Positions 1-64,000 of a stretch of DNA of 64,000 bases are shown here, in pieces. Numbering within the stretch: the first letter of the stretch is position 1; each line of letters begins with the position of its first letter. Source of the DNA: Guyparkeria hydrothermalis (lineage in GTDB: Bacteria > Pseudomonadota > Gammaproteobacteria > Halothiobacillales > Halothiobacillaceae). The notes below the pieces were generated by a model that was not told where the DNA came from, made no database searches, and saw only the letters and a program-made list of their open reading frames with translations. The position numbers were made by a program, and so were the translations under genes. The stretch spans positions 496,001 to 560,000 of the forward strand of contig NZ_JAJSEE010000001.1 of the NCBI RefSeq assembly GCF_023555375.1, in the 5' to 3' direction.

Positions 1-63
1 GGCGCGGAAGAGCATCTGCTTGATGGGGACGGGGCAGGCGTCGGCGTCGACCCAGATGGTCAT
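1..63 (-). CDS. YaiI/YqxD family (UPF0178, DUF188) protein, N-terminal fragment
   Basis: Only the first 21 codons lie in the window; the ATG is at 63 and the gene runs off the left edge. The peptide begins MTIWVDADACPVPIK, the near-invariant opening of the UPF0178/YaiI family, whose DADACP motif resembles the acidic metal site of PIN/NYN-type nucleases. The biochemical role of the family is not established. It reads away from the repeat-rich spacer that follows. Confidence 0.85.
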   Translation of the reverse strand, partial: MTIWVDADACPVPIKQMLFRA

Positions 64-146
64 GCGCAGTTTCCGTGATGTGACGAGGTGAGGAGTTTCG
101 CATGCCGGGTGCGTGGCACCGAACCGGTAAGCGACCGGTGGGGTGT

Positions 147-429
147 GTTTCGCACGCCGTTTACGCTCAGCAGCTTGAATTGGCCGCCGTGCCCGGCGCG
201 CGAACCCCTTTTCTTGCTTGCCCAAGAAAAGGGGCGAAAAGAAGGGCACCCCGGCGTCCTGGCCCTGCGGGCCTTCGAGCCCGGACGGTGTCCGGACTCG
301 AAGCCTCACGACTGGCGGCCGGCTTCGGGGCCGGCTCGACGTGACCTCCTGTCACGGCGAGCCTCGGAGCGACGTCCCTGTCGCTCCGCCCCCGAGCCAC
401 CCACCAGCCGTGAGGCAGGACACAAGGGG
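147..429 (-). repeat. Structured intergenic repeat, copy A (inverted relative to copy B)
   Basis: About 283 bp that match the reverse complement of 525-806 over their whole length. Stems visible in plus-strand coordinates: 185-198; a 12-bp hairpin at 205-234 (loop 217-222); 261-273; 274-302; 333-363; 365-388; and a long-range stem pairing 303-318 with 401-416 that encloses two of the hairpins. Copy B has the same stems with different bases, changed in pairs. Mismatches such as C280/A296, A311/C408 and C316/A403 become G-U if the minus strand is read as RNA, hence the strand given. Short open frames inside are not credible genes. Function is unknown. From memory, similar hairpin-rich repeats occur in other proteobacterial genomes; this was not checked. 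Confidence 0.8.
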
Positions 430-524
430 GACGTCGTTCCCGACCATCCGGCGGCGTGATTCAACTTCTCAAGGCAACCCAAACGCCAGGATCTGGTGCT
501 TAAAGTGCGATCGAAGGTTCAAAT
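430..524. other. Unique spacer between the inverted repeats, with a tRNA T-arm-like string
   Basis: These 95 bp separate the two repeat copies and contain no credible gene. The string GGTTCAAATCCCC (517-529) looks like a tRNA T-loop and runs into the start of copy B. Six bases at 471-476 (AAGGCA) could pair with 532-537 (TGCCTT) like an acceptor stem. No D-arm or anticodon arm can be drawn and the T-stem has two mismatches, so this is at most a tRNA remnant or a chance match. Confidence 0.4.
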
Positions 525-806
525 CCCCTTGTGCCTTGCCTCGCGAGCGAGGGGTTGCAGGGTCGGGCTCGCATGGACGCGAGCCCGAGGTTCGCCGCGA
601 CAGGACGTCGCGTCGAACCGACCCGTCCGCAATCCCTCGTTCGCGAGGCTGATCGTCGCGGATGCAATCCGCGGCGATCAGGCCCGGAGGGCCAAGGCAT
701 CGGGGTGTCTTCTTTTCGTCGGTTTTCTTGGACAAGCAAGAAAATCGACTCGCACGCCGCGCACGGCGATCAGTCCGTGCCACTCCGCACACTTGGCGTG
801 CGAAAC
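525..806 (+). repeat. Structured intergenic repeat, copy B
   Basis: About 282 bp, the inverted partner of 147-429. Read on the plus strand it folds into a long stem (538-558 with 629-649, only two G-U pairs in 21) enclosing hairpins 564-587 and 589-619. These are followed by hairpin 650-680, a GGCCC/GGGCC hairpin, and an A/T-rich hairpin at 723-744 with arms TTTTCTTG and CAAGAAAA. The outer end carries GGCGTGCGAAAC (795-806), matching GTTTCGCACGCC at 147-158 in copy A. Stems are conserved with compensatory changes, so the unit behaves like a structured RNA or a palindromic DNA element rather than a coding sequence. Copy B ends about 20 bp before the stop codon of the RND permease gene. Confidence 0.8.
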
Positions 807-825
807 CCCATCCCAATCACAATAC

Positions 826-3800
826 TCAGACCACCGAATCCTCCGACATCTCGCGCTCGAGTCGCCGCCCCACATCCCCCGGCGACCCCGTCCGCCGCGC
901 CAAGAGATCGTAGGCCACCGGCACGACGAACAGCGTCAGCACGGTCGCCAGCGCCACCCCGGCGAATATCACCGTCCCGATCACCAACCGCGTCTCCGCC
1001 CCGGCACCCGACGAGACGATCAGCGGGATGGCACCGGCCATGGTGGTCACCGCCGTCATCAGGATCGGGCGCAAGCGCGTGACCGCAGCCTCTTCGAGCG
1101 CCTCGGCGAAGGCGCGGCCGCCGTCGCGCAGCTGGTTGGCGAACTCGACGATCAGGATGCCGTTCTTCGCCGCCAGCCCCACCAGCATCACCAGCCCGAC
1201 CTGGCTGTAGATATTCAGCGACAGACCGGTCAGATGCAGCCCCAGCAGCGCGCCGAGGATCGCCAGCGGCACGGTCAGCATGATCACGAACGGATGGACC
1301 AGGCTCTCGAACTGTGCGGCGAGCACCAGGAACACCACCAGGGCACCGAGTACCAGCATGAACACGGTCGCCCCGCCCGCCTCGCGGTAGTCGCGTGACT
1401 GGCCCTTGACGTCGGTCTGGGCCTCGGGCGGCAGGATCTCGTCGACCGTGTCCTCGAGGTAGGTCAACGCCTCGCCCAGCGGGTAGCCATCGGCCAGGTC
1501 GGCCTCGATCGTGATCGAGCGCACCCGGTTGAAGCGGTTGAGGGTCGCCGGACCGGCGAAGTCCGTCAGGGTCACCAGGCTGCCCAGGGGAATCAGCTCG
1601 CCGCTGCTCGCCGAGCGCACGTAGATGTTGTCGATCGCCCGCGGGCTGCGCTGGTTCTCGCGTTCGCCCTCGAGGATGACGTCGTACTCCTCGCCGTCAT
1701 CGACGTAGCGCGTCACCGTGCGCCCGCCCAGCAGGGTTTCCAGCGTGCGGCCGATCTCGGTGATCGTCACGCCCAGGTCGGCGGCCCGGTCGTAGTCGAT
1801 CTCGATCTTGAGCTGCGGCTGGGTTTCCTTGTAGTCGGAGTCCAGTCCGGTCAGGCGCGGATTGTCGTCGCGGATATGGGCAAACAGCGTGTCGCGCCAC
1901 TCGGCCAGTTCCTCGTACTCGCCGCCACCAAGGACGAACTGCACGGGTTTCTGCACCTGCTGACCGAAGCCCTGGCGCATCACCGGGAAGGCGCGCACCC
2001 CGGGCAGGTCGGCGACCAGGGTGCGCACCTCGTCCATGATCGCCCAACCGGAACGACGATTGGCCCAGTCGTCCAGGATCACGATGCCGAAGCCGGTGTT
2101 GAAGTTCTCGATATTGCCCCAGCCACGCGGCGCGCGGATCAGGGCGCGCTCGACCTCGCCCGACTCGATCAGCGGCCCGAGCCGGGCCTCGATCTCGTCC
2201 ATGTAGTCGAGCATGAAGTCGAAACTCGCCCCCTCGGGCCCGTTGACCACGATGAAGAACGCCCCGCGATCCTCTGACGGCGTGTATTCGCGTGGCAACT
2301 GGTCGGCCAGCCAGACGGTCCCGGCGACCGCGCCGAGAAACAGGATCACCACCAGCCAGCGCAGGCGCAGTGCGGCGCGCAGCAGCACACGGTAGCCGCG
2401 CCGACTGGCATCGAGCAGCGTCTGGACCAGGGCGGCCAGACGTCCGGACTGCTCGCGCTTGCCGAGGATCTTTGAGGCCATCATCGGGGTGAGCGTCAGG
2501 GCGAGAAAGCTCGAGATCACCACGGCCGCCGCGAGGGTCAGGGCGAACTCCGAGAACAGCCGCCCGATGTCGCCCTGGATGAAGGTCAGCGGCACAAACA
2601 CCGCGATCAGCACCAGGGTGGTGGCCACCACGGCAAACCCGATCTGGCGAGTGCCGCGGAAGGCGGCGACCAGCGGGGTTTCCCCGTATTCCTGGATGCG
2701 GCGATTGACGTTCTCCAGCACGATGATCGCGTCATCGACGATCAGCCCGATCGCCAGCACCAGGGCCAGCAACGTGAGCAGGTTGATGGTGAACCCGAAC
2801 AGATAGAGCGCGGCGAAGGTGCCGATCAGGGCGATGGGCACGGTGATCGCCGGGATCAGGGTGCTACGCAGGTTGCCCAGGAACAGGAAGATGGTCAGCA
2901 CCACCAGCCCGATGGCGATGAACAGGGTCGAGACCACCTGGCGCACGGCGCTGTCGACGAACACCGAGGTGTCGTAGCTGAGATTGAGCGTCATCCCCTC
3001 GGGCAGCGTGTCGAGCAGGCGCTCGCGCTCGGCCTTGGCGCCGCGGGCGATCTCCAGCACGTTGGCCGTCGACTGCTTGATCATGCCGAGGCCGACACGC
3101 GGCACGCCGTTCTCGCGGAAGATGCTGCGGGTCTCGACCGCGCCCACCTCCACGCGGGCGACGTCGTCGAGCCGCACCAGGTGGCCGCCCTCGCCGCGCT
3201 TGATCACCAGGTCGCGAAAGTCGCCCGCCGTCTCGAAATTGCGCGGCAGGCGCACGATGAACTGGCGTTCGCGCGACTCGATCGACCCGGCCGGCAATTC
3301 CACGTTCTCGGCCCGCAACGCCGATTCGATGTCGCCGACCGCGAGCCCGTGAGCGGCCAGCGCCTGCCGGTCCAGCCAGACCCGCATCGAGTAGGTCTGG
3401 CTGCCCGAGACCCGCACCCGCGCCACCCCGGGCAGCACGGAGAAGCGATCGACCAGGTAGCGCTCGGCGTAGTCGGTCAGCTCGGCGATGGAATACTCCT
3501 CGCCGGACAGGCCCAACCAGAGCACCACCTCGCTGGAGGAGTCCGCCTTCTCGACCTCCGGTGGGTCGGCTTCCTCGGGCAGGTTGTCGAGCGCACCGTT
3601 GATGCGATCGCGCATGTCGTTGGCCGCGGCGTCCAGATCGCGCGACAGGGCGAATTCCACGGTGATCGACGAACGCCCGTCCTCGCTCGAGGAGGTGATC
3701 ATCTCGATGCCCTCGACCCCGGCAATGCGGTCCTCGAGCACCTGGGTGATGCGGGTCTCGACCACGGAGGCCGAGGCACCGGGATAGCGGGTGTCGACGC

Positions 3801-3936
3801 TGACCACGGGCGGGTCGATATGCGGGTATTCCTGCAGGGGCAGGCGCTCGAGCGCGATCAGGCCGAAGGCGACCAGCAGCGCGGCCAGCACCCCGGCCAA
3901 CACCGGCCGGCGAACGGATACGTCGGAGAGGATCAC
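826..3936 (-). CDS. RND efflux permease, HAE1/AcrB type
   Basis: A 1036-aa inner-membrane proton-driven exporter of the resistance-nodulation-division family. The N-terminal half ends in a hydrophobic block from about residue 335. TM4 carries the paired aspartates D401-D402 (GLIVDDAIIVLENV), equivalent to the proton-relay Asp407/408 of AcrB. Two large periplasmic loops (about 40-330 and 560-860) and a second set of membrane helices follow, the normal AcrB plan and length. Its ATG overlaps the stop of the adaptor gene by 4 bp, so adaptor and pump are co-translated. No outer-membrane channel gene is adjacent, so a TolC-like protein from elsewhere is presumably shared. Substrates cannot be told from sequence. 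Confidence 0.95.
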   Translation of the reverse strand: MILSDVSVRRPVLAGVLAALLVAFGLIALERLPLQEYPHIDPPVVSVDTRYPGASASVVETRITQVLEDRIAGVEGIEMITSSSEDGRSSITVEFALSRDLDAAANDMRDRINGALDNLPEEADPPEVEKADSSSEVVLWLGLSGEEYSIAELTDYAERYLVDRFSVLPGVARVRVSGSQTYSMRVWLDRQALAAHGLAVGDIESALRAENVELPAGSIESRERQFIVRLPRNFETAGDFRDLVIKRGEGGHLVRLDDVARVEVGAVETRSIFRENGVPRVGLGMIKQSTANVLEIARGAKAERERLLDTLPEGMTLNLSYDTSVFVDSAVRQVVSTLFIAIGLVVLTIFLFLGNLRSTLIPAITVPIALIGTFAALYLFGFTINLLTLLALVLAIGLIVDDAIIVLENVNRRIQEYGETPLVAAFRGTRQIGFAVVATTLVLIAVFVPLTFIQGDIGRLFSEFALTLAAAVVISSFLALTLTPMMASKILGKREQSGRLAALVQTLLDASRRGYRVLLRAALRLRWLVVILFLGAVAGTVWLADQLPREYTPSEDRGAFFIVVNGPEGASFDFMLDYMDEIEARLGPLIESGEVERALIRAPRGWGNIENFNTGFGIVILDDWANRRSGWAIMDEVRTLVADLPGVRAFPVMRQGFGQQVQKPVQFVLGGGEYEELAEWRDTLFAHIRDDNPRLTGLDSDYKETQPQLKIEIDYDRAADLGVTITEIGRTLETLLGGRTVTRYVDDGEEYDVILEGERENQRSPRAIDNIYVRSASSGELIPLGSLVTLTDFAGPATLNRFNRVRSITIEADLADGYPLGEALTYLEDTVDEILPPEAQTDVKGQSRDYREAGGATVFMLVLGALVVFLVLAAQFESLVHPFVIMLTVPLAILGALLGLHLTGLSLNIYSQVGLVMLVGLAAKNGILIVEFANQLRDGGRAFAEALEEAAVTRLRPILMTAVTTMAGAIPLIVSSGAGAETRLVIGTVIFAGVALATVLTLFVVPVAYDLLARRTGSPGDVGRRLEREMSEDSVV

Positions 3937-5096
3937 GGCTCGCCCCGCGGGCTTTCGAGCGTGTCGCGATGACGACGCAGGATCTCGCGGATCGGGTTGT
4001 CCTCGTCGGCCACGGCCAGCACGCGCACGGCATCGCCATCACGCACCTTCTGGATGCCGTGACGCACCAGCCGCTCGCCCGGCTCGAGCCCGCCGGTCAC
4101 CTCGACCCAGCCCTCGCGGCGCTCGCCGATCTCGACTTCGCGGCGCTCGACGGTCATGGCGTCCCGGTCGATCACGAACAGGTACTGGTGCTCGCCCTGT
4201 GGCAGCAGCACCGATTCGGGCACGGCCACCACCTCACGGCGGTCGCGCTCGAGGATGGTCTGCATCAGTTGGCCGGGGCGCAGCGCGCCGTCGTCGTTGT
4301 CGATGCGCGCGCGCAGGGTGATGCTGCGCGTGGCCGGGTCGATGCGGTTGTCGATGCCCGTCACCCGACCGGAAAAACGCCGATCGGGGTAGGCATCGGT
4401 GCTTGCCGTGATGGTCTGGCCACGCGAGATGGCGCCGAGGTGGCGCGACGGCACCGTGAAATCCACGTCGACCACGTCGAGCTTGTCGAGCCGCACCAGC
4501 GCCGTGCCCGGAGAAACCAGCATGCCGGGGCTGATCTCGCGCAGCCCCACCACGCCGTCGAACGGGGCATGAATACGATGGGCGGCGAGCCGGGCCTGGG
4601 CCGCCTCGATCTCCGCCTGGGCCTGCTGGACCCGGGCACGGGCGTCCTCGAGCTCCGCACGGGCACCGAGGTTGCGCTCGGCGAGATCCCGGGCGCGCGC
4701 CAGCACGTTCCGCTGTTCGACCAGTCGGGCCTGGGCCGCCGCCAGCTCGGCCTGCTCCTCGAGATCCTCGAGGTGCACCAGCAGGTCGCCCTGCTCCACG
4801 CGCTGGCCATCATCGAAGTGCACCGCGCCGATGATCTCGGTGACCGTCGCCGACAGGGTCACCGACTCGTCGGCGCGCACCGTGCCCAGCGCCTCGAGCG
4901 GGTCCGACCAGGTCTGGCGCTCGGCATCCGAGGCGATCACGGCGGTGGCCGGGCGGTCGGCCTGGGCGTGGAGAGACGGCGGTGCCAGGACCACCAACAG
5001 CATGGAGAGCAGCGGCAGGAGTGGGCGAGTCGGGCTGGCGGCTGGACCGAGCCAACCAATCGGACGAAACAGTGACATGGGATTTCCACGGGACAT
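3933..5096 (-). CDS. RND periplasmic adaptor (HlyD/AcrA-type membrane fusion protein)
   Basis: A 387-aa periplasmic adaptor that should bridge the downstream RND pump to an outer-membrane channel. The N terminus has a hydrophobic stretch (RPLLPLLSMLLVVLAPPS) ending in HAQA, a signal peptide. Next come a lipoyl/barrel-sandwich half, an Ala/Gln/Glu/Arg-rich helical hairpin (about residues 115-165, coiled-coil composition), the second lipoyl half (HAPFDGVVGLREISPG), then beta-barrel and membrane-proximal domains. The ATG at 5096 gives the longest frame; the ATG at 5078 (MSLFRP) is an equally good start, and neither has a clear ribosome binding site. It is the first gene of the adaptor-pump operon and is divergent from the flavoprotein gene. 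Confidence 0.92.
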   Translation of the reverse strand: MSRGNPMSLFRPIGWLGPAASPTRPLLPLLSMLLVVLAPPSLHAQADRPATAVIASDAERQTWSDPLEALGTVRADESVTLSATVTEIIGAVHFDDGQRVEQGDLLVHLEDLEEQAELAAAQARLVEQRNVLARARDLAERNLGARAELEDARARVQQAQAEIEAAQARLAAHRIHAPFDGVVGLREISPGMLVSPGTALVRLDKLDVVDVDFTVPSRHLGAISRGQTITASTDAYPDRRFSGRVTGIDNRIDPATRSITLRARIDNDDGALRPGQLMQTILERDRREVVAVPESVLLPQGEHQYLFVIDRDAMTVERREVEIGERREGWVEVTGGLEPGERLVRHGIQKVRDGDAVRVLAVADEDNPIREILRRHRDTLESPRGEP

Positions 5097-5165
5097 GTAG
5101 GTGGCCGAATGCAGCGTTCAGCATAGTACGCATGCCGCCCCGAGGCGCGGCGTTCGCGACGGCAT

Positions 5166-5174
5166 TGCTATGAT
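5166..5174 (+). promoter_or_regulatory. Possible extended -10 element for the HI0933-family gene
   Basis: TGCTATGAT reads as an extended -10 (TGn + TATGAT) 38 bp before the ATG at 5212. No convincing -35 is present, which extended -10 promoters can tolerate. Weak, position-based call. Confidence 0.3.
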
Positions 5175-5211
5175 GCGGTCCCATTCGAGCAAACGAGCGA
5201 ACCGAGGCCCC

Positions 5212-6387
5212 ATGCAGGTGGACGTGGTGATTGTTGGCGCCGGCGCGGCCGGACTGATGTGCGCGGCGACGGCGGGCTACCGCGGCCGCCGGGTGCTGGT
5301 GCTCGACCACGCCCGCAAGGCGGGGCAGAAGATCCTGATGTCCGGTGGCGGGCGCTGCAACTTCACCAACCTCAACAGCACCCCGAACCAGTTCCTCTCC
5401 GCCAACCCGCGCTTCTGCATTTCCGCGCTCAAGCGCTACCCGCCGCAGGCCTTCCTCGAGCTGGTCGAACGCCACGGCATCGAGCATGTGGAAAAGGCCG
5501 CCGGCCAGCTGTTCTGTGCCGGCAAGGCGAAGGAAATCGTCGACATGCTGCTCACCGAATGCGAGTGGGCCGGCGTGGAGGTGCGAATGAAAACGCCGGT
5601 CGAGGCGATCGAGGCCAGCGACGACGGTTACCACGTGGCTATCGATGGCGACACGATCACGAGCGAATCGCTGGTGATCGCGACCGGCGGACTCTCGATC
5701 CCGACCATGGGCGCGACCCCGTTCGGCTACGAGGTCGCCCGGCAGTTCGGCCTGACGATCCTGCCCACCCGCGCCGGGCTGGTGCCCTTCACCCTGCACC
5801 CCGATCTCAAGGAACGCCTCGCCCCGCTGGCCGGGATCAGCGTTCCCGTTGCGGCCACGGCCAACGGGATGCGTTTCGAGGAGCCGATGCTGTTCACCCA
5901 CCGCGGCCTGTCCGGTCCGGCCATGCTGCAGATCTCGAGCTTCTGGCAACCCGGCGAGCCGCTGGTGATCGACCTGCTGCCCGGGCGGGACACGGCCGCG
6001 GATCTCGCCGAGCGGCGCGCGCATCGACCGCAGGGCACGGTGTTGCAGTACCTCGACGAACACCTGCCGCGACGCCTGAGTCGGGTGCTGTGCGACTGGC
6101 ACGGCTGGTCGCGCCCGCTGCAGGAGTATTCCCGCGAGGATCTCGCGGCAGTCGCCGAGCGCTTGCATCGCTGGACCGTGCACCCCGCCGGCACCGAGGG
6201 CTACCGGACGGCCGAGGTCACCCTGGGCGGGGTCGATACCCGGGCATTGTCCTCGCAGACCATGGAAGCCCAGGGGCAACCGGGTCTATTCTTCATCGGC
6301 GAGGTGGTCGACGTGACCGGCCACCTCGGCGGGCACAATTTCCAATGGGCCTGGGCCTCGGGCGTCGCCGCCGGCCAGGCTGTCTGA
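5212..6387 (+). CDS. HI0933/YhiN (BaiN-like) family FAD-dependent oxidoreductase
   Basis: A 391-aa flavoprotein of the HI0933/YhiN family. The ATG at 5212 is chosen because MQVDVVIVGAGAAGL starts directly with the Rossmann dinucleotide-binding motif and a GAGG ribosome binding site lies just upstream; the frame stays open back to 5101 without a conserved sequence. The family signature KILMSGGGRCNFTN follows at about residues 38-51. The C terminus has the second FAD contact (GLFFIGEVVDVTGHLGGHNF) and a final AWASG motif. BaiN of gut clostridia acts in bile acid reduction, but the proteobacterial members have no agreed substrate, so only a redox role is safe. Its neighbours give no pathway clue. 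Confidence 0.92.
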   Translation: MQVDVVIVGAGAAGLMCAATAGYRGRRVLVLDHARKAGQKILMSGGGRCNFTNLNSTPNQFLSANPRFCISALKRYPPQAFLELVERHGIEHVEKAAGQLFCAGKAKEIVDMLLTECEWAGVEVRMKTPVEAIEASDDGYHVAIDGDTITSESLVIATGGLSIPTMGATPFGYEVARQFGLTILPTRAGLVPFTLHPDLKERLAPLAGISVPVAATANGMRFEEPMLFTHRGLSGPAMLQISSFWQPGEPLVIDLLPGRDTAADLAERRAHRPQGTVLQYLDEHLPRRLSRVLCDWHGWSRPLQEYSREDLAAVAERLHRWTVHPAGTEGYRTAEVTLGGVDTRALSSQTMEAQGQPGLFFIGEVVDVTGHLGGHNFQWAWASGVAAGQAV

Positions 6388-6441
6388 ACCGGGCAGCCTG
6401 ATTCGGTGGTCTGACCCGCCCCACCCCGATCCGGAGCCGAC

Positions 6442-7722
6442 ATGGACAGTCTGACCTCACAGTTCCTGCAGGACAACCAGACGCTGGCACTGCTGGCCGT
6501 CGCCCTGCTGCTCGGCGCGCTGATCGGCCTGGAGCGCGGCTGGTCGACCCGCCAGCAGGAACCGGGCGAACGCATCGCCGGCATCCGCACCCACAGCCTG
6601 GTGGGGCTGTTGGGCGGGCTGGCCGCCCTGCTTTCCGAGACGCTGACCGGCTGGGCCTTCCCCACCCTGCTGATCGCCGTTGCCGCCATTGCGCTGGTTG
6701 CCTGGCGCACCCGCGCGCAGAGCGTGCGCAACTTCAGCATCACGGGCAGCATCGGCCTGCTGATCACCTTCTGCCTCGGGGCGATCGCCGTGGGCGTCGA
6801 CGTGGTGATCGCCACCGCCGCGGCGGTGGTCACGGCGATGATCCTCGACAACAAGGACGAGATCCACGGCCTGCTGCACAAGCTCGAGGCGCGCGAACTG
6901 GACGCCGCCCTGAAGCTCCTGCTGATCAGCGTGGTGATGCTGCCGCTGCTGCCCAACGAGCCGCTGGGCCCGGGTGGTGCCCTCAATCCCTACCAGATCT
7001 GGTGGATGGTGGTGCTGATAGCCTCGATCTCGTTCGTCGGCTACTTCGCCATCCGCGTCGGCGGCGCCGAGAAGGGCATCCTGTTCACCAGCCTGTTCGC
7101 CGGTCTGAGTTCCTCGACCGCCCTGACCCTGCAGTTCGCCCGGCAATCGCAGCAGACGCCGGGGCTGGGACCGATGCTGGCCGTGGGCATCCTGATCGCC
7201 TGCGGCACCATGTTCCCGCGGGTGCTGCTGGTCGCCACCGCGGTCCATCCCCCGATCTTCTCGGCGCTACTCTGGCCGCTGCTGGTAATGACCGTGCTGA
7301 TCGTCGTACCGGCGATCTGGATGTGGCGCCGCGCACGCAACATCGATGCGATCAAGCAGCCGGAGCTGACGCAGAACCCCCTCGACCTGACCTCGGCGCT
7401 GCTGTTCGGCGCCCTGCTCACGGCGATCATGCTCGCCGGCGAATGGCTGCGCGAGTGGCTGGGCAGCGCCGGCATCTTCCTGCTGGCCGCCTCGTCGGGC
7501 GTGGCCGATGTCGACGCGATCAACCTCTCCCTGACCCGCATGGCCCGCGAATCGATCACGCTCGAGACCGCCGTGATGGGCATCATCATCGCCTCGGCGG
7601 TCAACAACCTGGTCAAGACGGGCATCGCCGGGGCGATCGGCACCCGCCAGCTCGGCCTGCACGTCGCCGGGCCCATGATCCTCTCCGTGGCCGCCGGACT
7701 CGTGACCGCCTGGCTGATCTGA
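6442..7722 (+). CDS. MgtC/SapB-DUF4010 family membrane protein
   Basis: A 426-aa polytopic inner-membrane protein. The first third matches the MgtC/SapB fold (LLGALIGLERGW near residue 26-37, then GIRTHSLVGLLGGLAA), and the rest is the DUF4010 hydrophobic domain with about eight more membrane spans. The ATG at 6442 follows a CGGAG ribosome binding site. The family is often annotated as a magnesium-related or unknown transporter; no function is proven. It sits 54 bp downstream of the flavoprotein gene on the same strand. Its stop abuts the convergent RND gene with no base between them and no visible terminator. Confidence 0.88.
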   Translation: MDSLTSQFLQDNQTLALLAVALLLGALIGLERGWSTRQQEPGERIAGIRTHSLVGLLGGLAALLSETLTGWAFPTLLIAVAAIALVAWRTRAQSVRNFSITGSIGLLITFCLGAIAVGVDVVIATAAAVVTAMILDNKDEIHGLLHKLEARELDAALKLLLISVVMLPLLPNEPLGPGGALNPYQIWWMVVLIASISFVGYFAIRVGGAEKGILFTSLFAGLSSSTALTLQFARQSQQTPGLGPMLAVGILIACGTMFPRVLLVATAVHPPIFSALLWPLLVMTVLIVVPAIWMWRRARNIDAIKQPELTQNPLDLTSALLFGALLTAIMLAGEWLREWLGSAGIFLLAASSGVADVDAINLSLTRMARESITLETAVMGIIIASAVNNLVKTGIAGAIGTRQLGLHVAGPMILSVAAGLVTAWLI

Positions 7723-10700
7723 TCAACCCGCCCCGAACCGCCTTCGATCCCACCAGGCCAGCATTGCCGGCGTGAACAGCAGGGTGAGCGGGGTGGCCAC
7801 CAGCAGGCCACCGGCGATTGCCGTGGACAGTTGCACCCAGTACTGGGTCGAGGGCGCGCCGATGGAGAACTCGCGCCCGAAGACGTCGATGGTCAGGCCG
7901 AAGATCATCGGCATCAGCCCCAGTACCGTGGTGATGGTCGTCAGCAACACCGGACGCAGTCGCTGGGCACCGGTACGCAACGCGGCATCCACCGGCTCGA
8001 TCCCGTCACGGCGCAGCTGGTTGTAGGTATCGATCAACACGATGTTGTTGTTGACCACCACCCCGGCCAGCGCGATCACGCCGATGCCGCTCATCACCAC
8101 GGAGAACGGCTCGGCGCGCAGCAACAGCCCCAGCAGCACGCCGCTGGTGGAGAACACGATCGCGGTAAGCACCAGCAGGGCCTGGTAGACGCTGTTGAAC
8201 TGGGTCACCAGGATCAGGACCATCAGCACGATCGCCGTCAGGAACGCCAGGGACAGAAACCGCCCCGCCTCGGCCTGGTCCTCCTGCTGACCCCGCACCG
8301 AGAGCTCGACGTTCTCGGGCATCGGGTGGGCGGCCAACCAGTCCTGCAGCGCCCGCATGCGCTCGTCGACCAGTTGCCCGGCAGCCACGTCGGCCTCGAG
8401 TGTCAGCGTGCGACGCCCGTCGACGCGGTGGATCACCCCGGTCTTCGGGGCGGGCACGAACTCGACGAAATTGCGCACCGGCACCAGGCCGGCCTGGGTA
8501 GGCACCCGCAGGTTCACCAGCTGGGCGAGGTTGCGCTCGTCGAAGGGAAAGCGCACCCGGATGTCGACCTCCTCGTCGGCATCCTCGGGGCGATAGCCAC
8601 CCAGCGCCAGACCTCGGGTGAGCATCTGTACGGCCCGACCGAGCAGGTTGACGTCGGCGCCGAAACGGGCCGCCTCGCGATGATCCACCTCGATACGCAT
8701 CTCGATGCCCGGCAACGGGCGGTTGTCCTCGACGTCGACGAACCCGCCCACCGCGGCCATGCCAAGACGCAGATGCTCGATCGCCTCCACCAGCGGCTCG
8801 ACGCCGTTGCCGCCGTCCGTGGCGGATGCCTCGAGCACCACCGGCTTGCCGGCACTAGGGCCACCGGACTCGGTCAGGAACTGCAGCTTCACCCCGGGCA
8901 GATCGTCCAGTGCCTGGCGCAAGTCGGCGAGGATCTCGTCGGCCGGCCCGCGGCGTTGCCAATCGACAAGGTCCAACTGGATCACTCCGATCACGTCCTC
9001 GGCATAGTCCTGGGTGAGGCGTGTCTGCGGCGAGGCAATGCTGCGGGCATAGACGCTCTCGAAGGCCGGGTGATCGTACAGGCGTGCCTCGACCCGACGG
9101 ACCATCTCGTCGACCTCCCAGACCGACAGGTCACCGCGCGCCTGGATCTGGACCTGGGCGAAGCTCGGTTCGACGTCCGGGAAGAAATCCACCCCGCGCC
9201 CCAGTTCGCCGTAGGCGACGTAGAGGGCGGCGGTGAACAGCGCTACCGCGGCCAATGTCTGGCCCGGGTAGGCCACGGCCCAGCGCAGCAGGCGGACGTA
9301 CCAGGCCGTGCCGCCATCGAGTTCCTCGAATCGGCCCGCCTCGGCCGCCTGGATGTGGCGCACTTGTTCGGGGCGACTGGCCCCCTGCCCGCGCGAGAGG
9401 ATCGCCGCGAGGACCGGGATGAATACCAGCGCCATGGCCAGCGACATCAGCAGGGTGACGATCACGGTGGCCGGCAGGTAGAACATGAACTCGCCCACCA
9501 TCCCCGGCCAGAAGAGCATGGGGAAGAACACCGCCAGCGTGGTGGCCACCGAGGCGATGATCGGCCAGGCCATGCGCTGCGCTGCCGCCAGGTAGGCGCC
9601 CTTGCCGCGATCTTCGGCCAGGTACCGGTCGGCCTGCTCGATCACCACGATCGCCCCGTCGACCAGCATGCCCACCACCAGGATCAGGGCGAACAGCACC
9701 ACGATATTGAGGGTGAAGCCCATCAGGTACAGGACCAGCACCCCACCGAGGAAGGCACCGGGAATGGCCAGCCCCACCAGCCAGGACGAACGCCCGCCCA
9801 GCGCAAAGACGATGGTGAGCATCACCAGCAGGATGGCGGTGAGGACGTTGTTCTCCAGATCGCCGAGCAGGTCGTCGATCTCCTCGGCGCTGTCCTGCAG
9901 GTAGCGCACCTGGATGCCGCCCGGCCAGTCGGCCTGCTCGGCCTCGATCACCTCGCGGGCCGCGGCGACGGTCTCGAGGATGTTCGCCCCGGCCCGCTTG
10001 CGTATCTCCAGCGACACGGCCGGCTCACCGTCGATCCGGGCAAATCCCTCCGGGTCCTTGAAGGTGCGCCGCGCCTCGGCGACCTCGTCGAAGGTCACCA
10101 CGGTGCCCTCGTGCGAGATCACCGGCAGCTCGAGCACGTCGCTGACCGATTCGATCACCCCGGGCACCTTGATGTTCAGCCGCCCGGCCCCGGAATCGAG
10201 CGCCCCCGCCGCCACCAGCTGGTTGTTGCGCTCGATCGCGGCGACCAGGTCGTTGAACGGCAGGCGGTAGGTCTCCAGCGTGCGCGGGTCGACCAGCACC
10301 TCGAGCAGGTCCTCGCGATCGCCGCCGATCTCGACCTCGAGCACGCCGGGTAGCGCCTCGATCCGGTCGCGCAACTCGCGGGCGCGCTGCACCAACGTTC
10401 GCTCGGGTGCCGAGCCGGACAAGGTGGCGATCAGCACCGGGAACATCGACAGGTCGACCTCGGTGACCACCGGCTCCTCGACGCCCGGGGGGAGCTCGGG
10501 CCGCACCAGGTCCACCTCCTCGCGCACGTCGGCCAGCGCGCGACGGTTGTCGTAGCCGGGATCGAAATCGAGCCGGACCAGGGCAAAGCCCTCCCCGGCA
10601 CTGGCCTGCATCTCGTCGAGTCCCTCCAGCCCCGCCAGCTCGCGTTCCAGCGGCCGGACCAGCAACCGCTCGCTGTCCTCGGGCGAGATACCCGGGTAGG

Positions 10701-10851
10701 CGACCGTGACGAAGAAGATCGGTACGTCGACGTCGGGCGCGGCCTCCTTGGCGATCTGGACGTAGGCCGTCCCGCCGGCGGCCAACAGCGCCAGCAGGAC
10801 CAGCAGTACGCTGCGCGAGCGGGAGAACAACGCGGCAAGCAATCCGTTCAC
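7723..10851 (-). CDS. RND efflux permease, second system
   Basis: A 1042-aa RND permease with the duplicated plan: TM1 at about residues 12-30, periplasmic domain, TM2-6 (about 335-480), second periplasmic domain, TM8-12. It is clearly divergent from the permease at 826-3936. TM4 reads GMLVDGAIVVIEQA, so only one of the paired proton-relay aspartates (D398) is kept and the second is Gly399. Many HAE-1-like pumps outside the AcrB core also show VDG, so activity is not excluded. Its start overlaps the adaptor stop by 4 bp. No outer-membrane factor gene is nearby. Substrate unknown. Confidence 0.94.
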   Translation of the reverse strand: MNGLLAALFSRSRSVLLVLLALLAAGGTAYVQIAKEAAPDVDVPIFFVTVAYPGISPEDSERLLVRPLERELAGLEGLDEMQASAGEGFALVRLDFDPGYDNRRALADVREEVDLVRPELPPGVEEPVVTEVDLSMFPVLIATLSGSAPERTLVQRARELRDRIEALPGVLEVEIGGDREDLLEVLVDPRTLETYRLPFNDLVAAIERNNQLVAAGALDSGAGRLNIKVPGVIESVSDVLELPVISHEGTVVTFDEVAEARRTFKDPEGFARIDGEPAVSLEIRKRAGANILETVAAAREVIEAEQADWPGGIQVRYLQDSAEEIDDLLGDLENNVLTAILLVMLTIVFALGGRSSWLVGLAIPGAFLGGVLVLYLMGFTLNIVVLFALILVVGMLVDGAIVVIEQADRYLAEDRGKGAYLAAAQRMAWPIIASVATTLAVFFPMLFWPGMVGEFMFYLPATVIVTLLMSLAMALVFIPVLAAILSRGQGASRPEQVRHIQAAEAGRFEELDGGTAWYVRLLRWAVAYPGQTLAAVALFTAALYVAYGELGRGVDFFPDVEPSFAQVQIQARGDLSVWEVDEMVRRVEARLYDHPAFESVYARSIASPQTRLTQDYAEDVIGVIQLDLVDWQRRGPADEILADLRQALDDLPGVKLQFLTESGGPSAGKPVVLEASATDGGNGVEPLVEAIEHLRLGMAAVGGFVDVEDNRPLPGIEMRIEVDHREAARFGADVNLLGRAVQMLTRGLALGGYRPEDADEEVDIRVRFPFDERNLAQLVNLRVPTQAGLVPVRNFVEFVPAPKTGVIHRVDGRRTLTLEADVAAGQLVDERMRALQDWLAAHPMPENVELSVRGQQEDQAEAGRFLSLAFLTAIVLMVLILVTQFNSVYQALLVLTAIVFSTSGVLLGLLLRAEPFSVVMSGIGVIALAGVVVNNNIVLIDTYNQLRRDGIEPVDAALRTGAQRLRPVLLTTITTVLGLMPMIFGLTIDVFGREFSIGAPSTQYWVQLSTAIAGGLLVATPLTLLFTPAMLAWWDRRRFGAG

Positions 10852-11933
10852 CGCTCACCCTCCGCCGTGGGCACCACCTCGATGACATCGCCGTCACGCA
10901 CGAAGCCCTGGCCCAGCGAAATCAGGCGGACCGTGTCGTCCAGGCCGGTCACCCAGACCTGCTCGGCATCGGCGCGGATCGGCGTGACCGGCACGAAGCG
11001 GGCCTCGAGTTCATCCGCCGCTCCGTCCACGGCGATCTTGACGCCCAGTTCGCCCGACTCGCTCTGCGAGATCAGCGCCGGAGAAATGGCATGCGCACGC
11101 ACCTCCTCGACGGGAATCTCGACCGTGACGCTGGTGCCCGACGGCAGGTTGCGGTCGGGGTTGGCCACCTCCACCCGCGCCCGGAAGGTCCGTGTCTCGT
11201 CTTCGGCGACGGTCGAGACGTAACGCACCGTACCCTCCCGAACCTGGCCATCCAGGAAGGTCACCCGGGCGGCCTGTCCTTCCTCGACCTCGTGGATACG
11301 GTGCTGCGGGATGCGCACCACGGCGCGCAGGGGGTTGTTCTCGACGATCTCGGCGACCGGTTCGCCCGCCGCGACCACGTCGCCGACTCGGGCGATCTGC
11401 CGATTGAGCACCCCGGCGATCGGGGTCGGGATTGCCGTGTGTTCGATATCGAGCTCGATGGCGGCCACCCGCGCCCGCGCGGCCTCGAGTTCGGCACGGG
11501 CGCGCTCGGCGGCCAGCCGCGCCTGAAAGCCCTGGTCGGCCAGTCGGCTCGCCGCATCGTAATCACCCTGGGCACGCCGTTCGGCGGCCTTGGCCTCGCT
11601 CAACCGCGCGGGACGATCATCCAGCGTCAACCGCGCGAGCAATTGGTCGGCCTCGACTACCGCGCCTTCCTCCACCGGAGTCTCGGCGACCTCGCCGCCC
11701 GTCTTGGCCCGCACTCGAACCACCTGCTCGGGTTCGGCCTGCCCCTGGAGTTGCAATACCCGCTCGACCGACTCGGCATGACTGCCGGTAAGGCCGACCT
11801 TCACCGTGGTGCTGCGCTCGGGCGTGTCGACCTCACCGCCGTTGTCATCGCCGCTCAACACCCAGCCAAACAGCAATAGGGCAAGCAGCAGGAGGACCAA
11901 TCGGCCCACGTTGCGCGATAACCAAGACCTCAT
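10848..11933 (-). CDS. RND periplasmic adaptor, second system
   Basis: A 361-aa membrane fusion protein. It has an N-terminal hydrophobic anchor (LVLLLLALLLFGWVL), not followed by an obvious signal peptidase site or lipobox, so it may stay anchored. Then come a barrel-sandwich domain, an Ala/Glu/Arg-rich helical hairpin (about 110-150, with RLAAERARAELEAARARVAA), the return lipoyl half (TPIAGVLNRQIARVGDVVAAGEP), and beta-barrel domains. It is the first gene of a two-gene operon with the permease at 7723-10851 (4-bp overlap). A promoter and an overlapping inverted repeat lie directly upstream. Confidence 0.92.
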   Translation of the reverse strand: MRSWLSRNVGRLVLLLLALLLFGWVLSGDDNGGEVDTPERSTTVKVGLTGSHAESVERVLQLQGQAEPEQVVRVRAKTGGEVAETPVEEGAVVEADQLLARLTLDDRPARLSEAKAAERRAQGDYDAASRLADQGFQARLAAERARAELEAARARVAAIELDIEHTAIPTPIAGVLNRQIARVGDVVAAGEPVAEIVENNPLRAVVRIPQHRIHEVEEGQAARVTFLDGQVREGTVRYVSTVAEDETRTFRARVEVANPDRNLPSGTSVTVEIPVEEVRAHAISPALISQSESGELGVKIAVDGAADELEARFVPVTPIRADAEQVWVTGLDDTVRLISLGQGFVRDGDVIEVVPTAEGER

Positions 11934-11949
11934 CGAAAATCATTCCTGT

Positions 11950-11968
11950 CAGTGGCGGTATATCACTG
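11950..11968. promoter_or_regulatory. Inverted repeat overlapping the second RND operon promoter
   Basis: CAGTG-N9-CACTG (plus 11950-11954 and 11964-11968) covers the predicted -10 hexamer. Placement on the core promoter suits a repressor, and TetR-type regulators often control RND operons, but no such regulator gene is in the window. Inference from symmetry and position only. Confidence 0.4.
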
Positions 11969-11989
11969 GCTACGCCGAGGCGCAGACAA
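11960..11989 (-). promoter_or_regulatory. Candidate sigma70 promoter for the second RND operon
   Basis: On the minus strand TTGTCT (11984-11989) and TGATAT (11960-11965) are separated by 18 bp and lie 27 bp upstream of the ATG at 11933. Four of six bases match consensus in the -35 and four or five in the -10. The site is the best promoter-like pair in the 92-bp spacer between this operon and the upstream ATPase gene. Confidence 0.45.
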
Positions 11990-12025
11990 TCCCACGCCCA
12001 TGGTAGCAATTCCCGCGACGGGCGC

Positions 12026-14734
12026 TCAGCCCACCCCGCCGACAATGTGACGGGTGACGGCCTTGTAGACCTCCATCAGGGCGAACGAGGCCACCCCGAC
12101 CGCGAGGATCAACAGGCCGTCGGCCAGCGGCACGGCCTCGGTGGCGAACACCCCCTGCATGGCCGGCAGGTAGGTCACCAGCAACTGCGCGAGCGTGACG
12201 ACGATCACCGCCAGCCAGACGGGACGCGTGCCGCGAATCAGGTCGAGGCTGAGCGACGAGCCGTGCAGGTTGCGGATGAAGAACAGCTGGAAGATCTCGA
12301 GCACCACCAGGGTGTTCATCGCCATGGTGCGGGCCAGTTCCAGGGAATATCCCTGCGCGATCGCGTGGTGGTAGACGCCGAAGACCGCCGCGAGAAAGAC
12401 CAGCGCCACCAGCGCGATGTAGATCAGCCAGCCGCCGGTGAGGACCGGCTCGTTGCGCGGTCGTGGCGGGCGATTCATCACGCTCGATTCGCTGGGCTCG
12501 AAGGCGAGCGCCAGCCCCAGCGTGGTCGCGGTGACCAGGTTGATCCACAGGATCTGGATGGGTGTTACCGGCAGGGTCAGGCCGGCCAGCAGGGCCACGA
12601 TGATGGTCAGCGCCTCGCCGGCATTGGTCGGCAGGGTCCAGCTGATCACCTTCTTGATGTTGTCGTAGACGGTCCGGCCCTCGCGGACGGCCGCCACGAT
12701 CGATGCGAAGTTGTCGTCGACCAGCACCAGGTCGGCGGCCTCCTTGGCCGCCTCGCTGCCCTTGCGCCCCATGGCAATCCCGGCATCGGCGCGCTTGAGC
12801 GCCGGGGCATCGTTCACCCCGTCGCCGGTCATCGCGACGCTCTGGCCGAGCGACTGCAGGGCCTCGACCAGGCGCAGCTTGTGCTCGGGGCTGGTGCGTG
12901 CGAACACGTCGACGTCGGTGACGCGTTCGATCAGCTCGGCGTCCGAGAGGTGCTCGATCTCCGCGCCGGTCAGCGAGCGATCCGGTCGCGCCAGACCGAC
13001 CCGGGCGGCGATCGCGCGGGCCGTGCCGGCGTGATCGCCGGTGATCATCTTGACGCGAATGCCCGCCCGCCGGCATTCGGCCACCGCCTCGATCGCCTCT
13101 GGCCGCGGCGGGTCGGACAGCCCCACCAGCCCCAGCAGGATCAGCCCATCGCCCACCTCGGACCGCTCGAGCACGGTCTGCGACGGCTCGACCGGGCGCC
13201 AGGCCAGGGCCAGGACCCGCTGGCCTTCGCCGGCCAGCGCCTCGGCCCGCTCGGCCCAGAATGCCCGGTCCAACGGCTCGGTCTCGTCCCCGTCGGCGGC
13301 CTGCCGATCGCACATCGCCAGCACCGCCTCGGGGGCGCCCTTGACCGAGATGGCCGCATGGCCCTCGTGATCGTGGTCGAGGGTGGCCATGAAGCGGTGC
13401 GCCGCGTCGAAGGGGATCGCGTCGTTGCGCCGCCAGCGCGCCCGTTCCTCCCGCAGATCCAGGCCGGCCCGCCCGGCCATCGCCAGCAGGGCCCCTTCCA
13501 TGGGATCGCCCTCGACCCGCCAGTTGCCCTCGTCGCTGCGCAGGTGGGCGTCGTTGCACAACAGCGCCGTGCGCGCGAGTCGGTCGAATGACGCCGGCGT
13601 CGACGGCCCGGCCGGCTGGCCGTCGAGGAACACCTCGCCGCTGGTCGAATACCCCTCGCCGGTGATCGTCAGGGTTGCCGCGGCGAGCGCCACCTCGGAG
13701 ACCGCCATCTCGTTGCGGGTCAGCGTGCCGGTCTTGTCGGTACAGATCACGGAGACCGAGCCGATGGTCTCGATGGCCGGCAGGCGCCGGACGATCGCCT
13801 GCCGGCGGGCCATCGCCTGCACGCCGACGGCCAGGGTGATGGTCAGTACGGCCGGCAGGCCTTCGGGGATGGCCGCGACCGACAATCCGACCACGACCAT
13901 GAAGGTCTCCTCGAATGCCATTCCCCGCCACCAGACGCCCAGCGCGAGAATCAGACCGGCGCCCAGGAGAATCACGGCCGTCAGCCAGCGACCGAAGCGG
14001 TTCATCTGTTCGAGCAATGGCGTGGTCAGGGTCTGCACGCCCGCGATCAGCCCGGAGATCCGGCCCAGCTCGGTGTGGGTACCGGTGGCGGTGACCACGC
14101 CGCGGGCCGCGCCACGGGTCACCAGGGTGCCGCTGTAGGCCATCGAGCGGCGGTCGCCCAGCTGGGTGTCGGCCTCGACCGCCTCGGCCGCCTTTTCCTC
14201 GGCAAGCGATTCGCCGGTCAATACCGCCTCGTCGACGTGCAGGTCGTGGACCTCGAGCAGGCGCAGGTCGGCCGGCACCCGGTCACCCGCCTCCAGCAGC
14301 ACGATGTCGCCCGGCACCAGCTCATCGCCCGGAATCGCCTGGCGCTGGCCGTCACGCACCACGGCCGCCTTGAGGGCCAGCATGTGACGGATGGCGTCCA
14401 TCGCCTGCTCCGCGCGGCCTTCCTGGATGAAACCGATCAGCGCGTTGGCCAGCACCACCGCCAGGATGACGGCGGTGTCGATGCCGTGTCCCAGCAGGGC
14501 CGTCACGGCGGCCGCGCCCAGCAGGACGTAGATGAGGATGTTGTGGAACTGGCGCAGCAGGCGTCGCCAGGCAGGCGGGCGCGGGGCCTCGGGCAGGCGA
14601 TTGGCGCCGAAGCGCTCGCGGCGCCCGGTGACCTCGGCGGCGGTCAGGCCGTCGGGACGAGTCTCAAGCCCTGCCAACACCGCATCGGGCGACTCGGCAT
14701 GCCATGACTGGCTCGATCGGGACTCCTCGCTCAT
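12026..14734 (-). CDS. P-type cation-transporting ATPase (P2, Ca2+/Na+ pump-like)
   Basis: A 902-aa P2-type ATPase. Seen in order: N-terminal cation ATPase domain, actuator with TGES (173-176), TM4 with PEGLP (290-294), the phosphorylation site DKTGT (D333), a nucleotide-binding domain containing KGAPE, hinge motif GDGVND, and a C-terminal membrane domain. TM5 has NAGEA, matching the Glu771 region of SERCA. TM6 reads INLVTATTLGLALAFEP, where SERCA has Asp800, so one Ca2+ ligand is missing and the ion may differ (for example Na+ or a mixed specificity). It should export cations from the cytoplasm using ATP. A GGAGGG-like ribosome binding site precedes the ATG. No partner gene is evident. Confidence 0.93.
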   Translation of the reverse strand: MSEESRSSQSWHAESPDAVLAGLETRPDGLTAAEVTGRRERFGANRLPEAPRPPAWRRLLRQFHNILIYVLLGAAAVTALLGHGIDTAVILAVVLANALIGFIQEGRAEQAMDAIRHMLALKAAVVRDGQRQAIPGDELVPGDIVLLEAGDRVPADLRLLEVHDLHVDEAVLTGESLAEEKAAEAVEADTQLGDRRSMAYSGTLVTRGAARGVVTATGTHTELGRISGLIAGVQTLTTPLLEQMNRFGRWLTAVILLGAGLILALGVWWRGMAFEETFMVVVGLSVAAIPEGLPAVLTITLAVGVQAMARRQAIVRRLPAIETIGSVSVICTDKTGTLTRNEMAVSEVALAAATLTITGEGYSTSGEVFLDGQPAGPSTPASFDRLARTALLCNDAHLRSDEGNWRVEGDPMEGALLAMAGRAGLDLREERARWRRNDAIPFDAAHRFMATLDHDHEGHAAISVKGAPEAVLAMCDRQAADGDETEPLDRAFWAERAEALAGEGQRVLALAWRPVEPSQTVLERSEVGDGLILLGLVGLSDPPRPEAIEAVAECRRAGIRVKMITGDHAGTARAIAARVGLARPDRSLTGAEIEHLSDAELIERVTDVDVFARTSPEHKLRLVEALQSLGQSVAMTGDGVNDAPALKRADAGIAMGRKGSEAAKEAADLVLVDDNFASIVAAVREGRTVYDNIKKVISWTLPTNAGEALTIIVALLAGLTLPVTPIQILWINLVTATTLGLALAFEPSESSVMNRPPRPRNEPVLTGGWLIYIALVALVFLAAVFGVYHHAIAQGYSLELARTMAMNTLVVLEIFQLFFIRNLHGSSLSLDLIRGTRPVWLAVIVVTLAQLLVTYLPAMQGVFATEAVPLADGLLILAVGVASFALMEVYKAVTRHIVGGVG

Positions 14735-14824
14735 TGCCGCCCTCCTTCGCTCCGTGAACCACCCACCCGAGGGGAAACCCCCAGTAGAGTATTACCCCGA
14801 TCGCCCATGAACGCGACACGGTTG

Positions 14825-15298
<474 letters not shown>

Positions 15299-15308
15299 GA
15301 TGGCTAAC

Positions 15309-16115
15309 TTATCGCTGCTGAAGAATGGACGAATGGCGGCGCAGTCCGGCGACCTCTCCGCGCACGGGCTGACCGACCAGGGAGGCGAGGCGGAACGTGG
15401 GCTTGGGTCGGCTGGGACGCGCCACCCGCCGGGTCGCGTCGATGACGTACAGGCCATTGAGGAACCAGGCCCACTCGGCGCTCCAGCGCCGTGGACGTTC
15501 GCCTCGCTGGTAGGCCGTATCGCGACACCACGGGATCACCCCGCCGACCGGCTCGATCGCCTCGATGCGGTAGCCCAGCACGCGCAGCCAGTCGACCACC
15601 CGCCAGGTGGGATGGTGGTGACCCAGCGCCAGCGGCGCGTGGCAGCCGGGCCAGAAACGCGAACGCAGGTGCAGCAGGCTCGCCGGATTGAGACCGACGA
15701 TCAGCAGCCGCCCCTCGGGGCGCAGGGTCCGATCGATCTCGCGCAGGATCTCGTGCGGATTGCGCCGGTCCTCGAGCACGTGCAACGCGATCACCAGGTC
15801 GGCCGCCTCGCTCTCGATCGGCAGGGCATCGAGCTCGACCGGCAACGCCCCCGAGGGCCCACCGGCGCCGGCACCCGGCGGTCCGGCGAGCACGCGGTGA
15901 TCGATGCGCAACTGCCGCGCCCAGCCGAAACGCCGCTCGATCTCCAGCCCGGCCTCGCCCAGCACCAGCGCGTGGTAGCCGAAGGCCGTCTCCGCCCGCC
16001 GGGCGAGCATGGCGACCAGATCGGCGGCCACCAGCCGACCGACCGGCCCGCGGTACCAGTCGGCCGCGGCGACGCTGGCGGCAATCGCGCTGTCCCTGGC
16101 TGGAGTCTGTGTCAC
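15309..16115 (-). CDS. YafS-like class I SAM-dependent methyltransferase
   Basis: A 268-aa class I methyltransferase-like protein. The core shows a motif I region ([13 protein letters not shown]), a motif IV region ([20 protein letters not shown]) and a post-motif strand ([14 protein letters not shown]). The glycine motif is weaker than usual, as in YafS-type proteins whose substrate is unknown. It sits immediately upstream of rnhA, a conserved neighbour for this family. The last 60 residues are rich in Arg and Pro and probably lie outside the fold. It lies 44 bp after the MFS gene on the same strand, so it may be read from the aroC promoter. Confidence 0.82.
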
Positions 16116-16159
16116 GGCGTCCTCGTGCAGCGTTGGGTCGTCCGCGAGCCGGCCTGGGT

Positions 16160-17368
16160 TCAGGCCACCTCGCGCTCGCCCGGCGACCAGCGCACCACCC
16201 GCCGGGCGGCGAGCATCAGCGCAAACGCCAGCAGGCTGGCGAGCGTCATGGCGGCAAAGGCCGGGCCGGGCTCCACTCTACCCCAGAGCAGACCGGCGAG
16301 GTACAGGCCGAGCGCCGCGCCACCGCCGTAGCTGGCCGCCGACAGGATCGCCTGGCCGCGGGCATGGGCGCGACCCGGGAACTGGTGGTCGATCACCCAG
16401 ATGCCCACCGCGTGGGTCATGCCGAAACTGGCCGCGTGCAGCAGCTGGGCGAACAGCAGCCAGCCGAGCACGTCGGCCTGGTAGCCGATCAGCAACCAGC
16501 GCAATGCCATCAGACCGATGGCGAGCAGCATCAGGAACAGGGGCGCGAAGCGATTGCGCAACCCGGGCAAGGCGAAGAACAGCACGATCTCGGCGACCAC
16601 GCCCAGCGCCCACAGCAACCCGATGGCCGTGGCCGAGTAGCCCAGCTCGGCCAGGTGCACGGAGAAGAACGCGTAGTAGACGCCGTGGGAGAGGTTGATC
16701 AGGAACGAGCCGGCGAAGAATGCCAGCATGGCCGGTTCGCGGAGCCGATCGCGGATCGAGACGGGACGGGCGCCGGTATCGGGCGGCACGCCCGGCTCGG
16801 GGACGCGCCACAACACCACCGCCAGGGCGACCAGGGCCGCGGCCATCAGCCAGGGCACGGCACCCAGACCGATGCGATCGATCAGTGCGCCCAACCCCAC
16901 CGAGGCGACGATGAAACCGATCGAGCCCCAGGCGCGCAACGCGGGGTAGCGCTCGGGGGCCGGGCCGGTCAGGCGCAGCGCGGCCACGTCGAGCTGCGAG
17001 AGCAGCGGCTGCCAGAAGAACCCGAAGGCCACCAGCAGGAGCATCCAGCCGACCAGCCCCGCCTCGATGCCGGCCAGCAGCGCCAGCCCCACGGCCAGCA
17101 CGGCGCTGACCACGGCGGTGGCGATCAGCCAGACGATCACCCGGCCACTGTGGTCGACCACCCAGCCGAGCAGCGGTGGCGCGACGAGCTTGGCGGCCAT
17201 CACCATGGCGAGCATGGCCCCGACCGTGTCGGGACCGAACCCCTGTTCGATCAGGTAGGGACTGAAATAGGGCAGGTAGATCCCCAGCCCCAGGAAGAAG
17301 GCGAAATACCCGAGCCGGATCGGGTTGAGGCGCACCACCCCGCCCTGTCCTGCCGGGGCCGTGCTCAT
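16160..17368 (-). CDS. MFS transporter, HcaT/3-phenylpropionate-permease-like (MFS_1-like)
   Basis: A 402-aa, roughly 12-TM major facilitator. The N-terminal [21 protein letters not shown] and the [23 protein letters not shown] loop between TM2 and TM3 are typical of the HcaT/MFS_1-like (nucleoside/3-phenylpropionate porter) group; [13 protein letters not shown] is another family block. Substrate is not predictable. The ATG overlaps the aroC stop by 4 bp, so it is translationally coupled to chorismate synthase, but a functional link is not implied. Confidence 0.87.
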
Positions 17369-18486
17369 CGACCGGGTGTCGAGCCGTCCCCGGCCGGGAT
17401 GACCGGCGTGTCGGTGGCGAGATCACCGCATTGCCCGCGCTGGCGCAGGGCGTGATCCATCAGGGTGAGCGCCAGCATGGCCTCGGCGATCGGCGTGGCG
17501 CGGATGCCCACGCACGGGTCGTGGCGCCCGGTGGTGACCACCTCGGTGGCCTCCCCCTGCTTGTCGACGCTGCGACCGGGCAGGCGGATGCTCGAGGTCG
17601 GCTTCAACGCGAGATGCGCGACGATGTCCTGCCCGCTGGAGATGCCGCCGAGCACGCCGCCGGCGTGGTTGGAGAGAAACCCCTCGGGCGTGATCTCGTC
17701 GCGGAATTCCGTGCCACGCGCGGCCACGCTGTCAAAGCCGTCACCGATCTCCACGCCCTTGACCGCGTTGATGCCCATCAGGGCATGCGCGATGTCGGCA
17801 TCGAGACGGTCGAACACCGGCTCGCCCCAGCCCGGCGGGCAGCCTTCGGCGCGCACGGTGACCTTGGCGCCGACCGAATCGCCCGAGCGGCGCAGGTCGT
17901 CCATGAAGGTCTCGAGCTCGGCCACCTGGTCGGCACAGGGCCAGAAGAACGGGTTCTCGCCCACCGCCGCCCAGTCGAAGCAGTCGTCGTTGAGCACGAT
18001 GGGGCCGAGCTGGGAGAGATGCCCGCGCACGGTCACCCCGTGCGTTTCGGCCAACCACTTCTTGGCGATCGCACCGGCGGCGACCCGCATGGCCGTCTCG
18101 CGGGCCGAGGAACGCCCGCCGCCACGGTAGTCGCGCACGCCGTACTTCTGCCGGTAGCTGTAGTCGGCGTGTCCCGGGCGGAACTGCTCGGCGATCTTGG
18201 AGTAGTCCTTGGAGCGCTGGTCGACGTTCTCGATCAGCAAGCCGATCGGCGTGCCGGTGGTCTCGCCCTCGAACACGCCTGAGAGGATGCGCACCTGGTC
18301 GGGTTCGCGGCGCTGGGTGGTGTGGCGCGAGGTGCCCGGCCGGCGGCGGTCGAGGTCGGCCTGCAGGTCGTCCTCGGAGAGCTTGAGTCCCGGCGGACAG
18401 CCGTCGACGATCGCGCCGAGCGCCGGTCCGTGGGATTCGCCGAAGGTCGTGACCCGAAACAGCGTGCCGAAGGTGTTGCCTGCCAT
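17365..18486 (-). CDS. aroC: Chorismate synthase
   Basis: A 373-aa enzyme that converts EPSP to chorismate, the last shared step of aromatic amino acid synthesis, using reduced FMN. The start at 18486 gives [20 protein letters not shown] with the GESHG signature. Other family blocks are [25 protein letters not shown] and the C-terminal [28 protein letters not shown] region. E. coli AroC is 361 aa. The frame is open to 19020 but nothing upstream is conserved. It is first in a minus-strand run followed by the MFS gene (4-bp overlap), the methyltransferase and rnhA. Confidence 0.97.
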
Positions 18487-18508
18487 ACCTGTGGTTCCAA
18501 AAACGCGG

Positions 18509-18557
18509 GCCGCCACGCTGGCGGCGGCCGGTTGTGTCCCGCCGAGTGCCCGGCGGG
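18509..18557. other. Two tandem GC-rich hairpins in the aroC/acyl-ligase divergent spacer
   Basis: GCCGCCA (18509-18515) pairs with TGGCGGC (18519-18525), and CCCGCCG (18538-18544) pairs with CGGCGGG (18551-18557). Neither is followed by a T-run, so they are not typical terminators. They would lie in the 5' leader of aroC if its promoter is upstream of them. Role unknown. Confidence 0.4.
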
Positions 18558-18560
18558 GCG

Positions 18561-18569
18561 TGCTAAAAT
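18561..18569 (+). promoter_or_regulatory. Candidate extended -10 promoter for the acyl-ligase gene
   Basis: TGCTAAAAT has the TGn extension and a TAAAAT hexamer and lies about 167 bp upstream of the ligase ATG. No good -35 sits at 16-18 bp. The 249-bp divergent spacer shows no credible small gene. If used, the transcript would have a leader of roughly 160 nt. Confidence 0.35.
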
Positions 18570-18735
18570 GCGCGGTTCGCGTTGGACCGGCTGCCGCGCC
18601 GGCCCGCGCGATCACGAACGGGTAGAGCCGATCGGACAAGCGCCCGTCGACGATCGCCCGCTTGCAACGATCGCCCAGTCCAAAGACCGCAGAGTATACC
18701 TGTCCCCTCGGGACACTGCCCAAGACCCGCCGCCC

Positions 18736-20301
18736 ATGCCCATCGCGCTCATCTCCACCATCGACCGGCAGGCACGCGATCGCCCGCGCGCCCGTGCCTT
18801 GGGCGACCGGCACCAGTGGCTGGACTACGCCGAGCTCGCCGGTCGGCTTCAGGCCGCGCGGGCGACGCTGCGCGGGCTCGATCTCGCCGCGGGCGACCGG
18901 GTGGTGCTCTGGGCGGGCAAGGCGATCGACACGGTGGTCTGGCTGCTCGCCATGCTGGCCGAGGACATCGTGCCCGCCCCGGCGCACCCGGGCCTCAAGC
19001 CCGAGCAGGTCGACCATCAACTCGCCCGCTGCGAGGCACGCGGCCTGCTCGCCGATCGGGCCCGGTTACGGAGTTACGGGCAGAGCGCATTCGAGGCCGA
19101 CTGGGGCTGGTGGGCCACCGGTGTCGATGCCCCGCAGGGTCTGCCCTCACCCGATGCCAACGGCGCGGTTGGTCTGCCACCCCGCGAGACCGGTCGATTC
19201 CCCGACCGTCTGGCCATGCTGTTCTTCACCTCCGGCAGCACCGGCCTGCCCAAGGGCGTGATGGTCAGCGAGGGCAATCTCGACGCGGGCACCGCGGTGG
19301 TCGCCGACTACCTCGGCCTGCGCGAGGACGACGTAATCGCCGCCATGCTGCCGCTGGCCTTCGATTACGGCTTCTCACAGGTCACCACCGGGCTTTCCGT
19401 CGGGGCGGCGGTCTACCTCGACGACTACCTGCTACCCGCCGACCTCAAACGCCCCCTGCTGCGCGAGCAGGTGACCGTGTTCGCCGGCACCCCGGGCCTG
19501 CTGGTGCCGCTGTCGCGCCAATCCTGGCTGAGCGAGGCCCCGGCCCTGCGCGTGCTGACCAATTCCGGCGGGGCCCTGCCGACCGCGGCCGTGCGCCGAG
19601 TGCGCGAGGCACGCCCGGCCACGCAACTGTTCCTGATGTACGGCCTGACCGAGGCCTTTCGCGCCACCTTCCTGCCGCCCGATGAAGTCGACGCACACCC
19701 CGATTCGATCGGCTACCCGCTGCCGGGCACCACCATCGGGCTGGTCGATGCCGACGGCCGCTTGCTGGGTGCCGGCGAGACCGGCGAACTGGTCCAGGGT
19801 GGGCCGCTGGTAACCCGGGGCTACATCAACGACCCCGAGGCGAGCGCCCAACGCTTCCGTGCCCCACCGACCGGCTGGCCGGACGAGACGGCCGAACGGG
19901 TGGTCTTCAGCGGCGACCGCGTGCGCATGGATAATGCGGGACGCCTGTACTTCGCGGGTCGACTCGACGAGCAGATCAAGGTGGCCGGCTTTCGCATCAG
20001 CCCCGAGGAAATCGAGTCGGTCGCCCACGCGGCCGCGGGGATCGACGAGGCGGTCGCCGTGGGCGTGTCCGATCCGGAAAGCGGCAACCAGCGACTGGTT
20101 CTGCACGTCGCCCCGGACCGCGCGGACATCGAGGCGCTGCGCCATCACCTGCGCGTGCATCTGGCGCCCTACCAGCAGCCGGCGGCGATCGTCGCGCACG
20201 CCGCCCTGCCCCGGTCGGCCAACGGCAAGTTCGACCGGCAGGCCCTGCTGGACACGACAGGCAATACTGGCAACGCAGACAACACCAGGGAGAGGCACTG
20301 A
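18736..20301 (+). CDS. AMP-forming acyl-CoA ligase, exosortase-A-system-associated type
   Basis: A 521-aa member of the ANL superfamily, which adenylates an acyl group and transfers it to CoA or a carrier thiol. Motifs seen: A3 SGSTGLPKG (166-174), A5 YGLTEAF, A7/A8 [24 protein letters not shown]-type region, and the C-terminal NGKFDR lysine. Overall sequence and the following decarboxylase match the ligase/decarboxylase pair of PEP-CTERM/exosortase-A exopolysaccharide loci (TIGR03098/TIGR03099 type, by recognition). The ATG at 18736 is chosen because the family aligns from MPIALI onward; upstream codons are open but unconserved. No exosortase, glycosyltransferase or acyl carrier gene is in this window, so the pair is detached from its usual cluster. 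Confidence 0.85.
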
Positions 20302-20304
20302 TCC

Positions 20305-21591
20305 ATGGCGAGACGTGACGAAACCACGCCCAGCAACGGCCACGAGGTCCTCGAGCAGACGCTCGGCCCGCTGGGCGACTGCTGGGGCCGGGAAAACGGC
20401 CACCTCTCGATCGATGGGCAACCACTTTCCGCGCGGGTGGCGCAAACGCCGGCCTACCTCTACAGCCGCCGCTGCCTCGATGCGTCCGTCGCCGCGCTGC
20501 GCGCGGTCCTGCCGGCCTCGATCGGCATCCACTACGCGATCAAGGCCAACCCCTTCCCGCCGCTGGTGCGCCACCTCGCCGAGCAGGTCGACGGCTTCGA
20601 CTGCGCCTCGCTTGCCGAGATGCAACTGGCCCGCGACGTTGCGAGCGACGCGCAGCGGCTCTCGATCGCCGGGCCGGCCAAGTCACGGGCCGAGCACCGG
20701 TTTGCCATCGAGGCGGGCATCACCATCAACGCCGAGTCGGTCGGCGAGATCGAGCGCATCCTGGCCGAATCGCGCCGCCTCGGCCGACGCGCCCGGGTGG
20801 CGCTGCGCGTCAACCCGCCGTTCGCGCTGAAGGGGTCGGGCATGCACATGGGCGGCGGCGCCCGCCCGTTCGGCATCGACAGCGAGGCGATCCCCGCCCT
20901 GCTCGAGCAGCGCGACCGGCTTGCCGAGGGCGGCATCGATCTCGTCGGGCTGCACCTGTTCGCCGGCTCGCAGAGCCTGGATACCGAGGCGATCGCCGCG
21001 ACCCTGACTGCCTGGACCGACTTGCTGCGCGACTGGCAACAGACCATCGGCTTCACGCCCGAGGAGCTGATCATCGGCCCGGGCCTCGGGGTCGCCTATC
21101 ACCCCGGGGACCGGCCACTGGACCTCGATGCCCTGGCACCGGCCTTCGCGCGGCTCGCCGCCGATCTGGCCGCGCTGGGCGATGCCGGCGGCCGGCGCGT
21201 CGTCACGCGCCTGGAAATCGGACGCTTCCTGGTCGCCGGCGCCGGCGTGTATCTCACGCAGGTGGTCGACCGAAAGGTCTCTCGTGGCACCACCTACCTC
21301 GTCTGCGACGGCGGCATGCACCACCACCTGGCCCTGTCGGGCAACCTCGGCGCGGTGCTGCGGCGGAACTGGCCGCTGGTGGCCGCCGACCGGCTCGACG
21401 TGCCGGCAAGCGAAACGGTCGACCTGGCCGGCCCGCTGTGTACACCACTGGACGTGCTGGGGAAACAGCAGTCGCTGCCGCCACTCGCCCCCGGCGATCG
21501 CATCGCGGTGCTGCAATCAGGCGCCTACGGGGCCTCGGCCTCGCCGACCGGCTTTCTCTCCCGCGAGCCGGCGATCGAATACTTGATCTGA
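20305..21591 (+). CDS. PLP-dependent decarboxylase, exosortase-A-system-associated type
   Basis: A 428-aa fold-type III PLP enzyme related to diaminopimelate/ornithine decarboxylases. The Schiff-base lysine is K80 (HYAIKANPFPP). Later motifs include HLFAGSQSLD, IGPGLGVAY and GPLCTPLD, with the active-site Cys, and a C-terminal SGAYGASASP block. It starts 4 bp after the ligase stop with an AGAGG ribosome binding site. In PEP-CTERM loci this type of decarboxylase always travels with the ligase, and together they may build an amino-acid- or amine-derived acyl decoration, but the substrate is not known. It is not the housekeeping LysA by sequence; an ornithine/DAP role cannot be fully excluded. 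Confidence 0.87.
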   Translation: MARRDETTPSNGHEVLEQTLGPLGDCWGRENGHLSIDGQPLSARVAQTPAYLYSRRCLDASVAALRAVLPASIGIHYAIKANPFPPLVRHLAEQVDGFDCASLAEMQLARDVASDAQRLSIAGPAKSRAEHRFAIEAGITINAESVGEIERILAESRRLGRRARVALRVNPPFALKGSGMHMGGGARPFGIDSEAIPALLEQRDRLAEGGIDLVGLHLFAGSQSLDTEAIAATLTAWTDLLRDWQQTIGFTPEELIIGPGLGVAYHPGDRPLDLDALAPAFARLAADLAALGDAGGRRVVTRLEIGRFLVAGAGVYLTQVVDRKVSRGTTYLVCDGGMHHHLALSGNLGAVLRRNWPLVAADRLDVPASETVDLAGPLCTPLDVLGKQQSLPPLAPGDRIAVLQSGAYGASASPTGFLSREPAIEYLI

Positions 21592-21644
21592 CCGCTTCGC
21601 TGGCCAACACTCGCCCAACCCTCCCTCTGCCACGCGCTGCCCAC

Positions 21645-22865
21645 ATGCCGAACACCCCCTCCACCGCCGCGACCGACCCATCACGTGGTCCATCGATGGC
21701 GCAGCCCGATCCCGGCCTGCCCTTTCGCCGGTTCCTGCTGGTCAACGTGGCACTCCTGCTGATCTCGCTGGTAGCCAACCTGGCCATCGAGCGCCCAGCG
21801 TTTTCCCTGGTGCATGCGCTGATGCTGGCCGCGGTAGCGGCGAGCTGGGCCGTGGCGTTGCGCTGGGGCTGGCGGGTGGCGAAGCGCTGGTATCTCGCGG
21901 CCTTGATGCCCTACCTGATCAGCTTCGCCTTCATCGGCCAGCTCGAGAGCTTCGACATCCTCTGGATGCTGCTCTTCCCGCCGATCGCCGCGTTCCTGGT
22001 CGAACGCCCGCGCAGCCTGATCCTGTGGGACGCGAGCTTCCTCGCGCTGGTGGCCGGCGTGTACAGCCTGCACTGGACCCGGCTCTACCCGCTGATGTAC
22101 ACGGACATCGCCCTCGGCGCGCAGTTGACCGCGCTGTTCTTCCTGGCGGTGATCAGCTGGTTCATGCAGGGCTACAAGGCGCGGCTCGCCGACGTGCAGC
22201 GCGCCTTTCGCCAGCAGCTCGAACAGCAGGTCGACGACGGCCTGAAACAGATCCGCGGCCTGAACCGGGAGCTGGAATCGACCCAGACCGATCTGGTGCG
22301 CCTGCTGGGTGAACTCTGCGAGGCCCGCTCGGAGGAGACCGGCAACCACGTTGCCCGCGTGGCCGCCTACGCCCGGCACCTGGCGACGCTCGCCGGCCTC
22401 CCCGAGCATCACGTCACCTCGATCCACCAGGCCGCCCCGCTGCACGACGTCGGCAAGATCGCGATCCCCGACCGCATCCTGAACAAGCCCGGGCGCCTGA
22501 CCGACGAGGAGTTCCGCGAGATGCAGTCGCACACGCACCTCGGCCACGGCATCCTCAAGGCCTCGGGCCGGCCGTTGCTGCAGGCCGCGGCCACGATTGC
22601 CCACGAGCACCACGAACGCTGGGACGGCAACGGCTATCCGCGCGGTCTGGCGGGCGAGGCCATCTCGATCGAGGGGCGGGTGGTGGCGATCGCCGACGTG
22701 TTCGACGCGCTGTCGTTCGCCCGCGCCTACAAGCCGGCCTGGGAGGACGGGGCCATCCGCGAGCTGTTCAGCAAGGAGCGTGGCCGGCAGTTTGACCCCA
22801 CGCTGACCGACCTGTTTCTCGGCCGCTACGGGGAATTCGTCGCCCTGCGCGAGCGCAGCGGCTGA
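21645..22865 (+). CDS. Membrane-bound HD-GYP domain protein (cyclic-di-GMP phosphodiesterase type)
   Basis: A 406-aa protein with five or six N-terminal membrane spans (about residues 28-175), a Gln/Glu-rich coiled coil (about 176-222) and a cytosolic HD-GYP domain. The metal residues are visible: H267-D268 (PLHDVGKIAIPDRILNKPG) and HEHHERWDGNGYPRG with the GYP signature at 330-332, then VVAIADVFDAL. HD-GYP enzymes hydrolyse cyclic-di-GMP; the full signature suggests an active enzyme. No known sensor domain is recognised in the membrane part. Start is uncertain: the ATG at 21645 or one at 21696, neither with a clear ribosome binding site. It follows the decarboxylase by 53 bp on the same strand and may be co-transcribed. 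Confidence 0.88.
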   Translation: MPNTPSTAATDPSRGPSMAQPDPGLPFRRFLLVNVALLLISLVANLAIERPAFSLVHALMLAAVAASWAVALRWGWRVAKRWYLAALMPYLISFAFIGQLESFDILWMLLFPPIAAFLVERPRSLILWDASFLALVAGVYSLHWTRLYPLMYTDIALGAQLTALFFLAVISWFMQGYKARLADVQRAFRQQLEQQVDDGLKQIRGLNRELESTQTDLVRLLGELCEARSEETGNHVARVAAYARHLATLAGLPEHHVTSIHQAAPLHDVGKIAIPDRILNKPGRLTDEEFREMQSHTHLGHGILKASGRPLLQAAATIAHEHHERWDGNGYPRGLAGEAISIEGRVVAIADVFDALSFARAYKPAWEDGAIRELFSKERGRQFDPTLTDLFLGRYGEFVALRERSG

Positions 22866-22895
22866 CCACCGCCGGGACCGGTCCAACGAGGAACC

Positions 22896-23516
22896 TCAGG
22901 CGAGCAGGCGACGTACCGGGGCAAAGGAGCGACGGTGGATCGGGCTGGGGCCCAGTTCGGCGAGTGCGGCGAGATGGGCGGGGGTCGGATAGCCCTTGTG
23001 CCGCGCCAGACCGTAGCCGGGATGCGCGGCATCCAGCGCGACGATCTGCCGATCGCGGGTGACCTTGGCCAGGATGGAGGCGGCGGCGATCGCCGGGTCG
23101 GAGGCGTCCCCGCCGATCAGGGCCCGGCCCAGCACCGGCAGCTCGGGGCAGCGATTGCCGTCGATGTGCGCCCGATCGAGGGCGTGGCCATCGTCGAGCA
23201 GGGCGAGCACAGCGCGTCGCATGGCGAGCATCGAGGCGTGCAGGATATTGAGCTCGTCGATCTCGGCGACGCTCGCCTCGGCAATCGCCCAGCCCGCGGC
23301 GTGCTCGCGAATCTCGTCGAACAGCGCCTCGCGGCGGCGCTCGGTGAGCTTCTTGGAATCGTCGAGCAGTCGGATCGGGCGGGCGGGGTCGAGGATCACG
23401 GCGGCGGCAACCACGGGACCGGCGAGCGGACCGCGCCCGGCCTCGTCGACACCGCAGTAACAGCCCGCGTGGTCCAGATCGTCAAACAAGTCGGCTTGCG
23501 GCATACTCGCGCCCAT
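22896..23516 (-). CDS. rnhB: Ribonuclease HII
   Basis: A 206-aa RNase HII that nicks at ribonucleotides in DNA. Signature [14 protein letters not shown] (D24, E25) with DDSKKL and [16 protein letters not shown], all intact. The ATG at 23516 has an AGGTGG ribosome binding site nine bases upstream; a second ATG at 23504 is less well placed. In most relatives rnhB follows lpxB on the same strand. Here the two are divergent, separated by only 32 bp, so the pair has been inverted relative to each other. Confidence 0.96.
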
Positions 23517-23548
23517 TCGTTGTTACCACCTATGTTTCCGGGGGCTGC

Positions 23549-24730
23549 TTGGATTCCGAGACTCATCGCCATCCTCACCCGCGCATCCTGATTGCCGCCG
23601 GCGAGGCCTCCGGCGACATGTACGCCGCCGAGCTGCTGCCCCGCCTAATCGCGCGCCTGACCGGCCTGACCGCCTTCGGCCTAGGTGGGGCCCAGTCGCG
23701 CGCCGCCGGTATCGACACGATCGTCGACCTGGACCAGGTCTCGGTGATGGGTCTGGTCGAGGTGTTGCGCCACTACGGCCAACTCCGCGCGGCGATGAAC
23801 ACCCTGGTCGAGGCACTGGACCGCGAGCGGCCGGACCTGGTCATCGCGATCGATTTTCAGGAATTCAACCAGCGCCTGGCGAAGGCCGCCAAGGCGCGCG
23901 GCATCCCGGTCCTGTTCTTCGTCGCCCCGCAGGTCTGGGCCTGGCGAGCCGGTCGGGCACGGCACTTTGACCGCTACGCCGATCACATGGCCGTGCTGTT
24001 CGATTTCGAGGTGCCGCTGTTCGCCCAGCACGGCCTGCCCACCACGCAGGTCGGTCACCCGTTGCTCGACCTGATCGATCGCGAGGCGCCGGATCGCGAC
24101 AAGGCTCGGCGCGCCCTGTCGATCCATGACGAGCCGACCATTGGCCTGCTGCCCGGCAGTCGTCGCGGCGAGATCGAGCGGCTGCTGCCAATATTCCTCG
24201 CCACCGCCGAGCAGCTATTGGCGGCCAGTCCCGCGCGGCGCTTTCTGCTGCCGCGCGCCGGATCGATCGACCCGGAGTGGCTGGCCGCGCAGATCGAGGC
24301 GGCAGGCCCGTCGCCGGCCCTGCGTGATCGACTGACGATCGCCGAGGGCGGCGCCCGGCAGGTGATGGCGGCGAGCGACGCCCTGCTGGTCGCCAGCGGC
24401 ACCGCGACGCTCGAGGCGGCCCTGATCGGTACTCCCCAGGTGATTGCCTATCGCAGCAACGCCCTGACCTACGCCCTCGCAAAGCGGCTGGTGCGGGTCG
24501 AGCACGTCGGCCTGCCCAACATCATCCTCGGCCGCGAAGCCGTCCCGGAGCGCATCCAGCACGACGCGACGCCGACGCGGCTGGCTAACGACCTCGAATC
24601 GATCCTCACCACGGACCGCGCCCGGGAACAGCGGACGGCCCTGGCGGAAATCCGGGGCCGCCTCGGCGCGGGCGGCGCGCTCGACCGGCTGGCCGACTTG
24701 GCCGCCGAGATGATCACGCGGTCGGGCTAA
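23549..24730 (+). CDS. lpxB: Lipid-A-disaccharide synthase
   Basis: A 393-aa GT19 glycosyltransferase that joins UDP-2,3-diacylglucosamine and lipid X to form the lipid A disaccharide at the inner membrane. The opening ILIAAGEASGDMYAAELL, the FFVAPQVWAWRAGR block and LLPGSRRGEI are family signatures. The start is a TTG at 23549 preceded by a GGGGG ribosome binding site; no in-frame ATG gives the conserved N terminus, and an ATG at 23532 is in another frame. The gene is separated from lpxA by fumC and reads in the opposite direction. Its stop overlaps the convergent fumC stop by 4 bp. Confidence 0.95.
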   Translation: MDSETHRHPHPRILIAAGEASGDMYAAELLPRLIARLTGLTAFGLGGAQSRAAGIDTIVDLDQVSVMGLVEVLRHYGQLRAAMNTLVEALDRERPDLVIAIDFQEFNQRLAKAAKARGIPVLFFVAPQVWAWRAGRARHFDRYADHMAVLFDFEVPLFAQHGLPTTQVGHPLLDLIDREAPDRDKARRALSIHDEPTIGLLPGSRRGEIERLLPIFLATAEQLLAASPARRFLLPRAGSIDPEWLAAQIEAAGPSPALRDRLTIAEGGARQVMAASDALLVASGTATLEAALIGTPQVIAYRSNALTYALAKRLVRVEHVGLPNIILGREAVPERIQHDATPTRLANDLESILTTDRAREQRTALAEIRGRLGAGGALDRLADLAAEMITRSG

Positions 24731-26124
24731 CCCTCGCCGGTCAGTCGTTTCGGGTCGAGGAGTTCGGTGAGGCGCGCCTCGTCGAGGTCGGTCATCTCGC
24801 GGGCCACGTCGATCACCGCCCGTCCCTCGGCATAGGCGCGCTTGGCGATCGCCGCGCCGGCCTCGTAGCCGATCACGGGGTTGAGCGCGGTCACCAGGAT
24901 CGGGTTGGCGGCCAGGTCGCGCTCGATGCGTTCCTGGTTGACGGTAAAGCCGGCAATCGCCTTGTCGGCCAGCATCCGCGAGGCGTTGGCCGCCAGGGTG
25001 ATCATCTCGTCGAGATTGGCCGCGACCAGCGGGAACATCACGTTGAGCTCGAAGTTGCCCGACTGAGCGGCCATGGCGACGGCGTGATCGAGCCCCTGGA
25101 CCTGCACGGCGACCATCGCCACGGACTCCGGCACCACCGGGTTGACCTTGCCCGGCATGATCGAGCTGCCCGGTTGCAGCGCCGGCAGGCTGATCTCGCC
25201 GAGACCGGCGAGCGGGCCGCTGTTCATCCAGCGCAGGTCGTTGGCGAGCTTGTGCAGGAACACCGCCACCCCGCGCAGGGCGGAGCTGAGCGCGAGCGAG
25301 TCGTCCTGCACGCTCATGCCGGTGGTCGGCTGCGCCAGGCGGCTGAAGGGAATCTCACGCTCCAGCGTCGTATTGAGCGCCGCGACGCTCGCCTCGGCAA
25401 AGCCCTGCGGCGCATTCAGCCCCGTGCCCACCGCCGTGCCGCCCAGTGGCAGGGCCAGGTTGCGGTCACGGGCCTGTTCGAGGGAGAGCCGCCAGCCGCG
25501 CAATTGCTCGACGTAACCCTCGAGTACCTGGTCGAAGCGCACCGGGGTGGCATCCATCAGGTGCGTGCGGCCCGTCTTGACCACGTCACGCAGGTTGCGG
25601 GCCCGCCCGAGCAGCACGGTCTCCAGGTGCGCCAGCGCCGGGAGCATGTCCTGCTCGACACGCTGCACCGACATCACCCGAATCGCGCTCGGCACCATGT
25701 CGTTGGAGCTCTGGCTCATGTTGACGTGGTCGTTGGGGTGCACGTCGGCCGATGCGCCCGCCAGATGGGCGATCACCTCGTTGACGTTCATGTTGCTCGA
25801 GGTGCCCGAGCCGGTCTGGTAGACGTCGACCGGAAACGCCTCGAGGAACCGGCCCTCGGCCAGGCCCGCGACCAGCCGGTCGACCACGGCCGTGATGGCC
25901 TCGCCACGCCCGGCATCCAGCGTGCCGATCGCCTGGTTGCCACGGGCGCAGGCGCCCTTCAGGTGACACAGCGCCTCGATGAAGGCCACCGGCATGGGCC
26001 GGCCACTGACCGGGAAGTTGTCGACCGCGCGCTGGGTCTGTGGACCGTAGAGGGCGTCGCCCGGCAGGCGGACCTCGCCCAGGCTGTCGTGTTCGATGCG
26101 TTCGGCGGGATGCGTGGCTGTCAT
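24727..26124 (-). CDS. fumC: Fumarate hydratase, class II
   Basis: A 465-aa class II fumarase interconverting fumarate and malate in the TCA cycle, a homotetramer without an iron-sulfur cluster. Landmarks: EHDSLGEVRLP at the N terminus, TGSGTSSNMNVNEV, KTGRTHLMDATP and the catalytic SS loop GSSIMPGKVNP. The ATG at 26124 fits the family start; the frame stays open to 26199 (another ATG) but those residues are unconserved. No strong ribosome binding site is seen at either. It lies between lpxA and lpxB, an unusual place, and could be read through from lpxA or from its own promoter in the 102-bp spacer. Confidence 0.95.
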   Translation of the reverse strand: MTATHPAERIEHDSLGEVRLPGDALYGPQTQRAVDNFPVSGRPMPVAFIEALCHLKGACARGNQAIGTLDAGRGEAITAVVDRLVAGLAEGRFLEAFPVDVYQTGSGTSSNMNVNEVIAHLAGASADVHPNDHVNMSQSSNDMVPSAIRVMSVQRVEQDMLPALAHLETVLLGRARNLRDVVKTGRTHLMDATPVRFDQVLEGYVEQLRGWRLSLEQARDRNLALPLGGTAVGTGLNAPQGFAEASVAALNTTLEREIPFSRLAQPTTGMSVQDDSLALSSALRGVAVFLHKLANDLRWMNSGPLAGLGEISLPALQPGSSIMPGKVNPVVPESVAMVAVQVQGLDHAVAMAAQSGNFELNVMFPLVAANLDEMITLAANASRMLADKAIAGFTVNQERIERDLAANPILVTALNPVIGYEAGAAIAKRAYAEGRAVIDVAREMTDLDEARLTELLDPKRLTGEG

Positions 26125-26171
26125 GGCGTTGTCGGACGACGTGTTCGGGGTAGATAAGGCCGGCCCCGGAT

Positions 26172-26208
26172 GGCACCGGCGGGGTTCGGGCCGAGGCAAG
26201 CCGGTGCC
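26172..26208. other. Hairpin in the lpxA-fumC spacer
   Basis: GGCACCGGC (26172-26180) and GCCGGTGCC (26200-26208) form a perfect 9-bp stem with a 19-nt loop. There is no T-run after it on either strand, so it is not a standard terminator. It may slow read-through from lpxA into fumC. Confidence 0.35.
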
Positions 26209-26226
26209 TGGCCGTTGGAATGGGGG

Positions 26227-26994
26227 TCAGCGGGTGATGCCGCGCTCGCTCTCGCGGATGAAGTCGAGCATCTCGGCCAGGGCCGGCTCGGTCTCGGCGG
26301 CCTGCTCGAACTCGGTCCAGACCAGATCGTCGCCCTGGCGCTTGACCAGCTGGCGGAAGCAGCGGTTGAGCAGCGTGATGGTCTCGGGCGAGAAACCGCG
26401 CCGCTTCATCCCCTCCTTGTTCAGGCCGATGGCCCGTGCCCGCGCCCCGTCGGCCATGACGAACGGCACCACGTCCTTGGACACCTTGGAGAAGCCGCCG
26501 ATGAAGGCATGCGACCCGATGTGGCAGAACTGGTGCGCGACCGCGAAGCCGCCGAAGATGGCGTGCTCGCCCACCTCGACGTGTCCGGCGAGCGAGGCGG
26601 CGTTGGCCAGGATGACGTGGTCACCCACCAGGCAGTCGTGGGCGACGTGCGCGTAGGCCATCACCAGGATGTCCGACCCCAGCCGGGTCAGGCCGCCGCC
26701 ACCGGCGGTGCCGCGGTGGATGGTAGAGAACTCGCGGATGCGGTTGCGATCGCCGATCTCGAGAAAGGTGCGTTCGCCGGCGAACTTCAGGTCCTGCGGC
26801 ACCTCGCCCACCACCGCGTGGCTGAAGATGTGGTTGTCCGTCCCGATCCGGCACGGCCCCTTGATCACGGCGTGGGACTCGATGACCGTGTTGGCACCGA
26901 TCTCGACCTCGCCCTCGATGATCGCAAAGGGGCCGACCTGCACGCTCTCGTGCAGACGGGCCTCGTCACTGATGATCGCGCTGGGATGAATCAC
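26227..26994 (-). CDS. lpxA: UDP-N-acetylglucosamine O-acyltransferase
   Basis: A 255-aa left-handed beta-helix acyltransferase performing the first step of lipid A synthesis (transfer of 3-hydroxyacyl from ACP to UDP-GlcNAc). The hexapeptide repeats begin at IHPSAIISDEARL, and the catalytic His lies in AYAHVAHDCLVG. The start is GTG at 26994, overlapping the fabZ stop in a GTGA, and no ATG is available. E. coli LpxA is 262 aa. The lpxD-fabZ-lpxA order is the usual one. Confidence 0.96.
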   Translation of the reverse strand: MIHPSAIISDEARLHESVQVGPFAIIEGEVEIGANTVIESHAVIKGPCRIGTDNHIFSHAVVGEVPQDLKFAGERTFLEIGDRNRIREFSTIHRGTAGGGGLTRLGSDILVMAYAHVAHDCLVGDHVILANAASLAGHVEVGEHAIFGGFAVAHQFCHIGSHAFIGGFSKVSKDVVPFVMADGARARAIGLNKEGMKRRGFSPETITLLNRCFRQLVKRQGDDLVWTEFEQAAETEPALAEMLDFIRESERGITR

Positions 26995-27449
26995 TCGATC
27001 ACTTCCTTGGCCACGCACTTGACCGTGGCCCGCGCCGCCAGCTCGTCGCCCACGTGCGCCGTGCAGTTGAAGATGCCCATGCCGCGGGCCATGCGCTTGA
27101 TCTCGACCCGGATGGTGAGCTGGTCGCCCGGCTCGACCATGCGGCGGAACGTCACGTCGTCCAGTCCGACCAGCATGTACAGGGCGTTGTCCTTGGGCTT
27201 GCCGCCGTTGGAACGGAAGGCGAGCACGCCGGTGGCCTGGGCCATCGCCTCGGTGATCAGCACGCCGGGCATGATGGGACGGACCGGGAAGTGGCCCTGG
27301 AAGAACGGCTCGTTGAAGGTGACGTTCTTGATCGCTACCAGATACTCGTTGGGCGCCCAGTCGACCACGCGGTCGATCAGCAGGAACGGGTATCGGTGCG
27401 GCAGGAGCTCCATGATCTCCTGCACCATCATGGTGTTGTCTTCGCTCAC
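26991..27449 (-). CDS. fabZ: 3-hydroxyacyl-[ACP] dehydratase
   Basis: A 152-aa hot-dog-fold dehydratase of type II fatty acid synthesis. The catalytic His53 is in GHFPVRPIMPGVL and the catalytic Glu67 in ITEAMAQ. It competes with LpxA for 3-hydroxyacyl-ACP, and its placement between lpxD and lpxA, with overlapping ends on both sides, fits balanced expression of fatty acid and lipid A synthesis. Confidence 0.96.
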   Translation of the reverse strand: MSEDNTMMVQEIMELLPHRYPFLLIDRVVDWAPNEYLVAIKNVTFNEPFFQGHFPVRPIMPGVLITEAMAQATGVLAFRSNGGKPKDNALYMLVGLDDVTFRRMVEPGDQLTIRVEIKRMARGMGIFNCTAHVGDELAARATVKCVAKEVIE

Positions 27450-28525
27450 GAGTCTTCCTCAGGGCTCGGCGTCTCACCGAGCTGTTTTTCCAGTTGCTTG
27501 ACCCGGCGTGCGAGCCGGTCGAGTTGTTTGAATCGCGCGGCATTGCGATGCCAGCGCTCGTTGGTGTCCAGGGGCGTGCCGGCCGAGTAGATGCCCGGCC
27601 GGTGAATCGAGCGCGTCACCATCGACATGCCGGTGACGTGCACGTTGTCGGCCAGGGTCAGGTGGCCGGCCAGGCCCACGCCACCGCCCAGGGTGCAGTG
27701 ACGACCGACCTCGCTCGAGCCGGCCAGCCCGGCGCAACCGGCTACCGCCGAATGCTCGCCGATGCGCACGTTGTGCGCGATCTGGATCAGGTTGTCGAGC
27801 TTGACGCCGTCGGCAATCACCGTGTCGTCGAGCGCACCGCGATCGATGGTGGTGTTGGCGCCGATGTCGACATCGTTGCCGATCACCACGCGCCCCACCT
27901 GGGGCACGCGCCGCCAGGCGCCGTTTTCCTGGGCGAGACCAAAGCCATCAGAGCCGATCACCACGCCGGGCTGGATCACGCAGCGCGCCCCGATCAGGCT
28001 GTCATCGAGCACCGTCACCCGGGCGAGCAGCCGCGTGTCCTCGCCGATCGCCACGTTCGCTCCGATCACGCTGCCCGCACCGATCACGGCACGGGGTCCG
28101 ATGCGCGCGCCGGCACCGATGGTGACCTGGGCCTCGATGCGCGCGGTGTCGTCGATGACGGCCGTCTCGTCGACCACGGCCGAGGCATGCACGCCCGCCG
28201 GCTGCTGTGGACGCGCGTAGAGCCGTTCGAGCAGCCGGGCGAACGCCAGGCGCGGCTGTTCGACCAACAGGCAGATCGCCGTGTCGGGCAGCCGCTCGCG
28301 GCCGGCCCGGTTGGTCAACACCAGCCCGGCCCCGGTGGCCGCTGCCTGGCTGGCACTGCGGCGGTCCCCGTCGTAGTAGCTGACGTCACCGGGGCCGGCA
28401 CAGGCCAACGAGGCCGCTCCCGTGATGCGGGTAGCGGCCTCGTCGGGGGCCTCGTTCAAGGCCTGGGCATCAAGCCAGTCGGCGATCTCGCCGATGGTTG
28501 CGCTCGTGCTGGCCGAAATACTCAC
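27446..28525 (-). CDS. lpxD: UDP-3-O-acylglucosamine N-acyltransferase
   Basis: A 359-aa third enzyme of lipid A synthesis. It has an N-terminal uridine-binding domain (to about residue 110) and a left-handed beta-helix of hexapeptide repeats (ARIEAQVTIGAGARIGPRAV and onward). The catalytic His is in QIAHNVRIGEHS. The C-terminal helix (RFKQLDRLARRVKQLEKQLGE) looks coiled and matches the ACP-binding helical extension of the family. It overlaps fabZ by 4 bp and follows skp by 22 bp. Confidence 0.96.
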   Translation of the reverse strand: MSISASTSATIGEIADWLDAQALNEAPDEAATRITGAASLACAGPGDVSYYDGDRRSASQAAATGAGLVLTNRAGRERLPDTAICLLVEQPRLAFARLLERLYARPQQPAGVHASAVVDETAVIDDTARIEAQVTIGAGARIGPRAVIGAGSVIGANVAIGEDTRLLARVTVLDDSLIGARCVIQPGVVIGSDGFGLAQENGAWRRVPQVGRVVIGNDVDIGANTTIDRGALDDTVIADGVKLDNLIQIAHNVRIGEHSAVAGCAGLAGSSEVGRHCTLGGGVGLAGHLTLADNVHVTGMSMVTRSIHRPGIYSAGTPLDTNERWHRNAARFKQLDRLARRVKQLEKQLGETPSPEEDS

Positions 28526-28547
28526 CGTGCGTGGGGCCCGGGCCGGA

Positions 28548-29063
28548 TCAGCGGCCCATCTGCTCGAGGCGGTCGAGCACGTCCTGGGTCAGTTCGACCC
28601 GATCGGCCGAGTAGACCACGCCCTCGGACAGCACCAGGTCGTAGCCCTTCTCCCGGGCGACCTCGCGGATGGCGTCGAGCACCAGGCGCTGCAACTTGCC
28701 CAGTTCCTCGTTCTTGCGCAGGTTGAGATCGTCGCGGAAGTTGCTCTGCTGGCGCTGCAAGTCACGCAGCTTGCGGTTGAGCTCGCGCTCGAGATTGCCG
28801 CGGTCGCCCTCGTTCATGGTCACGCCGTCGCGGTTGAGACGGTTCTCCATCTCCTGGACTTCCTGGCGCAGACCCCGCAGTTCCTCCTCGCGGGCGGAGA
28901 ACTCCTGCTCGAGCTTCTGCTTGGCCTGTTCGGCCTGCGGGGCCTGCTCCAGCAGGACCGAGGAATTGACGAAACCGATCTTGATGTTATCGGCCGCCTG
29001 CGCGCCCAGGGGCGCGAGCAGCGCAATCGTGAGCAAGGCGAATCGTTGAAGCAAGCGAATCAC
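28548..29063 (-). CDS. skp: OmpH/Skp periplasmic chaperone
   Basis: A 171-aa trimeric periplasmic chaperone for outer-membrane proteins. The start is GTG at 29063 with an AGGAG ribosome binding site eight bases upstream; upstream in-frame ATGs lack this. A signal peptide (LLQRFALLTIALLAPLGAQA) is followed by IKIGFVNSSVLLEQAPQA and a long charged helical region (about residues 45-125) forming the tentacles, then YDLVLSEGVVYSA and DVLDRL at the end. It lies between bamA and lpxD as in E. coli. Confidence 0.95.
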   Translation of the reverse strand: MIRLLQRFALLTIALLAPLGAQAADNIKIGFVNSSVLLEQAPQAEQAKQKLEQEFSAREEELRGLRQEVQEMENRLNRDGVTMNEGDRGNLERELNRKLRDLQRQQSNFRDDLNLRKNEELGKLQRLVLDAIREVAREKGYDLVLSEGVVYSADRVELTQDVLDRLEQMGR

Positions 29064-29086
29064 GCGGTCATCTCCTGAAACATCTA

Positions 29087-29129
29087 GGCCCGAAACGGGC
29101 CGAACGGGCATCACCGACCGGTGATGCCC
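29087..29129. other. Tandem hairpins in the bamA-skp spacer
   Basis: Two perfect stems lie 4 bp apart: GGCCCG-AAA-CGGGCC (29087-29101) and GGGCATCACC-GACC-GGTGATGCCC (29106-29129). No T-run follows, so they are more likely RNA-processing or stability elements than terminators. They would let skp and downstream genes be expressed differently from bamA. Confidence 0.5.
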
Positions 29130-29174
29130 ACTCCTGCATGGCGGCACATTATGCCACAGCCCCGGCAACCCTCG

Positions 29175-31517
29175 TCAGAAGGACGCGCCGATCGAGAACT
29201 GGAAGCTCTGGGTGCGGTCTTCGGGCTCATCGTTGAGCGGCTGGGCGAAGCTGAACATCAGCGGGCCAACCGGCGAGATCCAGCTCAGGCCCACGCCCAC
29301 CGACTGGCGCAGCGAATCGGCCTCGAAGTTCTCCAGGTCACGATAGGCGTTGCCCACGTCCCAGAACAGCGACATGCGTACCGAATCGCGCTGCTCGGTC
29401 AGGAACGGCAGCGGCGAGTAGATCGCGAGACCACCGTTGAGCTTGAAGGTGCCGCCCATCGGATCGTCGTTGTTGTCGCGCGGGCCGAGCGAGTAGTCCT
29501 CGTAACCGCGCACCGAACGGATGCCGCCGGTGAAGTAGTTCAGGAACGGCGGCACACCGTCGTAGTACTGGCTGACACCCGAGTAGTCATTCTGGGTGTC
29601 GCCGTAGGCCTTGATCTGGCCGACGTTGCCGTGCGCCTGCAGGGTGAACAGGTCGGTCAGCGGCAGGTAGAACTCGCCGTCGTACTCGCCCTTCACGTAG
29701 GTCAGGTCGCTACCCGGCACGGCCAATGTAGCCGAGAGACGGTGGTACTGACCGGCGGTCGGGAACATGTGCCGGTTGCGCGAATCGTAGCGCCAGGACG
29801 GCCGGATGGTGTAGGTGAAGTACTGCTCGCCGTCGAAGCCCGGCCCCGGCTGGTCGCCGTCTTCCTCGCCGGTCACCCAGCTGGGCGAACGCGTGGTGGC
29901 CTTGATCTCCTGGCTCTCGACACCGAAGGCGATCGACGCGTAGGTCAGCTCGGAGAGCGGCACGCCGAAGTTGATGTTGCCGCCGTAGGAGTCGACCAGG
30001 TAGCGCGACAGCGACAGCTCGGTGCCGTCCTGCTTCTGGTAGAACAGCCCGAAGCCCTGGCTGACGCCGTTGACGGTGAAGTACGGGTCGCGGTAGTTGA
30101 ACTGGTAGTACTCGCGGTACGAGCTGCGCTCGACGTTGAAGCCCACTTCCTTGCCGGTACCGAGGAAGTTCGGCTGGTTGAGACCGACGTTGAACAGCAC
30201 GCCCTCGGCCTGGGAGAAGCCCACGCCGGCGGTCAGCGAGCCGGACAGCTGCTCGGTGATGTCGTACTCGATATCGACCTGGTCGGGCGCCTCGGGAACG
30301 GGCTTGATCTCTTGCTCGACGTTCTGCACCGACGGCAGGCGCTCGAGGCGCTGCTTGGAGCGGTCGAGCTTGTCGCCGGCATACCAGCTGCCCTCCATCT
30401 GCCGCATTTCGCGACGATAGACGACCTCGTTGGTGTTGTAGTTACCCTTGAACTCGATCTCGCGGACGCTCACGCGGCGTCCCGGCTCGAGGTTGAAGTC
30501 GACCACGACGGTCTTCTCGGCCTCGTCGATGTCCGGGCGCGGCTCGACCCGTGCGAAGGCGTAGCCGTAGTCGCCCATGCGTCGGCCGATGGCATCACTG
30601 GTGTCGACCACCTGGCGGCGGTTGAAGTACTCTCCCACCTCGACCTGGGTGAGCTCCTCGAGGGTTTCCTCGTTGAGGAGCATGTTGCCGCTGTAGGTGA
30701 CGTCGGTGACGGTGTACCGCTCGCCCTCGGTGATGTTGACCACCACCTCGATGTCCTTCTTGTCCGGCGTGATGGTCACCTGGGTGGAGTCCACCGAAAA
30801 CTTGAGGTAGCCGCGATCGAGGTAGAACGATCGCAGGCGCTCGATGTCCGCGGACAGCTTCTGCTTGGAGTACTGATCGGCGCTCGACCAGAAACGCCAC
30901 CAGGAGACCGGGCCCAACTCGAACTGGTCGAGCAGCTCGTCCTCGTCGAAGTCCTCGTTGCCGATGATGCGCACACGGCGGATGGAGGCCGGCTTGCCCT
31001 CGTAGATATCGATATTGACGAAGACGCGGTTGTCCTCGAGTTCCTCGACCTCGGTCTCGATCTGCACGCCGTACTGGCCCAGGCTGTAGTAGACCCGCTG
31101 CAGCTCGGTCTGCATCTTGTCCAGCGCCCGCTGGTCGAGCACGCGGCCCTGAACCAGACCGATCGACTTCAGGGCTTCCTGCAGCTTTTCGGTCTCGACC
31201 TTTTCGTTGCCGTTGACCTCCAACGCCGTGATGGTCGGGCGTTCCTGCAACCGGATCAGCAGCGCGTCATCCGGCCCGCGTCCCACCTGGACATCCTCGA
31301 AAAAGCCGGTGTCGTACAGCGCCTCGACCACGCGTGTACTGTCACCGGCCTGGAAGTCGTCGCCGACCTCGTAGGGGATGTAGGTGAATACCGTCCCCGG
31401 CGAGATGGTCCGCAAGCCCTCGACCCGGATGTCGGTGATTTCGAATGCCTGTGCCAGCGAAGGCAAGAGAAGCAGCGCGGCAAGCGCCAGAGAGGTGCAG
31501 CGTTGGGTGATGGTCAT
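29175..31517 (-). CDS. bamA: Outer membrane protein assembly factor BamA
   Basis: A 780-aa core of the BAM complex that inserts beta-barrel proteins into the outer membrane. A signal peptide (ending PSLAQA) precedes five POTRA domains (about 24-420, starting FEITDIRVEGLRTISPGTVF), then a 16-strand barrel with the VRGY motif (GGIRSVRGYEDYSLGP) and a terminal Phe (FSIGASF). An AGGAAAG ribosome binding site precedes the ATG. It sits between rseP and skp, the standard order. Confidence 0.97.
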   Translation of the reverse strand: MTITQRCTSLALAALLLLPSLAQAFEITDIRVEGLRTISPGTVFTYIPYEVGDDFQAGDSTRVVEALYDTGFFEDVQVGRGPDDALLIRLQERPTITALEVNGNEKVETEKLQEALKSIGLVQGRVLDQRALDKMQTELQRVYYSLGQYGVQIETEVEELEDNRVFVNIDIYEGKPASIRRVRIIGNEDFDEDELLDQFELGPVSWWRFWSSADQYSKQKLSADIERLRSFYLDRGYLKFSVDSTQVTITPDKKDIEVVVNITEGERYTVTDVTYSGNMLLNEETLEELTQVEVGEYFNRRQVVDTSDAIGRRMGDYGYAFARVEPRPDIDEAEKTVVVDFNLEPGRRVSVREIEFKGNYNTNEVVYRREMRQMEGSWYAGDKLDRSKQRLERLPSVQNVEQEIKPVPEAPDQVDIEYDITEQLSGSLTAGVGFSQAEGVLFNVGLNQPNFLGTGKEVGFNVERSSYREYYQFNYRDPYFTVNGVSQGFGLFYQKQDGTELSLSRYLVDSYGGNINFGVPLSELTYASIAFGVESQEIKATTRSPSWVTGEEDGDQPGPGFDGEQYFTYTIRPSWRYDSRNRHMFPTAGQYHRLSATLAVPGSDLTYVKGEYDGEFYLPLTDLFTLQAHGNVGQIKAYGDTQNDYSGVSQYYDGVPPFLNYFTGGIRSVRGYEDYSLGPRDNNDDPMGGTFKLNGGLAIYSPLPFLTEQRDSVRMSLFWDVGNAYRDLENFEADSLRQSVGVGLSWISPVGPLMFSFAQPLNDEPEDRTQSFQFSIGASF

Positions 31518-31631
31518 GCCGAAAGGCTTTCCTAGTCAGGCGGATGGGTTTCGAAAACGGGTCCGGCAGGGCGCGAAGGAGTCGCCGCACCGAGCAATAG
31601 GTAAATCCGCGCTATTGTGGCCCAAGCAGTG

Positions 31632-33017
31632 CTAGTGCATCAACCGCGCGATGTCGTTGTAGAAGACCACCACCATCAACAGCCCGAGCGCCAGAATCCC
31701 GATGCGGGCGAAGACCTCCTCGAAGGCCGCGCCCACCGGCCCGCCCTTGATGGCCTCGATCGCGTAGAGCAGCAGATGGCCGCCGTCGAGCATGGGGATC
31801 GGCAGCAGGTTGAGGATGGCCAGCGACAGGCTGACCAGGGCGAGGAACCCGAGGAAGGTCGACAGCCCCAGCAGCAGGCTCTTGCCGGCGTACTCGGCGA
31901 TCGCGACCGGACCGGACAGGTTGGCGATACTCGCCTCGCCGATCAGCAGGCGATGGAAGACCGACAAGGTCAGCGTGGTCATCGCCCAGCTGCGTTCGAG
32001 GGCCAACCCCATGGCCTCGATGGGCCCGGCATGCTGCACCAGGAACATCGACTCGGCGGCCTCGGGATCGAGCGGCCGGGCGGCCAGGGCCACCCCGATG
32101 CGCCCGACGACCTCGCCGTCCACCTCGGTGGCCCTCGGGGTGACCACCACCTCGCGGCGACCGGCATCGGTCTCGACCACCAGCCGGACCGGCTCGCCCG
32201 CGCGGGCGCCGATGGCGTCGATCAAGGCCCAGGGGTCCTGGTACTCGCGACCGTCGATCGCGACGATCCGCGCCCCGGCCTCCAGTCCCGCCGCCATGGC
32301 CGGCGAATCGGGCTGCACCTCGGCGATCTCGGCATGTGCCGGTGCGCGCCACAGCGAGAAACCGACCCGATCGAGGATGTCCGTCGGCTGCCGGCCGATC
32401 TCCCCACCCAGCGGGTCGAGCCCCTGCAGGTCGAGCATGAGCTCGCGCTCACGGCCATCACGCTCGACCGTCAACGGCACACGCTGTTGCTCGATCGCCC
32501 CGTTCAAGAGCGATAGGCGCAGATCCGACAGGGTGATGACCGGGTCGCCGTCCACCGCGCGGATCACGTCCCCGGCCTCCAGCCCCGCCTCGGCCAGGCG
32601 CGATTCGCCCGCCAGGTCGCCGACCTTGGGCAGCACCCCCTGGGTACCCACCATGAACATCAGCCACCAGAAGACCAGGGCAAGGACGACGTTGGCCGCC
32701 GGGCCGGCGGCCACGATGGCCGCACGCACCTTGAGCGACTGGCGATTGAAGGCGCGGTGCTGCTCGGCGGGGTCGACCGGCCCCTCCCGCTCGTCGAGCA
32801 TGCGCACGTAACCGCCCAGCGGGAACAGCCCGACGCGGTACTCGATCGCCTCGGGGCCACGTCGGGTCGAATAGATCGCGCGACCGAAACCCAGCGAGTA
32901 GGTCAGCACGCGCACGCCCAGGCGGCGCGCCACCCAGAAATGACCGTACTCGTGGAAGGCCACCAGGATACCGATGGTCAGCAAAAAGCCGACCACGCTG
33001 AGCAGGATGTCCATCAA
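31632..33017 (-). CDS. rseP: Site-2 protease RseP
   Basis: A 461-aa inner-membrane zinc metalloprotease that cleaves anti-sigma factor RseA and so releases sigma E in envelope stress. Zinc residues are H22 and H26 (HEYGH, catalytic E23) and the distal Asp in LNLLPIPMLDGGH near the C terminus. Two periplasmic PDZ domains lie between (about 115-200 and 205-295). E. coli RseP is 450 aa. The first ATG overlaps the dxr stop (ATGA). The bamA gene follows after 114 bp. Confidence 0.97.
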   Translation of the reverse strand: MMDILLSVVGFLLTIGILVAFHEYGHFWVARRLGVRVLTYSLGFGRAIYSTRRGPEAIEYRVGLFPLGGYVRMLDEREGPVDPAEQHRAFNRQSLKVRAAIVAAGPAANVVLALVFWWLMFMVGTQGVLPKVGDLAGESRLAEAGLEAGDVIRAVDGDPVITLSDLRLSLLNGAIEQQRVPLTVERDGRERELMLDLQGLDPLGGEIGRQPTDILDRVGFSLWRAPAHAEIAEVQPDSPAMAAGLEAGARIVAIDGREYQDPWALIDAIGARAGEPVRLVVETDAGRREVVVTPRATEVDGEVVGRIGVALAARPLDPEAAESMFLVQHAGPIEAMGLALERSWAMTTLTLSVFHRLLIGEASIANLSGPVAIAEYAGKSLLLGLSTFLGFLALVSLSLAILNLLPIPMLDGGHLLLYAIEAIKGGPVGAAFEEVFARIGILALGLLMVVVFYNDIARLMH

Positions 33018-34261
33018 TCAGCCCTCGCGGCCATGGTGCCGTGCCGTGACCGGCACCACGCGGCCGTCCAGTCACGCACCTGGTCGTCGGCGGCCAGGAC
33101 CGCCTCGACACTCATTGGGGCGCCGATGGCGGCATCCCCGACGAAATGCGCCATCGCCGCCTCGAGCGCGGCGGGGATGTCCATGAACCCGATGCGTCGT
33201 TCGAGGAACGCGCCCACCGCCACCTCGTTGGCCGCGTTCAATACCAGCGGCATCGCGCCGCCAGCGGCGAGGGCCTCGAAGGCCAGGCGCAGGGCAGGAA
33301 AGCGCTCCGGGTCCGGCGACTCGAAATGCAGCCCCGCCAGCGCGCCGAAGTCCAGCGGTGCCACGCCCGACTCGATCCGCTCCGGCCAGGCCAGCGCGTG
33401 GGCGATGGGCGTGCGCATGTCCGGCTCGCCCAGCTCGGCGATCACCGAGCCGTCGACGAAGCGCACCATGGAATGGATTACCGACTCGGGGTGGACCAGC
33501 ACCTCGATGCGATCGGCGGACACGCCGAACAGGCGGGCGGCCTCGATCACCTCGAGCCCCTTGTTCATCATGGTCGCCGAGTCGACCGAGATCTTGCGCC
33601 CCATCGACCAGTTGGGATGGGCACAGGCCTGCTCGGGGGTGATGTCGGCGAAATCGGCCAGCGGACGCTCGCGGAACGGCCCGCCGGAGGCGGTCAGCAC
33701 CAGTCGCTCGATCTCGCGGCTGTCGCTGACCAGCCCGCCCCGCCCGACCACGGCGGCCTCGTCGGCGGGCAGGCACTGGAAGATCGCGTTGTGCTCGCTG
33801 TCGATCGGCAGCAGGGTCGCACCGGCGCGGCGCGCAACGTCGAGCATCAGCTCGCCGGCGGCCACCAGGGACTCCTTGTTGGCCAGCAACACGCGCTTGC
33901 CGGCGGCCAGTGCCTTCCAGGTCGAGCCCAGCCCGGCGGTGCCGACCACCGCCGCGACGACCGTGTCGAGCGACGCCTCGCCGGCCAGCTCGTCCACGGC
34001 CGCCTGCCCCACCACCACGGCCGGGCGATGGACGGCGGGGAGGCTCGCGAGCCGTTCCTCGAGCGCCGCGCGTCGATCGGCATCCACGAGACCCACCACG
34101 GCCGGCCGGAATCGCTTGATCTGCTCGAACAGGGGCTCGACCCGCGAATGGGCGACCAGCACCTCGACCGAGAACCGATCGGGGTGACGGGCGAGCACAT
34201 CCAGGGTGCTCACGCCGATGCTGCCGGTGGAACCGAAGATGCCGATCCGGTTGCGTGCCAC
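33014..34261 (-). CDS. dxr: 1-deoxy-D-xylulose 5-phosphate reductoisomerase
   Basis: A 415-aa NADPH enzyme of the MEP pathway making MEP from DXP for isoprenoids, including the undecaprenyl carrier made by the nearby uppS product. Motifs: GIFGSTGSIG (NADPH), LANKES, SEHNAIFQ (metal Glu), ASGGPFRE, and SMGRKISVDSATMMNKGLE. The start is GTG at 34261, one base after the cdsA stop; no ATG precedes the GSTGSIG motif at a plausible distance. Confidence 0.96.
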   Translation of the reverse strand: MARNRIGIFGSTGSIGVSTLDVLARHPDRFSVEVLVAHSRVEPLFEQIKRFRPAVVGLVDADRRAALEERLASLPAVHRPAVVVGQAAVDELAGEASLDTVVAAVVGTAGLGSTWKALAAGKRVLLANKESLVAAGELMLDVARRAGATLLPIDSEHNAIFQCLPADEAAVVGRGGLVSDSREIERLVLTASGGPFRERPLADFADITPEQACAHPNWSMGRKISVDSATMMNKGLEVIEAARLFGVSADRIEVLVHPESVIHSMVRFVDGSVIAELGEPDMRTPIAHALAWPERIESGVAPLDFGALAGLHFESPDPERFPALRLAFEALAAGGAMPLVLNAANEVAVGAFLERRIGFMDIPAALEAAMAHFVGDAAIGAPMSVEAVLAADDQVRDWTAAWCRSRHGTMAARAD

Positions 34262-34262
34262 G

Positions 34263-35087
34263 TCAGCCCCCCAGCAGCTGCATCTGCCAGAGCCCCAGCC
34301 ACCACAGCGGCAAGGCGGCGAACTGACCATCCAGACGATCGAGCACGCCACCGTGCCCCGGCAGGACACGGCCGCTGTCCTTCGCCCCGGCCTCGCGCTT
34401 GAGGCGCGATTCCTCGAGATCCCCGCCCACCGAGGCCAGGGCCACCAGCGCGCACCACAGGGCGAGCAGCCAGCTGGGCGTCGCCGCGAATAGCGGCAAG
34501 ACCGCGCCGATGGCCGCCAGCACGGCCACGCCGGCCAGGCCACCGACCACGCCCTCGATGGACTTGCCCGGGCTGATCATCGGTGCCAGCTTGCGCCGGC
34601 CGAAGGCCCGACCCGCGAAATAGGCGAGCGAATCGGCCACGACCACCACCAGAATTCCGAACACCAGCAACCACTCGCCGTCGGGCGCGGAATGCACCTC
34701 GACCAGGGCAAGCCAGAACAACGGCAGGATGGTTAGCCCGATCAGACGCCGCAACCAGAACGGTCGATTGGCCGGGCGCTCGCGGCGGTGGCGCAGCTGC
34801 GCGGCGAACAGCAGCAACCAGGTCACCGCCACGGCACCCATGAGCCAGACGAGCTGATCGGCAGGCCACAGCGCCTGCCAGCCAACGGCCAGGGCAACGG
34901 TGGCAACGACCCAGGGCCAGACCTGGCAGGGGGCCAGCCCGCAGAGACGGAACCATTCCACCGCGGCCCAGCCGACGAGGGCCAGCGTAAGCCCGGCAAA
35001 GATCCGCTCGGGGGCAAGGAGGATGACGGCGAGCGAGACCAGCCCGGCGATGGTGCCGGTCAGCAGACGAAGCGGCGTGCCGGTCAT
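34263..35087 (-). CDS. cdsA: Phosphatidate cytidylyltransferase
   Basis: A 274-aa integral membrane enzyme making CDP-diacylglycerol from CTP and phosphatidate, the branch point for phospholipids. It has about eight membrane spans and the C-terminal CDS signature SRLKREAGAKDSGRVLPGHG followed by GVLDRLD, with the metal-binding aspartates. The ATG overlaps the uppS stop by 4 bp. Confidence 0.95.
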   Translation of the reverse strand: MTGTPLRLLTGTIAGLVSLAVILLAPERIFAGLTLALVGWAAVEWFRLCGLAPCQVWPWVVATVALAVGWQALWPADQLVWLMGAVAVTWLLLFAAQLRHRRERPANRPFWLRRLIGLTILPLFWLALVEVHSAPDGEWLLVFGILVVVVADSLAYFAGRAFGRRKLAPMISPGKSIEGVVGGLAGVAVLAAIGAVLPLFAATPSWLLALWCALVALASVGGDLEESRLKREAGAKDSGRVLPGHGGVLDRLDGQFAALPLWWLGLWQMQLLGG

Positions 35088-35857
35088 TGGCCCGCCTCGC
35101 TGGCATCGATACGGCCGAAGCGGCGGTCGCGCGCGGCGAACCAGGTCAGCGCCCGGTCGAATTCGGTCTCGTCGAACAACGGCCAGAGCACGTCGGTGAA
35201 ATACAGCTCGGCATAGGCCGCCTGCCAGAGCAGGAAATTGCTCAGCCGACGCTCACCACCGGTACGGATGAACAGGTCGACCGGCGGCTGGCCGGCCGTG
35301 GCCAGGCCGCTCTCGAAGGCGGACTGAAGGGTCTCGGGGTCATCGAGCGACAACGGGAAGTCGGCATGCCGCTCGGCCAGCCGGCGGGCGGCCTGGAGGA
35401 TGTCCCACTGCCCGCCGTAGCTGACGGCGATCTGCAACTGGAGGCGATCGTTGCCCGCAGTGCGTCGCTCGGCGGACGCCATGAGCTCGCGAACGGTGGC
35501 ATCGAGCCGGGCGCGCTCGCCGATGAAGGCCAGGCGCACGCCGTTCTCGTCGAGCTCGTCGAGTTCCTTCTCCAGCGCATTGATGAACAGCTTCATCAGC
35601 GCGTCGACCTCGTCGGCCGGCCGCTTCCAGTTCTCGGAGGAGAAGGCGAACAGGGTCAGCAGGGGCACTCCGCGACGCATCGCGGCGCGGATGGTGGCGC
35701 GCACCGCACGGCGCCCGCGCTGGTGGCCGACGGTGCGCGGGAGGTGGCGCGCGCGGGCCCACCGGCCGTTGCCGTCCATGACGATCGCCACGTGGCGCGG
35801 GATGCGCGCCGGATCGATCTCGACCGACTCGTCGTGGTCGTGGCTACGCGCCCCCAC
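35084..35857 (-). CDS. uppS: Undecaprenyl pyrophosphate synthase (cis-prenyltransferase)
   Basis: A 257-aa cis-prenyltransferase that makes the C55 lipid carrier for peptidoglycan and O-antigen. Catalytic Asp28 is in HVAIVMDGNGRWA; FSSENWKRP and FIRTGGERRLSNFLLWQ are the other signatures. The N terminus has about 15 extra residues rich in His and Asp (SHDHDESVEID) with no known role. It follows frr by 6 bp. Confidence 0.96.
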   Translation of the reverse strand: MGARSHDHDESVEIDPARIPRHVAIVMDGNGRWARARHLPRTVGHQRGRRAVRATIRAAMRRGVPLLTLFAFSSENWKRPADEVDALMKLFINALEKELDELDENGVRLAFIGERARLDATVRELMASAERRTAGNDRLQLQIAVSYGGQWDILQAARRLAERHADFPLSLDDPETLQSAFESGLATAGQPPVDLFIRTGGERRLSNFLLWQAAYAELYFTDVLWPLFDETEFDRALTWFAARDRRFGRIDASEAGQ

Positions 35858-35863
35858 GTCGCC

Positions 35864-36421
35864 TCAGACTTCCATCAGCTCTTTTTCTTTGTCCGCCACG
35901 ATCTGGTCCACCTCGGCGACCCGTTCGTCGGTCAGCTTCTGGATGGTGTCCTGGCCGCGGCGCTCCTCGTCCTCGGAGATTTCCTTCTCCTTGAGGAAGC
36001 CCTTGAGGTCGTTGTTCGCGTCGCGACGGATGTTGCGGATCGCGATCTTGGCGTTCTCGCCCTCGTGGCGGACCACCTTGCCCAGGTCACGGCGACGCTC
36101 TTCGGTCAGCGGCGGCATCGGGATACGGATGACGGTGCCGGCCGTCGCGGGGTTGAGACCCAGATCGGAGGTCATGATCGCCTTCTCGATCTTGCCGACC
36201 ATGTCCTTTTCCCACGGGGTGACGGTCAGCGTGCGCGCGTCCTCGGCCGACAGTTTGGCGACCTGGGACAGCGGCACCTGGCTGCCGTAGTACTCCACGT
36301 GGATGTGGTCGAGCACGCTGACGTGCGCCCGACCGGTGCGGATCTTGGAAAGCTCGCCCTTGAGCGCCTCGATGCTCTTGTTCATGCGCGAGCGGGCATC
36401 TTTGACGATGTCGTCAATCAT
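35864..36421 (-). CDS. frr: Ribosome recycling factor
   Basis: A 185-aa factor that with EF-G splits post-termination ribosomes. The sequence is the canonical length with [21 protein letters not shown] at the N terminus, [14 protein letters not shown] and the C-terminal helix [13 protein letters not shown]. Its start lies inside the 3' end of pyrH (8-bp overlap). Confidence 0.97.
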
Positions 36422-37166
36422 TCTTCTCGTTCTCCGCTGTCACCAGGGTTCCCACGGCTTCGCCGGCCACGGCGCGCACCAGGTTCCCCGGCTCATTGAT
36501 GTCAACCACCATCAGCGGCATGTGCTGATCGCGACACATCACGATCGCGGTCGCGTCCATGACGCCCAGCCGCTGGTCGAGCACGGCATTGTACGTCAAA
36601 TGATCGTAGCGTTCTGCACTCGCATCCAGGGTGGGATCGGCACTGTAGACCCCGTCGACCTTGGTCGCCTTGATCATCAGATCGGCCTTGAGCTCGGCCG
36701 CCCGCAGGCTCGCGCCGGAGTCGGTGGTGAAGAACGGATTGCCCGTCCCACCGACCAGCACGACCACCCGCCCCTTCTCGAGATGACGGATGGCCCGCCG
36801 ACGAATGTAGTCCTCGCAGACCGCGTGGATGGACACCGCCGACATCACCCGGACCTTGAGATCGCGCCGCTCGAGCACGTCCTGCATGGCCAGACCGTTC
36901 ATCACGGTGGCCAGCATGCCCATCTGATCGCCGGTCACCCGGTCCATGCCCGCGCCGGCCAGCCCCTCGCCACGGAAGATGTTGCCGCCACCGACGACCA
37001 CGGCCACCTCGACGCCCTGGTCCTTGAGGGCCTGGATGTCGTCGCCGAGGCGATTGATCACGGCCGGGTCGATCCCGAATGACTGGTCGCCCATCAGCGC
37101 TTCACCGCTGAGCTTGAGCAGGACACGTCGATAACGGGGAGAGCCGGCAGCTTGCATATCATTCAC
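36414..37166 (-). CDS. pyrH: Uridylate kinase (UMP kinase)
   Basis: A 250-aa hexameric UMP kinase of the amino acid kinase fold that makes UDP for nucleic acids and the UDP-sugars used by the lpx and mur genes here. Motifs: [46 protein letters not shown] and the TKVDGVY block. It is separated from tsf by a terminator and a structured leader, so it likely starts the long pyrH-to-lpxA transcript. Confidence 0.97.
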
Positions 37167-37199
37167 CTGTGGGCTGTGAGCTTGCGTGGACGGACCGTT

Positions 37200-37278
37200 C
37201 GCGTCATGACGCGTCGGGCTTTCGGATATTTCTGCGTAAGCCCCGTCGAGTCGACCTCCCGGTCGGCGCCGGGGCTTA
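37200..37278 (-). promoter_or_regulatory. pyrH leader: 14-bp palindrome and long hairpin
   Basis: CGCGTCATGACGCG (37200-37213) is a perfect palindrome 34 bp before the pyrH ATG. Just upstream, TAAGCCCCG (37237-37245) pairs with CGGGGCTTA (37270-37278). No consensus -10/-35 pair is clear between the tsf terminator and the gene. The elements could be an operator and a leader hairpin controlling pyrH, as expected for a pyrimidine gene, but this is inference. Confidence 0.4.
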
Positions 37279-37297
37279 GGCGGAAATTCCGCGGTTC

Positions 37298-37326
37298 AAA
37301 AAAAAGCCGGGGCATCCCCGGCTTTT
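37298..37326 (-). terminator. Rho-independent terminator after tsf
   Basis: On the minus strand GCCGGGG-ATG-CCCCGGC forms a 7-bp stem (plus 37306-37322) followed by eight T's, with A's on the other side extending the stem. It lies directly after the tsf stop at 37338 and separates rpsB-tsf from pyrH. Confidence 0.92.
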
Positions 37327-37337
37327 CGGCAAGGGGA

Positions 37338-38213
<876 letters not shown>

Positions 38214-38242
38214 GAGCTGTCTTCTCCCGAATCTGTCTTGTA

Positions 38243-38272
38243 CAAAAACAACGGGTCAGGCGACCCGTTGTT
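38243..38272 (-). terminator. Attenuator-type terminator between rpsB and tsf
   Basis: An 11-bp perfect stem AACAACGGGTC / GACCCGTTGTT (plus 38247-38257 and 38262-38272) with a 4-nt loop, followed on the minus strand by TTTTTG-like bases. It is placed to end part of the rpsB transcripts before tsf, which would tune the S2 to EF-Ts ratio. Confidence 0.75.
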
Positions 38273-38323
38273 CATAAATCTGTGACGGGGCCAACCCGGA
38301 GGTCGCCCCGCGTCAAGCGGCGC

Positions 38324-39064
38324 TTACTTGGCCGCTTCTTCCTCGTCGGCCACCTCGACGAAGTCCGACTCGCTGACGTTGGACGCGCCCTTGGCATCCA
38401 TCACGGCGTCGGCAACAGCAGTGGTGTACAGCTGGATGGCGCGGATGGCGTCATCGTTACCCGGGATGACGTAATCGACACCCTGGGCGCTGTTGTTGGT
38501 ATCGACCACGGCCACGACCGGGATGCCCAGCTTCTTGGCTTCCTTGATCGCGATGTCCTCGTGACCGACGTCGATGACGAACAGCGCGTCCGGGAGGCGC
38601 TCCATGTCCTGGATGCCGCCGATGGAACGCTCGAGCTTGGCGCGCTCGCGGGTGGTTTCCAGCGCTTCCTTCTTGACCAGCTTGGCCAGGCTGCCGTCTT
38701 CTTCCATCTGCTTGAGCGCCTTGAGGCGACGGATGGAGGAACGCACGGTGCGGAAGTTGGTCATCATGCCGCCGAGCCAGCGGTGGTTGACGTACGGCAT
38801 GCCGCAGCGCTTGGCTTCCTGCTCGACCAGGTCACGCGCCGAACGCTTGGTGCCGACGAACAGGATCTTGCCGCCGTTGCCGGCCAGCTTGCCGACGTAG
38901 TTCAGCGCGTCCTCGAACATCGGCAACGTCTTTTCGAGGTTGATGATGTGGATGCGGTTGCGCTGACCGAAGATGTAGGGCGCCATGCCCGGATTCCAGT
39001 ATCGAGTCTGGTGACCGAAGTGGACACCGGCCTCGATCATCTGACGCATCGTGATTTTAGCCAT
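38324..39064 (-). CDS. rpsB: Small ribosomal subunit protein S2
   Basis: A 246-aa 30S subunit protein. Signatures: [22 protein letters not shown] near the start (split here as MRQMIEAG and [11 protein letters not shown]) and the later [20 protein letters not shown] region. It is the promoter-proximal gene of rpsB-tsf and is preceded by a leader of about 140 nt, consistent with autogenous control by S2 as known in E. coli. Confidence 0.97.
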
Positions 39065-39210
39065 TGATAACTACCTGATTAGATTGGGTTAGGCCTCCGC
39101 CACATCTGGCAACGCAACCCCGGCCGAACCGTAGGGCACCCCGCGCTGCCATCTCGATGGGCGTGTGGAATTTCCGGGACCACGCGATCAAGTCACGGCC
39201 CGGCGCGCGG

Positions 39211-39239
39211 ATTATACGGGAGAACACCGCCAGACGGAA
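39211..39239 (-). promoter_or_regulatory. rpsB promoter
   Basis: On the minus strand a perfect TATAAT (plus 39211-39216) lies 17 bp after a poor -35 TTCCGT (39234-39239). The start point would fall near 39204, giving a 5' leader of about 140 nt (39065-39204) before the ATG. The spacer to glmM (39065-39306) has no other gene. Confidence 0.65.
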
Positions 39240-39306
39240 CCGCCAATATGGCCAACCGGCCGGACGCGCAAGCGGCGGCATCGACCCCGCGCCGACCGAC
39301 CAGCCA

Positions 39307-40638
39307 TCAGGAGGACGCGTGACGCCGCACCACGTCGGCCAGCCCCTCGGCCACCGCATGGACCTGCTCGCGCGACTCCCCCTCGACCATGACTCGGATC
39401 AGCGGCTCGGTGCCCGACGGCCGCAGCAGGACCCGACCCCGCCCCGCCAGCTCGCGCTCGGCATCGGCCACGGCGTCGACGATCACCGGGTCCTCCAGCG
39501 ATAGTGGCCGCTCGATACGCACGTTGACCAGCGTCTGGGGCAGGATCGTCATCGGCGCCAGCAGCTCGGTCAGGGAACGCTCGCGACGCGCCATCTCCGC
39601 CAGCACCTGCAGGGCGGCCACGATGCCGTCGCCCGTGGTGTGCCGATCCAGGCAGAGCAGATGCCCCGAGGACTCGCCCCCGAGCAACCAATGCTCGCGC
39701 TTGAGCGCCTCGTGGACGTAGCGGTCGCCCACCTTTGCCCGCAGGAACGGGCGCCCCAGGGCCTCGACCGCCTGCTCCAGGCCGAGGTTGCTCATCAGCG
39801 TGCCGACCACGCCACCGGCGTAGCCCTGCTCGACGCGGCCGGCGGCGATCACGTAGAGCAGCTCGTCGCCATCGCGGATCGCCCCGTCGGCATCCACCAT
39901 CACCACCCGGTCGCCGTCGCCGTCGAAGGCGACGCCGAGATCGGCACCCGAAGCGCGCACGGCCGACTGCAGGGCCTCCGGATGGGTCGAGCCCACGCCC
40001 TCGTTGATGTTGAACCCGTCCGGGTTGGCACCGATGACCTCGACCTCCGCGCCGAGCTCGGAGAACACCCGGGGCGCGACCTGGTAGGTGGCGCCATGGG
40101 CACAGTCGACCACGATGCGTAGACCGGCAAGGCTCATGCCGATCGGCACGGTGCTCTTGCAGAACTCGATGTAGCGCCCGGCCGCGTCGCCGATGCGGTC
40201 CGCCTTGCCCAGTTGCCGGTTGTCGATCACCTCCAGCTCGCGGTCGAGCATCGCCTGGATGTCGTCCTCGACGGCATCCGGCAGCTTCTCGCCGTGCGCG
40301 GAAAAGAACTTCACGCCGTTGTCGTGGAAGGGGTTGTGCGAGGCGCTAATCACCACCCCGGCCGAGGCACGCAGGGTGCGGGTCAGGTAAGCGATCGCCG
40401 GCGTGGGCATGGGGCCGAGCAGGCGCACGTCCACCCCCGCGGCGGAAAAGCCGGATTCCAGCGCGGATTCGAACATGTAGCCCGACACCCGGGTGTCCTT
40501 GCCGATCAGCACACGCCGTCGGCCGTGATCGCCCAGCACCTTGCCGGCCGCCCAGCCCAGCTTGAGCACGAACTCGGGGGTCATGGGGTATTGCCCCACC
40601 GCCCCGCGCACGCCATCGGTTCCAAACACCCTGCTCAC
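39307..40638 (-). CDS. glmM: Phosphoglucosamine mutase
   Basis: A 443-aa alpha-D-phosphohexomutase that converts GlcN-6-P to GlcN-1-P, feeding UDP-GlcNAc for peptidoglycan and lipid A. The phosphoserine S100 is in [14 protein letters not shown], the Mg site in DGDGDR, the sugar loop in GGESSGH, and the phosphate site in [12 protein letters not shown]. In many relatives glmM follows folP directly; here a cytochrome c4 gene lies between them. Confidence 0.97.
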
Positions 40639-40707
40639 GATCGATTCCCCTTTACTCTCGATTCTCGAACGGCCGACCGGATGTCAGACATCCCGGCGAC
40701 CGAACGC

Positions 40708-40734
40708 AAAGACGCCGGCAACATAGCCGGCGTC
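40708..40734 (-). terminator. Terminator-like hairpin after the cytochrome c4 gene
   Basis: GACGCCGGC (40711-40719) and GCCGGCGTC (40726-40734) form a 9-bp stem with a 6-nt loop. On the minus strand it is followed by only three T's, so it is a modest terminator. It would partly insulate glmM from the cytochrome gene. Confidence 0.6.
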
Positions 40735-40790
40735 CACGGTGCATTCGTCACCCGCCCACCCGATTGGTCGGCCGGGCGGCGGAAAGCGCC

Positions 40791-41489
40791 TTACTCCGCG
40801 TCGTCACCCTCGCCCTCGCCGATGGTGGCGATGTACGCGGCCAGGTTGTTGATGTCCGCGTCGGACAGGTGGGTCGCCTGCGGGATCATCGCGTAGGAGT
40901 ACGGGCCCATCTCGGTGCCCTTGCGGTACACCTTCAGCAGGGAGGCGACCTGGGAGGCCGGCAGGCCCTTGAGCTTGGGCGCGTTCATCAGGTGACCGCC
41001 TTCGCCCTGCTCGCCGTGGCAGATGGCGCAAGAGGAGTACAGCGCCTGGCCGCGCTCCACGTCGGCCTTGGCGATCGCGCCGCTCTCGGCAGCCGGCTCG
41101 GCGGCGGCCTGCTCGTCGCCACCGTTACCGCCTTCGCTACCACCGAACTCGTCGGCGATGTAGGCGGCCAGGTCGGCGATGTCCTCGTCGGAGAGGCTGG
41201 CGGCGTTCGGCGCCATGGTGCCGTAGCGGCCACCCAGGCCAACGCTCTTGAGGTAGTCCTGATCACCGTCGCGGTAGGCGGCCAGCTTCTTCGCGGTCTC
41301 TTCCTGGCCCAGGCCGGTCAGCTTCGGGAAGGCCCCGCCCTGACCATCGCCGGCGGCGCCGTGGCAAGCCGCGCAGGAGGCGTACTTTTCCTTGCCCGCG
41401 GCGACGTCGCCGGCGGCGTAAGTCAGCATCGGAGCCGCGAGGGCACCACTGGCGGCAAGAGCAATGAGTGAACGACGCATCTGTTTCAT
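40791..41489 (-). CDS. Diheme cytochrome c4
   Basis: A 232-aa periplasmic electron carrier. The start at 41489 gives a signal peptide (MKQMRRSLIALAASGALAAP... TYAA) and has a GAGAG ribosome binding site. Two class I heme c domains follow, with CAACH (39-43) and CAICH as heme sites and distal Met candidates (GTMAPNA and SYAMIPQ). The linker between domains is rich in Gly, Glu and Ala. Cytochromes c4 usually feed cbb3-type terminal oxidases; none is in the window. It interrupts the folP-glmM pair and has its own upstream control region and downstream hairpin. Confidence 0.93.
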   Translation of the reverse strand: MKQMRRSLIALAASGALAAPMLTYAAGDVAAGKEKYASCAACHGAAGDGQGGAFPKLTGLGQEETAKKLAAYRDGDQDYLKSVGLGGRYGTMAPNAASLSDEDIADLAAYIADEFGGSEGGNGGDEQAAAEPAAESGAIAKADVERGQALYSSCAICHGEQGEGGHLMNAPKLKGLPASQVASLLKVYRKGTEMGPYSYAMIPQATHLSDADINNLAAYIATIGEGEGDDAE

Positions 41490-41521
41490 GATTTTTCTCT
41501 CAACTGTTGCACCCCGCGACA

Positions 41522-41624
41522 CCCGCCGGGCAAAAAACACCACGATGTCAATGACATCGGAAAACGGTAACCCGGCGGATAGGCGGCGTTTTCAAGTCAA
41601 CCAAATTAACCCCGCCGGGCAAAA
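41522..41624 (-). promoter_or_regulatory. Control region of the cytochrome c4 gene: palindrome flanked by direct repeats
   Basis: Within the 214-bp folP-cytochrome spacer, CGATGTCA-A-TGACATCG (41543-41559) is a perfect 8+8 inverted repeat. It is flanked by two identical 14-bp direct repeats CCCGCCGGGCAAAA (41522-41535 and 41611-41624), with an inverted partial copy (CCCGGCGGAT, 41571-41580) between. A TTGACT that could be a -35 lies near 41594 on the minus strand, without a clear -10. The palindrome is not an FNR or CRP consensus. Likely an operator and leader structure; the regulator is unknown. Confidence 0.45.
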
Positions 41625-41703
41625 TATCAGAAAACCCTAATTCGTTCCAAGGCAAACGCTTTTATGGCGGGAAAGCCGCGCTTGTACGCCCACCGCGGCC
41701 GGA

Positions 41704-42530
41704 TCACGCCTGGCTCGTGGCCGCCCAGACCGCCAGGGCGTCCCGGGTCGCCTCGACGTCGTGCACGCGGATCACCGCGGCGCCGCGCTCGGCGGCCAGC
41801 AGGGCGGCGGCCGCGCTGCCCACCGCTCGCCGATCCACCGGCTGGCCGGTGGCCTCGCCGATCATGCGCTTGCGCGACATGCCCACCAGGACGGGGGCAT
41901 CCAGTCGCGCGAGCTCGCCGAGCCGGCGCAGCAGCTCGAAGTTCTGCTCATGGGTCTTGGCAAAGCCGAAGCCCGGGTCCACCAGGAGCCGCTCGGCCGG
42001 CACGCCGGCCTCCCGAAGCAGGCGCAGGCGGTCGGCCAGGTAGTCGATCACATCGGTCACCACGTCGCGGTAGTCGGTCCAGGTCGCCATGTCGCCGGGC
42101 TCGCCGCGCATGTGCATCACGCACACCGAGGCGCCACTCGCCGCTGCCGCCTCGACAGCGCCCGGCCGGGTCAGCGCCCGCACGTCGTTGATCAGGCAGG
42201 CGCCCGCCTCGACCGCGCGCGTCATGACGCTCGGGGTGCTGGTGTCGACCGACAGCGGGCAATCGAACCGAGCCGCCAACGCCTCGATGACGGGGATGAC
42301 GCGCGCCAGCTCCTCGTCTTGGGTCACCGGCGTGGCGCCCGGACGCGTCGATTCCCCACCAATGTCGAGTAGGTCGGCACCCGCCTCAAGCATCGCCTCG
42401 GCCGCCGCGAGCGCCCGGTCGACGCTGTTGAATCGACCGCCGTCGGAAAACGAATCCGGCGTGGCATTCAGGATGCCCATGATCAACGGGCGTCCCGTCT
42501 GCCGCCAGTCCGGGCAGGCGCGCGGGGCGT

Positions 42531-42534
<4 letters not shown>
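41704..42534 (-). CDS. folP: Dihydropteroate synthase
   Basis: A 276-aa TIM-barrel enzyme joining pABA to the pterin pyrophosphate in folate synthesis, the sulfonamide target. Signatures: [49 protein letters not shown] and [10 protein letters not shown]. Its ATG overlaps the ftsH stop by 4 bp. Confidence 0.97.
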
Positions 42535-44543
<2,009 letters not shown>

Positions 44544-44636
44544 CGCAACACCTCTGCGTACAGCCGCAAACAGGCGGACATCCCCGATGCCCGCCTGCCC
44601 TGGCGAATCAATGAATCGAATATTGTTCGGACAACC

Positions 44637-45260
44637 TTATCTCACGCGCTTGCCGGTTGCCACCAGATACACCTCTCGCGAGCGTGGCCGGGAGGCCTTG
44701 GGCTTGCGCACCACCACGCGATCGAAGCGCTGACGCGTTTCCTTGACGTACTCGTCGAAGCCCTCGCCCTGGAACAGCTTGGTCACGAAGGCGCCCTTGG
44801 GCTTGAGCATGCGATCGCAGAAATCGAGTGCGAGTTCCGCGAGATACATGGAGCGGGGAATGTCGACCGAATCCACCCCACTCATGTTGGGGGCCATGTC
44901 GGAAAGCACAAGGTCGACCTCGCGCTCGCCCAGGGCCGCCTCCAGTTCGTGCAGCACGGCGTCCTCGGTGAAGTCGCCCTGCAGCACGGTCGTGTCGGCG
45001 AACTGATCCATCGGCAACAGGTCGAGGGCGAAGACGTGTCCCTTGCTGCCGACGATCTGGGCGGCGTACTGGGTCCAGCCGCCCGGCGCGGCGCCCAGGT
45101 CGACTACCGTCATGCCCGGCTTGAGAAACCGATCGCGTTCGTTGAGCTCGATCAGCTTGTAGACGGCACGCGAGCGCCAGCCTTCACGCTGCGCCTTTTG
45201 CACGAACTCGTCACGAAAATGCTCGGCGAGCCATCGTTTGCTGCTGACCGACCGCGCCAT
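44637..45260 (-). CDS. rlmE: 23S rRNA 2'-O-methyltransferase (U2552)
   Basis: A 207-aa FtsJ/RrmJ methyltransferase that modifies U2552 of the 23S A-loop late in 50S assembly. SAM motif [15 protein letters not shown], catalytic Asp in [11 protein letters not shown], Lys in [15 protein letters not shown] and Glu in SREVYLVA complete the K-D-K-E set. It heads the rlmE-ftsH-folP unit behind a strong promoter. Confidence 0.97.
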
Positions 45261-45292
45261 GGGGCCTCCGGGTGGGATGTTGCGGGAGGCGG

Positions 45293-45321
45293 ATTATCCC
45301 CCATCCCCCCTTGCCACCCAA
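45293..45321 (-). promoter_or_regulatory. Promoter of rlmE-ftsH-folP
   Basis: On the minus strand TTGGGT (plus 45316-45321), a 17-bp spacer and GATAAT (45293-45298) lie 33 bp before the rlmE ATG. The spacing is optimal and five of six -10 bases match consensus. Confidence 0.7.
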
Positions 45322-45406
45322 ACCGGGCGCGGCGAATCACGAAGGACCGCCGACGGTGAGCGGCACCGGAAGCCGATCTCGGCGCCCGGGCCTCAGCGGC
45401 GGGGTT

Positions 45407-45883
45407 TCAGTGATGATGGTGGCCATGATCGTGAGAGTGCCCTGCCGGCTGCGCGGCACGCGGGCGCACGACCGCCTCGACCGTCTGGGTGCTGCCGTCC
45501 TCGAACTCGAGCTCGATCGCGATGCGATCGCCCTCGGCCGGCGCGCGCTCCGCGCCGATCAGCATGATGTGCAGGCCACCCGGTGCCAACGTGACGGCCT
45601 CGCCGGCCGGCACGGTAATCCGATCCTGGCGCACCATGCGGTGCATGCCGTCCTCGTTGAACGACCGATGCAGCTCGACCGTTTCGAACCCGGGCGCATC
45701 GGCCCCGACCACGTGCACCGGCTGGTCGTCGCCGTTTCGCCATTCCATGAACGCGGCCGTGGCGTAGGCGCCCGGCGGGGACAGCACCACCCAGGGGTCG
45801 CGCACGTCGAGCTCGGCGGCCACGGCCGGCAGGGTTACCACGGAGGCTAGCGTGGCTAGGATCAGGGCGGACAGGCGTTTCAT
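45407..45883 (-). CDS. Copper chaperone PCu(A)C
   Basis: A 158-aa periplasmic Cu(I) chaperone (DUF461) that helps load copper into cytochrome oxidase. After a signal peptide (LATLASVVTLPAVAA) the cupredoxin-like domain keeps the H-x10-M and H-x-M ligands in HRSFNEDGMHRM and GGLHIML. The C terminus ends HSHDHGHHHH, an extra metal-binding tail. The ATG overlaps the SCO stop by 4 bp, so both chaperones are made together. Confidence 0.94.
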   Translation of the reverse strand: MKRLSALILATLASVVTLPAVAAELDVRDPWVVLSPPGAYATAAFMEWRNGDDQPVHVVGADAPGFETVELHRSFNEDGMHRMVRQDRITVPAGEAVTLAPGGLHIMLIGAERAPAEGDRIAIELEFEDGSTQTVEAVVRPRAAQPAGHSHDHGHHHH

Positions 45884-46539
45884 TCGGGATCTACCTCGGA
45901 GAGAAAGGACTGGAGCGTCGTGACGATCCGGTCAGGCTGATGTGGCCCCGGCAACAGGGCGAGCATCCGTCCTTGCGGATCGATCAGGCGAAAGCCGGTG
46001 TCGTGATCGACACTGTAGCGCCGTTCACCCGGCGCGTGCTTACCGATACGGTAACCGGCCTTTACCGCGCCGGTGACCGCGTCGATCGCCTCGCGCGATC
46101 CGGTCACCGGCACGAATGCCTGGTGGAAGAAGGCGGTGTACTGGGCCAGGTGATCCGGCGTGTCGCGCTCGGGGTCGACCGACAGGAACACCACCTGCCA
46201 ATCGCGTTCGGGCAGCCGTGACTGCAATGCCGGGAGGATCACCGCCAGTTGCCCGAGCTCGGTCGGGCAGACGTCGGGGCAATAGCTGTAACCCACGTAG
46301 AGCAGCGTCCAGCGCCCGTCAAACAACGTCGGGGTCTGGACCGGACCGTCCACGCCATCGAGCGTCACCTCGGGCACCGGCATGGGTGCCTCGGGGGTGC
46401 GTAACACCAGCGGCTCGGGGCTCTCGTAGCCGGCAAGCGGGTTGGCCTCGGCGTTCTCGGCATCCGACTGGCAGCCGGCGAGCAACGAGACGATAACGAC
46501 GGGCAGGAGCAGAACGCGCAGCAACATGGTGTCGGTCAT
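45880..46539 (-). CDS. SCO1/SenC family copper-binding lipoprotein
   Basis: A 219-aa thioredoxin-fold protein needed for copper insertion or redox control at the CuA or CuB site of terminal oxidases. The start at 46539 (MTDTMLLRVLL) leads to a lipobox LLAGC, so it should be a lipoprotein anchored in a membrane. The copper ligands are the Cys pair of YCPDVCPTELG and the His in VDHDTGF. Upstream residues in the same frame are unconserved. The ribosome binding site is weak; an ATG at 46527 is an alternative. It is divergent from yhbY. Confidence 0.93.
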   Translation of the reverse strand: MTDTMLLRVLLLPVVIVSLLAGCQSDAENAEANPLAGYESPEPLVLRTPEAPMPVPEVTLDGVDGPVQTPTLFDGRWTLLYVGYSYCPDVCPTELGQLAVILPALQSRLPERDWQVVFLSVDPERDTPDHLAQYTAFFHQAFVPVTGSREAIDAVTGAVKAGYRIGKHAPGERRYSVDHDTGFRLIDPQGRMLALLPGPHQPDRIVTTLQSFLSEVDPE

Positions 46540-46568
46540 TGGTCCGAGAGAGTCCAGAACGGTAAACT
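46539..46568 (+). promoter_or_regulatory. Possible yhbY promoter
   Basis: TTGGTC (46539-46544) and TAAACT (46563-46568) with an 18-bp spacer, 75 bp upstream of the yhbY ATG. Moderate consensus match only. Confidence 0.35.
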
Positions 46569-46592
46569 GCCGAGTCATCCACGGCGTTGCAA

Positions 46593-46608
46593 TGTGTGAT
46601 TTCACACA
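46593..46608. promoter_or_regulatory. Perfect inverted repeat in the SCO/yhbY divergent spacer
   Basis: TGTGTGA-TT-TCACACA, seven-base arms around a 2-bp centre. It resembles a compressed CRP half-site pair (TGTGA/TCACA) but the spacing is wrong for CRP. It lies 54 bp upstream of the SCO start and 35 bp upstream of yhbY, suited to a dimeric regulator. Confidence 0.5.
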
Positions 46609-46642
46609 GCCGCCTCCCTGATTCCCGGAGAGTCCCGACGAC

Positions 46643-46960
46643 ATGAATCTCACCGCCCGCCAGCGACAGTATCTTCGCGCCGAAGCCCACCACCTGAAGC
46701 CCGTGGTGCTCCTCGGCCAGCACGGCCTGACCGAGGCGGTGCTCGCCGAGATCGAGCAGGCCCTCGAGATCCACGAACTGATCAAGGTGCGCGTGCCGGG
46801 CGTCGAGCGCGACGAAAAGCGCCAGATCATCGACGCGATCACCGACGAAACCAAGGCCACCCTCGTGCAGACGGTCGGCCACATTGCGGTGCTGTTCCGC
46901 CCGCGAGCCAGCTACTCGGACTTCAACCTGCCCAAGCCGGGGAAACCCAAGCAGCAATGA
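46643..46960 (+). CDS. yhbY: CRS1/YhbY-domain RNA-binding protein
   Basis: A 105-aa CRM-domain protein associated with pre-50S ribosomes. The sequence begins LTARQRQYLRAEAHHLKPVV and has the family G-x-x-G loop in LLGQHGLTEAV, then LIKVRVPG. In E. coli yhbY is divergent from rlmE; here the PCu(A)C-SCO pair lies between them. It overlaps aat by 4 bp. Confidence 0.93.
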   Translation: MNLTARQRQYLRAEAHHLKPVVLLGQHGLTEAVLAEIEQALEIHELIKVRVPGVERDEKRQIIDAITDETKATLVQTVGHIAVLFRPRASYSDFNLPKPGKPKQQ

Positions 46961-47628
46961 TCCCGCTGCTCGGGCCGGAGCCTGCCGCCTTTCCACCGGT
47001 TGCCAGCGCGCTGACCGAGCCCAATGGCCTGTTGGCCGCCGGCGGTGATCTGTCGGTCGAGCGCCTGACGGAAGCGTATCGGCGCGGCATCTTCCCCTGG
47101 TACTCCGAGGGCGACCCGATCCTGTGGTGGAGCCCGGACCCGCGCACCCTGTTCACGCCCGAGCGTTTCCACGTCTCGCGCAGCCTGGCCAAGTGGCGCC
47201 GGCAGGAACGCTATAGAGTCACGGTCGACACGGCCTTCGCCGAGGTGGTCGACGGCTGCGCCGGGCCGCGCCGCGGCGATCCGGGCACCTGGATCGTGCC
47301 GGCCATGCGCCAGGCATTCCTCGACCTGCACGCCGCCGGCATCGCCCACTCGGTGGAAGTCTGGGCCGGCGACACCCTGGTGGGCGGACTGTTCGGCAGC
47401 CGGCTCGGCCGGGCGGCCTTCGGCGAGTCGATGTTCAGCCGCGCGCCCAATGCCTCGAAGTTCGCGCTGGCCGCCATCCTGGTCGACGGGGTCTGGGGAG
47501 AGATCGACTTCCTCGACGCCCAGTTCACCACCGAGCACCTGCTCGGCCTGGGTGCCGAGGAATACCCGCGTTCGGTGTTCACGCGCTGGCTCGACGAGGC
47601 GGCTCGCCGCAACGAGCCGGGCGGGTGA
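46957..47628 (+). CDS. aat: Leucyl/phenylalanyl-tRNA-protein transferase
   Basis: A 223-aa N-end-rule enzyme that adds Leu or Phe to proteins starting with Arg or Lys, marking them for ClpS/ClpAP. Blocks seen: NGLLAAGGDLSVERL, YRRGIFPWYSEGDPILWWSP, PGTWIVPAM and HSVEVW. E. coli Aat is 234 aa. The start overlaps the yhbY stop (ATGA). Confidence 0.96.
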   Translation: MIPLLGPEPAAFPPVASALTEPNGLLAAGGDLSVERLTEAYRRGIFPWYSEGDPILWWSPDPRTLFTPERFHVSRSLAKWRRQERYRVTVDTAFAEVVDGCAGPRRGDPGTWIVPAMRQAFLDLHAAGIAHSVEVWAGDTLVGGLFGSRLGRAAFGESMFSRAPNASKFALAAILVDGVWGEIDFLDAQFTTEHLLGLGAEEYPRSVFTRWLDEAARRNEPGG

Positions 47629-47762
47629 GCCTCACGCCTGCCGAGCGACTCGCCCCGCCCGCGCCCGAGGCGGTTGTGATAAAACAGGGGGCATTCGCTT
47701 AGCCGGTTAACCAGTCATACCGGCGACACGCCGCCCGCCCACGTCAAGGAACGAGACATTCC

Positions 47763-49760
47763 ATGCCTGCCGACACCACGGCCACCCTGCTCTCCCTGCT
47801 GCTGATCTCGGTCGTCGCCGTGGTGGCGTTGCGCCGCCTGAACCTCCCGGCGATCCTCGGCTACCTCGCCGTGGGCGTGGTGGCCGGCCCGCATGCGCTC
47901 GGGCTGGTCAAGGACATCCACGACATCCATCTCATCGCCGAGTTCGGCGTGGTGTTCCTGCTGTTCATGCTGGGGCTGGAGTTCTCGCTCACGCGCCTGA
48001 TCGCGATGCGCCGGGCGGTGGTCGGCATGGGGGGCGCGCAGGTACTCCTCACCGCCGTGATCACCGGCGGCGCGGCCCTGATGATGGGCTTCTCGCCGGC
48101 CGCCGCCTTCACCCTGGCCGGGGTGATGACCGTCTCGTCGACCGCCATCGTCATCCGCCAGCTCGGCGAGCAGCTCGAGGTCAATTCCCGCCACGGCAAC
48201 AACGCCGTCGGCATCCTGCTGTTCCAGGACCTGGCGGTCATCCCCTTCCTGATCGTCATCCCGGTGCTCGGCGTGTCGGGCGCGGCGGGCGATGCGGGCA
48301 ACCTCACCCTGGAGATCACCCTGACGCTTGGCGCCGGCGTGCTCGCCGCGATCGGCCTGTTCTTCGGCGGGCGCTGGGTGCTGCGCCCGCTGTTCCGCGA
48401 GATCGCCAAGTCCCGCTCGGCCGAGCTGTTTACGCTGGCCGTCCTGCTGACCGTGCTGGGTGCCGGCTGGCTGACCAACGCCGCCGGCCTGTCCTGGGAG
48501 CTGGGCGCGTTCCTCGCCGGCATCGCGCTGTCCGAGACCCAGTACAAGCACCAGATCGAGGCCGACATCCGGCCCTTCCGCGACGTGCTGCTGGGGCTGT
48601 TCTTCATCACGATCGGCATGATGCTCGACGTCGGCGGCCTGCCGGAGATCGGTCACTGGGTGCTGATGTTCCTCGCCCTGCTGATCGCCGCCAAGACGGC
48701 CATCATCTTCCTGATCGGCCGCGCGATGGGCGAGGCGCCGGGCGTGGCCCTGCGCTCGGGCCTGGTCCTGGCCCAGGGGGGCGAATTCGGCTTTGCCATG
48801 CTCTCGATCGCCAGCCCCGACCTGATGACCGACATGCAGCACCAGATCGTGCTGGGCACCGTGATCTTCTCGATGGTGCTCACCCCGATCCTGGTCAAGT
48901 ACAACGGCACGATCGCCAAGCGTCTGGTGCCGGGCTACGCCAAGAGCCGACGCCAGCACAACGTGGAGGTGCGTGCCGATGCCAGCGACGTCTCGCGGCA
49001 CGTGCTGATCTGCGGCTTCGGTCGCGTCGGGCAGAACGTCGCCCGCCTGCTGAAGAGCGAAGGGATCGACTACACGGCGATCGAGGTCGACCCCGACATT
49101 GTCCAGCAAGCCAACGAGGCCGGCCTGCGCGTCTACTTCGGCAACTCCACGCACCTCGACATCCTGCAGTCGGCCGGGCTGGATCGGGCGCGCGCCGTGG
49201 TGATCAGCCACCTCGACGACGCCTCGACCATCAAGACCATCGAGGTGATCCGCGGCCACAACCGCGACATCCCGGTGATCGTGCGCACCCGCACCGACGA
49301 GCACCTCGATCGCATCCACGAGGCGGGCGCCACCGAGGTGGTCGCCTCGGTCTACGAGATGAGCCTCGCGCTGGGCGGGCACGTGTTGCGCACGCTCGAG
49401 GTGCCGCTGGCCAAGATCCTGCGCCAGATCCAGGAAATCCGCCAGGCCGACTACGCCCCGCTGCGTCACACCTTCCACGGCGACCGCGCCCGTGACGAGG
49501 ACGACTTCGCCCTGCTCGCTCCCCGCACCCTCAAGAACGTGGCACTGGTGCCGGGGGCCGCGGGCATCGGCAAGCAGCTGGGCGTCATCCTGACCGATCA
49601 CGACGGCGTGGTGGTCGATTCGATCAACCGCCATGGCATCCGCGGCGAGAGCCCGAGCGACGACGTCGAACTCCAGGAAGGCGACGTGCTGACGCTCTAC
49701 GGCTCGCCCGAGGCACTCGACACCGCCGAGCAATTATTGCTGACCGGCCGACCGGACTGA
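47763..49760 (+). CDS. Kef-type monovalent cation/proton antiporter (CPA2) with TrkA domains
   Basis: A 665-aa CPA2 transporter. Twelve or so N-terminal membrane spans (to about residue 385) include HALGLVKDI, LFMLGLEFSLTRL and LLFQDLAVIP. A RCK/TrkA-N domain follows at about 415-530 (VLICGFGRVGQNVARLL), then a TrkA-C domain (about 570-660). It probably moves K+ or Na+ against H+, gated by a nucleotide on the RCK domain. Glutathione-gated KefB/C have an ancillary KefG/F gene; none is next to this one. AAGGA lies 12 bases before the ATG. It stands alone, 134 bp after aat. Confidence 0.93.
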   Translation: MPADTTATLLSLLLISVVAVVALRRLNLPAILGYLAVGVVAGPHALGLVKDIHDIHLIAEFGVVFLLFMLGLEFSLTRLIAMRRAVVGMGGAQVLLTAVITGGAALMMGFSPAAAFTLAGVMTVSSTAIVIRQLGEQLEVNSRHGNNAVGILLFQDLAVIPFLIVIPVLGVSGAAGDAGNLTLEITLTLGAGVLAAIGLFFGGRWVLRPLFREIAKSRSAELFTLAVLLTVLGAGWLTNAAGLSWELGAFLAGIALSETQYKHQIEADIRPFRDVLLGLFFITIGMMLDVGGLPEIGHWVLMFLALLIAAKTAIIFLIGRAMGEAPGVALRSGLVLAQGGEFGFAMLSIASPDLMTDMQHQIVLGTVIFSMVLTPILVKYNGTIAKRLVPGYAKSRRQHNVEVRADASDVSRHVLICGFGRVGQNVARLLKSEGIDYTAIEVDPDIVQQANEAGLRVYFGNSTHLDILQSAGLDRARAVVISHLDDASTIKTIEVIRGHNRDIPVIVRTRTDEHLDRIHEAGATEVVASVYEMSLALGGHVLRTLEVPLAKILRQIQEIRQADYAPLRHTFHGDRARDEDDFALLAPRTLKNVALVPGAAGIGKQLGVILTDHDGVVVDSINRHGIRGESPSDDVELQEGDVLTLYGSPEALDTAEQLLLTGRPD

Positions 49761-49792
49761 CCGCCGGCAAACCCTCGGCAAGACGGGCGAGA

Positions 49793-49821
49793 TTGGAAAT
49801 CCGGCGGCATTTCACTAGGAT
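49793..49821 (+). promoter_or_regulatory. Promoter of the 77-aa gene
   Basis: TTGGAA (49793-49798) and TAGGAT (49816-49821) with an exact 17-bp spacer, 51 bp before the ATG. Confidence 0.6.
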
Positions 49822-49872
49822 AGGCCTATCAACGACAACGACCTGATCCCGAGGTCAGGGGAGGCAAGCGAC

Positions 49873-50106
49873 ATGATCGCGAATGTGGACAGCGGCTACA
49901 GCAACATCTCGGCCGCCGACGGCGTGCTCTCCACGCCGACCAACCAGCAGACGGTCAACCCGAGCGCCCAGACGCGCAACACGCCGGTGGAGAACCCGGT
50001 CGAGAACCGCGTCAACGGCGGCGAGCCGACCACGGCCACCCAGAACCGCGCCGGCGACGAGCAACAGGACGGCGGGCCGGGCAGCATGATCGACGTGCGC
50101 GCCTGA
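49873..50106 (+). CDS. Small disordered orphan protein (77 aa), unknown function
   Basis: Not recognised. The gene looks real: a promoter with ideal spacing, a GGGGAGG ribosome binding site nine bases before the ATG, and a strong terminator 43 bp after the stop make a complete single-gene unit. The 77 residues contain no Lys, Cys, Trp, Phe or His and a single Tyr. They are rich in Asn, Thr, Gln, Gly, Pro and Glu, with a short repeat VENPVENRVN, so the protein is acidic and probably disordered. No signal peptide or membrane segment is visible. Some flagellum- or surface-linked small proteins share this composition, but no assignment is made. Confidence 0.75.
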   Translation: MIANVDSGYSNISAADGVLSTPTNQQTVNPSAQTRNTPVENPVENRVNGGEPTTATQNRAGDEQQDGGPGSMIDVRA

Positions 50107-50148
50107 CGCGGATACATCGGCTCACGGCAGCGCCGGCGCTGCCACGGG

Positions 50149-50174
50149 ATGCGGGCTCCGGCCCGCATTTTTTT
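50149..50174 (+). terminator. Rho-independent terminator after the 77-aa gene
   Basis: ATGCGGGC-TCCG-GCCCGCAT (50149-50168) is a perfect 8-bp stem with a 4-nt loop, with a run of seven T's (50168-50174). The remaining 170 bp before mfd hold a weak -10 (GACAAT, about 76 bp before the ATG) and no other gene. Confidence 0.93.
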
Positions 50175-50346
50175 GTCCACCCGTTCCTGACAGCCCCGAG
50201 CCATGCCCCGGGCCATGACCGGACTCGTCCTCGTCTCGTCCCGGCCAGCCCTCCCTGTGCAGGCACGCGGCAAATGGGCGACAATCCCGCCTCCCGACCA
50301 CGTGCCGGCCACGGCCTGCCTCGACCACGATCCCTGATTCGACCCC

Positions 50347-53300
50347 ATGAGCGACGCCAAGCAGTCCATCGCCCAACCCGCCGATCCCGGCAACCCGATC
50401 TACCTGCGCGTGCACACCGAGCTCGGCCGGGCACTGGCCACGCGCCTGGCGACCATGGCCGCGGATCGACCGGTGCTGGCCGTCCTGCCCGACAGCCGGG
50501 TGGTCAACGACACCCGCGCGGCGCTCGCCTTCCTCGGCATCGAGGCAAGCGTCTTCCCCGACTGGGAAGTACTGCCCTACGACCGCTTCTCGCCGCATCA
50601 GGACCTGATCTCCGACCGGCTCTCCCGCCTTTGGCGCCTGCCCGGCGAATCGAACGGGCTGACCCTGATCGCCGCGCCCACCCTGCTCCAGCGACTGCCG
50701 CCGCCGGCGTTCGTCACCGGCCAGGGCATGGTCCTCGAGGTCGGGCAACGGCTGGATCGCGAGGCCTACCGCCATCAACTCGAGGAGGCCGGCTACAGCC
50801 TCGTCTCCACCGTCGAGCAGCACGGCGAGTACGCGCTACGCGGCGGACTGATCGACGTGTTCCCGATGGGCGCCAGCGAGCCGGTGCGCATCGACCTGTT
50901 CGACGACGAGATCGAGACCCTGCGTCACTTCGACCCCGAATCGCAGCGTTCCACCGAGACGGTCGAGGCGATCACCCTGCTACCGGCGCGCGAGTACCCG
51001 CTGACCGACAAGGGCATCGCCACCTTCCGACAGAACTGGCGCAACACCTTCGCCGGCGACCCGAGCCGCGCGCCGATCTACAAGCAGGTCTCCGAGGGAC
51101 TGGTCCCGGCGGGGATCGAGAGCTACCTGCCGCTGTTCTTCGACTCGACCGCGACCCTGTTCGACTTCCTGCCCGACTCGGCGCGCCTGCTGCTGTTCGA
51201 CGGGGTCGAGCAGTCGATCGACGCCTTCGTCGAGGAGACCAGCCAGCGCTTTGCCCAGCGTGCCGGCGACATCGATCACCCGATTCTCGCCCCCGAGGCG
51301 CTCTACCAGACACCCGGGGAATTCGGTGAACGGTTGAAGCGCCTGCCGCGCTGGCAACTGGTGGCCGGCGGCGACGAGCGCTTCCCGCAGGCCGCCGACA
51401 TCGGCGACCGCCCGCTGCCGGATCTTGCCGGCGGCAGCGCGGCCCAGGCGGCGGTGATCGAGCGCCTGGCCGCGTTCGCGCGCGAGTTCGACGGCCACAC
51501 CCTGCTGGTCGCCGAGAGCAGCGGTCGGCGCCAGGCCCTGGTCGAGCAGACCACCGCCGCCGGCCTCAAGCCGCAGGCCATTACCGGCTGGGAGCAGGCC
51601 GACCGGGCGCCGGTGACCGTCGCGGTGGCCGAACTCGAGCACGGCGCGATCCTGCCGACCACCGGTCGCCCGGTGGCGGTGATCAGCGAGACCAACCTGT
51701 TCGCCGAGCGGGTCGCCCAGCGGCGCGCGAAGTCCCGTCGTGGCCGAGACGCCGATGCCATCATCCAGAACCTCGACGACCTCGCCATCGGGGCACCCGT
51801 CGTCCACGAGGATCACGGGGTCGGCCGGTTCCAGGGGCTGGTCACGCTGGAGATGAACGACCAGCCGCAGGAATACCTGCTGCTGACCTACGCCGACGAC
51901 GACAAGCTCTACGTGCCGGTCTCCGGCCTCGAGCGCATCTCGCGCTACACCGGTGGTTCCGAGGAGACTGCGCCGCTGCACCGCCTGGGTTCCGGGCAGT
52001 GGGAGAAGGCGAAAAAACGCGCGGCCAGGCAGGTCCACGACGTCGCCGCCGAGTTGCTGGACATCCACGCCCGTCGCGCGGCGCGCAAGGGCACCTCGCT
52101 GACCACCGACGAGGCCGACTATCGCCAGTTCGCCGAGGAATTCGCCTTCGAACCCACCGACGATCAACGCCTGGCGATCGAGCAGGTACTCACCGACATG
52201 GCGGCCGGCCAGCCGATGGACCGGGTCGTCTGCGGCGACGTCGGCTTCGGCAAGACCGAGGTGGCCATGCGCGCGGCCTTCGTCGCCGTGCAGAACGGCG
52301 CGCAGGTCGCCGTGCTGGTGCCGACCACCCTGCTCGCCGAGCAGCACATGCGAAACTTCCGTGACCGCTTCGCCAACTGGCCGGTGACCATCGAGAGCCT
52401 CTCGCGCCTGTCGGGCGGGAAGAAGACCGGCGAGCTGCGCGAGCGCATCAAGGCCGGCCAGGTCGACATCGTCATCGGCACGCACAAGCTGCTGCGCGAC
52501 TCGCCCGAGTTCGCCAACCTCGGGCTGGTGATCATCGACGAGGAGCAGCGCTTCGGCGTGCGCGACAAGGAACGCCTCAAGGCCCTGCGCGCCGAGGTGG
52601 ATCTCCTGACCCTGACCGCCACGCCCATCCCGCGCACGCTCAACATGGCGCTCTCGGGCATCCGGGACCTGTCGATCATCGCCACCCCGCCGCGCGAGCG
52701 CCTGGCGGTCAAGACCGTGATCCTGCGCTGGGACGAGGTGCAGATCCGCGAGGCGATCCAGCGGGAACTCAAGCGCGGCGGCCAGGTGTACTTCCTGCAC
52801 AACGAGGTCAAGAGCATCGACCGCATGGCGCGCCTGGTCGAGGAGATCGTGCCGGAGGCGCGCATCGGCGTGGCCCACGGGCAGATGGGCGAACGCGGGC
52901 TCGAGCAGGTGATGTCGGACTTCTACCACCAGCGTTTCAACGTGCTGGTCTCGACCACGATCATCGAGTCGGGGATCGACATCCCCACCGCCAACACTAT
53001 CCTGATCCACCGCGCCGACAAGTTCGGCCTGGCGCAGCTCCACCAGCTGCGCGGCCGGGTGGGTCGCTCGCACCACCGCGCCTACGCCTACCTAATCACC
53101 CCGGAGCCGGGTCAGCTCACCCCGGATGCGCAAAAACGCCTCGAGGCGATCGCCGCGCTCGAGGACCTGGGCGTGGGCTTCACGCTCTCCACCCACGATC
53201 TCGAGATCCGTGGCGCCGGCGAGCTCTTGGGCTCGGGTCAGTCCGGGCAGATGCACGAGGTCGGCTACCGCTACTACATGCAACTGCTCGACCGGGCGGT

Positions 53301-53811
53301 GGCCGCCATCCGCGAGGGACGCGAGCCGGCGCTCGATGCCCCCCTGCCCCCCTCGAGCACCGAGGTCGACCTGGGCGAGCCAGCCCTGATCCCCGAGGAC
53401 TACGTCAGTGACGTGCACACCCGCCTGACCCTCTACAAGCGCCTGTCCACCGCCGAGAGCGACGAGGCGCTCGACGAGCTCAAGGTGGAACTGATCGACC
53501 GCTTCGGCCTGCTGCCCGAGCCGGTCGTCGCCCTGGTCGAGACCCACCGACTGCGCATCCGGGCCCGCCGGATCGGCATCACCAAGATCGAGCTGACCGC
53601 CCGTGGCGGCCGGCTGATCTTCGGCGAGAATGCCCGCATCGACCCGGCCAAGCTGGTCGCCGCCGTGCAGGCCGCCCCGGACACCTATCGCCTGTCGGCC
53701 GACACGCTGCGCTTTACCCGCGACATGGCGACGCTCGACGACCGCCTGAAGACCATCGAGGTCATCCTGGCCGACATCGCCCTGCCCGAGCGCGAGGAAA
53801 CCACGGCATGA
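50347..53811 (+). CDS. mfd: Transcription-repair coupling factor
   Basis: A 1154-aa DNA translocase that removes stalled RNA polymerase and recruits UvrA. Order: UvrB-like N-terminal domain (about 1-340), the RNA-polymerase-interacting (CarD-like) domain near 478-545 (VHEDHGVGRFQGL), superfamily 2 motor with Walker A GDVGFGKTE (about 629) and DEEQ (about 730), HQLRGRVGRS motif VI, then the TRCF C-terminal regulatory domain. E. coli Mfd is 1148 aa. The last codons overlap the RDD gene start by 4 bp. Confidence 0.97.
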   Translation: MSDAKQSIAQPADPGNPIYLRVHTELGRALATRLATMAADRPVLAVLPDSRVVNDTRAALAFLGIEASVFPDWEVLPYDRFSPHQDLISDRLSRLWRLPGESNGLTLIAAPTLLQRLPPPAFVTGQGMVLEVGQRLDREAYRHQLEEAGYSLVSTVEQHGEYALRGGLIDVFPMGASEPVRIDLFDDEIETLRHFDPESQRSTETVEAITLLPAREYPLTDKGIATFRQNWRNTFAGDPSRAPIYKQVSEGLVPAGIESYLPLFFDSTATLFDFLPDSARLLLFDGVEQSIDAFVEETSQRFAQRAGDIDHPILAPEALYQTPGEFGERLKRLPRWQLVAGGDERFPQAADIGDRPLPDLAGGSAAQAAVIERLAAFAREFDGHTLLVAESSGRRQALVEQTTAAGLKPQAITGWEQADRAPVTVAVAELEHGAILPTTGRPVAVISETNLFAERVAQRRAKSRRGRDADAIIQNLDDLAIGAPVVHEDHGVGRFQGLVTLEMNDQPQEYLLLTYADDDKLYVPVSGLERISRYTGGSEETAPLHRLGSGQWEKAKKRAARQVHDVAAELLDIHARRAARKGTSLTTDEADYRQFAEEFAFEPTDDQRLAIEQVLTDMAAGQPMDRVVCGDVGFGKTEVAMRAAFVAVQNGAQVAVLVPTTLLAEQHMRNFRDRFANWPVTIESLSRLSGGKKTGELRERIKAGQVDIVIGTHKLLRDSPEFANLGLVIIDEEQRFGVRDKERLKALRAEVDLLTLTATPIPRTLNMALSGIRDLSIIATPPRERLAVKTVILRWDEVQIREAIQRELKRGGQVYFLHNEVKSIDRMARLVEEIVPEARIGVAHGQMGERGLEQVMSDFYHQRFNVLVSTTIIESGIDIPTANTILIHRADKFGLAQLHQLRGRVGRSHHRAYAYLITPEPGQLTPDAQKRLEAIAALEDLGVGFTLSTHDLEIRGAGELLGSGQSGQMHEVGYRYYMQLLDRAVAAIREGREPALDAPLPPSSTEVDLGEPALIPEDYVSDVHTRLTLYKRLSTAESDEALDELKVELIDRFGLLPEPVVALVETHRLRIRARRIGITKIELTARGGRLIFGENARIDPAKLVAAVQAAPDTYRLSADTLRFTRDMATLDDRLKTIEVILADIALPEREETTA

Positions 53812-54260
53812 CGACCGAAACGCCCCCGAAGCGCCCGGCGCGCACCGCGCCCCTGTGGCGACGCGCCGCCGCCCTGTTCTACGACACGCTGTTCGTGATC
53901 GCCGTGGTGATCCTGGCGACGTTCATCGCCCTGGTCTTCACGGGCGGCGAGCCGGTTCCGCCGGAGGGGCCGCTCCAGTGGCTGTTCCGCCTCTACCTGC
54001 TCGCCTGGATCGCCGCCTACTTCGTCTTCTTCTGGTGCCGCTTCGGTCAGACGCCGGGCATGAAGGTCTGGCGCCTGCTGCTGATCCGCGAGCGTGCCGG
54101 CCCCTGCATCGGCCCGATGCTCGCGCGCTTCGGCTTCGGCCTGCTGAGCCTCGCCACGCTGGGCCTGCTGTTCTTCATCACGGTCCGCGACCCGCAACGC
54201 CGCAGCTGGATCGACGACCGACAGGCCATGCGGGTGGTGCAGTTGCTGCCCGGCGGCTGA
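53808..54260 (+). CDS. RDD family membrane protein
   Basis: A 150-aa small membrane protein with two or three spans (about 20-42, 60-80, 105-125). The family features are an Arg near the start of TM1 (WRRAAALFYDTLFV), a TPGMKVWRLLLI loop and a final span followed by RRSWIDDRQA. The N terminus is Pro/Arg-rich. Function of RDD proteins is mostly unknown; some act as Na+/H+ antiporters. It is co-translated with mfd. Confidence 0.9.
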   Translation: MTTETPPKRPARTAPLWRRAAALFYDTLFVIAVVILATFIALVFTGGEPVPPEGPLQWLFRLYLLAWIAAYFVFFWCRFGQTPGMKVWRLLLIRERAGPCIGPMLARFGFGLLSLATLGLLFFITVRDPQRRSWIDDRQAMRVVQLLPGG

Positions 54261-54288
54261 CCCACCCCAAGGGAAACGAGCCAAAAAG

Positions 54289-54320
54289 AAAGGCCCCGGG
54301 ACGTATGTCCCGGGGCCTTT
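54289..54320. terminator. Bidirectional terminator between the RDD gene and ftsZ
   Basis: A perfect 14-bp stem from AAAGGCCCCGGGAC (54289-54302) to GTCCCGGGGCCTTT (54307-54320) with the loop GTAT. T's on the plus side and A's on the other side let it serve both the RDD transcript and the ftsZ transcript. Confidence 0.93.
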
Positions 54321-54367
54321 GGTTTGCCTCGCGAGTGTTGCCCCGGCGATCAGCCGGGGGCCGTCAT

Positions 54368-55525
54368 TCAGTCCGCCTGGTGGCGCAGGAACGACGGGAT
54401 GTCGATGGTGTCGAGGTTGATCGCGGTGTTGCCGCGATGCGCGGTGCCGGCGTAGGCCTGCTGGGCCTCGGCGCGCGGCTGCTCGCTCGACTCGGTCGAT
54501 TCCTCGCGGCGGGCGTTGTCGATCACCACGCGCGGCTTGCTCGACTCGGCGTTGACGTTCTTGATCCGCGACAAGCCGGTGGCCACCAGGGTGACGCGCA
54601 GCTGGCCGTCGAGCTCGTCGTCGACTGCCGTGCCCACCTTGACCACGGCCTCGTCGCCGGCCAGGCCCTGGACCATCTCGCCGATCTCCATGAACTCGCC
54701 GATCGAGAGATCGCCGTTGGAGGTGACGTTGACCAGGATGCCCTCGGCACCGGTGAGGTTGATGTCGTCGAGCAGCGGGCTGTGGATGGCCGCCTCGGCC
54801 GCCTCGGCGGCGCGGTTGTCGCCGGTGCCGATGCCGGTGCCCATCATCGCGGTGCCCTTCTCGGTCATGATCGCGCGCACGTCGGCGAAGTCGAGGTTGA
54901 TCTCGCCCGGACGGGTGATCAGCTCGGAGATGCCGGCCACGGCGGTGAACAGCACCTCGTTGGCGGCGGCGAAGGCGTCACGCAGGGCGGCCTGCTTGCC
55001 CATCACCGCGGTGAGCTGGTCGTTCGGGATAACGATCAGCGAGTCGACGTTGTCCTCCAGTTCCTGGATGCCCTCCATGGCCACGGCGGTGCGCTTCTTG
55101 CCCTCGAAGGAGAACGGCCGGGTGACGACCGCCACGGTCAGGATGTTCATGTCGCGCGCGATCTGCGCGATCACCGGGGCCGCCCCCGTGCCGGTGCCGC
55201 CGCCCATGCCGGTGGTGATGAACAGCATGTTGGCATCACTGATCGCTTCCTGGATCTGCTCGCGGTCCTCGAGCGCGGCCTGGCGGCCCAGCTCCGGGTC
55301 GGCACCGGCGCCCAGGCCCTTGGTGATGTTCGCGCCGATCTGCAGCTGCGAGGGCGCGTTGCTCTTTACCAGCGCCTGGGCGTCGGTATTGGCGCTGATG
55401 TACTCGATCCCCTCGATGTGCTGCTGAACCATGTGGGCCACGGCGTTACCACCGCCGCCCCCAACGCCGATGACCTTGATCTTGGCGCTTTCGGTCTGCA
55501 TTTCAGCCATTGTCCAGTTGCTCAT
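54368..55525 (-). CDS. ftsZ: Cell division protein FtsZ
   Basis: A 385-aa tubulin-like GTPase that forms the division ring. GGGTGTG is at residues 108-114, the T7 loop follows in INLDFADVRAIM, and the C-terminal peptide DIPSFLRHQAD binds FtsA/ZipA. The ATG at 55525 has an AAGGAG ribosome binding site nine bases upstream; the frame extends to 55585 without conservation. It is the last gene of the dcw cluster here: lpxC, which usually follows, is replaced by a terminator and the convergent RDD/mfd pair. Confidence 0.97.
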   Translation of the reverse strand: MSNWTMAEMQTESAKIKVIGVGGGGGNAVAHMVQQHIEGIEYISANTDAQALVKSNAPSQLQIGANITKGLGAGADPELGRQAALEDREQIQEAISDANMLFITTGMGGGTGTGAAPVIAQIARDMNILTVAVVTRPFSFEGKKRTAVAMEGIQELEDNVDSLIVIPNDQLTAVMGKQAALRDAFAAANEVLFTAVAGISELITRPGEINLDFADVRAIMTEKGTAMMGTGIGTGDNRAAEAAEAAIHSPLLDDINLTGAEGILVNVTSNGDLSIGEFMEIGEMVQGLAGDEAVVKVGTAVDDELDGQLRVTLVATGLSRIKNVNAESSKPRVVIDNARREESTESSEQPRAEAQQAYAGTAHRGNTAINLDTIDIPSFLRHQAD

Positions 55526-55571
55526 GGTGTCGTCTCCTTCTCTCGCGTGGCGTTCGTATGAATCGTGTGAA

Positions 55572-56816
55572 TCAGAAGTGGTCACGGAACCAGCCCTTCA
55601 GGCGTTCCAGAACATTTCCATGGGCCGTTGCCGGTCCATGGGCCGTTTGTTCGCGGGCCTGTTCCAGCCCGTGCAGCATCAAGCCAATCCCGGCCGCGTT
55701 TGCCGGGTCCCCCAAGGCATCGAGATTGCCGACCACCCCCTGGGGCGTGCCCAGGCGGGCCGGCATCTGCAGAAAGTCTTCGGCCAACTCGACGAAGCCC
55801 GGCATCTGCGCCGTGCCGCCGGTCAACACCACGCCGGCATTGACCAGGTTCTGGTAGCCCGACTGGCGGATCTCCTCCTGCACGTAGGAGAGGAGCTCCT
55901 CGACCCGCGGGCGGACGATGCGCATCATCGTCTCCTGCGGGATGCGCCGCGGCGGGCGGCCCGAGACGCCCGGCACTTCGATTGCACGCGAGGCCTCGCG
56001 GTCGTCCAGCGTCCCTAAGTTGGCGTGGTTGATCTTGATCTTCTCGGCCTCCGCCGGCGGCGTGGTCAGGCCGTAGGAGAGGTCGTTGGTGATCTGCTCG
56101 CCGGCAATCGGCAGGACCGCGGCGTAGCGCAACGCCCCGCCGGTGTAGATCGCGACATCGGTGGTGCCGCCGCCGATATCGATCAGCACCACCCCGAGCT
56201 CGCGCTCGTCGTCGTTGAGCACGGCGCGGGCCGCGGCGATCGGCTCGAGGATGGTGCCCTCGACGTGGACGTCACAGCGCTCGACGCACTTGATCACGTT
56301 CTGCACGTTGTTGGCCGCCGAGGTGACGATGTGGACGTTCGCCTCGAGGCGATGGCCACTCATGCCCTGCGGCTTGCGGATGCCGTCCTGGCCGTCGATG
56401 CGGAATTCCTGCGGCTCGCAGTGCAGGATCTGCTGGCCGTCGGGGATCTTGACCGCGCGCGCCGACTGGATGACCTGACTGACGTCGGCGTCGGTGATCT
56501 CGCGCCCCCCGGTGCCGGTCATGCCCTGCGAGTCCATGCTGCGCACGTGATCGCCGGCCACGCCCACCCAGGCCGAGCCGATCTCGCAGTCCGACAGGGC
56601 GCTCGCCCCGTCGATCGCCCGGCGGATGGCCATCGAGGTGGATTCGATATCGACCACCGAGCCACGCCGCAGACCCTTGTTGGTCGGATGCGAGCCGTAG
56701 CCGATCAGGCTCAGTCGCCCGTCGCCGTCGCATTCGCCAACGAGGGCCGCCACCTTGCTGGTGCCGATGTCGAGTCCGACAACGAACTCCCGCTCCCCTT
56801 TTCTCAACGCGCTCAT
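55572..56816 (-). CDS. ftsA: Cell division protein FtsA
   Basis: A 414-aa actin-like protein that anchors FtsZ to the membrane. It begins REFVVGLDIGTSKVAALVGE, has the GGGTTDVAI phosphate loop and VLTGGTAQMPG, and ends in an amphipathic helix (NVLERLKGWFRDHF) for membrane binding. The ATG at 56816 has an AAGGGC ribosome binding site; upstream residues in frame are unconserved. It follows ftsQ after 64 bp and precedes ftsZ by 46 bp. Confidence 0.97.
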   Translation of the reverse strand: MSALRKGEREFVVGLDIGTSKVAALVGECDGDGRLSLIGYGSHPTNKGLRRGSVVDIESTSMAIRRAIDGASALSDCEIGSAWVGVAGDHVRSMDSQGMTGTGGREITDADVSQVIQSARAVKIPDGQQILHCEPQEFRIDGQDGIRKPQGMSGHRLEANVHIVTSAANNVQNVIKCVERCDVHVEGTILEPIAAARAVLNDDERELGVVLIDIGGGTTDVAIYTGGALRYAAVLPIAGEQITNDLSYGLTTPPAEAEKIKINHANLGTLDDREASRAIEVPGVSGRPPRRIPQETMMRIVRPRVEELLSYVQEEIRQSGYQNLVNAGVVLTGGTAQMPGFVELAEDFLQMPARLGTPQGVVGNLDALGDPANAAGIGLMLHGLEQAREQTAHGPATAHGNVLERLKGWFRDHF

Positions 56817-56880
56817 GCTGTGTTTCTGCCCTTGATTGCCATGGTTTCCGAACTGTCCTGGCTCCGGAACATCCCTGCTG

Positions 56881-57699
56881 TCAGTCTTCGTCGTTTGTTG
56901 TCTTGTCGGTCGTTTCGCTGTCCGTCTCGCGCCAGGCCACGGCAAAGCCGTTGCTGTAGCGCAGATCGATGCGTTCGACCCGGTCCATCTTTCCGGCCAG
57001 CGTGTCCGGGTAGACGTCCAGCAGCCGCTGCAGGCGCGCCTCCAGTGACTCCTGCCCGGTGTGAATCACCGCCCCGGAGGCGAGCGCGAGACTCAGCGAG
57101 CCGCGCGGGCTCATGGTCACGCCGGAAAGCTCCAGTCCGACCGTGGCCAGTACCGGCTTCAAGCTGGTGTAGCGCTCCCAGACCGTCCATTGACTGCCGG
57201 TCGGCCCGGCCAGCCGGGGGAGGCTCAGATCGACCGGTCGTCGCTCCGGGGCGAACACCGCGCCCGAGGCGCTCAGCAACCGGTCGCCGTTCCAGGCGGC
57301 GATCGGCTGATGCGTCTCGAGGCTCACCAGCAGGCGATCCGGCCACTGGCGCGTGATGCGCACCTCGGTAAGCCAGCCATCGGCCAGCAGGCGCTCGCGC
57401 ATCGCGGCGATGTCGACCGACCAGATGCCCTGCCCGAGCGCGGGCCAGAGTTCCTGCTGCACCCGCTCGGCGGTGACGAAGCGGTTCTCCCCCTCGACCA
57501 CCAGGCCCGCGACCGGCGATTGCAACTTGAGCCAGACCCGCTGCGAGACCAGTGCCACCGCAGCGACAAAGGCTAGCCACAGGCCGATTCGCCACGCCCA
57601 GCGCAGCGCCACCCGCAGCCCGGACACGAACGCCGTCCAGCGCTCGTGCCAGCTCGGCCCACGTGGCCGGACCCGGGAGGCTCGTCGCGTTGCCATCAA
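56881..57699 (-). CDS. ftsQ: Cell division protein FtsQ
   Basis: A 272-aa bitopic divisome protein with a short basic cytoplasmic tail, one membrane span (about 30-52), a POTRA domain (about 60-130, VAGLVVEGENRFVTAERVQ) and a beta domain, with FAVAWR near the end. It holds the FtsQ-L-B complex. The start at 57699 overlaps the ddl stop; the adjacent ATG at 57696 is equally possible. Confidence 0.94.
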   Translation of the reverse strand: MMATRRASRVRPRGPSWHERWTAFVSGLRVALRWAWRIGLWLAFVAAVALVSQRVWLKLQSPVAGLVVEGENRFVTAERVQQELWPALGQGIWSVDIAAMRERLLADGWLTEVRITRQWPDRLLVSLETHQPIAAWNGDRLLSASGAVFAPERRPVDLSLPRLAGPTGSQWTVWERYTSLKPVLATVGLELSGVTMSPRGSLSLALASGAVIHTGQESLEARLQRLLDVYPDTLAGKMDRVERIDLRYSNGFAVAWRETDSETTDKTTNDED

Positions 57700-58688
57700 T
57701 GCGCTCCATCAGCCGACTCACCTCCCGTGAACGCCCCGACCAGGTGGGCCCGGTTATCAAGGGTCTGCTCGAGAATGGCGAGGCACAGCTCGGGAAAGTC
57801 CATGCCCACCGCGCGGGCGGCCATGGGCACCAGCGAATGGCTGGTCATCCCGGGCACCGTGTTCACCTCGATCAGCCAGTGACGCCCCTCGGCGTCACGC
57901 ATGAAATCCACTCGGCCCCAGCCGCGCGCACCGATCAGGGCGAATGCCCGACGCGCCGCCGCGGCCAGCCGGGCCTCTTCCGCCTCGGCGAGACCGCAGG
58001 GGATCCGGTAGCCGGTGTCCTCGGCCTCGTACTTGGCCTGGTAGTCGTAGAAGGCGTGCTCGGCACTCGCCTCGATCCGGATCGCCGGCAGGCTCCGCTC
58101 GCCGAGGATCGCCACGGTGTATTCGCCGCCGTTGACGAACTGCTCGACCATCACCTCCCCAAAGGCGGCCGCCTCGCGGAATGCAGTCTCGATGCCGTCC
58201 GCGTCGTCGACCTTGCTCACGCCCACGCTCGAGCCATCGGCGGTGGGCTTGACGATCACCGGCCAGCCCAGTCGTCCGGCCGCCTCGCGCGCCGCGGCCA
58301 GATCGCCGACCACCGCGAAGGCGGGGGTATCGAGCCCCGCGCCCTGCCAGATGCGCTTGCACATCACCTTGTCCATGCCGATCGCCGAGGCGGCCATACC
58401 GCTGCCCGTGTAGGGCACCTCGGCCAGCTCGAGCAATGCCTGGACCTGGCCGTCCTCGCCGCCGCGGCCATGCAGGGCGATGAAGACCCGGTCGATGCGC
58501 TCGTCGATCAGTCGCTGGCCGAGCCCGCGGGCACCGGCCTGGTCGAGGTCGATGGCGATCGCGTCCACGCCGCGCGAGACCAGCGCCTCGTGGACCGCCC
58601 GGCCGCTAGCGAGGGAGACCTCGCGCTCGGCCGACCAGCCGCCCATCAGCACCATCACGCGGCCCAGGTTGTCTGTGCGATCGCTCAT
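57696..58688 (-). CDS. ddl: D-alanine-D-alanine ligase
   Basis: A 330-aa ATP-grasp ligase making the D-Ala-D-Ala dipeptide for the peptidoglycan stem. Signatures: VMVLMGGWSAEREVSLASG, HGRGGEDGQVQ (H-G-x-x-G-E-D-G), VIVKPTADGSS, and WLIEVNTVPGMT with the metal ligands. The start at 58688 overlaps the murC stop by 4 bp. The same frame stays open far upstream inside murC, but that part is a shadow. Confidence 0.96.
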   Translation of the reverse strand: MSDRTDNLGRVMVLMGGWSAEREVSLASGRAVHEALVSRGVDAIAIDLDQAGARGLGQRLIDERIDRVFIALHGRGGEDGQVQALLELAEVPYTGSGMAASAIGMDKVMCKRIWQGAGLDTPAFAVVGDLAAAREAAGRLGWPVIVKPTADGSSVGVSKVDDADGIETAFREAAAFGEVMVEQFVNGGEYTVAILGERSLPAIRIEASAEHAFYDYQAKYEAEDTGYRIPCGLAEAEEARLAAAARRAFALIGARGWGRVDFMRDAEGRHWLIEVNTVPGMTSHSLVPMAARAVGMDFPELCLAILEQTLDNRAHLVGAFTGGESADGAH

Positions 58689-60121
58689 GACCGATCCCCC
58701 CAGCGTTCCAGCAGCAGCCCCGGCAGACTGCCGACGTTCCCCGCACCGAGGGTCAGCACGATGCCGTCTTCCCGGACCATGTCGTCGATCACCTCGGCCA
58801 CCTGCGCCGGCTCGGCAACGAACACCGGATCGACCTGGCCGCGGGCACGGATCGCGCGGGCGAGACTGCGCCCGTCGGCCCCGGCGATCGGCTGCTGCCC
58901 GGCCGCGTAGACCTCCATCAGGATCAGCTGGTCGACCTGCGAGAGCACCTCGACGAAGTCCTCGAACAGGTCGCGGGTGCGGGTGTAGCGATGCGGCTGG
59001 AAGATCAGGAGCAGCGGCTCGTCCGGCCAGGCATCGCGCACCGCCGCCAGGGTCGCGGCGACCTCGCGCGGGTGGTGGCCGTAGTCGTCCAGCAGCATGC
59101 GCCGACCGTTGGGGAAGGCGAGCGTGCCGCGACGCTCGAGCCGGCGCCCCACGCCCTTGAAGTTCGCCAGCGCCCGGACGATCGCCTCGCCCTCGACGCC
59201 GAGATCGTGCGCCACGGTGATCGCCGCCAGGGCGTTGAGGATGTTGTGCCGCCCCGGCATCGCCAGGCGGCAGTGCCAGGACTCGCCGCCCGGCAGACTG
59301 ACGTTGAAGCTCGACTCGAAGCCATCGCTGTGGATATCGGTGGCGCGCACGTCGGCCGGCGCATCGATGCCGTAGGTCAGCACCTGGCGACCGACCCGCT
59401 CGACGATGCTCATGGCGTGATCGTCGTCGGCGCAGAGCACCGCCAGTCCGTAGAACGGCAGGTTGTGCAGGAACTCGACGAAGTGATCGAGCAACCGCGA
59501 GAAGTCGTTGTCGTAGGTCTCGAGGTGGTCGGCGTCGATATTGGTGACCACCGCCACGTGCGGCTGCAAGTGCAGGAAGGAGGCATCCGACTCGTCGGCC
59601 TCGGCGATCAGGTACTCGCCCCGACCCAGGCGCGCGTTCGAGGCACTTGAGAGCAGCTTGCCGCCGATGACGTAGGTCGGGTCGAGGCCCGCCTCGGCCA
59701 TGATCGCGGCCAGCAGCGAGGTGGTGGTGGTCTTGCCGTGGGTGCCGGCGACCGCCAGCCCGATGCGAAACCGCATGATCTCGGCGAGCATCTCGGCGCG
59801 ACGCACCACCGGCATGCGCCGCTCGTTGGCCGCCACCAGCTCGGGGTTGTCCGCACTGATCGCGGTGGAGACCACCAGCACGTCGGCCCCGGCGAGGTTC
59901 TCGGCGGCGTGACCGATGAACACCTCGATGCCCAGCTCGCGCAGGTGGCGCACCGCCGGCGATTCGTTCATGTCCGAACCGGAAACCACGAAGCCCAGCG
60001 TGTGCAGCACCTCGGCGATACCGCTCATGCCCGCCCCGCCGATACCGACGAAGTGCAGGTGGCGCACCTTGCGCATGCGCACCTGGGCGACCGGGGCAAA
60101 ATCGGCTGTCACTGCGTCCAT
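58685..60121 (-). CDS. murC: UDP-N-acetylmuramate-L-alanine ligase
   Basis: A 478-aa Mur ligase adding the first stem amino acid. It has a Rossmann N-terminal domain (HFVGIGGAGMSGIAEVLH), ATP loop GTHGKTTTTSLL and the C-terminal DDYGHHPREVAATL motif. The start at 60121 overlaps the murG stop by one base (TAATG); an internal ATG at 60076 would remove 15 unconserved residues. It is followed directly by ddl, with no murB between. Confidence 0.96.
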   Translation of the reverse strand: MDAVTADFAPVAQVRMRKVRHLHFVGIGGAGMSGIAEVLHTLGFVVSGSDMNESPAVRHLRELGIEVFIGHAAENLAGADVLVVSTAISADNPELVAANERRMPVVRRAEMLAEIMRFRIGLAVAGTHGKTTTTSLLAAIMAEAGLDPTYVIGGKLLSSASNARLGRGEYLIAEADESDASFLHLQPHVAVVTNIDADHLETYDNDFSRLLDHFVEFLHNLPFYGLAVLCADDDHAMSIVERVGRQVLTYGIDAPADVRATDIHSDGFESSFNVSLPGGESWHCRLAMPGRHNILNALAAITVAHDLGVEGEAIVRALANFKGVGRRLERRGTLAFPNGRRMLLDDYGHHPREVAATLAAVRDAWPDEPLLLIFQPHRYTRTRDLFEDFVEVLSQVDQLILMEVYAAGQQPIAGADGRSLARAIRARGQVDPVFVAEPAQVAEVIDDMVREDGIVLTLGAGNVGSLPGLLLERWGDRS

Positions 60122-61251
60122 TACCGGCCCTCCCCGGATTGGTTGTCTGGAGTCTTGCCCGCGACCACGTCCTCGCAGATCGCCGCGATCCGCGCGGTGC
60201 TGTCGGGTACGGCCACCTCGCGGGCACGTGTCGCCATGTCGAGCAAGGCGGCACGATCGGCCAACAGCGGGCCGAGCAGGCGAGCCAGGGTGTCGACGTC
60301 GGCCTCGCGCTGGTTGAGGAGCCGGGCTGCACCCTGATCCACCAGCCAGGCGGCGTTGAATCGTTGGTGATCGTCGACGGCGTGCGGGAACGGGATGAAA
60401 AGCGCACCGATACCCGCCGCCGCGATCTCGGCGACGGTCATGGCCCCGGCCCGGGCGATGACGAAGTCCGCCCAGCCGAAGGCCTCGGCCATGTCGTCGA
60501 TGTAACCGGCCACCTCGTGGCGGCTGCCGACGCCCCAGTCGGCCATCTCGTAATGGCGACGCGCCGTCTCCAGGTGGCGGGGGCCGGCCTGGTGACGAAC
60601 GACCAGATCGGCTTGCTGGCTGATCCGTGCCAGGGCCTGGGGCACCGACTCGTTGAGCGCCTGGGCGCCCAGGCTGCCGCCGAGTACCAGCACGCGCACC
60701 GGGCCGTCGTGATCCTTGAAGCGGCTGCCCGGCGCCGCTAGGGCCGCGATCTCGGCACGCACCGGGTTGCCCACTATCTGGCCTGACGGCAGTGCCTTGC
60801 CGAAGGCTCTCGGGTAGGCGGCCAGCGTCACGCGGGCCAGCCGGGACAGCACCCGGTTGGTCAGCCCGGCAACCGCGTTCTGTTCGTGGATCACCAGCGG
60901 ACGGCGCAGCAACCAGGCCGCAAGCCCGCCCGGGCCGGCGGCAAAGCCGCCCATGCCGATCACCAGCGCGGGCCGGTGGCGACGCAGGAGTCGGCCGGCC
61001 TGCCAGACGGCATGCAGCAGCCGGAACGGCGCGGCCAGCCGGGTGGACAGGCCCTTGCCACGCAGGCCACCGATGGCGAGGTAGTCGATCGGGTAGCCGG
61101 CCTCCGGGACCAGACGGGACTCGATGCCGCGCTCGGTGCCCATCCAGCGGATGGTGTAGCCGCGCTCGGCCAGCATGCCGGCCACTGCCAGTGCCGGTAA
61201 CACGTGCCCGCCGGTGCCACCGGCCATGACGTAGATCACCGCGCGGCTCAT
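60121..61251 (-). CDS. murG: Undecaprenyl-PP-MurNAc-pentapeptide GlcNAc transferase
   Basis: A 376-aa GT28 glycosyltransferase that makes lipid II at the inner face of the membrane. GGTGGHVLPALAVA is the N-terminal signature; LVLGGSLGAQALNE and ARAGAMTVAEIAAAGIGALFIPFP are the UDP-sugar site. Start overlaps ftsW stop by 4 bp. Confidence 0.97.
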   Translation of the reverse strand: MSRAVIYVMAGGTGGHVLPALAVAGMLAERGYTIRWMGTERGIESRLVPEAGYPIDYLAIGGLRGKGLSTRLAAPFRLLHAVWQAGRLLRRHRPALVIGMGGFAAGPGGLAAWLLRRPLVIHEQNAVAGLTNRVLSRLARVTLAAYPRAFGKALPSGQIVGNPVRAEIAALAAPGSRFKDHDGPVRVLVLGGSLGAQALNESVPQALARISQQADLVVRHQAGPRHLETARRHYEMADWGVGSRHEVAGYIDDMAEAFGWADFVIARAGAMTVAEIAAAGIGALFIPFPHAVDDHQRFNAAWLVDQGAARLLNQREADVDTLARLLGPLLADRAALLDMATRAREVAVPDSTARIAAICEDVVAGKTPDNQSGEGR

Positions 61252-62504
61252 CGGGTCACCTCCCGCACGTCCTCGATGCCGGCCTCGGCCATCGCCCGGC
61301 TGGCCTCGTGATGCACGCGCAGGATCAATCCCATGGCGAGCAGCGTCGCGACCATCGCCGACCCGCCGTAGCTGATCAGCGGCAAGGTCAGTCCCTTGGT
61401 GGGCAGGAGCCCCATGTTCACGCCCATGTTGATCAGGGTCTGCATGCCCACCCAGGTGCTGATGCCCCAGGCCAGCGCCGCACCGGTGTAGTGCTTCACC
61501 GCCCAGGCCATCCGCGCGATCACGAACCCGCGCCAGACCAGCACCCCGTAGAGCCCCAACAAGGCGATGACGCCGAACAGGCCGAACTCCTCGGCGTAGA
61601 CGGCGAAGATGAAATCGGTATGCGCCTCGGGCAGGTAGGCGAGCTTCTGCACGCTCTCACCCAGCCCGCGACCGAACAGGCCGCCGGTGCCGATGGCGAT
61701 CAGGGCGTTGACCAGCTGGTAGCCGTCGCCGAACGGATCGGCAAACGGGTTGGAGAACGACAGCAAGCGGTCGACCCGGTACTGGGCCGAGAACACGCCG
61801 ACGATGGCCAACGCGCCGCCGGCGGCGATCAGCATCAGCATCGTCTGCAACTGGGCACGCATCAGCCAGGCCATGGCGAACAGCGTCGCGCCGAGCACTA
61901 CGGTATTGCCGTAGTCCGGTTGGAGCAGCAGCAGGGTCGAGGCCAGCATGATCACGGCAACGGGCGCGCCCATGCCGCGGATGCGCGTCTGCACCTTGTC
62001 CAGGTGCACGCCGAGATAGGCGGCCATCCAGACGATCATGCCCAGGCGGGCGAACTCGCTGGCCTGCAGCCGGACGAAACCCAGATCGATCCAGCGCGTC
62101 GCGCCGTTGACGGTGTGCGCCACGCCGGGGATGAACAGCACGGCCAGCAACAGCAGCGATGCCAACAGGATCAGGTTCCGGAGCGCGACGAAATGACGCA
62201 GCGGCATCATCATCAGCACCACCATCGCGACCAGTCCGACGCCCACCGCACCCGACTGGCGAATCAGCAGACCACGGCCGGCCGCGCCGGAATCGCCCAT
62301 GCCGAGCGTGGCCGAGGCGACCATCACCAGGCCGATCGACAGCAGGGCCAACAGGGCAATCAGGAACGACCGATCCACGGAAACGCCGCTGGTGACGTCC
62401 GCCGCCGCATCGATCGGGCGGCGGTCAGCCAGCCATTGCAGTCCCTGCTGGCCGGCCCGGCCGACCCACTGCCATCCGCGGCTGTTGAGTTGCCACAGGC
62501 TCAT
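61248..62504 (-). CDS. ftsW: Probable lipid II polymerase FtsW
   Basis: A 418-aa SEDS protein with about ten membrane spans, the septal peptidoglycan polymerase with FtsI. The family blocks are MPLRHF, NGATRWIDLGFVRLQASEFARL, LQPDYGNTVVLG and the long GLPTKGLTLPLISYGGSAM-type region (here LLPTKGLTLPLISYGGSAM). The N-terminal 40 residues are a cytoplasmic tail. It overlaps murD and murG by 4 bp each. Confidence 0.96.
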   Translation of the reverse strand: MSLWQLNSRGWQWVGRAGQQGLQWLADRRPIDAAADVTSGVSVDRSFLIALLALLSIGLVMVASATLGMGDSGAAGRGLLIRQSGAVGVGLVAMVVLMMMPLRHFVALRNLILLASLLLLAVLFIPGVAHTVNGATRWIDLGFVRLQASEFARLGMIVWMAAYLGVHLDKVQTRIRGMGAPVAVIMLASTLLLLQPDYGNTVVLGATLFAMAWLMRAQLQTMLMLIAAGGALAIVGVFSAQYRVDRLLSFSNPFADPFGDGYQLVNALIAIGTGGLFGRGLGESVQKLAYLPEAHTDFIFAVYAEEFGLFGVIALLGLYGVLVWRGFVIARMAWAVKHYTGAALAWGISTWVGMQTLINMGVNMGLLPTKGLTLPLISYGGSAMVATLLAMGLILRVHHEASRAMAEAGIEDVREVTR

Positions 62505-63967
62505 GAGGCCACCTCCGCCGATACCGGCGCGGCGACGTCGGCCGCGTCGCAGACCGTCTCCGCGGCCCGCGCGAATTGCTCGCCGCGATCGGCGTAGCCA
62601 CGGAACTGGTCGAAGCTCGCGCAGGCCGGCGACAGCAGCACGACCACCTCGCGACCGGCCGAGACCCGCGCCGCTGCCAGCTCGGCCGACCAGCGCACGG
62701 CCTGCTCCAGCGAATCGCAGCGCGCCGTGGCCGGGGCGTTGCCGGGGCAGGCGTCCAGCGCCGCCTCGATCCGGTCGGCATCCTCGCCGATCAACGCCAC
62801 ACCGAGGGCATGGGTCTTCAGGGCCCGGGCCAGTTCATCGAAGGACTGTCCCTTGGCCTGGCCACCGACGATGACGACCTGACCGGCGATGCCGGCGGCA
62901 GCCAGCCCGTCGATCGCGGCGATGGCCGCCCCGACGTTGGTCGCCTTGGAATCGTTGATGAATCGAACCTCGCCGCCGTCGACCGGCCAGCGGCAGACCA
63001 CCTGCATGCGGTGCGGCAATCCGGTGAAATGCGCGAGGGCTTTCCGCAGGGCCGGCCGATCCAGCGCGGCCCGGCCGACGACAGCCTCGACCAGCGCCAG
63101 GGCGGCCAACGCGTTGAGCCGGTTGTGCGCGCCCGGCAGGGCCAACTCGTCGCCGCGGACCAGCACCTGGTCATCGCGGCAGAGCGATTCACCGTCGACA
63201 TCGAGGTAATAGCGATGCTCGCCGGTCAAGGCCGGGTTCTCGTCGCTGGCGGAGAAGGTCACCAGCCGGCCGTGACAATCGGCAGCCATGGCCCGCACCC
63301 GGGCATCGTCGAGATTGATCACGGCCGTCTCGGCGTGGACCAGGATCTTTTGTTTGAGGGCGGCGTAGGCCTGGATCGACCCGTGGCGGTCGAGGTGATC
63401 GGCACTGACGTTGAGCACGGTCGCGGCGCGAGCTCGGATGGCGGCCGGCTCGCAGGCCTCGAGCTGGAAGCTCGACACCTCGAGCACCAGCACGTCGACC
63501 GGATCGGCCAGCAAGTCCAGTGCCGGGGTGCCGTAATTGCCGCCGATGCCCACGCGTTGGCCCGCGGCCGTCAGCAGTTCGGCTGTCAGGGCCGTGACCG
63601 TGCTCTTGCCGTTCGAGCCGGTGATCAGCACGTAGGGCACGGTGGCCTCCCGCAGCGCGACGGCGATGTCGCTTTCCACCGCGATGCCGCGGCGAGCCGC
63701 CTCGGCCAGCAGGCCGGCAACCGGTTCGGCGGCCGGATCGATCCCCGGGCTGAGCACGATGCCGTCGAGGCCACGCAGCGCCTCGGCATCGAGCAGGCCG
63801 GCACCGAGCTCGCCCTCGACGACGGTGCCCGGACCGAACGACTCGATCCAGCGCGCCCGCGGGGCGTTCGCACCGCGGGTGTCGGCGGCGACGAACGGCT
63901 CACCGCGACGGGCGAAGAAGCGCCCCGCGGAGAATCCAGTCTGTCCCATGCCGACAATCAGTTTCAT
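62501..63967 (-). CDS. murD: UDP-N-acetylmuramoylalanine-D-glutamate ligase
   Basis: A 488-aa Mur ligase adding D-Glu. N-terminal LIVGMGQTGFSAGRFFARRG, ATP loop ITGSNGKSTVTAL, LNVSADHLDRHGS and NDSKATNVGAAIAAIDGL are diagnostic. It is longer than E. coli MurD (438 aa), mainly at the C terminus (about 25 extra residues rich in Ala and Val). The start overlaps the mraY stop by one base. Confidence 0.96.
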   Translation of the reverse strand: MKLIVGMGQTGFSAGRFFARRGEPFVAADTRGANAPRARWIESFGPGTVVEGELGAGLLDAEALRGLDGIVLSPGIDPAAEPVAGLLAEAARRGIAVESDIAVALREATVPYVLITGSNGKSTVTALTAELLTAAGQRVGIGGNYGTPALDLLADPVDVLVLEVSSFQLEACEPAAIRARAATVLNVSADHLDRHGSIQAYAALKQKILVHAETAVINLDDARVRAMAADCHGRLVTFSASDENPALTGEHRYYLDVDGESLCRDDQVLVRGDELALPGAHNRLNALAALALVEAVVGRAALDRPALRKALAHFTGLPHRMQVVCRWPVDGGEVRFINDSKATNVGAAIAAIDGLAAAGIAGQVVIVGGQAKGQSFDELARALKTHALGVALIGEDADRIEAALDACPGNAPATARCDSLEQAVRWSAELAAARVSAGREVVVLLSPACASFDQFRGYADRGEQFARAAETVCDAADVAAPVSAEVAS

Positions 63968-64000
63968 CAGCGCACCTTCATCGTTGCCAGACCGATCAGC
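63967..64000 (-). CDS. mraY: Phospho-MurNAc-pentapeptide translocase, C-terminal fragment
   Basis: Only the last ten codons and the stop are inside the window: LIGLATMKVR then TGA. This is the usual MraY C terminus (final TM helix ending in LATxKxR), and mraY-murD is the expected order in the dcw cluster. The rest lies beyond the right edge. Confidence 0.8.
   Translation of the reverse strand, partial: LIGLATMKVR

Follow-up and report, generated by a model that had tools for sequence, protein, structure and literature searches.

Flagellar axial proteins are not known to contain cysteine. Among described systems, the closest to the small protein analysed in this study are flagellar-type proteins, namely the Pfam families YjfB_motility (PF14070) and FlaG (PF03646) and miniature rod/hook-like proteins, in each of which members were found that recall it in their last residues. 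Finding a function for a small protein confined to one lineage is difficult; in the present case a first testable functional hint comes from the likeness of the C-terminus to small motility proteins, together with strong coding conservation and a fixed locus. A search of paper listings and of passages of PMC9032823 found nothing on the gene; the passages mention twitching motility as well as type IV pili, and the string 'flagell' is absent from them.

In this study, we analysed a 77-aa small-protein gene of Guyparkeria hydrothermalis (genome G000; 2.43 Mb, 9 contigs), located in a 64-kb stretch of DNA which is referred to below as the window. The features of the locus are as follows:

47763..49760 (+): upstream neighbour, KefB-like transporter gene; tblastn hit in 19/19 homologous loci
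49793..49821 (+): sigma-70-like promoter TTGGAA / 17 bp / TAGGAT, from sequence; kept in 9/9 aligned Guyparkeria loci
49858..49864 (+): ribosome-binding site GGGGAGG, from sequence; 8 nt before the ATG
49873..50106 (+): 77-aa small-protein gene, ATG start, stop included; from homologues, pN/pS and similarity beginning at the ATG
50080..50103 (+): C-terminal motif G-S-M-I-D-V-R-A, from homologue alignments
50126..50143 (+): first hairpin 3′ of the stop, a perfect 18-bp palindrome, from fold and position
50149..50174 (+): intrinsic terminator, 8-bp GC-rich stem plus T-run, from fold
50347..53811 (+): downstream neighbour, mfd; tblastn hit in 19/19 homologous loci

Both neighbours carry the names that we presume for them, judged from their sequences and not from a family search.

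An earlier sequence-only reading of this DNA had proposed a promoter with exact 17-bp spacing, and this spacing was found between the −35-like TTGGAA (49793-49798) and the −10-like TAGGAT (49816-49821). The elements match 8 of 12 consensus positions, a score that seven such 17-bp-spacer sites reach in the 64-kb window, both strands counted, and a scan at a threshold of 9/12 found no site near the gene; the match is weak and by itself within chance. The promoter is nevertheless credible because it is conserved in all nine Guyparkeria loci aligned for promoter and ribosome-binding site (the genus has ten homologous loci, of which L011 was left out), with TGG-A-T ... TTCACTA-G-T as the invariant block and a spacer which, judged by eye, measures 17 bp in five loci and 18 bp in four. 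A sigma-54 promoter was also considered and dropped by eye, since its −12 GC is not conserved among the aligned Guyparkeria loci.

The ribosome-binding site that the same reading had pointed out is largely conserved in the nine aligned loci. Its terminator is a strong one and was likewise borne out by folding: the 77-nt stretch folds better than each of 200 shuffles (z −2.99), and the second hairpin (50149-50168) continues into a T-run ending at 50174. By eye, a hairpin with T-run follows the gene in nine of the ten Guyparkeria loci and was not evident in the nine loci of the second carrier genus; a simple terminator scan did not list the element at 50149-50174. Judged from these conserved signals, with a promoter and a terminator of its own, the gene is probably transcribed independently, and sequence and conservation thus support the self-contained single-gene unit that had been suggested. 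An Rfam search gave no match at the gene locus. Two matches to TwoAYGGAY RNA (RF01731) lie near the start of the window, on opposite strands and about 140 bp apart (326-394, − strand; 532-650, + strand).

Homologues were sought by searching 57 genomes with the protein and 27 family genomes with a profile. Homologues are present in 19/27 family genomes and in two genera, comprising 10/11 genomes of Guyparkeria and 9/10 of a second genus, inferred to be Halothiobacillus, with 0/1 and 0/5 in two further genera. Within Guyparkeria, pN/pS ranges from 0.03 to 0.34 (36 pairs, 9 genes), and within the second genus from 0.08 to 0.56 (36 pairs), where many synonymous distances are saturated; 18 of the 19 homologues were included and L011 was left out. 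The second-genus homologues align at 37-43% identity, and an alignment of 17 homologues, without L011 and L013, contains 14 invariant columns spread over N-terminal, central and C-terminal stretches. Sequence similarity begins at the ATG at 49873, and the frame upstream of it is unrelated among homologues. In the L011 homologue (genome G010), the N-terminal MI-x-N...SGYS is replaced and the ATG is absent there; a GTG just before it is a possible start. The sequence-only reading had named homologues with coding conservation as the point on which its gene would stand or fall, and such homologues were found: the gene is real and protein-coding, and it is not a one-strain orphan. The word orphan holds insofar as the gene is lineage-restricted to two sister genera of sulfur-oxidising bacteria, and fails insofar as most genomes of the family carry it.

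Searches of Pfam, NCBIfam, PDB sequences, phages and plasmids gave no credible homologue, so that the earlier statement of no known family stands for Pfam and NCBIfam. A profile search of 369 sampled class genomes gave no convincing relative beyond the genus; it returned four genus genomes and five partial weak matches (E 0.0014-0.0055). The best of these five (L031) was translated and rejected, as its frame is that of no convincing gene, and the other four were set aside on the partial match and on open-frame lengths. A paralogue in the own genome was rejected as well, the single weak match (E 0.275) lying inside an 879-codon frame. Within the searches made, this small-protein gene is undescribed.

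The product contains no Cys, Phe, His, Lys or Trp, in agreement with what had been read from the sequence. Cys and Trp are absent from 19/19 homologues, and second-genus homologues contain some of Lys, Phe or His. Three linear stretches are conserved, an N-terminal M-I-x-N...Y-x-N...A-D-G, a central SAQ-x-RN-x-PVE...NRV...E and a C-terminal G-x-x-[IL]-D-V-R-[AV]; the family-wide form of the C-terminal motif is G-x-x-[ILV]-D-[VL]-[RH]-[AV]. The product is taken to be a small soluble protein and is predicted to be disordered. An AlphaFold2 model built with only 5 close sequences has no secondary structure (mean pLDDT 56.6, pTM 0.11), and by the charge-hydropathy rule the 10 Guyparkeria proteins fall on the disordered side and the nine second-genus proteins slightly on the folded side, so that the disorder claimed earlier is backed by model and composition in Guyparkeria, with composition in the second genus pointing slightly the other way. 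High expression, which had also been suggested, found no support: the promoter match is weak, and the codon adaptation of the gene to rpsB/tsf is 0.734; 166 windows of 77 codons taken from neighbouring genes average 0.665 (sd 0.066), and 31 of them reach the value of the gene. Codon use gives no support for high expression. A t44 RNA match (39088-39185, − strand) is located directly upstream of rpsB (38327-39064) and tsf, the two genes being named here from their presumed identity, as judged from sequence.

As the best specific reading, to which we assign a probability of about 0.35, we propose a small disordered protein associated with the flagellum; it is named best because it is the only specific reading with any positive evidence. 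Such a protein would act through the three conserved linear stretches, its C-terminus would mimic miniature rod/hook-like and YjfB-type proteins, and it would bind to the flagellar rod/export apparatus or be exported through it. This link to the flagellum is inferred from the resemblance at the C-terminus, from the absence of Cys and Trp and from the flagellar genes that carriers possess.

For the C-terminal resemblance, DNA patterns of the motif were used. In the own genome, the single match is the gene itself. A loose pattern gave 64 matches in 114 class genomes and was not enriched, its reversal giving about 71 (hand count). Of its matches, 29 non-own loci were fetched, three of which (L063, L068, L073) have very short frames and stand outside the 26 that were read; by eye, 10 of these 26 encode small flagellar-type proteins, and in Pfam FlaG, YjfB_motility and one Flg_bbr_C scored above the curated cut-off, with weaker matches in others. 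A strict pattern, the DNA for G-x-x-hydrophobic-D-[VIM]-x-A-stop, gave 34 matches in 339 class genomes versus 16 for the reversed pattern (hand count). Reading by eye the 27 loci that were fetched outside Guyparkeria revealed 14 small flagellar-type proteins (12 rod-like, 2 YjfB-like) and 13 loci that look like chance frames. With a control pattern in which the initial GG is shifted by one base against the reading frame, and which thereby controls for the D-hydrophobic-x-x-A end and not the G-x-x-D, 0/30 loci were rod-like or YjfB-like (versus 14/27, Fisher 2.6e-6, with classes assigned by eye). Pfam backs 10 of the 14, with weak Flg_bbr_C matches in 8/12 rod-like and strong YjfB_motility matches in 2/2 YjfB-like proteins, and gave no flagellar support in six tested of the 13 other loci or in 10 control frames tested. 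Such C-terminal ends thus mark, in this class, small flagellar-type proteins, and the family of the gene has such an end.

The 12 rod/hook-like proteins (L053, L065, L108, L112, L114, L115, L123, L124, L127, L128, L129 and L131) are small, single and end in G-x-[LI]-[LI]-D-[VI]-[KR]-A; they come from widely different genera and lie away from recognisable flagellar genes. Their neighbours are housekeeping genes: 36 neighbouring ORFs were scanned, two of them SprA-related, and among 25 listed of 27 families no flagellar family was found. These surroundings fit the isolated place of the gene and give no support for a flagellar function.

At least as likely, though short of an even chance, is that the product is a disordered adaptor of the cytoplasm with no connection to flagella. 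It could serve stress or salt physiology, or another assembly (the carboxysome, for example) as a linker or as a peptide that binds clients; the C-terminal likeness would then be convergence. Disorder combined with conserved short stretches would suit such a protein, as would the absence of a flagellar-type promoter (upstream of the gene there is no sigma-28-like site, the best scoring 8/12 with a wrong core) and of any match between flagellar HMMs and the 17 homologues. The presence pattern can be read both ways. FlhA, the flagellar export gate, was matched in 18/19 carriers versus 3/8 non-carriers (G011, G014, G026; Fisher 0.004) and the carboxysome protein CsoS2 in 16/19 versus 1/8 (Fisher 0.0009), both values being confounded by ancestry, and CsoS2 tracks the gene at least as well as FlhA. 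The only carrier without an FlhA match is a genome of 79% completeness, and FliD, found in 16/19 carriers versus 5/8 non-carriers, does not track the gene. Because two sister genera represent few independent events, presence patterns do not decide the function. In genome G015 (contig C1, 775450-777425), the FlhA match (PF00771) comes as two neighbouring pieces that lie in different frames, owing to a frameshift or a sequencing error. Against a carboxysomal adaptor, Pfam gave no sequence link between the product and carboxysome proteins and the CsoS2 match is missing in three of the 19 carriers, and, beyond the genus, matches to the C-terminal pattern point to small flagellar-type proteins. A flagellum-associated protein and an adaptor differ in one prediction, namely export through, or binding to, the flagellum.

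A bolder extension of the flagellar association, which we regard as unlikely, is that the final octapeptide, G-x-[LI]-[LI]-D-[VI]-[KR]-A, would serve small flagellar proteins as a common address tag, placed on unrelated peptides (rod-like, YjfB, FlaG and this family), so that the product would be a disordered linker plus tag and little else. If this is true, many small proteins now without annotation would become easier to name.

More doubtful still is a partner or regulator of the neighbours: the product might be a small KefB-like transporter subunit, or the gene a spacer that insulates or tunes mfd. Its place between the two genes is fixed in 19/19 homologous loci, and in G026, a gene-less genome of the carrier genera, kefB-like and mfd are adjacent, which would suit such a role; the other gene-less genome, G003, has mfd at a contig end and is uninformative on the locus. 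However, G026 retains both neighbours without the gene, the gene has its own conserved promoter and terminator, and between two sister genera little can be concluded from a same-strand order alone. A transcript acting as RNA only, or a chance frame, might be suspected from the short ORF, its odd composition and the stable hairpins 3′ of the stop, but is very improbable with a pN/pS far below 1 in the genus and second-genus homologues that align with it.

Returning to a flagellum-associated protein, the locus can be compared with the known flagellar-type systems as follows. Its neighbours are kefB-like and mfd, and a flagellar gene neighbourhood is absent; in the own genome, the 75 kb surrounding fliD and flhA contain no further C-terminal motif and no further TTCACTA promoter block. 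One FlaG member found ends in GLLLDTEA, recalling the end of the product, but has 128 aa with a full FlaG domain, whereas the product differs and has no FlaG HMM match. YjfB_motility proteins are small like the product, and two members end in GNNIDVRA and GQNIDVKA; the PF14070 HMM matched 0/17 homologues. For the miniature rod/hook-like proteins, which end in G-[TSA]-[LI]-[LI]-D-[VI]-[KR]-A and match Flg_bbr_C weakly, the PF06429 HMM matched 0/17 homologues at E up to 10, and a profile comparison aligned the last 12 columns only (Prob 51), a circular result since the set had been chosen by that end. In these proteins the motif follows a helical-looking C-terminal segment, and the N-terminus has a G-I-x-x-G pattern; both features are missing from the product. 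Like the product, they are small and, in the loci read, are encoded by single genes away from flagellar clusters, and their last eight residues look near-identical to its own.
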